Source: an uncultured Verrucomicrobiota bacterium (GTDB lineage Bacteria > Verrucomicrobiota > Verrucomicrobiia > Limisphaerales > UBA9464). From it: DNA of 33,102 nucleotides. The stretch is taken from assembly GCA_903854475.1 (NCBI GenBank), contig CAINWP010000066.1, positions 1 through 33,102 of the forward strand. The letters are read 5' to 3'. Numbering within the stretch: position 1 is the stretch's first letter; each line of letters begins with the position of its first letter. This document shows, one piece after another, positions 1-33,102 of the stretch. The notes under the pieces were generated by a model that ran no database searches, was not told the DNA's origin, and saw only the letters and a list, made by a program, of their open reading frames with translations. The position numbers and the translations under genes were made by a program.

Positions 1-13
1 CTCCGAGCGGTCC
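1..13 (+). repeat. REP hairpin, direct type, truncated by window edge
   Basis: This is the right half of the direct-type hairpin (loop end CTCCGA, mismatched G, right stem CGGTCC at 8-13). The GTAG foot and left stem would lie before base 1. It corresponds to the copy at 186-210, one 197-bp period later. Confidence 0.7.
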
Positions 14-36
14 GTGTGTGCTGACCCTGCTCCTAG

Positions 37-61
37 GTAGGGACCGATCTCCGAGCGGTCC
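37..61 (+). repeat. REP hairpin, direct type
   Basis: GTAG foot at 37-40, left stem GGACCG at 41-46, mismatched A47, tip TCTCCGA at 48-54, mismatched G55, right stem CGGTCC at 56-61. All six outer stem pairs are perfect. Confidence 0.8.
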
Positions 62-75
62 GTCCCCACTGACGC

Positions 76-100
76 GGCGCTTTCGGAGAAATCGCCCTAC
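76..100 (-). repeat. REP hairpin, inverted type
   Basis: On the minus strand it reads GTAG (complement of 97-100), GGCG, A, TTTC, loop TCC, GAAA, G, CGCC. Eight stem pairs are perfect around one A/G mismatch. It faces the REP at 37-61, making a BIME-like pair. Confidence 0.8.
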
Positions 101-185
101 CTCGGACGCGCGTGGGTGAGGCCGAGTTTGCAGCAGGAACCCGCGATGCAGCCTGATGAGCCTCCGAGTCCGATCCTTCTCCGAG

Positions 186-210
186 GTAGGGACCGATCTC
201 CGAGCGGTCC
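186..210 (+). repeat. REP hairpin, direct type
   Basis: Identical to the hairpin at 37-61: GTAG at 186-189, GGACCG at 190-195, tip TCTCCGA at 197-203, CGGTCC at 205-210. Confidence 0.8.
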
Positions 211-233
211 GTGTGTGCCGACCAGGCTCCTCG

Positions 234-258
234 GTAGGGACCGATCTCCGAGCGGTCC
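234..258 (+). repeat. REP hairpin, direct type
   Basis: Third complete direct copy: GTAG at 234-237, GGACCG at 238-243, tip at 245-251, CGGTCC at 253-258. It lies exactly 197 bp after the copy at 37-61. Confidence 0.8.
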
Positions 259-272
259 GTCCCCACCGACGC

Positions 273-297
273 GGCGCTTTCGGAGAAATCGTCCTAC
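273..297 (-). repeat. REP hairpin, inverted type, one stem change
   Basis: Lies 197 bp after the inverted hairpin at 76-100 and matches it except for C95 to T292. That change turns one stem pair into a G-T wobble on the plus strand (an A-C mismatch on the minus strand). Confidence 0.75.
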
Positions 298-357
298 CTC
301 GGAAGCGCGTGGGTGAGGCCGAGTTTGTAGCAGAAACCCGCGATGTAGCTCGATGAG

Positions 358-645
358 TGTTCCCGTTGCCTCAAGAGAGAATGAGCCAAAGAACTGGTGT
401 TCCGAGAGTAGTCGTTTTTCTCATGACTTCACGGGGTCGATTTTCTGTCGGACGCTAGCAGCGGAACGACGCTAATAAATCAATGAATACAAATAAAAGA
501 CACTGCACTAGGTGTTACACTGCAATGTATTCGAGAGCTTAATATTGCGCCGGTGGAAATGGGTTGTTCTCCGTTGGGTCGAGTGGAGCGAATCTAAGAA
601 TGTCTGGCTGGAATACGGGGGTTTCCGCAGGATAAGCATCATCCA
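358..645. other. Intergenic region upstream of the ThuA-like gene
   Basis: AT-rich compared with its surroundings, especially around 470-545. The only repeat seen is a pair of 8-bp direct copies of ACACTGCA at 500-507 and 517-524, 17 bp apart. It could be a protein-binding site ahead of the gene at 646, but nothing else supports that. No confident promoter or RNA gene is seen. Confidence 0.4.
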
Positions 646-1512
646 ATGAACCGCATCTTTCTTAGCCTCTTCGCTGCCGTGGCCTCGCTGTCTTTGGCAG
701 CGGCCGACAAAGCCATCGTCTTGATCGCAGGTACGCCGAGTCATGCCCCGGGTGACCATGAATTTCGGGCCGGAAGTATTCTTTTGGCCGGCTGCTTGAA
801 CCGTATTCCGGGCGTCCATGCGACTGTGGTCAGTAATGGCTGGCCGGCCGATACGGCCATCCTTAAGTCAGCCGATGCGGTGGTGGTCTTCTCTAATGGA
901 GGCACGGCCCACCCCACGATCAAGCCAGACCGATTGAAGCTAATGAATGAGTTGTCGGCCAAGGGCGTGGGCATCGGGGCGGCCCACTACGGGGTCGAGG
1001 TGCCGGCCGGTGATCCGGGCTTCGCCATGCTCGATTGGACCGGGGGGTATTTCGAAATGTTCTGGAGCGTGAATCCGACATGGACGGCGAAGTTCGAATC
1101 GCTGCCAGTGCATCCGGTGACCCGCGGCGTGAAGCCGTTCACCATCCACGATGAGTGGTACTATCACATGCGCTTTGCGCCGGATCGCAAAGGAGTTACG
1201 CCGATCCTCAGCGTCGTGCCCCCGATGAGCACCCTCGACCGCGGCAACGGCCCGCACAATGGCAACCCCTTCGTCCGTGCCTCTGTGGCCAAGGGAGAAC
1301 CTCAGCCGTTGATGTGGACTTACGATCGGCCCAATGGAGGTCGGGGTTTCGGCTTCACCGGTGGGCATTACCACAAGAACTGGGGTGACGAGAACTTCCG
1401 CAAAGTGTTCCTGAACGCGCTGCTTTGGATCGCCAAGGTGGAGGTTCCAAAGGAGGGCGTAGTCTCTACGGTGACCCCGGAAGAATTGCGGGCGAACCAG
1501 GACCCGAAGTAA
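646..1512 (+). CDS. Secreted ThuA-like domain protein
   Basis: 288 aa. Residues 1-20 form a signal peptide with a short basic start and hydrophobic core, cleaved near the AAA before Asp21, so the protein should act outside the cytoplasm. The rest is a class I glutamine-amidotransferase-like fold of the ThuA type (PF06283): an opening strand at 23-30, the GIGAAHYG turn at 109-116 where the family keeps its central histidine, the FTIHDEWY segment at 165-172, and a C-terminal FTGGHYHKNW block at 237-246 leading to the final helix. ThuA proteins are linked to trehalose and other carbohydrate use, and secreted versions are abundant in Planctomycetes and Verrucomicrobia; substrate and reaction here are unknown. 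The ATG is chosen because it gives a clean signal peptide; the ribosome site (AGGA near 630) is weak and distant. The gene appears monocistronic. Confidence 0.85.
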   Translation: MNRIFLSLFAAVASLSLAAADKAIVLIAGTPSHAPGDHEFRAGSILLAGCLNRIPGVHATVVSNGWPADTAILKSADAVVVFSNGGTAHPTIKPDRLKLMNELSAKGVGIGAAHYGVEVPAGDPGFAMLDWTGGYFEMFWSVNPTWTAKFESLPVHPVTRGVKPFTIHDEWYYHMRFAPDRKGVTPILSVVPPMSTLDRGNGPHNGNPFVRASVAKGEPQPLMWTYDRPNGGRGFGFTGGHYHKNWGDENFRKVFLNALLWIAKVEVPKEGVVSTVTPEELRANQDPK

Positions 1513-1515
1513 CGC

Positions 1516-1570
1516 GGACACGATCCGTTCGAAGAATCTTCGAAAACCGTCTTGCCAAAGACGGGTGTCC
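1516..1570 (+). other. Nested inverted repeats between ThuA-like gene and tRNA-Phe
   Basis: An outer stem GGACAC (1516-1521) pairs with GTGTCC (1565-1570), enclosing a perfect 7-bp hairpin CCGTCTT (1547-1553), loop GCCA, AAGACGG (1558-1564), and a TTCGAAGA/TCTTCGAA palindrome around 1528-1544. No T-run follows, so it is not a typical rho-independent terminator. It could stabilise the 3' end of the upstream mRNA or mark tRNA 5' processing. Confidence 0.4.
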
Positions 1571-1597
1571 CCGAGTTTGATTCGCGCTCTTCGGTGC

Positions 1598-1673
1598 GGC
1601 TGGGTAGCTCAGTTGGTAGAGCATGCGACTGAAAATCGCAGTGTCGGCGGTTCGATCCCGCCCCCAGCCACCA
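1598..1673 (+). tRNA. tRNA-Phe (anticodon GAA)
   Basis: A complete 76-nt cloverleaf. Acceptor stem GGCTGGG (1598-1604) pairs with CCCAGCC (1663-1669). The D arm is GCTC...GAGC. The anticodon stem TGCGA/TCGCA encloses loop CTGAAAA (1629-1635), with anticodon GAA at 1631-1633. The T arm is GGCGG (1646-1650), loop TTCGATC, CCGCC (1658-1662). The discriminator A1670 is followed by an encoded CCA at 1671-1673, so no CCA addition is needed for the first transcript. It decodes UUC/UUU. Confidence 0.97.
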
Positions 1674-1694
1674 CCTTTCTCTTCTTCTTCAATT

Positions 1695-1712
1695 TCTCTC
1701 AGCTTTGAGAGA
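1695..1712 (+). terminator. Possible terminator hairpin after tRNA-Phe
   Basis: TCTCTCA (1695-1701) pairs with TGAGAGA (1706-1712) around a GCTT loop. Only a weak T-rich stretch follows directly, with a T7 run further on near 1728-1735. It sits between the tRNA and the convergent gene ending at 1781. Confidence 0.35.
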
Positions 1713-1780
1713 CGTATTTGGAGTCGGTTTTTTTCCAATCCCTGCACGTCGGTTCCCCACCCTTTTCCACATCGGCTCGA

Positions 1781-3874
1781 TTAGTACGGGGACTCCGGGG
1801 GAGGTGTCTGCCGCAGGAACTCCCGGACCACAGAACCTTCGCGGGTCGGTGGTTGGCAGGCGTTGCCGGTGCAGAGGTAGGCCAACGAGCGTTCCTCGTC
1901 GCCGGGCAGCGTGCGGGCGAACGGATCCACCGGGCCGTGGTTACCGAGGATGACGCGGTGCGTTTCAAACACAGCGTGGGCATGGCTCAGGAGGGCTCGG
2001 GTGGAACCGCAGAGCCAATCGCCCACCAGGACGACCCGCTTGGGTTCCTGAAGCGCGAAGTCGAGAGCGCACAGGAGGAAGGGCACGACCTGCGGCGTCT
2101 GGTGCAGTTTTTGGGCGAAGAGGCGTAAAGTCTTCTCAGCGGCTTCCCGCCAGTCAGGACGTGCGCAGAGGCTGGCCAAGCGAAGCAGGGCCACGCTGGC
2201 CACGGCATTCCCGGAGGGTTCTGCTCCATCGTAGTCTTCCTTCACTCGCATGAGCAGGTGAGAGGTGTCTGCTCCGCTTTGCCAGAATCCTCCGCCGGCC
2301 GGATCGTAGAAACGCTCCATCAGGGCCTCGGCTAATTGGACAGCGAAGGTGAGGTGGTTCGGGTTGAGCGTGGCTTCGTAGAGATCGACCGTGCCGGCGA
2401 GCAGGTGGGCATAGGCGTCGAGCAATTGGACTTGATCGTGTTCCCCGTCGCGCCAGCGATGATAGAGAGTGCCTCGAGTCTCCGGGGTGGGTACCACCCA
2501 GAGGTGTTCTTGCAAAAAGGCCATGTTGCGCTCGGCCATCGTGAGGAACTCGTCGTCGCCCAAGATCGCGAAGGCTCGGGCGCAGGCTCCGAGCATCATG
2601 CCGTTCCAGGATGCTAAAACCTTGTCGTCCTGATGGGGACGTACACGGGTCGCGCGGACCTCGCGCAGTTGGTCCAAGGCCGTTTCCAGAATGGGACGAT
2701 CGGCTTCGGGGACCTCCGCCTGAACCAGAGACAACACATTGAGACCTTTCAGCGGTTCCGGATCGCTGTGGTCGATGAAATTGCCCGCCGGGGTAATACC
2801 GAACCGAGCGGCAACCACGTTGAAGGCCTCGGGGCTGAGCAATGCGGACAGCTCGGCATGGGTCCAACAGTAGAACTTCCCCTCCTTGCCTTCGCTGTCG
2901 GCATCTTCGGCCGAATAGAATCCGCCGTCCGGATGGGTCATGTCGTTGGCCACATACCGCAGGATGTCTCGGGCGACGTCGGCATACCGTGCTTCGCCGG
3001 AAACCAAGAAAGCCTCCAGATAGAGGACGGTTAGTTGGGCGTTGTCGCAGAGCATTTTCTCGAAGTGTGGCACGAGCCACCGTTCGTCGACGCTGTAGCG
3101 GGCAAACCCGCCACCTAGGTGATCCCGGATGCCGCCGGCCGCCATGCGCTCACACGTCTGAAGGACGGCGTGTACGGCCTCTGCGTCGCCAAAGCGCCGG
3201 GCGTAGCGAAGCAGGTAGAGCGGTTGGCTGGGCCGCGGGAACTTGGGCGCGCCTCCGAAGCCGCCGTTCACGGGATCAAACTCGCCCAGCAGCGTTTGGC
3301 CACCGCCATGCAATTCCCGAGGGCCTGTCGGGAAGGCGTTGTCCGGATCTTGGACGACCATCTCTCGTAGCCGGGCCGTGAGCTCGCCGGCGGAGGCGAT
3401 CAAGTCGTCGCGACGGGTCTTCCACAGTTCAACGATGCGCTCCAAGAGGGTCAGGAAACTGGGCTGCCCGTGCCTGGCCTCCGGCGGAAAATAGGTGCCG
3501 CCGTAGAAGGGTTGCAGGTCTGGCGTGAGGAAAACGTTGAGGGGCCATCCGCCGCTGCCGGTGGTCATTTGCACGAAGCTCATATGGATCTTGTCCACGT
3601 CCGGGCGTTCCTCGCGGTCGACCTTGATGCTGATGAAGTGTTCCTTCAGGTAGTTGCCCACGGCCTCGTTCTCAAAGGTCTCTCGCGCCATCACATGGCA
3701 CCAATGGCAGGTGGAGTAGCCGATGCTCAGGAAAACTGGTTTGCCCTCGGCGCTCGCTCGGGCAAAGGCCTCGTCTGCCCAGGGGAACCAGTCCACCGGA
3801 TTGCCGGCGTGCTGGAGCAGGTAGGGGGATTTCTCAGCGGCCAGTCGATTGCGTTGTTCCGATGCGGAGGTCAC
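1781..3874 (-). CDS. YyaL/SPATA20-type thioredoxin-domain protein (DUF255)
   Basis: 697 aa, the usual size for the family. The N-terminal domain (about 10-170) is the DUF255 thioredoxin-like fold: it opens with [19 protein letters not shown], and a redox-type CHWC motif lies at 56-59, followed by the KVDREERPD and [12 protein letters not shown] segments. The remainder is an (alpha/alpha)6-barrel region resembling N-acylglucosamine 2-epimerases, including the conserved [13 protein letters not shown] block. Family members are found from bacteria to mammals; a redox or sugar-epimerase role is suspected but the reaction is not established. There is no signal peptide, so it should be cytoplasmic. 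It is divergent from the methyltransferase gene at 4001 with about 126 bp between, and convergent with tRNA-Phe. Confidence 0.92.
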
Positions 3875-4000
3875 AGGCTTGGGAGCATATCCTCAACCAT
3901 TCCGGGAACAAGCCGGCACCCGGCCCGATGGGAGGGGCCGATTGTTAGAGCGTGTCCAGTTCTTGAAAGGATTCGGCCGCTCGGGCTTCCTTGGGCATTC

Positions 4001-4801
4001 ATGGCGTTTGACCTCGACCCCTTTTATCTCAACACCCTGCGGCAATTAGTCCGCGAAGGCGTGATGGATCCTGCGTCGAGCCTGCTCTGTGTGTGCGCCG
4101 GGGAACGCGATCACCAAACTTTGAAGGAGGCCGGGTTCCCGAATGTGACGCTGACTAATCTGGAGACCCGCTGGGAGTTGCCGAATCCGGGGACTCACCA
4201 AGTCGCCTACGGTGACGTGGAGAATTTGACCTTTCCCGATAAGTCCTTCGACTTCGTCATCGCCCACAATGGTTTGCACCACTGTGCCTCACCGCACCGG
4301 GGTCTTTTGGAGATGCACCGAGTGGCTCGAAAGGGTGTCTTGGTCTTCGAACCCCGGGATTCACTTCTTTCCCGTTGGGGGGTCCGCTTCGGATTGGGAC
4401 AAGATTATGAGACCGCTGCCGTGGCCCTGAGCTATGACCGGGTCAGTGGCGGATGGCGCAACGGTCCGGTCCCCAACTACGTGTACCGTTGGACGGAACG
4501 CGAGATCGAAAAAGTGATCCGTAGCGCGACGCCGTGGATGCTGTGTGGATTTCGCTACTTCCATGCAACTCGTCCGCCCTCCGGGGCGGCCAGTCGCCGC
4601 AATCCCTGGATTCGTCTGGGGCTCCGACTGGCCATTCCACTCGCGACGGTGCTGGGCAGACTGGTTCCGTCGCAGACCAACTGCTTCGCCTTTCTGGTCA
4701 CCCAACCGCCGCTGGGCCAGGGAAGCCCTCCTTGGATACGTTGGAATGAGGCAGAACCAACTCTGGACCCCGAGTGGGCTCGGCGTGAGTACCGGCAGTA
4801 G
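4001..4801 (+). CDS. Class I SAM-dependent methyltransferase
   Basis: 266 aa. Residues 25-115 form a Rossmann methyltransferase core of the Methyltransf_11 type: a diverged motif I (LLCVCAGERD, 28-37), an acidic post-I loop, then GDVENLTFPDKSFDFV (71-86) and IAHNGLHH (87-94). The C-terminal half has hydrophobic stretches around 205-225. The open frame extends upstream to about 3470 inside the divergent neighbour; the ATG at 4001 is preferred because homology-like sequence begins there and the upstream part is a shadow of the yyaL-type gene. No clear ribosome site is visible. Next to a polymerase-like membrane protein and a glycosyltransferase, it likely methylates a glycan or a glycan precursor; the substrate is unknown. 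Confidence 0.82.
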   Translation: MAFDLDPFYLNTLRQLVREGVMDPASSLLCVCAGERDHQTLKEAGFPNVTLTNLETRWELPNPGTHQVAYGDVENLTFPDKSFDFVIAHNGLHHCASPHRGLLEMHRVARKGVLVFEPRDSLLSRWGVRFGLGQDYETAAVALSYDRVSGGWRNGPVPNYVYRWTEREIEKVIRSATPWMLCGFRYFHATRPPSGAASRRNPWIRLGLRLAIPLATVLGRLVPSQTNCFAFLVTQPPLGQGSPPWIRWNEAEPTLDPEWARREYRQ

Positions 4802-4887
4802 AGAGGGTTTGCCTGGCGGGTTGCTCGAAGGGCGATTTTGAAAAGACATTGAAGGTCGGCTCGGGAAGGGAGTTCTATTGTCTGCAC

Positions 4888-6483
4888 ATGGTCGCCGCTC
4901 AGGAACAAGTCCAGAAGGCCCTCTTCGGGGTCTTTCTCATTGCTGCATTGCTGCTCTTTGCTGTTTTGCTGGGGTCCGTACAGATCCTGGCACTTTTGGG
5001 GTTTGTCGCGGTGCTCTGGGCACTGACGTTGCCCAAGCATGGAACTTTGGCGCTAGTTCTTGGGTCGGTGATGATCAACTCATCGCTGTTGGTGCCCTTT
5101 GTCTCCGGTCGACCCTTCTTCTGGGAGGCGAGCTTGATGCTTTCCATCAGTGGGTTGCCCTTGATGTTCGCCATGCGGCGTAATGCCCCGGAGTTCGGAG
5201 ATCGTCTCCGGGAGTATCGTTGGGTGTTCATTGGCTTGGGCGCCTTCTTTTTGGTGTTGGTGTCCTTGATCAAGTTTCGCGGATTCGGACTGAACGTGCT
5301 GGGGCAAGGTCAAGTGGGTGGTCGCGCTTACGTCACCCAATTCCTTGGATTGCTCTTCCCGATTCTGTATCTGGCCGTGCCGACGACGCCCCAGATGCTC
5401 ATCCGTATCTATGCTGCTAACTGTCTCATGAGCATGACGTTTCTCGTGTCCGACTTTACCTTGGCAGCCGGCGGCACCGGGCCCCTCTGGGTTCTGTTGT
5501 CCTTCTTCGGTCTTTCCACCGACAGCCTCGCGTTCGAAGCCCAATCTTTGGAGGGCGGTGTTCGACGCTTTCAATCGGTGGCCTTCGTGTCGCGCGATTT
5601 GATTTATCTGATGCTGGTAATCAGCCCCGCCACCCGAGCCTTGTCCTTGTCATCGGTGACCCGGGTGCTGGTCATGTTGGGGCTCCTCGGGGGAAGCGCT
5701 CTGGGCGGTCATCGCATGTCGATGATCATCATTCCGTCGGTCATTCTGCTTTCGAGCCTAGTCCAGCGAACCCTCTCAATGGCCAAAGTGGTTGTTTCCA
5801 CGATCCTGCTGGGAGTGGCGTTATTGGTGACCTACCAGACGGCGCGTCAAATGCCTCACTCGGCACAACGCATGTTGTCGGTGCTTCCAGGTATTGACGT
5901 TGATCCGTTGGCCAGTGTGGATGCCGAAAACTCGACCTCAGGTCGTGCCTCCATGCGTCGCATTGCCTTTGATATTGCCCCAAACTTTCTTTGGATCGGG
6001 CGGGGCTTAGGCTTCGTGCCGGACATTAATTACCTCTATACCCACAACGAAAATGACCAGTACGGCATGCTGGAGCAGAGCCTCGATCAGGGCATCTTTT
6101 ACGCCGGCATCCCCAGCCTGTTGGTGAACCTTGGACTGCCTGGGTTGGCGGGAGTGTTCACCTTCTTGGGGGCTGTATCCCTCGTTGCTCTTAAAAACCT
6201 GCGATCCATTTTCCGGATGGGCTGCCAATCGACCTTTGACCGTCTGACGTGCCATGTGAGTTCGCTGTGGCTCGTGCAGTTGGTGACTTTCATGATTACC
6301 ACAGGGGAAGCTGGTTTTTTCATGCAAACCTTCGGCCTCCTGTCCGGGTTGGTGATTATCACCCATTGGCACCGCAACCGGATGCTCGCGACAGCCGAGC
6401 CCACAGCGAAGACTTTCTTCAATCTTGTGGACCGGTTCCGGGCTCCGATAGCACCGGAGGTTTCCGGGCAACCGGTGGCCTGA
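4888..6483 (+). CDS. O-antigen ligase/polymerase-like membrane protein
   Basis: 531 aa from the ATG at 4888; an in-frame TTG at 4849 would add 13 residues. A purine-rich GGGAAGGGAG stretch at 4863-4872 precedes the ATG by 15 bases, slightly far. The protein is almost entirely hydrophobic, with roughly ten to twelve membrane segments. A large hydrophilic loop (about 335-395) lies before the last helices and contains Arg-rich and WIGRGLG sequence, then a GLPGLAGVF segment. This topology and the large periplasmic loop resemble Wzy/WaaL-type O-antigen polymerases and ligases (PF04932-like), which act on lipid-linked glycans at the periplasmic face. The assignment rests on overall pattern, not a diagnostic motif. 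It lies between a methyltransferase and a glycosyltransferase, fitting an exopolysaccharide or O-antigen role. Confidence 0.7.
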   Translation: MVAAQEQVQKALFGVFLIAALLLFAVLLGSVQILALLGFVAVLWALTLPKHGTLALVLGSVMINSSLLVPFVSGRPFFWEASLMLSISGLPLMFAMRRNAPEFGDRLREYRWVFIGLGAFFLVLVSLIKFRGFGLNVLGQGQVGGRAYVTQFLGLLFPILYLAVPTTPQMLIRIYAANCLMSMTFLVSDFTLAAGGTGPLWVLLSFFGLSTDSLAFEAQSLEGGVRRFQSVAFVSRDLIYLMLVISPATRALSLSSVTRVLVMLGLLGGSALGGHRMSMIIIPSVILLSSLVQRTLSMAKVVVSTILLGVALLVTYQTARQMPHSAQRMLSVLPGIDVDPLASVDAENSTSGRASMRRIAFDIAPNFLWIGRGLGFVPDINYLYTHNENDQYGMLEQSLDQGIFYAGIPSLLVNLGLPGLAGVFTFLGAVSLVALKNLRSIFRMGCQSTFDRLTCHVSSLWLVQLVTFMITTGEAGFFMQTFGLLSGLVIITHWHRNRMLATAEPTAKTFFNLVDRFRAPIAPEVSGQPVA

Positions 6484-6504
6484 TCGCTCGCTCGTCATGG
6501 CCTC

Positions 6505-7683
6505 ATGAACGCCTCGTCCCAGTCGGAAGCGCACGATGGAGTCTCCAGGCAGTCCTCCGGCGGGCGGGGTGTTTCAGTGCTGCACCTGGTAGGTGCCACT
6601 CAAGACGATGGTGGCATCCTCACGGTCCTTCGCCATGCCCGCGATCCGGATGGGCAATTCCGCCATGCGGTTGTGGTCCATCGGGGTTTTGTATCAAAAC
6701 GGCAGCCGCCGCTGGACTTGCGTGAAAGTCGCGCGCTCTTGGCTGAATCCTCCAGGCACCTCTCGCTCTTTGCTCGGGCCCTGGGTGTGGCCATAGAAAC
6801 CCGTCGCCGCTGCCGTGCCGAACACTGGGACCTCGTTCACGCCCACAGTCGGGGTGGGTTTGCCGCCGCGGTGTTGCTGGCGCTGCTTCCGGGCAAGATT
6901 CCGATCGTCTTCACCAATCATGCGTTTGCTCGACGGACAGGAATGTACCGTTGGGCTGCCGGCCGGAGAGGCTTGGTGACAGTCGTTCTGAATCCGGCGA
7001 TGGCGGCCCATTACGGGCTCACGCCGGAGTCGGGACGCGTGGAGATCATTCCTGATTGTTGTTCGGATGAATTCTTTGAAGGGCCGTTGGTGCGTCCGCC
7101 GGGTCCGCGGTCGCGTTTGGCTCTGGTCGGTGTGGGTAATCTGGTCCGCTGGAAGAAGTGGAACCTGGTCTTGGATGCCCTTGCTCGATTGCCGGTGCCG
7201 TTGCGTCAACGGGTCCATTTCACGCTATGGGGCCCCACCCCAGCCGACGCGGATTCCCAAACCTTTGCTCGTGAATTGAAGAGCCAGGTCGGGGCTTTTG
7301 GGTTGGCTCCGTATGTGAGGTTAGCGGGTCCGACCACCCGGGTCCGCGAGGCGGTCGAGGGGGCCGATGTGTTCATCATTCCTTCGACCGATGAGCCGTG
7401 CTCGGTGGCTTTGACCGAAGCCTTGGCCTTGGGGAAACCTTCCATCGCCTCGGCCAGTGGGGGCTCGGTGGATCTCCTGAAGAACGGCTACAACGGTCGG
7501 CTCTTCCGTCCGGATGATCCGGAGGATTTAGCCCGGCAAATTGCGGGCATGATTTCCGGTGAGGGGACATCGGCGACCCCCGAGCAAATCCGGGACAGTG
7601 CCCGCCACTACTCCGCCTCAGTGGCGTGGGCCAAATACCATGCCCTTTACCGGCGGTTGCTTGCGGGGTCCCAGGCAGACTAG
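6505..7683 (+). CDS. Glycosyltransferase family 4 protein
   Basis: 392 aa, typical GT-B size. The N-terminal domain opens with [14 protein letters not shown] (25-38), a GT4-style strand and glycine turn. The C-terminal nucleotide-sugar domain contains [19 protein letters not shown] (208-226), the acceptor loop [19 protein letters not shown], and the retaining-GT E-x7-E motif with Glu297 and Glu305. There is no signal peptide, so it should work at the cytoplasmic face. It starts 21 bp after the polymerase-like gene and ends 14 bp before the helicase gene, so the four genes may be one transcript. Donor and acceptor sugars cannot be read from sequence. No strong ribosome site is seen; an upstream ATG at 6496 runs into a stop. 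Confidence 0.88.
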
Positions 7684-7697
7684 GCTCGCGGCTCACT

Positions 7698-10250
7698 GTG
7701 AGCGTCACCCTTTACGATTTTCTGCCCCGCCTGGAGGCGCCAACGGCTGATCACCTGCTGGATCGGTTCCTCGACTTTGCTCGCACTCGCGGCATCGAAC
7801 TCTACCCAGCGCAGGAAGAGGCCATTCTCGAACTCTACTCGGGCAAGAACGTCATCCTCAATACGCCAACGGGATCGGGCAAATCGCTGGTGGCCTCGGC
7901 ATTGCATTTCAAGGCGTTGGCTCAAGGCCACAAATCGGTTTACACGTGCCCCATTAAGGCCTTGGTCAACGAGAAGTGGCTTTCGCTCTGCCGGGAATTC
8001 GGTCCCGATAATGTCGGCCTGAGCACTGGGGACGCCACGATCAACCACGATGCGCCCATCCTGTGCTGCACGGCGGAGATTTTGGCCAACATCGCCTTGC
8101 GGGACGGCCCCAATGCCAGCGTCCGCGAAGTGGTGGTGGATGAGTTTCATTATTACTCCGACCGCGAGAGAGGTGTGGCCTGGCAGGTGCCGCTGTTGAC
8201 GCTTTCCAAGAGTCGTTTCCTGCTCATGTCGGCAACCCTTGGCGAGACCGAGTTCTTTGAGACCGAGATGACTCGCCTCAATGGATTTCCCAGCGTCACC
8301 GTCAAGTCGGTGATTCGGCCAGTGCCCCTGGAGTTCAGCTATGCCGAGACCTCGCTCGCTCAGACCGTTGAAACACTCATCAGCGAGGGCAAAGGGCCGG
8401 TTTATGTGGTGCATTTCGCCCAAGCGGATGCGGCCGAGAGTGCGCAGGATTTCACTAGCCTGGCCACAGCGACGCGTGAAGAAAAAGCCACCATTGCCAC
8501 CGCGCTGGAGGGGGCGAAGTTCTCCAGTCCGTACGGGCCGGACATCAAGCGGTGGTTGCGGGCGGGCATTGGGTTGCATCACGCAGGCCTGCTGCCGCGT
8601 TACCGCATCTTGGTCGAGCAGTTGGCTCAGCGCGGGTTGCTGAAGGTCATTTGCGGCACGGACACGTTGGGCGTGGGCATTAATGTGCCGATCCGCACGG
8701 TTCTCTTCACCCGCCTGTGCAAGTACGGCGGCGAAAAGACGGCGATCCTAGGGGCTCGGGACTTCCATCAGATTTCAGGGCGCGCCGGGCGCAAGGGTTT
8801 CGATTCGGTGGGTTGGGTCGTCGCCCAGGCCCCGGAGCATGTCGTCGAGAACCTCAAGCTGGAGGAGAAATCTAAGCGGGACGGAAAGAAGTTTGTGAAG
8901 CGGCAGGCGCCGGACAAGAACTACACCCACTGGGATCGGCAGACCTTCCAGCGGTTGATTCAGGCAGCGCCCGAAAGGCTGGTGTCTCGTTTTCAAGTGT
9001 CGCATGGGATGATCCTGAATGTCTTGAGTCGGCCGGAGGACGGTTGCGGGGCCCTGCGCCGGCTTATCCGGGACTGCCATGACGGACCCACTCTAAAAAA
9101 AGCTCATTTCAAGAGGGTTTGGCAGTTATTCCGGGCTTTGGTCGATCGCTCAATAGTAACCTTCTCACCCAAGGGTGAGGGCAAACGGGTCCGGGTGAAT
9201 GTCGAGTTGCCGGAAGACTTCTCGATGAATCAGACGCTGTCGTTGTACTTGCTCGACACGCTGCGGTTGATAGACCCAGAGACTCCCAACTACGCTCTGG
9301 ATGTCCTCACGTTGGTCGAATCGATCCTCGAAAATCCGGACCTAATCTTGCGTCGGCAACTGGATCGCCTGAAGGGCGAGAAGGTGGCCGAACTCAAGGC
9401 CCAGGGCATGGAGTACGACCAGCGCATGGAGGAGTTGGAGAAGCTCGAATATCCCAAGCCTTGTCGGGAATTCGTCTATTCCACCTTCAATGCGTTCTCG
9501 GAAAAGCACCCTTGGGTGGGCCAAGAGAACATCCGTCCGAAGTCCATCGCTCGGGAGATGTTTGAGCAGTACTACTCCTTCTCCGATTACATTAAGGCTT
9601 ATGAACTCCAGCGCATCGAAGGACTGCTGCTGCGCCACCTGACTTCGGTGTACAAGGTCTTGCGCCAGACGGTTCCGGAGGCGGCCAAAAATGACACCCT
9701 GCGCGAAATGGAAGCCTATTTGGCCGCGTTATTGCGGCAGGTAGATTCGAGCCTCATTGAGGAGTGGGAGCGGATGAAGAACCCCACGGCCGTACCGCGC
9801 GAATCCAAACCGGAGGCCAAGCCACCCGGTGCCGAAGAGGCAGCGCGAGACATTACCCGGGATCCCCGCCAACTCACCGCAATGGTCCGTGCCCGAGTCC
9901 TGCCCTGGATACGTTGCCTCGCGTTGGATCAGTATGAGGAGGCCGTGGCCGCACTGGAGTCCGGAGGGGAAGCAGGGGCTTCCGGTTGGACCGCGACCAG
10001 CCTTCGGGCGGCTCTCCATCCGTACTACACGGACCATCAGCGAATCAGTCTCGAACCGGAGGCCCGCAACACCAAACACACCCACGTGATTCCCTCCGAA
10101 GACCGGAAGAGTTGGCGGGTGATGCAAGTGCTGGTGGACCCGGAGGAACACAATGACTGGCAAGTCGAGTTCGAGATCGATCTCGCGGCCAGCAAGGCGG
10201 CGGAAGTGCTGGTGATGCGCCTGGTGGGCGTTGGTCCTATCGGTGCGTGA
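7698..10250 (+). CDS. DEAD/DEAH-box helicase, DUF3516-like (Ski2-type)
   Basis: 850 aa from a GTG at 7698, 14 bp after the glycosyltransferase stop; the open frame runs further upstream but overlaps that gene. Superfamily 2 motifs are intact: Q-motif region YPAQEEAI (36-43), Walker A TPTGSGKS (56-63), motif Ia [11 protein letters not shown], motif Ic CCTAEILAN, motif II DEFH (148-151), motif III MSATLGE (177-183), and motif [10 protein letters not shown] (358-365). The helicase core resembles Ski2/Mtr4-type RNA helicases. The block order and the LYPAQEE...NTPTGSGKS sequence match what is known for actinobacterial helicases with a C-terminal DUF3516. The C-terminal 450 residues are mostly helical and contain no recognised domain beyond that. 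A role in RNA turnover or ribosome work is inferred only from family resemblance. Confidence 0.88.
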
Positions 10251-10360
10251 GTTACCCGGTACTGCCGCAGGAGTTACCTATTTGAAGGTCGCTCCTCACC
10301 CAAGTGACCGAGGGAAGGGGGCGTCGAGGAAACTCTTGCGCGTTCGTCCGTCTGCTCGGG

Positions 10361-10699
10361 TTAAGCGGCAGAGGTGGGGAGGGCGAACTCTTCTTCTTCT
10401 TCGGCGGTAGCACTCTCTTCGTTAGTCTCCAGAGGAGCAAAGCGTTCGCTGTTGAAGCCCAACTCGCCATTCAGACCGGTCTTCAGCCCCGGGTCGCGCG
10501 GGTTGAGGATCTCTTCCAGCAACAACCCGATCTCGCCGTCTTTCTTGCCGGACTCATGCCGGTAGTAGCTGCCGCGTCCGATATACATGCCTCGGACCGT
10601 GTAGACCTGATCCTTCTTGGGGAGTTCTGCGAAGAGCGCGGCGGCTTCGGGCGGGAAGTCGTCGTTGATGCACACCACTTTCTGACCTTTGGAAAACAT
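10361..10699 (-). CDS. Small conserved-looking protein of unknown function
   Basis: 112 aa from the ATG at 10699; the frame stays open to 11065 but that part overlaps apt on the other strand and looks like a shadow. The body reads as a compact beta-rich module: KGQKVVCIND (4-13), QVYTVRGMYIGRG (31-43), GLLLEEI (58-64), and GFNSERFAPL (81-90). That KVVC...YTV...L.E...ERF.PL pattern is shared with small uncharacterised phage- and chromosome-encoded proteins, but I cannot name a family. The C-terminal 20 residues are low-complexity and Glu-rich (a run of six acidic residues near 99-104). No ribosome site is obvious. It sits alone between the helicase gene (convergent) and apt (divergent). Function unknown. 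Confidence 0.65.
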   Translation of the reverse strand: MFSKGQKVVCINDDFPPEAAALFAELPKKDQVYTVRGMYIGRGSYYRHESGKKDGEIGLLLEEILNPRDPGLKTGLNGELGFNSERFAPLETNEESATAEEEEEFALPTSAA

Positions 10700-10843
10700 A
10701 CGAATAGAACAAGAGCAGAGTGGGTCGCAGTCGGGGTCGAGGTCAATCTCGGGCGGCTTCTGAGGCGCTTTTGGGTGGCGACCTGCCGAATGGCCCGGAA
10801 CGGGCTTTGACGTCGGGGGTTCCTTGGTCCACAAACCCAGCGC

Positions 10844-11374
10844 GTGACCATCGCCTCCCTGAGCGAACTTGAACAGTCGATCCGCAACGTGCCGGATTTC
10901 CCTAAGCCGGGAATCCAATTTAAGGACATCACTCCGATGTTGGCCAGCGGGCGGTTGTTCGATTCGACGATCCACCACCTCTTGTCTGACATCCCCACCG
11001 GTTCGGTGGACAAGATCGTGGGTATTGATGCCCGTGGGTTCATTTTCGGAGCCGCCGCCGCGCATCGCCTCGGAGTTGGCTTCGTGCCGGTGCGGAAGAA
11101 GGGAAAACTACCATGGCAGACCCATGAGCAGAGTTTCGACTTAGAATACGGTTCGAACACGGTGGCCGTGCACACCGACGCGGTGGCTCCGGGCGAGCGG
11201 ATTCTTCTGGTTGATGACCTTCTGGCCACGGGTGGGACCGCGGGAGCTGCCCTCCAGTTGCTCAGCCGTTTGGGAGCCAAGATCGTCGGTGTCCGCTTCG
11301 TGATCGAACTGGGCTTCCTGGGAGGGCGTCAGCATCTGGGGGATGTGGATGTCCGCTCGTTGATCACCTACTGA
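10844..11374 (+). CDS. apt: Adenine phosphoribosyltransferase
   Basis: 176 aa, the normal length. It makes AMP from adenine and PRPP in purine salvage, in the cytoplasm. Conserved features are the N-terminal FPKPGIQFKDITP block (19-31), GIDARGFIFG (60-69), RKKGKLP flexible loop (84-90), and the PRPP-binding motif VDDLLATGGT (123-132) with two adjacent aspartates. The start is a GTG at 10844, supported by length against the family. Its stop overlaps the 3' end of the convergent transporter gene by 7 bp. There is no other purine gene nearby. Confidence 0.96.
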   Translation: MTIASLSELEQSIRNVPDFPKPGIQFKDITPMLASGRLFDSTIHHLLSDIPTGSVDKIVGIDARGFIFGAAAAHRLGVGFVPVRKKGKLPWQTHEQSFDLEYGSNTVAVHTDAVAPGERILLVDDLLATGGTAGAALQLLSRLGAKIVGVRFVIELGFLGGRQHLGDVDVRSLITY

Positions 11375-12414
11375 GCCGGACTCTTTTTAGAAGAATGAGG
11401 GCCCTTAGGGGCTTCAGGAATACCCCCGGCCGGCGGTTCAGGTAGCGCGGACTGGCGACCCCAGCGGCTGGCTAAGGCGCCGCACACGATGAGTTGCAGC
11501 GGGTGGTAGAGGAGCACGGGCAGGAGGATGAGCCCCAACCCTGGGTGCGCTCCAAAAATGATCTTCGCCATGGGAACTCCCGAGGCGAGGGTCTTTTGAG
11601 GGGCGCAGCATCTCGCGGCGATCAGGTCTGGACGCGTCAGTGATAACGCTCGGGCGAGCACTTCAGTCAACAGCACCGCCAGAGCGAAGAGCAACAGGAC
11701 TCCGCCGGCCGCCGGCAGCAATACGTTCAGGCCGTGTTGTGTCCAGAGGCGTTGTTTCACCGAGTTGCAGAACGCGGCGTACACAATAAAGAGCACGACG
11801 GCACTCGAAAGAGTCCCCAGCCGCTTCTTTTGGCGATTAGCCCAGGCCTCGCAGACGGGGCGAAGGAGTTGTCCGAGGACCAACGGGATTAGCAAGAGGG
11901 TAACGATCTCCGCAATCACGGGCCCCAGCGGCTGTTGTTGATTGCTGGCCTTCATCAGCCACGCCACCCAGAGCGGCGTGACAAAGACCCCCAGCAGGCT
12001 CGAGAGGACCGCATTGAAGAGGGCTCCCACGGTGTTGCCTCCGGCCATTCCCGTCAGGATCACCGAGGTGGTGATGGTGGAAGGCAGTACCGCTAGGTAG
12101 AGGAATCCCAGGCGGAGATCCGGAGCCAGCCAGCCACCAGCGAGGCGATCGAGGACAATCCCCATAATGGGAAACACCAGGAAGGTGAAGGATTGCACCA
12201 ACAGGTGCAGTCGCCATTGGGACAATCCTTGGCGCAGCGCCGTGGAGGGGAGGGTGAGACCTTGGATGAGGAAAATCAGCGCCACCCCCGCTTTGGTGCT
12301 AATGGAGGTCTTGAGCGGACCGTCGGCGGAGCCCAGGTCCGGGATCACCCAGGCCAAGGCCACTGCGAGGGGAAGACTGAGGGCGAACCAATTGCGAAGA
12401 AAAAAAGGCAGCAT
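11368..12414 (-). CDS. SBF-like sodium symporter family transporter (YfeH/RCH1 type)
   Basis: 348 aa from the ATG at 12414; an in-frame extension to 12540 lacks any membrane-protein character. About ten hydrophobic segments cover residues 1-320, opening with MLPFFLRNWFALSLPLAVAL. Family marks are the GLTLPSTAL segment after helix 2, the YLAVLPSTITTSVILT crossing region, and the PQKTLASGVPMAKIIF block near 280-295, which are characteristic of the SBF-like branch (PF13593) of bile acid:sodium symporters. Members transport varied organic anions or affect calcium handling; the substrate here is not predictable. The C-terminal 28 residues are a hydrophilic Pro/Lys tail. The gene's end overlaps the convergent apt gene by 7 bp. 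The next gene on this strand, the ABC-F gene, lies upstream at 12578. Confidence 0.87.
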   Translation of the reverse strand: MLPFFLRNWFALSLPLAVALAWVIPDLGSADGPLKTSISTKAGVALIFLIQGLTLPSTALRQGLSQWRLHLLVQSFTFLVFPIMGIVLDRLAGGWLAPDLRLGFLYLAVLPSTITTSVILTGMAGGNTVGALFNAVLSSLLGVFVTPLWVAWLMKASNQQQPLGPVIAEIVTLLLIPLVLGQLLRPVCEAWANRQKKRLGTLSSAVVLFIVYAAFCNSVKQRLWTQHGLNVLLPAAGGVLLLFALAVLLTEVLARALSLTRPDLIAARCCAPQKTLASGVPMAKIIFGAHPGLGLILLPVLLYHPLQLIVCGALASRWGRQSALPEPPAGGIPEAPKGPHSSKKSPAQ

Positions 12415-12577
12415 GATCCGGAGTGGTAGGCTTTGGGTGAACGCCTCCCCACTCCTCCGCCTCTGAGCGATCTTTAGCAAGCCTGAGCAGCACAAAAATC
12501 TGTCAGGCCGGGCAGGGGTGGACTGCTCCGTCAGGGCCAAGGAATCAGTCCGGAATCGGACCGTAATTGGGTTATAA

Positions 12578-14188
12578 TCAGGCCGTGGTCAGCGCAGCAC
12601 GCGGATCGTTGCCGGCGCCGATCTTCTCCAGGAAGTAGTCGTACCCACCGGCGTAGGGCAGCACCCGCCCGTTGTTCACGTGCAATACCTTGGTCGCCAG
12701 GCGGCGGATGAAATGCACGTCGTGGGAAATAAACAGAAGGGTACCCTCGTAGCGCTCTAGAGCCATCGTGAGGGATTCTACCGTCGTGATGTCGAGGTGC
12801 GTGGTGGGCTCGTCCATCAGCAGCAAGTTGGGCGGATCGACCAAGAACTTGATGAGATTCAAACGGCTCTTCTCGCCGCCGCTCAAGACGGTGGTTGGTT
12901 TGTAAATCTCCTCCTTACGGAACATGAATGAACCCAGGACGGCCCGGGCTTCGTCTTCGCGGAGTGCCGGTGCGCTGGCGAGAACCTCTTCGATGACGTT
13001 CTTGTTGGGGTCGAGGCTGTCGGCCCGGTGTTGGCTGAAGTAGCCGAGCTTGGCATTGTGGCCCAGGTTGCGGACACCTTCCTGAACTTCTACGACCCCG
13101 GCGATAATCTTAAGCAACGTGGACTTGCCGGCGCCATTGGGGCCGACCAGCACTGTGCGCTCGCCGCGTTCGACAGTCAGATCGAGTCCGGAGTAGACCA
13201 CATTTTTGCCGTAGGCCATGTGGATGGCTTCAAGGGAAATGGCCCGCTGTCCACCGCGTGGGGGCGTGGGGATCTGGATGCGGAAGGGCTTTCGGGGTGG
13301 CGTGGGTTTCTCGAGGAGCTCCATCCGCTCGATTTGCTTGAGCTTGGACATCGCCTGAGAGGCCTTCGAGGCGACGGAGCGGAATCGATCTGCGAACTCC
13401 TGGAGGGCCTGGATTTCTTTCTGCTGGTTCTTGAAGGCTGCGTTCTGTTGCTCGTAGCGATCTTCCCGCTGCTGGAGGTAAGCCGAATAATTGCCCGTAT
13501 AACCGATGAGCTTGCGGTCGGCGATCTCATGCACCTGGGTGATGATTTCGTCCATGAACTGGCGGTCGTGGGAAATGAGCAGAACCGCTCCGGCATAATG
13601 AGACAGGTACTCCTGCAACCAGAGCAGTGAGAGCAAGTCGAGGTGGTTGGTGGGTTCGTCGAGGAGCAGCAGGTCGGGCTCCATCACCAACAAACGTGCC
13701 AGGTGGGCCCGCATGACCCAGCCACCGCTCATTTCTTTGGCGAAACGATCGAAGTCGGTTTCCTTGTAGCCCAAACCTTTGAGCATTTTCTTGGCCTTGG
13801 CTTCGACCTGGGGATCGTTGAGCGCATCGAACTTGGCGTGGGTCTCCATGTACTCCGGGCTGTCCACGGAGCCGGCGGCCTCCAGTTCCTTGAGGCGCTT
13901 TTCGAGGCGGGGCAGTTCGCCGGCCCTTCCGGTGGCGACCTCCAGAACGGTTTCCTCACCCACGGCTTCGCCCTCCTGAGGTAGGAAGCCGATCATGGTC
14001 CAAGGATCCCGCTCGACCGTTCCTTCATCGGGAGTCCGGCGTCCGAGAATGATGGAGAAGAGCGTGGATTTGCCCGCGCCGTTGGGACCAACCAACGCCA
14101 CCCGATCCCCGTAGTTGACCTGGAGGGAGGCGTTTTCGAACAGGATCCGTCCGGCGACGGACATTTTCAATTGACCGATGGAAAGCAT
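12578..14188 (-). CDS. ABC-F family ATP-binding protein
   Basis: 536 aa from the ATG at 14188, typical for ABC-F proteins such as Uup, EttA and YdiF; the frame is open upstream to 14464 but without homology-like sequence. Two ATP-binding cassettes and no membrane segments are present. Cassette 1: Walker A GPNGAGKS (34-41), signature MSGGW (153-157), Walker B LLLLDEPTNHLD (173-184), H-loop SHD. The linker (about 240-310) is helical and charged. Cassette 2: Walker A GPNGAGKS (349-356), signature LSGGE (435-439), DEPTTHLD (459-466). ABC-F proteins bind the ribosomal E site and regulate translation or give antibiotic protection; which one applies here is unknown. The first signature ends in W instead of the usual Q/E. 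It is divergent from the Bat operon. Confidence 0.93.
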   Translation of the reverse strand: MLSIGQLKMSVAGRILFENASLQVNYGDRVALVGPNGAGKSTLFSIILGRRTPDEGTVERDPWTMIGFLPQEGEAVGEETVLEVATGRAGELPRLEKRLKELEAAGSVDSPEYMETHAKFDALNDPQVEAKAKKMLKGLGYKETDFDRFAKEMSGGWVMRAHLARLLVMEPDLLLLDEPTNHLDLLSLLWLQEYLSHYAGAVLLISHDRQFMDEIITQVHEIADRKLIGYTGNYSAYLQQREDRYEQQNAAFKNQQKEIQALQEFADRFRSVASKASQAMSKLKQIERMELLEKPTPPRKPFRIQIPTPPRGGQRAISLEAIHMAYGKNVVYSGLDLTVERGERTVLVGPNGAGKSTLLKIIAGVVEVQEGVRNLGHNAKLGYFSQHRADSLDPNKNVIEEVLASAPALREDEARAVLGSFMFRKEEIYKPTTVLSGGEKSRLNLIKFLVDPPNLLLMDEPTTHLDITTVESLTMALERYEGTLLFISHDVHFIRRLATKVLHVNNGRVLPYAGGYDYFLEKIGAGNDPRAALTTA

Positions 14189-14481
14189 TGTCTCGAGTGA
14201 GTAGAGAGGCTGTTCAGGGAGCCTTTGGAGGCATCGGAGGGAAGTGTGTTTCCCAAAACCTTCCGCCACCGTACACCCCGCAAGGTTCGCGGTGGAGCGC
14301 CCCCGGGTCAACCTCGGTGACGGATCGATACCGCGATACCGCGTCTCAGCTAAGTCGGTTGATCGGGCGTCTTGCCGATTGAACCGGGGGCGGACTACGG
14401 TCTCGCACACGCCATGGGCGACTCTCACTTCCAATCTCAGGTTTTTGAATCCCCAACAGGGCACTGCTGCTGCGTGGCACT
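14189..14481. promoter_or_regulatory. Divergent intergenic region, ABC-F gene / Bat operon
   Basis: 293 bp with no credible gene, presumed to hold promoters for both directions. A short direct repeat of GATACCGC occurs near 14327-14345. No clear sigma70 boxes or operator stand out by eye, so the promoter role rests on position alone. Confidence 0.4.
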
Positions 14482-15564
14482 ATGAGTTCGTGGTGGTCCA
14501 GATCGATTCAGGGCGTGATGCGCCGGATCTCCGGATCCGATGCATCCGAGGCACTCCCATCGTCTTCGGTGGCCCCCGCCGAATCCGAGTCTGGGGTTTC
14601 GCCAGAATTACTCCGCAAGGTCCGGCAAATCGAAATTCGCACGCGCCGCCTGGTCGCCGAGGCGCTGGCTGGGCAATACCACTCGGCCTTCAAGGGGCAG
14701 GGGATGGACTTCGACGAAGTTCGCGAATACCAACCGGGCGACGAAGTTCGGACTATCGATTGGAATGTCACTGCGCGGATGAACCATCCGTTCGTAAAGA
14801 AATTCCGCGAAGAGCGGGAGCTCACGGTGATGCTGGTGGTAGACCTCAGCGGTTCAGGTCGCTTTGGCTCAGGCCAGCAGTCCAAGCGGGCTCTGATGGC
14901 TGAGTTGGCTGCGGTCATTGCTTTTTCTGCCATCCGCAACCAGGACAAAGTGGGCTTGCTGCTGTTCACGGAGACGGTCGAGAAATTCGTGCCGCCAGCC
15001 AAGGGGCGTCGCCACGTGCTTCGAGTCGTCCGCGACGTGCTCTTCTTCAAGCCAGAATTCACGGGCACCAACACCAATGGGGCCCTTGATTTTCTGAACA
15101 AGGTCTTGCCGCACCGCGCGGTGGTGGTCGTGGTCTCCGATTTTCTGGGTGAGACCAACCCAGGGCGTGCTTCTGTGCGGGCTCATCTCAGGCGCAATGT
15201 GCTGCACTCCGAGACCCTCGGGCGCCTCTCGCAGAACATTCTCAACCAGGTGGGTCGCCGGCACGATGTCATCGCTCTCCAGGTGGGAGATCCTCGCGAA
15301 CAAGCCCTGCCCGACGTCGGGCGCTTGCTGCTTCAGGATGCCGAGACGGGTGAAGTGGTGGAGATTAACACCTCGGATGTCCGGCGGCGTGAGGCCTTTG
15401 AAACCCGGGCCAAGAAATCCCAGAAGGAATTAGACCGGCTTTTCCGCGGTGCGCGGGTCGATCACCTTAAGATTCTCACGCCCAAGGACGGAGCCCCAGA
15501 AGATGCCTACATGAGCGAACTGGTGGCGTTCTTCGAGGGACGGCAGAAACGGAGGCGTCGATGA
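14482..15564 (+). CDS. DUF58 domain protein, first gene of the Bat operon
   Basis: 360 aa. After a variable 40-residue start, residues 42-70 precede the DUF58 core: GQGMDFDEVREYQPGDEVRTIDW (72-94) and NVTARMNHPFVKKFREERE. A von Willebrand A-like region begins at VVDLSGSGRFGS (119-130), whose DLSGSG resembles a MIDAS motif, and continues through HRAVVVVVSDF. DUF58 proteins are regular members of Bat/MoxR clusters, where they likely take part in membrane-protein or periplasmic complex assembly under stress. Its last four bases overlap the start of the next gene (ATGA). A MoxR AAA+ ATPase gene normally precedes this gene but is absent here; the ABC-F gene runs away on the other strand. Confidence 0.9.
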   Translation: MSSWWSRSIQGVMRRISGSDASEALPSSSVAPAESESGVSPELLRKVRQIEIRTRRLVAEALAGQYHSAFKGQGMDFDEVREYQPGDEVRTIDWNVTARMNHPFVKKFREERELTVMLVVDLSGSGRFGSGQQSKRALMAELAAVIAFSAIRNQDKVGLLLFTETVEKFVPPAKGRRHVLRVVRDVLFFKPEFTGTNTNGALDFLNKVLPHRAVVVVVSDFLGETNPGRASVRAHLRRNVLHSETLGRLSQNILNQVGRRHDVIALQVGDPREQALPDVGRLLLQDAETGEVVEINTSDVRRREAFETRAKKSQKELDRLFRGARVDHLKILTPKDGAPEDAYMSELVAFFEGRQKRRRR

Positions 15565-16226
15565 GGTATTTGGGCGATTTCATTTCAGTGTTCCTGGCAA
15601 CGGCCGTGTCGGTATCGGGGGCTGTCACCAATCGGCTGTCCCAAGGGGGCACGGCCCGACAGGCTCCTCCGGCCCGGTCGGCCGGGGCGGCCGGGGCGTC
15701 AGAGGGGGCCATTCAAGACATCCGTGGTCCGGTGGAGATCCTCACGATGACCCCGTGGTTTCACCGTTTGCTGTTGATCTTGGGAGTGCTGGCCGTGTTG
15801 GGGGTGATCTGGTGGGCCTTGCGTCGTCGGACCCGCCAGCAGGCTGAGTTTCGTGAGTCCGCTGCGGCTCGTGCTCGTGCCCGCCTGTCCGAGTCCTGGG
15901 CTTGGGTGGAGCAGCCCGAGCGTTTTTGTACCCGCCTCTCGGAGGTGGTTCGGGTTTACCTTGAAGAGCGTTTTGGCCTGAAGGCCCCCGACCAGACCAC
16001 TGAGGAGTTTTTGGCCAGCCTGCCCCAAAGCGCCGCGCTGGATGCGGGGCTCAAACCGCTGATCGAGGATTTCTTGACCCAATGCGATTGGGTGAAGTTC
16101 GCCCAGGGCGATCCGGGGCGCACCGAATGTGAACGGTTGCACCAGATGGCTTCGCGCCTGATCGATGAAACCGGGGTGGAATTGCCCTCACGCAAGCAGG
16201 CCACCGAACGGAAAGGGGGGGCATGA
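15561..16226 (+). CDS. DUF4381-like membrane protein of the Bat operon
   Basis: 221 aa. Residues 1-20 look like a signal peptide. An Ala/Pro/Gly-rich stretch (30-55) is followed by GPVEI, a single membrane helix (68-87), and a basic stop sequence RRRTRQQ. The remaining 130 residues are helical with a charged, cytosolic character. This is the layout of DUF4381 proteins found between the DUF58 and VWA genes of Bat operons. The start overlaps the preceding stop by 4 bp, and its stop overlaps the next gene by 4 bp, so translation is probably coupled. It may help anchor the VWA proteins; direct function is unknown. Confidence 0.8.
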   Translation: MRYLGDFISVFLATAVSVSGAVTNRLSQGGTARQAPPARSAGAAGASEGAIQDIRGPVEILTMTPWFHRLLLILGVLAVLGVIWWALRRRTRQQAEFRESAAARARARLSESWAWVEQPERFCTRLSEVVRVYLEERFGLKAPDQTTEEFLASLPQSAALDAGLKPLIEDFLTQCDWVKFAQGDPGRTECERLHQMASRLIDETGVELPSRKQATERKGGA

Positions 16227-17224
16227 ACTTCCGTTTCGAGTCCCCTTGGTGGTTCTTGGCTCTCCTGGCGTTGCCGCTTCTGGAGTGGTGCCGCCGGCGC
16301 ACGGCCCGAGAGGCGGTATTTGTCTATTCCAGCCTTACTCTGGTGAAGGGTATCCTCCAGATGAATCGCACTCTCGCCAGCCGTGTCCTCTTGGCGGCCC
16401 GGTGGATGGGGTTGGTACTACTCATTGTGGGTATGGCCCGCCCCCAGTGGGCTGTGGGTAAGGCTCCCCGCAAGGCCAGCGGCATCGACATCGCCGTCGC
16501 GCTGGACCTGTCGGTTTCCATGCTCAGTGAAGACTTCGAATTGCAGGGGGAGCGAGTCGATCGGGTCACCGTGGCCAAGGACACCCTCAAGGCGTTCATC
16601 GAGAACCGCCCGAATGACCGTATCGGTTTGGCCGTGTTTTCTTCCCACGCCTACATCGCTGCACCGCCCACTCTCGATCATGACTTCTTGCGTCGGCACA
16701 TCGATCGCATGGAGGTGCTCGGAGAGCAGGGGACGGCCATTGGCGCAGGCTTGAGTGCCGCGGTGAACCGTTTGCGTGACCTGAAGTCCAAGAGTCGTAT
16801 CGTGATCTTGCTCACCGACGGGCAGAATAATGCCGGCAATGTTCCGCCGCTCACCGCCGCCGAGGCGGCCCAATCGCTCGGAGTGAAGGTGTACACGATC
16901 GGCGTGGGTATCCGGGGTAATGCACCGATGCCAGTGGGCCGTGACGCCTTCGGTCGCAAGGTGTACCGGCAGGTGGCCGTGGACATCGACGAAGACACGC
17001 TGACGCGGATTGCGGAGCGGACTGGAGGTAAATATTTTCGGGCGGACAGCACCAAGACGTTGCGCTCGATTTACGAGGAGATCGACCGACTGGAAAAAAC
17101 GGAGGTCGAGACCCACCAGAACGTGCTCTACGCCGAGTGGATGGTGTGGTGTGTTGCTCCGGGGGCAGCCCTGCTGCTCTTGGAGTTAATTGTCGGCAAC
17201 ACGGTTTGGCGCCGACTCCCTTGA
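16223..17224 (+). CDS. batA: BatA-type von Willebrand factor A membrane protein
   Basis: 333 aa, the usual BatA length. The N-terminal segment FESPWWFLALLALPLLEW is the conserved BatA membrane helix, a second helix lies at 57-72, and a third at about 306-328. The VWA domain (89-290) has a complete MIDAS: Asp95-Ser97-Ser99 in DLSVS, Thr171 in GTAIG, and Asp199 in TDGQNNAG, so metal-dependent ligand binding is plausible. In Bacteroides the bat genes promote aerotolerance; in other phyla they form inner-membrane complexes. Overlaps the previous gene by 4 bp. Confidence 0.93.
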   Translation: MNFRFESPWWFLALLALPLLEWCRRRTAREAVFVYSSLTLVKGILQMNRTLASRVLLAARWMGLVLLIVGMARPQWAVGKAPRKASGIDIAVALDLSVSMLSEDFELQGERVDRVTVAKDTLKAFIENRPNDRIGLAVFSSHAYIAAPPTLDHDFLRRHIDRMEVLGEQGTAIGAGLSAAVNRLRDLKSKSRIVILLTDGQNNAGNVPPLTAAEAAQSLGVKVYTIGVGIRGNAPMPVGRDAFGRKVYRQVAVDIDEDTLTRIAERTGGKYFRADSTKTLRSIYEEIDRLEKTEVETHQNVLYAEWMVWCVAPGAALLLLELIVGNTVWRRLP

Positions 17225-17248
17225 TTGGACAGACCTAGCGAACATCGA

Positions 17249-19327
17249 ATGGATTTTGCGGAACCCCAGTGGATGCAGTTGGCAGCGGTGCTCACGCCGC
17301 TCGTAGGGCTTTTTCTTGCCTGGGCCTGGCGTCGCCGGCAGTCGGCATTGCACCTATTTATTCGTTCCCGGTTGATGAATGAGCTGACCGTGGGCCTTTC
17401 TCGCCGCCGCCAGTGGTTGAAGGCTGTCGTGTGGGCCTCGGGCTTGGCCTGCGTCTTGTTTGCGCTTGGGCGTCCGCTGTGGGGTTACGGCGAGGCCATG
17501 GCGCAGGCCACTGGTCGGGACATCGTGGTTTGCGTGGACGTGTCGCGGTCAATGATGGCGACGGATGCGGCTCCGAGTCGTCTGGCCCGGGCCAAGCTCG
17601 CGTGCTACGACTTACTATCAGTGGCGACGTCGGACCGCATCGGCTTGGTGGCCTTTGCTGGATCGGCTTTCCTCCAGTGCCCGCTGGCCCTAGACAGCGA
17701 AGCCTTCCGTCAGAACGTGGCCGCCCTCGACACCGACAGCATTCCAGAACAGGGCACGGCGCTGGCAGCGGCCCTCGACGAGGCGGTGCAGGCCTTCAGT
17801 ACGGATTCTGGCACCCGCAAGGCGGTGATCCTGATCACCGACGGTGAAGACCATGAAGACTTGGCTGAGGCGGCGGCGCGGCGTTTGTCGGTGGCTGGGA
17901 TTCATCTTTTCACGGTCGGCGTGGGCACTCCGCGGGGTGAACTGCTCAAGACGAGCGATCCTTATGGGAATGCACTCTTCATCAAGGATGAGGATGGGAA
18001 TCCGGTCAAATCCCTGCTGAATGAACCGCTGCTGCAACGCTTGTCCGAGGCGGCCCACGGATTCTATCTGCCCCTTCAGTCGTCGCGGACCATGGCCACG
18101 CTGTACGAACGCGGCATCGCGCCCATGGAGGCCGTGCGCTTTTCGTCGACCACCGTGCGCTCGCGGATTGAACGATTCCAGTGGCCGCTGGGTCTAGGGA
18201 TTGTGCTGCTGTTGATCGAGTTGTTGTTGCCGGGAGCTTCCAAGGCGGCGGGTCGTCTACCGCAGGGCTCGGTAATCCAGACGGGGGCCGTAGCGGCCGT
18301 GGCCTTCCTGCTGGTTGGCTTGCCAATGACGGTCCGGGCGGCGTCGGATGACGCGCTGGAGCGCTACCGAAAGGGCGATTTTGCCACTTCCCGGCAGGAG
18401 TACGAACGTCTTGCGCAGGAAAAGCCCGATGATTTCCGCCTTCGCTTCAATGCAGGCGCGGCCGCCTACCGCATGGATGATTTTGCTGGGGCAGCAGGGC
18501 TATTTGAGCAGGTGCTTCGTTCGCCTGACCTCGAGTTGCAACAACAAGGCTGGTACAATTTGGGAAATGCCCGCTACCGCGCGGGTGAAGCTGAGCAAGA
18601 TCCGGATAAGAAGCGCGAGCAATGGCAGCAGGCGCTCTCTAGCTACACCGCCGCCCTCAAGCTCAACCCCGGGGACCCATCGGCACAGGCCAATTATAAG
18701 GCCGTCCAGCGCGCCATCGAGACCATGCCTCAGCCGCCGCCCCAGCAAGAAGGGGGCAAGAAGAACGATCCCAACAAGAAGGACAAGCAGGACAAAAAAG
18801 ATCAGAAGCAAGATTCCAAGGACGAATCTTCTTCGGATTCCCAAGATTCTCAGTCGGGACAAAAGGACGAGCAAAAGGACGGACAAAAGAAGGGCAAGGA
18901 TTCCAAAAAGGACCCCAATTCCCCTCCGGGCGACCCTTCGAAACAACAGCCACCGTCGCAGGATAAGAATCAAGACCCAGGAGCCGGACAAGGGCAGAAG
19001 GCCGATCCGCAGGAGGGTGCTCAATCCCAGGAAAAACAAGGCGAACAGGCTGGAAAGAAACCCGGAGAGGGGCCTCAGGGTAAGCCTTCTGCCGCCGGGG
19101 CTAAACCGGGAAAGGCTTCGGGGGATCGTCGTGGAGAAGAGGGCGAAGGGGCCGTAGCCGGGGAACCCGACAAGGACGCTCGACAGGGGGAGTTGATGAC
19201 AATCCGAGAGGCCGAGAAGGTCCTAGATGGTCAGAAAGGATCCGAGAAAGCCTTAATTTTTAAGCGGCGAGGATCTGGCGAGATGGGTGAAGGCAACGGC
19301 AAGTCGGCCAGGAGGAAGGCATGGTGA
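17249..19327 (+). CDS. BatB-BatC fusion protein (VWA plus TPR)
   Basis: 692 aa from the ATG at 17249; a TTG at 17225 directly after the batA stop would add 8 residues. Residues 1-330 are BatB-like: membrane helices at 9-27 and 57-75, a VWA domain (90-290) with MIDAS Asp97-Ser99-Ser101, GTALA at 169-173 and TDGEDHED at 197-204, and a helix at 312-328. A second hydrophobic segment (345-363) ending in AA may place the following part in the periplasm. Residues 366-490 are BatC-like TPR repeats, including the YRKGDF, WYNLGNARYR and KLNPGD helices. The final 190 residues are a Lys/Gln/Asp/Ser/Gly-rich low-complexity tail, probably disordered. BatB and BatC are separate genes in many bacteria, though such fusions are known. 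Its end overlaps batD by 7 bp. Confidence 0.9.
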   Translation: MDFAEPQWMQLAAVLTPLVGLFLAWAWRRRQSALHLFIRSRLMNELTVGLSRRRQWLKAVVWASGLACVLFALGRPLWGYGEAMAQATGRDIVVCVDVSRSMMATDAAPSRLARAKLACYDLLSVATSDRIGLVAFAGSAFLQCPLALDSEAFRQNVAALDTDSIPEQGTALAAALDEAVQAFSTDSGTRKAVILITDGEDHEDLAEAAARRLSVAGIHLFTVGVGTPRGELLKTSDPYGNALFIKDEDGNPVKSLLNEPLLQRLSEAAHGFYLPLQSSRTMATLYERGIAPMEAVRFSSTTVRSRIERFQWPLGLGIVLLLIELLLPGASKAAGRLPQGSVIQTGAVAAVAFLLVGLPMTVRAASDDALERYRKGDFATSRQEYERLAQEKPDDFRLRFNAGAAAYRMDDFAGAAGLFEQVLRSPDLELQQQGWYNLGNARYRAGEAEQDPDKKREQWQQALSSYTAALKLNPGDPSAQANYKAVQRAIETMPQPPPQQEGGKKNDPNKKDKQDKKDQKQDSKDESSSDSQDSQSGQKDEQKDGQKKGKDSKKDPNSPPGDPSKQQPPSQDKNQDPGAGQGQKADPQEGAQSQEKQGEQAGKKPGEGPQGKPSAAGAKPGKASGDRRGEEGEGAVAGEPDKDARQGELMTIREAEKVLDGQKGSEKALIFKRRGSGEMGEGNGKSARRKAW

Positions 19328-21087
19328 AATTAAGTTTTTGGATCCGATGCCTTGGGGTGGGTCTGCTCATCGTCCTGCGAGTGGCGGCCGCCTCGGTGAC
19401 GGCTTCATTTGATCGAGGCATCGTGGAGTCTGGAGAGACCGTCCGATTCAATGTCACGCTCGAGGGCGAACAACCCACTGAGGTGCCTAAGTTGCCCAGT
19501 CTTCCGTTGGTTCAGGCCATTCAATATCTGGGGCCGCGTCAAATGACCCAGATCATTAATGGGGTTTCGTCGTTTCAGGTGGTCTTCCAGTTTCAATTAC
19601 AAACTCGTGGGCAAGGCGAGTTGACCATGCCTTCGCTTGCGGTAACCACTCGGGGCGGTGCCTTTCAGACACCGGCAGTGAGTTGCCGGATTACCCCTAA
19701 GGAGGCCAAGGGTGAGCGAGTCTCGCTGAAGCTCGTGACTCCACGCGACGAATGCTACGTGGGCGAAACGCTTCCTTATGACTTGCAGCTTTATTCGTCG
19801 GTAAACCTCAACCAGATCGCCCCGCCGAAGATGAGTTTCGACGGATTCGTGACCGGTCAGGAGGTTCCGCCGTCCAACACGCAAACGGTCCGGGACGGTC
19901 AGGCCTACATCGTTCTGAGTTATCGACAAACAGCCACGCCCACCAAGGAAGGGCTGTTGTCACTCGGGCCGGCAACGCAGGAGTATGTACTAGAGGTCAA
20001 CCGCGGACGCCGCCCGCGCAGTTTGATTGATGATTTTTTTGGTGGCGGCGCTGAACTGGAGAAAGGGATAGCCGAGGCTCCGGCGCGGCAAATTCGGGTC
20101 AAGCCCCTGCCGGTTGAAGGACGTCCGGCGGGGTTCTCCGGGGCGATTGGCCGATTCTCGGTGCGAGCTTCCGTTTCGCGGACCAACGTCGCCGCAGGGG
20201 AGGCCATCACGGTGAAGTGGTCGGTGTATGGGCGCGGCAGCTTCAATTCGGTTCAGTCCCCTCAATTGTCTCTGGTGGACGGACTCAAGACCTACCCGGG
20301 CACCAATGGCTTCACTGCGGAAGATCCGCTGGGGCTGGCCGGAACTAAGACCTTCGAGTCGATGGTTATTCTCGAGTCCCCGTCGATTAAGGCCCTGACC
20401 TTTGAACCTTATTCGTTCTTCGATCCCGACACGGGGCGCTATTCCACGGTGACGCCTCGGCCTATTGCGGTGACGGTCCGGCCTGAATCAGGAACGAGTG
20501 CTTCGACTCCAACTCCGCCTGCGGTCTCCGCGGCTCCGACCTCCCGATTCCCAGATCGTCGCGAAGAATTGATGTCGCTGTCCTTGCGGGGCGGGCGACG
20601 AGTCCCCATCGAGCTTCCATGGGCCCGGCAGCCGCTCTGGTTAATCCTCGCTCTAGTGCCGCTCCTTGGACTGGGTTCTCTAGCGGGGTGGCGTCGTTGG
20701 CAAGAGATTCATCAGCGTCGCCTTCAACCGACCCAGGCTTCTCGGATGCGGGAGGCGATCCGATCCCATCAGGCCGCCATGCGGTCCGCGGCCCAAGGTG
20801 GGCGGTCCGAGGAATTTTTTGCGGCATTGGATGCGCTGCTGCGGGTTCGGTGCGCGGTGATCTTGGGCCTGCCCTCCGGCGACGCGGTCACGGCACAAGT
20901 CATCGATGAGGCGTTGGTGCCGAAGGGCCTGGCGGTCGAGTCTGCCGAGGTCTTGCGAGGGCTCTTCGCCGCGGTCGATGCCGCCAAGTTTTCCCCGGCC
21001 GCCGAGCCGGCCGAGTTGTCCCAGTTGCGGGCACAGGCCGATGCCACCCTGGAAGTGCTTCAAGCTATGGAAGGCGGTATCCGATGA
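19321..21087 (+). CDS. batD: BatD-type periplasmic/membrane protein
   Basis: 588 aa. A signal peptide covers 1-24, cleaved near VAAAS. The long extracytoplasmic part is built of beta-sandwich domains with the family phrases VTASFDRGIVESGETVRFNVTLEG (26-49) and the YRQTATPTKEGLLSLGP segment, which define BatD (PF13584). A membrane helix at about 438-458 is followed by a charged helical cytoplasmic tail. It is thought to work with BatA/B in one complex. A good ribosome site, AGGAGGAAGG, lies just before the ATG and inside the previous gene. The overlap (ATGGTGA) suggests translational coupling. It overlaps the next gene by 4 bp. Confidence 0.9.
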   Translation: MVKLSFWIRCLGVGLLIVLRVAAASVTASFDRGIVESGETVRFNVTLEGEQPTEVPKLPSLPLVQAIQYLGPRQMTQIINGVSSFQVVFQFQLQTRGQGELTMPSLAVTTRGGAFQTPAVSCRITPKEAKGERVSLKLVTPRDECYVGETLPYDLQLYSSVNLNQIAPPKMSFDGFVTGQEVPPSNTQTVRDGQAYIVLSYRQTATPTKEGLLSLGPATQEYVLEVNRGRRPRSLIDDFFGGGAELEKGIAEAPARQIRVKPLPVEGRPAGFSGAIGRFSVRASVSRTNVAAGEAITVKWSVYGRGSFNSVQSPQLSLVDGLKTYPGTNGFTAEDPLGLAGTKTFESMVILESPSIKALTFEPYSFFDPDTGRYSTVTPRPIAVTVRPESGTSASTPTPPAVSAAPTSRFPDRREELMSLSLRGGRRVPIELPWARQPLWLILALVPLLGLGSLAGWRRWQEIHQRRLQPTQASRMREAIRSHQAAMRSAAQGGRSEEFFAALDALLRVRCAVILGLPSGDAVTAQVIDEALVPKGLAVESAEVLRGLFAAVDAAKFSPAAEPAELSQLRAQADATLEVLQAMEGGIR

Positions 21088-21845
21088 CCCAAATTCAACC
21101 CTGGAAACGAGTATGGGATGTGTGTCTGCGGTGGATTTTGTCGGCCTTCCTAATGGGTTCGGTTTGGGCAGCCTCCGACTTTGACCAGGCCCGCAAGGCC
21201 TACGAGCAAGGCAACCAAGAGGAGGCCGTCGCCGGATTCGAACGGGCTCTTCAGGGCGCTCCCGGCGGCGTGGGAGTTCTCTACAACCTAGGCAATGCCC
21301 GTTTCCGACAGGGCGAACTGGGGAAGGCTCTGGCGGCTTGGCGGCAGGCAGAATGGATCACCCCGCGGGATTCGGCGCTGCGCCATAATTTGGATTTAAT
21401 TCGACGTCGCCTGGGACAGCCCGAGGTTGCGTTTTGGAGAAGTGGGTTGGGGTGGTTGACCCTCGACGAATGGGCGGTGGGTGCCGTCTTTTTGGTGTGG
21501 GCGTGGAGCGCGTGGCAAATCCTCGTCGGGATCCGTCCTGGATTGGCCGAGTCGGGCTCCGGCGTCCGTCGAGTGATGGGCGCCACCGCCGCCCTTGTTG
21601 TTGTGGCTTGGGTGAGCGACTGGGTCTTGATTTATCGCGGTCCTAACGCAGCGGTCGCCGGCAAAGAACTCGCCGCACGGTTCGGTCCCTTGGACGAATC
21701 CGATATCGCAGTGAACTTTCCCGATGGCACCGAGGTTCGGATCGAACAGTCCCGCAACGAGTGGGTCCGAGTGGTGGATGCCGAGGGCCGGGGCGGATGG
21801 ATGAAGGCGTTGCAGGTGGCCCGCTATCACCCGCGGATTCCGTAA
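21084..21845 (+). CDS. BatE-like TPR and SH3-domain protein
   Basis: 253 aa. A signal or anchor helix covers about 14-30. TPR repeats fill 31-105 (ARKAYEQGNQEEAVAGFERAL and YNLGNARFRQGELGKALAAWRQA). Two hydrophobic segments follow at about 130-150 and 165-185. The C-terminal 60 residues form a bacterial SH3-like module (AGKELAARFGPLDES ... GTEVRIEQSRNEWVRVVDAEGRGGW). This TPR-membrane-SH3 order is typical of BatE. It is the last gene of the operon, overlapping batD by 4 bp; the next gene starts 91 bp downstream. SH3 modules of this kind often bind peptidoglycan or protein partners; the ligand is unknown. Confidence 0.85.
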   Translation: MTQIQPWKRVWDVCLRWILSAFLMGSVWAASDFDQARKAYEQGNQEEAVAGFERALQGAPGGVGVLYNLGNARFRQGELGKALAAWRQAEWITPRDSALRHNLDLIRRRLGQPEVAFWRSGLGWLTLDEWAVGAVFLVWAWSAWQILVGIRPGLAESGSGVRRVMGATAALVVVAWVSDWVLIYRGPNAAVAGKELAARFGPLDESDIAVNFPDGTEVRIEQSRNEWVRVVDAEGRGGWMKALQVARYHPRIP

Positions 21846-21936
21846 AGCCTCCCTGGTTCTCGGTATATTCGATGTTTTTTTTGCAGTTGTTGGGACCAGA
21901 GCTTGAACGCCTGCGACGCTTCATGTTGATTGAGTC

Positions 21937-24564
21937 ATGCACTTCAACCGACCGCGTCCTTTCTCGTGGCGTTCTCTGGTGGCCGCATTGGCCCTCGCCT
22001 CCGTGCCCATCCAGCCCTGGGGTGAAGCCCTGGCAGCCGCAGCCGCTCCGGGTAAGCCGCCCGTGCCCCCGGTCATCGCCCCCGACGCGATTCAAGTTCT
22101 GCCCGGATTCCGGTCTGAATTAATTTACGCTGTGCCTAAGTCCCAGCAGGGATCTTGGGTGAGCATGACTGTCGATCCCAAGGGTCGCCTGGTTGCCTGC
22201 GACCAAGGGGGTGGCCTGTACCGTCTGACGTTGGCGGCTCCGGGTTCTTCCGCTCCGGCGACCATCGAGAAGCTCAAGAACGCCGTCGGTGGTGCGCACG
22301 GTTTGCTGCACGCCTTCGGTAGCTTGTACGTGATGGTCAACGAGCAGGGTGGCCGCCAGGGGCTCTGGCGCTTGCGCGACACCGACGGCGATGACCAGTA
22401 CGACGAGGAGAAGATGCTCCGTCGCATCGACGGCGGTGGTGAGCATGGTCCGCACGGCATTGTCCTGTCGCCCGATGGCAAATCCCTCTACGTCGCCTGC
22501 GGCAATCACACGAAATTGCCCGAGCACATGGAGTTGTCTCGTGCGGCGCGCGCCTGGGATGAAGATCAGGTCGTCACCCGCCTTTGGGACGCCAATGGCC
22601 ATGCCCGCGGCATTCTCGCACCGGGCGGCTACATCTGCAAAACCGATCCGGATGGCAAATCCTTCGAGTTAATTAGCTACGGATACCGCAACGAGTACGA
22701 CATCGCTTTCAACGCCGTGGGCGACTTGTTCACCTACGACTCCGACATGGAGTGGGATGCCGGTAGCCCCTGGTACCGCCCCACACGCGTCTCGATGGCT
22801 ACAAGCGGCAGCGACATGGGTTGGCGTTCCGGAGCCGGCAAGTGGCCCACCTACTATCCCGACAGCCTCCCAGCGCTCGTCGACATCGGCCCTGGATCGC
22901 CCACCGGTGTGACCTCGGGTCAGGGAGCCAAGTTCCCGGCGCGCTACCAGAACGCCATTTTCGCCAACGACTGGACCTACGGCACCATGTACGCCATCCA
23001 CCTCACTCCGGAGGGCGCGGGCTACAAGGCTGTGAAGGAGGAATTCGTTAGTGGCCGTCCGTTGCCGCTGACCGATGTGGTGATCCATCCCAAGGATGGT
23101 GCGATGTACTTCGCCATTGGCGGCCGTGGCACCGAGTCGGCCGTCTATCGGGTGACTTATGTGGGCAAGGACAGCACCGCTCCGGCCCCGGCTCCGAAAC
23201 TGAGTGCCGCGGCTAAGCTGCGTCGCGAACTCGAACAGCTCCATCTGGAAGGCACGGGCTCCGAGGCTGTGGCTAAGGCGTGGAAGAGCCTCGGACACGA
23301 GGATCGCTTCGTTCGGTACGCCGCCCGCGTGGCCATCGAGCGTCGCCCGGTGGCTGAATGGGCCGACCGAGTCCTCTCCGAGACCCGTCCGTGGGCTTCG
23401 ATCGAGGGCGCCGTGGCTCTAGCCCGCATGGGCACGCCTGAGCACCGCGACCGGTTGCTTGCTTTCCTCAACAAGCTCGATTTGGGCAAGCTGGATGAAC
23501 CGGCCAAGTTGGCCGTGGTTCGTGCCTATCAACTCGCACTGATCCGACAGGGCAATCCGCAGGGTGAGACCTATCAGGTAACCCATAAGCGTCTGGATGC
23601 CCTCTATCCGTCCGGCAGTCGCACTCTTAATCGCGAACTCGTGGGAGCCTTGGTTCGTCTTGGCTCACCGACGGTCGTGGCCAAGAGCGTGCCGCTCATG
23701 CTCACTGCCAACGACTCCGACCTGCGCTACGCCAGTGACGCCCTCTTGGATCGCAACCGCGGTTATGCCACTGCGTTCGCGCAGGCGGCCACCAGTCGCC
23801 CGAACCAGGAGCAAATTGCTTACGCCTACCTCTTGCGCGAAGCCAAGGTGGGATGGACTCCGGCGCTCCGGAAGTCGTTCTTCAGCTGGTTCCCGCGCAC
23901 AGCCCCTTGGCAGGGCGGCAATAGTTTCCGTGGCTTCATCGAGAACATTCGCAAGGACGCCTTGTCGACCGTCGCCGATGCCACGGAGCGCAAGTCTTAC
24001 GAGGAACTCTCCACCCGTCGGGCCAGTGGGGGTGATCCGACCTATGCCGCACCGAAGGGGCCGGGCAAGGCTTACACCGTCGAGCAGGGGTTGGCGCTGG
24101 CTTCGGGTGGAATCAAGGGTCGCAGCTTTGAGAACGGCAAGGCCATGTACAACTCGGTCGGCTGCGCGGCCTGTCACCGTTTTGACGGGGCTGGCGGTGG
24201 CGTGGGCCCTGATTTGTCGGGTGTCGCCTCCCGCTACACCTTGCGGGACTTGCTCGAGAACATCGTTGAACCCTCCAAGGTCATTTCCGACCAGTACGGA
24301 TCTGAAGAGGTTCAGTTGGCGGACGGGTCCTCGCTGGTGGGTCGTGCGTATGTCGAAAACGGTAAGCTCGTGGTGACGGCCGATCCCCGTAATCCGGAGG
24401 AGTTCACCGCCGTGGCGCTCAATCAGGTCAAGAGCCGCAAGCCCTACCCCGTGTCGCTCATGCCCGCGGGCATGATTAATCCGCTCAATCAGGACGAGTT
24501 GCTCGATCTGATCGCTTACCTCCAATCCGGAGGTAATCCGAAGCACAAGGCCTTCGCCCAGTGA
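21937..24564 (+). CDS. Secreted propeller-HEAT-cytochrome c protein (PVC heme-binding type)
   Basis: 875 aa. Residues 1-35 are a signal peptide with a long Ala-rich end. Residues 45-415 form a beta-propeller like those of glucose/sorbosone dehydrogenase-type enzymes, with phrases such as MTVDPKGRLVACDQGGG, HGPHGIVLSPDGKSLY and YGYRNEYDIAFNAVGDLFTYDSDMEWD. Residues about 425-700 are HEAT-like helical repeats. A single class I cytochrome c domain at 725-870 carries CAACH (Cys743, Cys746, His747) and then the GPDLSGVASRYTLRDLLENIVEPS block typical of the family called putative heme-binding domain proteins (TIGR02603-like). It likely oxidises an extracytoplasmic sugar-type substrate and passes electrons to the heme; the substrate is unknown. 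Such proteins are abundant in Planctomycetes and Verrucomicrobia. It ends at a strong terminator. Confidence 0.9.
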   Translation: MHFNRPRPFSWRSLVAALALASVPIQPWGEALAAAAAPGKPPVPPVIAPDAIQVLPGFRSELIYAVPKSQQGSWVSMTVDPKGRLVACDQGGGLYRLTLAAPGSSAPATIEKLKNAVGGAHGLLHAFGSLYVMVNEQGGRQGLWRLRDTDGDDQYDEEKMLRRIDGGGEHGPHGIVLSPDGKSLYVACGNHTKLPEHMELSRAARAWDEDQVVTRLWDANGHARGILAPGGYICKTDPDGKSFELISYGYRNEYDIAFNAVGDLFTYDSDMEWDAGSPWYRPTRVSMATSGSDMGWRSGAGKWPTYYPDSLPALVDIGPGSPTGVTSGQGAKFPARYQNAIFANDWTYGTMYAIHLTPEGAGYKAVKEEFVSGRPLPLTDVVIHPKDGAMYFAIGGRGTESAVYRVTYVGKDSTAPAPAPKLSAAAKLRRELEQLHLEGTGSEAVAKAWKSLGHEDRFVRYAARVAIERRPVAEWADRVLSETRPWASIEGAVALARMGTPEHRDRLLAFLNKLDLGKLDEPAKLAVVRAYQLALIRQGNPQGETYQVTHKRLDALYPSGSRTLNRELVGALVRLGSPTVVAKSVPLMLTANDSDLRYASDALLDRNRGYATAFAQAATSRPNQEQIAYAYLLREAKVGWTPALRKSFFSWFPRTAPWQGGNSFRGFIENIRKDALSTVADATERKSYEELSTRRASGGDPTYAAPKGPGKAYTVEQGLALASGGIKGRSFENGKAMYNSVGCAACHRFDGAGGGVGPDLSGVASRYTLRDLLENIVEPSKVISDQYGSEEVQLADGSSLVGRAYVENGKLVVTADPRNPEEFTAVALNQVKSRKPYPVSLMPAGMINPLNQDELLDLIAYLQSGGNPKHKAFAQ

Positions 24565-24597
24565 TTCGGGTTCAGTAGAACGCACGAAATTCTCAGG

Positions 24598-24638
24598 ACG
24601 GGGGTGATGGCTGTGTCCATTGCCCCCGTTTTCTTTTC
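24598..24638 (+). terminator. Rho-independent terminator after the cytochrome protein gene
   Basis: ACGGGGG (24598-24604) pairs with CCCCCGT (24623-24629); inside, ATGG (24607-24610) pairs with CCAT, leaving a small loop, and a TTTTCTTTT tract follows. It lies 34 bp after the stop at 24564 and separates that gene from the PSD1 gene, so the two are probably separate transcripts. Confidence 0.85.
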
Positions 24639-24715
24639 AAGGGTTGTCCCGCTTTCAATGCGTTCGACTACAGATTCCCATCGCCTGATTTGAAGAGGAC
24701 TCCACATTCTACGTC

Positions 24716-27700
24716 GTGATCTCCATGGCCTCCATCCGATTGCTGCAGCGCTGGGTCATCGTGAGTCTTTTGGTCGGAGGCTCGGTCGGTGCGGCGGAGA
24801 TTGATTTCGCCCGGGACATCCAACCCATCCTCTCCGAGAACTGTTACCAATGCCACGGCCCCTCGACGACCAGCCGTAAGGGTGGGCTTCGGCTGGATTT
24901 GCAAGAGGGCGCCCTCGGCGCAGGCAAGAGCGGCAAGATGGCCATCGTGCCAGGCAAGGCCGAGCAGAGTGAACTCATCCGACGCCTGAGTAGCACCGAT
25001 CCCGACGTGGTCATGCCCCCGCCGGAGACTGGCAAGAAACCCAGTGCCGATCAGGTCCGCTTGCTCAAGCGATGGATCCAAGCGGGGAGCCAATGGGGTC
25101 AGCATTGGGCCTTTGTGCCGCCTGCGTTGCCGACGATACCGAAGCCGCGGAATTGGAAGAGCGGTAATCCGATTGACGCCTTCGTGCTGGCCCAACTGGG
25201 TTCCGGAAAGCATTTGGCGCCACCGGCCAATCCCGGCCGACTGATGCGTCGTTTGTCTCTGGATCTAACCGGTTTGCCCCCGACTCCCCAGGAGATTGTC
25301 GCCTTCGAAGGCAGATCGACGGATGCGCACTACCTTCAAGAGGTCCAACGCCTCATGGGCTCCCCGCGCTATGGGGAACGCATGGCCACCGACTGGCTCG
25401 ACCTGGCCCGGTTTGCTGACACCCACGGATTCCAGTCTGATCGCTACCGGCCTGTCTGGCCCTGGCGGGATTGGGTGATCGGGGCTTTCAACCGGCATCT
25501 GCCCTTTGATCGATTCGTGCAGTGGCAGGTGGCGGGGGATCTTTTGCCCAATGCCACTCAAGAGCAGCGCTTGGCCACCACCTTCAATCGACTCCACCTG
25601 CAAAATGAAGAAGGCGGTATCGTCGAAGAGGAGTATCGCGTGGCCTATAACGTGGATCGGGTGAACACCTTCGGGACCGCCTTTTTGGGAATGACCTTCG
25701 AGTGTTCCCGATGCCATGACCACAAGTACGACCCCATTTCTCAGAAGGAATTTTACCAGTTCTTCGCGTTTTTCCAGAACATCGATGAGTCGGGTCAAAG
25801 CGTGTATTTCGGCGACATCATGCCGGTACCGACACTGCTGTTGAGCACGCCGGACCAAGAGACCAAACTCAAGGACTTGAACGCCCAGATTCAGGCCGGG
25901 GAAGGGCGCTTGAAGCAGTTGACCGAGGCATCCCGATCTTCCTTTGCGGAATGGCGTTCCAAAGGAGGGGCCAAGCCTCCGGAAGTCTCCGGGGCTGTGG
26001 CTCAGTTCTCCTTCGACGGAATGGTTTCAAATGCCTTTCCAAGCACAGTGGGAACTCATCGGGCGCAGCCCTTCGAGGGTCCCCAATCCGTCGAGGGACG
26101 TTTCGGCAAGGCGCTGCTGTTGAGTGGCGAAAACGGTGTTTCCATGCCGGGGATTGGTCACTTTTCGCGGGCCGACCCGTTCTCGATGGCCTTGTGGGTT
26201 CGCCCGGCCATGCATGTGCCCCGCCAGACGGTGATTCATCATAGTTCGGCCTGGATGGATGCCGGTAGTCGTGGTTACGAGATCTTAATGGAAGACGGTC
26301 GGGTCGCAGTGGGCTTGCATCACATGTGGCCGGGCAACGCGCTGAAGGTTCGCACTCGGCAGGTTGCTCCCGTGGGTGGTTGGACCCATGTGGCCTTTGC
26401 TTATGATGGATCGAGCCGGGCTTCGGGCCTGAAGGTGTACCTCGATGGAAAGCGGGCCGAGGTGGAGGTCGTTCGGGACAACTTGTGGAAGGACATCACG
26501 TATGGGCAGCCCAACCTGACCATCGGCCAGCGCATGAGGGACTTCGGTTTCAAACAGGGACAGGTCGATGAACTTCAGGTGTTTGATCGAACGCTCTCGC
26601 CCGTGGAAGTGGCCGTGTTGGCCGGGAGTGAATCACCTACCGATGAGGGTTCTCAATTCGAGCATTTCCTTCTGACCCAGCATGCGCCCCATCGCGAGGC
26701 GGTCGAAGCGCTCCTGAAACTGCGTCGGGAGCAGAATGCGTTGGTGACCTCGATTCCCGACATCATGGTCATGGAGGAAATGGCGACTCCCAAGCCGGCC
26801 TATGTTTTGCGGCGAGGTGCCTACGATCAACTGGGGGACTCAGTAACAATGGAAACTCCGGCGGCGATGGGACGACTGCCTGCGGGTGCCCCCCGCAATC
26901 GATTGGGCCTCACCCAGTGGTTGTTGGATCCGTCGCACCCGTTGATGGGGCGCGTCACAGTCAACCGGGTTTGGCAGCAGTTCTTCGGCAGGGGGTTGGT
27001 GGAGACCTCCGACAATTTTGGTCTGCAAGGGGCAGCTCCGACACACCGGGATTTGCTGGACTGGCTGGCGGTGAGCTTTGTGCGCGGCAATGAGTCACTG
27101 GGGCTCCGCCCGTGGAATCTTCAAGATCTTCAACGACTCATCGTCACCTCCGACACCTACCGTCAGACCTCGAATGTGAAGCCCAAGGAAAGGGCTGAGG
27201 ACCCCGACAATCGATGGTTGGCCCGTGGGCCTGTTCGTCGTCTTTCGGCGGAAATGCTGCGCGATCAGGCACTCTTCACGAGCGGCTTGATGGTCGACAA
27301 GGTGGGTGGACCGAGCGTGAAACCGTATCATCCGGACGGTCTCTGGGAGATGACCATGGGTGGCGGTCACTATCAGTTGGGCAAGGGCGACGAGCTCTAT
27401 CGGCGCAGCCTCTACACCTATTGGAAACGGACCGTGCCCCCACCTTCCATGATGACGCTGGATGCAGCCGACCGCAGCTACTGCGTCGTCCGGCGGCAAG
27501 CCACGAGCACACCGCTGCAGGCGTTGGTGCTGTTGAACGATCCACAGATGGTTGAAGCCTCGCGTCATGTGGCCGGCAGGATGCTTCGCGAAGGCGGCGT
27601 GGGTGCGGACCAGCAAGTGCGCTATGCCTTTGCCCTGGTGACCGGCCGCAGGCCCACCAAGGATGAGGTGTCTGTCATGAGGCGCCTGCTCGAGGAACAG

Positions 27701-27856
27701 GAGGCCCATTTTCAGAAAGACATCGCTGCGGCCGAACGACTCCTGAAGGTCGGTGAGAAGCCGGTACCAGGAGAGCACCCGCCGGCCCAGTTGGCCGCGG
27801 CTACCGTGTTGGCTCAACTCCTCTTCAACCATGACGAGACAGTCCTGCGGCGCTGA
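24716..27856 (+). CDS. PSD1-type secreted cytochrome (PSCyt1-DUF1549-LamG-DUF1553)
   Basis: 1046 aa. The start is a GTG at 24716, nearest to a purine stretch AAGAGGA at 24692-24698; an in-frame ATG at 24725 is the alternative. A signal peptide covers 1-27. The PSCyt1 domain (28-115) has a heme motif CYQCH (Cys43, Cys46, His47) and KGGLRLD. The DUF1549 region (about 140-355) contains LTGLPPTP, DWLDLARFADTHGFQSD and a second CxxCH, CSRCH (330-334), in FECSRCHDHKYDPIS. A LamG/concanavalin-like domain (about 415-645) follows, with GGWTHVAFAYDG and YLDGKRAE. DUF1553 (about 725-1000) includes NRVWQQFFGRGLVETSDNFG. This architecture is almost restricted to Planctomycetes and Verrucomicrobia, where it always pairs with a DUF1501 gene, as here. 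Role in polymer degradation and electron transfer is suspected. Confidence 0.93.
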   Translation: MISMASIRLLQRWVIVSLLVGGSVGAAEIDFARDIQPILSENCYQCHGPSTTSRKGGLRLDLQEGALGAGKSGKMAIVPGKAEQSELIRRLSSTDPDVVMPPPETGKKPSADQVRLLKRWIQAGSQWGQHWAFVPPALPTIPKPRNWKSGNPIDAFVLAQLGSGKHLAPPANPGRLMRRLSLDLTGLPPTPQEIVAFEGRSTDAHYLQEVQRLMGSPRYGERMATDWLDLARFADTHGFQSDRYRPVWPWRDWVIGAFNRHLPFDRFVQWQVAGDLLPNATQEQRLATTFNRLHLQNEEGGIVEEEYRVAYNVDRVNTFGTAFLGMTFECSRCHDHKYDPISQKEFYQFFAFFQNIDESGQSVYFGDIMPVPTLLLSTPDQETKLKDLNAQIQAGEGRLKQLTEASRSSFAEWRSKGGAKPPEVSGAVAQFSFDGMVSNAFPSTVGTHRAQPFEGPQSVEGRFGKALLLSGENGVSMPGIGHFSRADPFSMALWVRPAMHVPRQTVIHHSSAWMDAGSRGYEILMEDGRVAVGLHHMWPGNALKVRTRQVAPVGGWTHVAFAYDGSSRASGLKVYLDGKRAEVEVVRDNLWKDITYGQPNLTIGQRMRDFGFKQGQVDELQVFDRTLSPVEVAVLAGSESPTDEGSQFEHFLLTQHAPHREAVEALLKLRREQNALVTSIPDIMVMEEMATPKPAYVLRRGAYDQLGDSVTMETPAAMGRLPAGAPRNRLGLTQWLLDPSHPLMGRVTVNRVWQQFFGRGLVETSDNFGLQGAAPTHRDLLDWLAVSFVRGNESLGLRPWNLQDLQRLIVTSDTYRQTSNVKPKERAEDPDNRWLARGPVRRLSAEMLRDQALFTSGLMVDKVGGPSVKPYHPDGLWEMTMGGGHYQLGKGDELYRRSLYTYWKRTVPPPSMMTLDAADRSYCVVRRQATSTPLQALVLLNDPQMVEASRHVAGRMLREGGVGADQQVRYAFALVTGRRPTKDEVSVMRRLLEEQEAHFQKDIAAAERLLKVGEKPVPGEHPPAQLAAATVLAQLLFNHDETVLRR

Positions 27857-27926
27857 TGACCCGGAAACACAACTCCACCCGTTCTGAACCTGAATTCCTG
27901 TGAACTGTTCCCAAGTTGATTTCCGC

Positions 27927-29342
27927 ATGAACCGCCGGGACTTCTTCGGCCGCTTTGGTCTCGGCCTTGGAGGTATGGCTCTGAGTGACCTGATGGCGGG
28001 CGATGCTCGAGCTGGGGCTCCTGGTCCGTTTTCTGGCATCCTGCCGGCCGGACATATCGCGTCCAAGGCCAAGCGCGTTATCTACCTCTTCATGAGCGGC
28101 GGTCCGTCGCAACTGGAGACCTTCGACTACAAGCCCGAGTTAGTTAAACGAACCGGAGAGGATTTGCCGGCCAGTGTGCGGATGGGGCAGCGACTGACCG
28201 GGATGTCGGCCCAGCAGGCGACGCTGCCAATGGCGGGGTCGGTCTTTAAATTTGCCCGTCACGGCGAGGGTGGAACATGGATGAGCGAGTTGCTGCCCTG
28301 GACGGCCAAGGTGGCCGATGACCTGTGCATCATCCGCTCGCTGCATACCGAGGCCATCAACCACGACCCGGCTATCACCTTCTTCCAGACCGGGTCTCAG
28401 ATTGCCGGTCGGCCCAGCATTGGCTCGTGGCTGAGCTACGGGTTGGGTTCTGCCAATCAGAACCTTCCCGCATTCGTGGTTCTCATTTCCAAGGACCGCA
28501 TCGACCAACCGTTATACTCGCGCCTTTGGGGCAATGGATTTCTGCCGAGCCAGCATCAGGGGGTGCTATTTCGATCCGGTAAAGACCCGGTGCTTTATCT
28601 TCAGAACCCGGATGGGGTTTCCGGAGAGAGCCGCCGCCGCCTTCTGGACCGTTGGGCCGAGATGGAGCATTTGCAGTTCCGTGATCTGGGAGATCCCGAA
28701 ATCAATGCCCGGGTAGCCCAGTACGAGATGGCCTACCGCATGCAGACCAGCGTGCCTGACGTAATGAACCTTTCTGGCGAGCCGGAGAGCGTTTTTGAAT
28801 TGTACGGACCCGAGGCGAAGAACCCCGGGACCTTCGCGGCGAACTGCTTGTTGGCGCGGCGTTTGGCCGAGCGGGACGTGCGGTTCATTCAGCTCTACCA
28901 TCCGGGGTGGGATCAGCATGGCGGCCTGCCGGGGGGCATTCGTCGCCAGTGCGCCGATGTCGACCGCGCGTCCTACGCGTTGATCACCGATCTCAAGCAG
29001 CGCGGCATGCTGGACGACACCCTAGTCATTTGGGGCGGCGAGTTTGGGCGCACCAATTATTCGCAAGGCAAGCTCACGGCGACGGACTACGGGCGCGACC
29101 ACCATCCGAGGTGTTTTTCGGTCTGGATGGCGGGCGGCGGCATTCGAGGAGGAGTGAGCCACGGGCGCACTGACGACTTCGGATACAACATCGTCGAGGA
29201 TCCGGTGCACGTTCACGATCTTCAAGCCACAGCGCTCCATCAGTTGGGCATTCACCACGAGCGTTTGACCTTCCGCTTCCAGGGGCGTGACTACCGGCTC
29301 ACCGACGTCCACGGCAAGGTGATCCAGCCGATCCTCGCTTAG
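27927..29342 (+). CDS. DUF1501 family protein, Tat-type signal
   Basis: 471 aa from the ATG at 27927; a GTG at 27900 would add 9 residues. The N-terminus NRRDFFGRFGLGLGGMAL has an RRxFF twin-arginine pattern with a hydrophobic core, suggesting export as a folded protein by Tat. The following KAKRVIYLFMSGGPSQLETFDYKPEL (56-81) and the late GGEFGRT and DYGRDHHPRCFSVWMAGGGIRGG blocks are the marks of DUF1501, a member of the alkaline phosphatase/sulfatase superfamily by fold. Its histidines (DHHPR, HGGLP) suggest a metal site. It follows the PSD1 gene by 70 bp without a terminator, so the pair is likely co-transcribed and works together outside the cytoplasm. Substrate unknown. Confidence 0.93.
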   Translation: MNRRDFFGRFGLGLGGMALSDLMAGDARAGAPGPFSGILPAGHIASKAKRVIYLFMSGGPSQLETFDYKPELVKRTGEDLPASVRMGQRLTGMSAQQATLPMAGSVFKFARHGEGGTWMSELLPWTAKVADDLCIIRSLHTEAINHDPAITFFQTGSQIAGRPSIGSWLSYGLGSANQNLPAFVVLISKDRIDQPLYSRLWGNGFLPSQHQGVLFRSGKDPVLYLQNPDGVSGESRRRLLDRWAEMEHLQFRDLGDPEINARVAQYEMAYRMQTSVPDVMNLSGEPESVFELYGPEAKNPGTFAANCLLARRLAERDVRFIQLYHPGWDQHGGLPGGIRRQCADVDRASYALITDLKQRGMLDDTLVIWGGEFGRTNYSQGKLTATDYGRDHHPRCFSVWMAGGGIRGGVSHGRTDDFGYNIVEDPVHVHDLQATALHQLGIHHERLTFRFQGRDYRLTDVHGKVIQPILA

Positions 29343-29791
29343 ATGTCAGTGACGGTGTGAAAACCACTGAGCCCAGAAACTCAACGAAGCATCCATCCGG
29401 CCTGAGTTTGTCGGTTGCCCCAACGAATTCTGATCAACTCTGGTGGGCCCTGGACACATTCGGTCTCATCTGGAAGAAGAAAGAAACACTGGCGCTCATC
29501 CGGAAAGAAAACGGATCCGAGGATCCGGCAAAACCGCGGATTTCAAAACGGCCACTTCCCATGAATTCTAGAATGTTGCTGAGACCTACAGAAGCTTCAG
29601 CGAATTGGTGGGGCTGGAGGATCTGAATGCTTTTTACTGCGCGTTGGAGGGGGCACGACGCGGACATCATGGAGCGCTCCCGGTGTGGACCGTGTGCTAA
29701 CTGCTTAACTCCACGCATTCCCGGTCAAGAGTTCCAAATAGTCCCAGCGAAGGTCCCGCAGTCTTGGTGTTAAAAAAGCATAGAAAACTAC
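29343..29791. other. Intergenic region downstream of the DUF1501 gene
   Basis: About 450 bp with short open frames on both strands, none with a recognisable domain, ribosome site or composition like the neighbours. A small inverted repeat TCAGTG (29346-29351) / CACTGA (29365-29370) follows the DUF1501 stop without a T-run, so it is at best a weak mRNA 3'-end structure. No RNA gene is recognised before the 6S candidate. Confidence 0.5.
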
Positions 29792-29820
29792 TTGCCTGGC
29801 CCTGAATTTCGGACGATTTA
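29792..29820 (+). promoter_or_regulatory. Candidate sigma70 promoter of the 6S RNA gene
   Basis: A -35-like TTGCCT at 29792-29797 and a -10-like GATTTA at 29815-29820 are separated by exactly 17 bp. Transcription would start near 29827, about 20 bases before the predicted mature 5' end, leaving a short leader as is common for 6S RNA. Confidence 0.5.
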
Positions 29821-29849
29821 AGGGGCGGATTTTTGATCTTTTCGGTTTT

Positions 29850-30027
29850 CCCTGCCCGGTGCGTGTATCGAGACAGTGTCCCTCGACCTAATCCCTTATA
29901 CGGGAGCATCAAAGCGGTTTTAAGTGCTACAATGCCATGCCTCCCTAACAGGAAGGCGGCGAAGCACCCGCTGCTCCCACCTGGTTCCTTCGGTAGAAGG
30001 GGCCCGTCTCTAACGGCCATGGTGGGG
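29850..30027 (+). ncRNA. ssrS: 6S RNA (RNA polymerase-binding regulator), candidate
   Basis: A 178-nt segment of 6S size and pattern. The ends pair: CCCTGCC (29850-29856) with GGTGGGG (30021-30027), continuing as GTG/CAT and CGT/ACG after small bulges, like the closing stem of 6S RNA. The 5' arm contains GACAGTGTCCCTCGACCTAA, which lines up with the conserved CAGTCCCCTGAGCCGAT block of known 6S RNAs. The 3' arm has CACCTGGTTCCTTCGGTAGA and then AAGGG and ACGGC, matching the conserved CACCTTGAACC...GGTTCAAGGG...CGGC part. 6S RNA mimics an open promoter and sequesters the sigma70 holoenzyme in stationary phase. The match was made by eye; a covariance search would settle it. Confidence 0.7.
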
Positions 30028-30036
30028 TTTCTTTCA

Positions 30037-30098
30037 GGCGGTGGTGCTTGGTTGTGTCTCCTAAAAGGGCCGCTACTGGTACCACCGCCATTTTTATT
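30037..30098 (+). terminator. Candidate terminator after the 6S RNA
   Basis: GGCGGTGGT (30037-30045) pairs perfectly with ACCACCGCC (30081-30089), followed by ATTTTTATTT. The 35-base loop is long for a terminator, but the strong 9-bp GC-rich stem and T-tract, 10 bp after the 6S end, fit the role. Confidence 0.6.
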
Positions 30099-30619
30099 TC
30101 ACCTCGGAATAAAGCCCGAAGGTGGTGGGCTAGAGACGTTGGGGAGCCTCAATGTGGCGGCGACGTTCCGGATGCCACGGGAAGTGGCCGGTTTGAAAAC
30201 CATGGTTGTACCGGGATATTGGAGGGTTCCTCGCTGTTTTCAGTGAGTTAACCGTCGAGTTCGGTTGTCCCCGACGGCCAGTGGCTCCCAGCAACCGAGA
30301 ACTCCCATTGCCTTGAAGGCCTGCATGAACAGAAGTTTGGCATGTGGGAACGACGACCTCGCCTGCGATGAGAAGTCTCCGCTCTTTCGAGACGTAACCC
30401 ACGGGGGTCATAGGTTTTATTCGGTTTCTCAACCTTAAAGCACTCCTTGACGCAACATTGCCCATTCTCACGACCACCGGAGCAATTGCCGTCGATCTCT
30501 GGGATCAATCTCGGTCGGGGCAAGAAACCTCCAAGCCGCTTCCCCATCTTGGAAGCGCGTGCTGCCCACCGAAAGTAGCGAGGAACCAGCTTACCCCGGT
30601 TTTCACGCCGTCGATGACA
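30099..30619. other. Non-coding or decayed stretch with an inverted repeat
   Basis: About 520 bp without a convincing gene. Two overlapping open frames on the minus strand (about 30130-30477 and 30248-30547) have no recognised domain, clashing frames and no ribosome site. A 21-bp imperfect inverted repeat (18 matches) spans 30225-30245 and 30567-30587, with core GGTTCCTCGCT. Within the right part, a minus-strand hairpin CGCTTCC/GGAAGCG lies around 30538-30558. It may be the remnant of a small mobile element. Confidence 0.35.
30225..30587. repeat. Imperfect inverted repeat pair, 363 bp apart end to end
   Basis: The left arm 30225-30245 begins GGTTCCTCGCT and ends TTTC-x-GTG; the right arm is its reverse complement at 30567-30587, with three differences in 21 positions. 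A further TGAAAACC occurs outside each arm (near 30194 and, inverted, near 30598). No target-site duplication is visible. Confidence 0.45.
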
Positions 30620-31048
30620 TCACTGTGAGGGTCTCTTCAATGTGAAGGTACCACTGTCAAAACGGCTTTCGTAGGTCGCGTTGAACTCATCAGATCGGAT
30701 GGTTCCGGCCGTATTGATTTTTAACCCCAAGACCCGCTTAGAACCTTGGAATCGAAAGGATTCCCCCTCGTGGTCCCCCTGAATGGGGGTTTTGAAAGTT
30801 CCGGAATGCTTGCCCCATCCTGCGTGAAAATAGGCTGCAAACGCATTGGTTCCCCGTGAGATCAGAACGGCCTGTAGCGGTCCGCCGTGGGCGTTGTTGG
30901 TGTTCTGCCAAGTGCCAACCCAGCGACCGGACACCCCGTCGGTTGACACGGCAGGAGCGGCCCTCCAGCGGGATTCAAACGAAGAACATCCGCAAACAAT
31001 GAGTGCCAAGGCTGAAGCCAGAGCCCAACTGGAAGTTCGAAGTTTCAT
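30620..31048 (-). CDS. Small predicted lipoprotein
   Basis: 142 aa from the ATG at 31048, preceded by AAGG four bases upstream; a longer frame to 31084 would put charged residues before the signal. Residues 1-20 form a lipoprotein-type signal ending in LIVCGCSS; the lipobox is slightly unusual (V-C-G-C), with the modified cysteine likely at the GC-S step. The mature part (30-142) is a small beta-rich domain: VSGRWVGTWQNTNNAHGGPLQAVL, then AYFHAGWGKHSGTFKTPI, and ends with ATYESRFDSGTFTLKR. This alternating pattern suggests a small beta-barrel or lipocalin-like fold, but I recognise no named family. It lies downstream of the glycyl-tRNA synthetase gene on the same strand, 70 bp apart. Confidence 0.7.
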   Translation of the reverse strand: MKLRTSSWALASALALIVCGCSSFESRWRAAPAVSTDGVSGRWVGTWQNTNNAHGGPLQAVLISRGTNAFAAYFHAGWGKHSGTFKTPIQGDHEGESFRFQGSKRVLGLKINTAGTIRSDEFNATYESRFDSGTFTLKRPSQ

Positions 31049-31118
31049 GGCCTTGGAGAATCGCCGCCGCTCATCGGAAGACAAGCGGCGGCGGTAGTTT
31101 CTTCGTTAAAGAGGCGAG

Positions 31119-32915
31119 TTATTTCACCCGAGCCAACAGCCAACCCTGAAGATCAGCGATCGGGATCCGTTCCTGCTTACCGTCATCGCGATGGCGCAGA
31201 GTGACTGTATTGAGCAGTTCGGGTTTTTCGCCCAGCGTGTCGAAATCAATGGTGATGCAATAGGGCGTTCCAGCCTCGTCTTGGCGGGCGTAGCGGCGAC
31301 CGATCGCGCCACCGTCGTCGTAGAAAGCCATCATCTGTCCCCGTAGCAACTGGAAGACCTCCCGTGCCTTGGCTACGAGTTCCGGCTTGTTCTTCAAGAG
31401 AGGGAAGACACCCACCTTCACTGGAGCCACCCGAGGGTGGAATTTCATGACCGTGCGTATCTCGGTCTTGCCCTTCTCGTCGGTGGAAGACGTCTCCTGG
31501 AAGGCGTTGGATATCAGAGCCAGAATGAGTCGATCGACGCCTGCCGAAGGTTCGATGACATGGGGAATGTACTGTCCCTTAGCCAGTCCCTCCGCGTCCT
31601 CCTTTGCCTCCAGCTCAGCGCGTTCCTGAGGCACGCCCGACTTCGTCAGGTACTTCAGACGGGCAGAGAAATACCGAGCCGATAGGTCGGCCTGTTTTTC
31701 CGGATTTAGCTTCCCCCAAGCCGTGCGTAGTTCCTCATCGAATACCCCCATTAATTTTCCGGAGTGCCGTTCGTGTTGGCTCAAGTCGAAATCGCTTCGA
31801 GCGGCGATCCCCTCCAACTCATCGCCCTTCACCTCGCCCGACTCATCGCGTTTGCTGAACGGGAACTTGTAAAGGATGTCCGTGCAAGCGCGAGCATAGT
31901 GAGCCAACTCATCTTGAGTCTGGTGGTGGAAACCCAGAGTCTCCCGAGCCAGTCCGATTCCCTCATAGAAGCGGACCCGTTCCTCCACCCAGTATCGGTG
32001 CCAAGCCTGCCAGCCCCAATTCGGCTGAGGTTCACCTGGATGGCCTGTTTGCTCCACAGTCGCCACACTTCCATGAATCGCCTCCGTCACCTCATCGGGC
32101 TTGATAAAGAACTCCAGCTCCATTTGTTCGAACTCTCGTGAACGAAAAATAAAGTTACGAGGAGTCACCTCATTTCGGAACGCCTTGCCTATCTGGCCGA
32201 TACCAAACGGCACCTTTTGTCGTGAGGTCTCGTGAACGTTTTTGAACTGAGCAAAGATGGCCTGAGCTGTTTCAGGGCGAAGGTACGCGATATTTTCATC
32301 CGACTGGATGGGACCCACGTAGGTTTGAAGCATCAAGTTGAACGGCCGGGGATCAGTCAGCTGCGCCCCATTCTCCGGATTGAAGCGCGTCGAATTTTCC
32401 ACCTTTTCTGTTCGCTCCCCGATCAGCGCAGCCTGATTAATGCCCCGCGAAGCGTAAAATTGAGAAGCCACATTTCTCGCGCTTTCCGAAGGTTTTCCGG
32501 CAGGGAGAAGCACTGAAAACGGCTCGATGCTTTCCTTACTGGAAGAGGAATCCTTGGCTCCTGAGAAGTGGAAAACCAGCCCTGACTGCGGCTCGATTTG
32601 ATCTGCCCGGAAGCGCTTCTTAGTCAGCAGACAATCGCACATGGGATCACTGAAAGTATCCACATGCCCGGAGGCTTTCCAGATTTGAGGGGACATGATG
32701 ATGGACGCCTCAAGCCCCACCACATCGTCTCGGAGGCGAGTCATGGCCGTCCACCAGAGTTCCTTAACATTCCGCTTCAACTCCGCTCCGAGCGGCCCGA
32801 AGTCCCAGAAACCGTTGATACCACCATAGATTTCCGACGACTGGAAAATGAACCCCCGTCGTTTGCACAAGCTGACGATCTTTTCCATCAGCGGATTTTC
32901 TTTCGCTTCGGCCAT
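31119..32915 (-). CDS. glyS: Glycine--tRNA ligase, dimeric class II type
   Basis: 598 aa from the ATG at 32915; a GTG at 32957 would add 14 residues. It charges tRNA-Gly in the cytoplasm. Class II landmarks: MEKIVSLCKRRGFIFQSSEIYGGINGFWDFGPLG (10-43), YLRPETAQAIF (211-221), motif 2 FRNEVTPRNFIFRSREFEQME (246-266), motif 3 GVDRLILAL near 470, and an anticodon-binding domain (about 495-598) starting APVKVGVFPLL. This is the single-chain alpha2 form, not the alpha/beta form. It is longer than many bacterial relatives because of a ~90-residue insert (98-188) between motifs 1 and 2. Only CDC (93-95) remains where related enzymes carry zinc-binding cysteine pairs. The gene runs toward the lipoprotein gene. 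Confidence 0.96.
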   Translation of the reverse strand: MAEAKENPLMEKIVSLCKRRGFIFQSSEIYGGINGFWDFGPLGAELKRNVKELWWTAMTRLRDDVVGLEASIIMSPQIWKASGHVDTFSDPMCDCLLTKKRFRADQIEPQSGLVFHFSGAKDSSSSKESIEPFSVLLPAGKPSESARNVASQFYASRGINQAALIGERTEKVENSTRFNPENGAQLTDPRPFNLMLQTYVGPIQSDENIAYLRPETAQAIFAQFKNVHETSRQKVPFGIGQIGKAFRNEVTPRNFIFRSREFEQMELEFFIKPDEVTEAIHGSVATVEQTGHPGEPQPNWGWQAWHRYWVEERVRFYEGIGLARETLGFHHQTQDELAHYARACTDILYKFPFSKRDESGEVKGDELEGIAARSDFDLSQHERHSGKLMGVFDEELRTAWGKLNPEKQADLSARYFSARLKYLTKSGVPQERAELEAKEDAEGLAKGQYIPHVIEPSAGVDRLILALISNAFQETSSTDEKGKTEIRTVMKFHPRVAPVKVGVFPLLKNKPELVAKAREVFQLLRGQMMAFYDDGGAIGRRYARQDEAGTPYCITIDFDTLGEKPELLNTVTLRHRDDGKQERIPIADLQGWLLARVK

Positions 32916-32951
32916 AAAACTAAAATCACTCTCCGCCACCCTGATGGAAAG

Positions 32952-32975
32952 TGTCACGATCTAAATAAAGTGACA
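32952..32975. promoter_or_regulatory. Inverted repeat TGTCAC-N12-GTGACA between glyS and RAYT gene
   Basis: Perfect 6-bp arms at 32952-32957 and 32970-32975, separated by an AT-rich 12 bp, in the short divergent gap. It could be an operator, or mark the end of the RAYT-bearing element. A TTGACG hexamer at 32988-32993 points toward the RAYT gene but lacks a clear -10 partner. Confidence 0.4.
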
Positions 32976-33021
32976 GGTTCAAAGTTATTGACGTGGAAGA
33001 GGATGAGGTTAGTTTTTGGGG

Positions 33022-33102
33022 ATGAGGTTGGCACGGATCAAGGGGCAGGAGGGGAGGAGTGCGGTTTACCACTGCATTTCGCGGACTGTGGGAGGGGAGA
33101 AG
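33022..33102 (+). CDS. REP-associated tyrosine transposase (RAYT), N-terminal part
   Basis: The first 27 codons, cut by the window end. They read MRLARIKGQEGRSAVYHCIS and then RTVGGEK, which matches the opening of IS200-like/RAYT transposases (Y1_Tnp, PF01797) common in Verrucomicrobia, where an ArgLeuAlaArg start and a YHC-x-[ST]-R-T strand precede the HUH motif. The HUH histidines and the catalytic tyrosine would lie beyond the window. RAYTs cut single-stranded DNA at REP hairpins next to a GTAG-type tetranucleotide. The upstream ATG at 33003 is out of frame, so 33022 is the start; a GAAGAGGA purine stretch lies further upstream. The gene diverges from glyS. Confidence 0.8.
   Translation, partial: MRLARIKGQEGRSAVYHCISRTVGGEK

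Follow-up and report, generated by a model that had tools for sequence, protein, structure and literature searches.

Short palindromes with an unpaired GTAG at the 5′ foot have been united in a REP superfamily of 24 families (Di Nocera et al., 2013, PMC3733652), described as having short stems of 6–13 bp and a short loop, and as forming clusters and head–head heterodimers whose stems differ. By description, the hairpins reported below resemble that superfamily in the GTAG foot, the short stem and loop, the head–head association of different stems and the clustering. In other species, some REP dimers are found within other palindromes (PMC3733652). With the REP/BIME elements of Escherichia coli and their TnpA-REP, the hairpins share the imperfect palindrome with a conserved mismatch, the GTAG foot and the mosaic arrays (PMC8266576), but they carry a single A/G mismatch, whereas the E. 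coli elements have an AA-GC bulge, and no adjacent Y1 gene was found. Correia and RUP elements are IS630-derived MITEs (PMC2817692) and resemble the present locus in terminal repeats of the IS630 type, a lost transposase gene and a related IS in the genome; however, they are presented in the available text apart from REPs, whereas the interior is a REP array here. Finally, IS families with REP-associated members are IS3, IS110, IS4, IS256 and IS5 (PMC1525189); as in those cases, an IS derivative lies beside REPs, but here it contains the REPs and does not split them. The name IS630 does not occur in the available text of either PMC3733652 or PMC1525189, and no description of REP arrays inside IS630 MITEs was found in the literature searched, with subscription journals lying mostly outside its scope. 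While REPs are already known, a REP-carrying IS630 MITE would be a new form.

The window, i.e., the complete stretch of 33,102 nucleotides analyzed here, is contig C66 of an uncultured Verrucomicrobiota bacterium. Its first part is interpreted, at a probability of about 0.8, as a BIME-like array of direct (D) and inverted (I) GTAG REPs inside a non-autonomous MITE derived from IS630, the left end of which has most likely been lost at the contig start. The initial annotation of this sequence had assigned the array to REP/BIME elements, an identity borne out by hairpins that are GTAG-footed, dispersed, intergenic and arranged in mixed direct and inverted arrays. Its remark that such a unit is less familiar for Verrucomicrobia is weak, because O. 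terrae has already been reported to be highly enriched in GTAG repeats (PMC3733652).

GTAG-footed hairpins at the contig start

The array opens at base 1 of contig C66, and its left extent lies beyond the contig. According to TRF, positions 1–357 form a tandem array with a period of 197 bp, 1.8 copies and 92% matches, cut by the contig start, and self-comparison at an offset of 197 gave 148 identical positions out of 160. At the very beginning, a D hairpin is preserved only in its 3′ portion (1–13, plus strand); it is followed by three complete D hairpins (37–61, 186–210, and 234–258, plus strand) and two I hairpins (76–100 and 273–297, minus strand). The D hairpin at 37 and the I hairpin at 76, both exact consensus copies, constitute a head–head dimer with an offset of 39 bp, while the D hairpin at 234 lies 48 bp past the one at 186. 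In the I hairpin at 273–297, GACG replaces GGCG, by which one stem pair is broken. Both types are 21 nt long, with arms of 9 nt that include one A/G mismatch and enclose a TCC apex; GTAG stays unpaired at the 5′ foot, and the DNA folding energies are –7.4 kcal/mol (D, z –3.1) and –7.1 kcal/mol (I, z –3.6). All three direct and two inverted hairpins with the GTAG foot, mismatch and apex of the initial annotation were recovered and fold as described there.

Elsewhere in the window, a tRNA gene (1598–1670, plus strand; RF00005) is located between a ThuA-domain gene (646–1512) and a Thioredox_DsbH gene (1781–3874, minus strand), and a 6S RNA is found at 29846–30032 on the plus strand (Rfam RF00013, 48.8 bits at a gathering threshold of 46.4).

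Number, placement and stems of the copies

In the genome to which the window belongs (G000; 4.44 Mb, 340 contigs, 97% complete), 192 D cores were found with the pattern GTAG-N6-ATCTCCGAG, leaving the stem free, and 139 I hairpins when allowing up to three mismatches. As the reversed control patterns gave 0 in both cases, a chance origin of the hairpins is excluded. Scoring covered at most 40 candidates per genome; counts from the initial search of this genome (40 of 166 candidates) are therefore lower bounds. Searching for GTAG followed by the stems, as the initial annotation had proposed, reveals copies throughout the genome and not a hairpin confined to this locus. The placement of copies was analyzed in a 550-kb sample made up of the window and 40 stretches, which had been picked for REPs or Y1 genes and are therefore non-random, with genes predicted by a hexamer script. 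Outside these predicted genes lie 129 of the 133 sampled REPs, compared to 85.6% of random positions falling inside, which answers the question raised initially of whether the copies are intergenic. As many as 86 of the 133 are hosted by contig edges, so that REP copy numbers are probably underestimated.

Neighboring REPs in this sample show preferred spacings of 48 bp for D–D (27 of 34), 39 bp for D–I (15 of 30) and 110 bp for I–D (7 of 24). Since 197 is the sum of 48, 39, and 110, the 197-bp unit represents one combination of the commonest spacings and no fixed element; the tandem repeat seen initially is thus real in the window, but does not exist as a fixed genome-wide unit. Alternating orientation, preferred spacings and mosaic arrays are the properties of BIMEs, and the GTAG superfamily is matched by the unpaired 5′ GTAG on a short palindrome occurring in many dispersed, extragenic copies. 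Because the N6 stems are unconstrained in the D pattern, pairing can be assessed without having selected for it. Next to the fixed core, four fully paired versions of the D stem occur (GGACCG/CGGTCC, GGACGG/CCGTCC, GGCTGG/CCAGCC, and GGCCGG/CCGGCC), corresponding to sub-families with alternative complementary stem residues as in the superfamily. Pairing is incomplete in about 41 of 54 copies with an altered left stem (recount; the tabulated copies were mostly picked for a differing left stem and hence are not random), as expected of decaying copies. Accordingly, the compensatory stem changes whose lack the initial annotation had held against its own reading do exist, although most single left-stem variants are decayed.

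A third type of hairpin with the left stem GGCTGG was observed in L086 (contig C143), L106 (C131), and L088 (C124). Its right stem is CCAGCC or CCGGCC, unpaired in one copy, and it is interspersed in the I/D arrays of C143 and C131.

Distribution among relatives

Fifty-nine genomes were compared, comprising the own genome and 58 relatives, with 19 of the set belonging to the own genus. The D core is abundant (20–192 copies) in seven of the 59, all of this one genus; elsewhere, six copies were found in G012, two in G018 and 0 or 1 in the remaining genomes, the latter being the level also reached by the reversed control. In exactly those seven of the 19 genus genomes, the I core occurs as well (10–111 copies), with 0 copies in the other 12. 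Among 384 genomes of the class, a draw including just one other genus member (G008), the exact D 19-mer is present in a single one, the own genome. Scanning named genomes with the exact D hairpin, a selection that is non-random and possibly lacks the own genome, gave at least 70 stretches mostly titled Verrucomicrobia or Verrucomicrobiales, while Akkermansia, Neomarinimicrobiota, Opitutae, or Opitutaceae appear in some titles, possibly in error.

In several assemblies (L083, L202, L215, and L244), REPs are located near a gene which we take from its sequence to be uvrA. REPs in uvrA genes have been reported (PMC3733652).

The right edge of the proposed element in the window

Beyond the array, the window contains a right module (module R; 362–508, plus strand), the last ~49 bp of which are common to IS630 right ends. 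The module terminates in an IS630-type inverted repeat (497–508, minus strand) with one mismatch to GTGCAGTGTCTC, immediately followed by TA (509–510) within the CTAG at 508–511, which marks the right edge of the element. TA is the target dinucleotide expected for IS630. This transposon end at the 508 edge of the flank is omitted from the initial annotation.

Scoring 40 of 41 candidates in the own genome gave at least 22 matches to module R. Eleven copies, including the one in the window, reach the inner end of R, all having a REP 38–51 bp away on the inner side; among the truncated copies, three have a REP at a distance of 45–97 bp and two are without REP, and the remaining six matches are IS right ends. 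Most copies show a sharp terminus, reading CACTGCAC directly before TAG. The last ~49 bp of R correspond to repeats on six contigs, L396 being one of them, with 97–98% identity to L396 over 118 bp, and are found in the complete element of L194 as well, while the inner ~100 bp bear no resemblance to the IS. In relatives, R adjoins REPs in L202 and L237; in addition, L233 has left-end DNA of the IS at 38 bp from a D hairpin. Where an innermost D hairpin is combined with the whole of R, the distance from the D foot to the terminal repeat amounts to 204–212 bp (own-genome loci, L202, and L237).

Another module of ~105 bp (module L, starting about GGTTCCTCGCTATTTTCAGTGG) is represented by L078:7806–7910 and 36 further copies in G000, at least 37 in total (40 of 65 candidates scored). 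Of 30 copies that were fetched, 20 have REPs at a distance of at most 60 bp, and no IS630 end was seen in these; the module often stands 4–9 or 52–59 bp 5′ of the first REP and is oriented as D. The assumption that L is another IS630 end was rejected, as its alignment contains no terminal repeat. Modules L and R were not seen together in one array, with many arrays being cut by contig ends.

Arrays combined with IS630 remnants at other loci

A complete IS is present in L194, encoding a 363-aa IS630-family transposase (NF033545, 257.5 bits at a cut-off of 100; DDE_3) and having matching terminal repeats beside CTA. When the IS630 protein was searched for, the own genome yielded 25 fragments, and matches, some of them distant, were obtained in 10 of the 19 genus genomes, comprising six of the seven REP-rich ones and four of the 12 others. 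The exception, G007, is REP-rich and possesses module R (L237), yet gave no IS630 match. In the own genome, near-identical IS right ends are distributed over six contigs and left ends are present, too, while the IS body is not assembled; stop-free IS630 copies occur in G017 and G016.

Matches to IS630 or R led to 20 stretches being fetched. In 12 of these, all own-genome loci, DNA of the IS630 left end, in many cases interrupted by stop codons, lies at most about 200 bp from a REP, the REP foot being mutated in C274 and the REP pointing the opposite way in C132. The same junctions recur at unrelated places: IS nucleotide ~324 meets the REP foot (C257, C274, C127, C88, C173, and partly C311), IS codons ~2–52 are joined to ~213–233 and then followed by REPs (C212 and C21), and IS nucleotide ~137 meets the REP linker (C141 and C247). 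At loci other than the window, the order of IS630 gene remnants, REPs in arrays and terminal repeats is thus the same, and an internal deletion of the transposase gene, as is typical of MITEs, is common to these copies.

Matching terminal inverted repeats as in IS630 MITEs are found at the right end of the window element and, pointing inward, at both ends of the elements on C21 (690 bp), C76 (673 bp), and C51 (508 bp). Considering the six R loci with a visible far side, a left terminal repeat is present at four (C21, C76, C51, and, with three mismatches, C247) and missing at two, C214 and C270 (truncated R). The 20–30 bp outside the left repeats have nothing in common beyond CTA. Flanking TA is found at the right end in the window, at one end only on C76 and C51, and at neither end on C21. 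By chance, 11-mers resembling the terminal repeat (at most 1–2 mismatches) turn up 14 times away from REPs in the scanned stretches, none of them after CTAG. In the 550-kb sample, CTAG was seen 518 times versus 1994 expected from base composition, i.e., it is about fourfold depleted, and it directly precedes 36 of 88 D feet and 0 of 43 I feet.

Search for a Y1 enzyme

Matches to Y1_Tnp (PF01797) number 107 in 18 of the 19 genus genomes, including eight in the own genome, and with the exception of G003:C92 all were fetched with flanks of 1–2 kb or up to the contig end. In the flanks (up to 2 kb) of these 106 of 107 matches, many of which are situated at contig ends so that only one side is visible, there are no D or I hairpins; a Y1 gene with cognate REPs close by, the arrangement that defines REPtrons and RAYTs, was thus not found among them. 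Allowing for stem variants, 83 of 84 Y1 loci (L031–L038, L069–L076, and L119–L186) were without hairpin, and in L076 a distance of about 6 kb separates the REPs from the Y1 gene, beyond which they lie. The scan of 40 further Y1 loci (L257–L296) with the D and I cores gave none. Conversely, 70 listed D-bearing stretches contain no Y1 gene detectable with a profile of the genus's own Y1 families, which a very divergent Y1 could escape. The hairpins flanking Y1 family B are not of the GTAG type. Because contigs break at REPs, a REP-flanked Y1 gene may be situated on a lost contig. A recurring gene family beside REPs was looked for as well, and only genes that look like common chromosomal ones, along with spurious frames derived from REPs, were encountered.

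When compared with NF047646 (REP-associated tyrosine transposase), one member each of two Y1 families scored 46.9 and 69.3 bits, below the cut-off of 80. Two RAYT-like Y1 sub-clades, defined at 80% identity, are confined to REP-rich genomes (six and five of seven, versus 0 of 12 others), a contrast that weakens at other or lower identity thresholds and may be explained by close kinship of the REP-rich species. Another Y1 gene, A1 (L072:8134–9120; contig C160 of G000; ~312 aa), has similar genes in G001, G002, G003, G005, G011, G012, and G017. It is found once per genome at such similarity and in the same downstream neighborhood across species, as if it had been domesticated, and its flanks contain neither D nor I REPs. 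A1 was kept only as a candidate for a trans-acting enzyme. With no adjacent Y1 gene found and the sub-clade pattern explicable by kinship, a RAYT acting in trans on the D and I REPs is possible. The initial suggestion that D and I are two partner substrates of one enzyme is compatible with their co-occurrence in the same seven of 19 genomes and with the 39-bp pairing, while such an enzyme was not found in these searches.

Discussion

Directly visible in the sequence are the hairpins, which are numerous across the genome, lie between genes, keep preferred spacings and in part have compensated stems, and, in the window, an IS630-type right repeat beside TA. In the proposed mechanism, the terminal repeats would be recognized by an IS630 transposase that comes from copies which are probably autonomous and have their ends in this genome, and the MITE would be cut out as double-stranded DNA and inserted at the TA in CTAG. 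Being excised and inserted as one unit, it would take along the REP array as cargo. The hairpins themselves may first have been made and copied as single-stranded DNA by a GTAG-recognizing Y1 enzyme of the TnpA-REP/RAYT type, the gene of which was not found beside them, and arrays could grow and shrink locally by the action of this enzyme or by recombination and slippage. From sequence comparison, IS630 copies most plainly seem to have captured REP arrays and later moved as MITEs, and we infer transposition of the REP-carrying MITE on the same basis. Capture might have come about because CTAG, the presumed target, precedes so many D feet in spite of its depletion.

The frequency of CTAG before D feet also speaks for a rival reading, in which the window holds an ordinary array of GTAG REPs/BIMEs mobilized by a RAYT (TnpA-REP) alone and the IS630 pieces are later, now decayed insertions into the CTAG before D feet. 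Such a sequence of events would also be in line with IS ends that directly abut REPs, at the foot in L239 and at a degenerate copy in L392, and with the two RAYT-like sub-clades restricted to REP-rich genomes. We consider it unlikely, however, as it is the inner side of the IS end that faces the REPs, the distance between D foot and terminal repeat is nearly constant (204–212 bp), and the same junctions recur at unrelated loci, while none of the 43 sampled I feet follows CTAG. Moreover, the fetched Y1 genes have no D or I hairpin nearby, and the sub-clade pattern is sensitive to the threshold and may reflect kinship.

Even less probable is that the arrays are kept mainly as RNA-level signals for adjacent genes, i.e., as stabilizers of mRNA 3′ ends or as terminators. 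Although the hairpins are stable and reside in intergenic DNA, and hypotheses of this kind have been put forward for REPs elsewhere (PMC3733652), no gene orientation is clearly preferred by clusters that have a predicted gene on both sides, with nine codirectional, four convergent and three divergent cases (26 further clusters at contig edges are left out of this tally) against a baseline of 58, 19, and 22%, respectively, for random intergenic positions. Hardly credible, finally, is an assembly artefact in the form of a repeat collapsed at a contig end: the array does start at contig base 1 and 86 of the 133 sampled REPs are at contig edges, but the same units also occur within contigs and in relatives whose assemblies carry titles of their own.

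The REP-carrying IS630 MITE is hence the preferred reading for the window, while many or most REP arrays, for example those flanked by module L, are not demonstrably within such elements. It is only tentatively proposed, and at present rather doubtful, that in this genus the IS630 DDE transposase is the main agent dispersing REP arrays, as MITE cargo, with an unlinked single-strand enzyme or recombination merely expanding them in place. If this were true, the spread of REPs would be uncoupled from a flanking RAYT. Transport as IS630 cargo would account for the presence of entire arrays with fixed spacing at unrelated loci, and the REP arrays found here suggest why such genomes fragment in assembly. 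A REP family residing in a double-strand transposon, with no RAYT found adjacent to it, would offer a second route of REP movement that can be tested.
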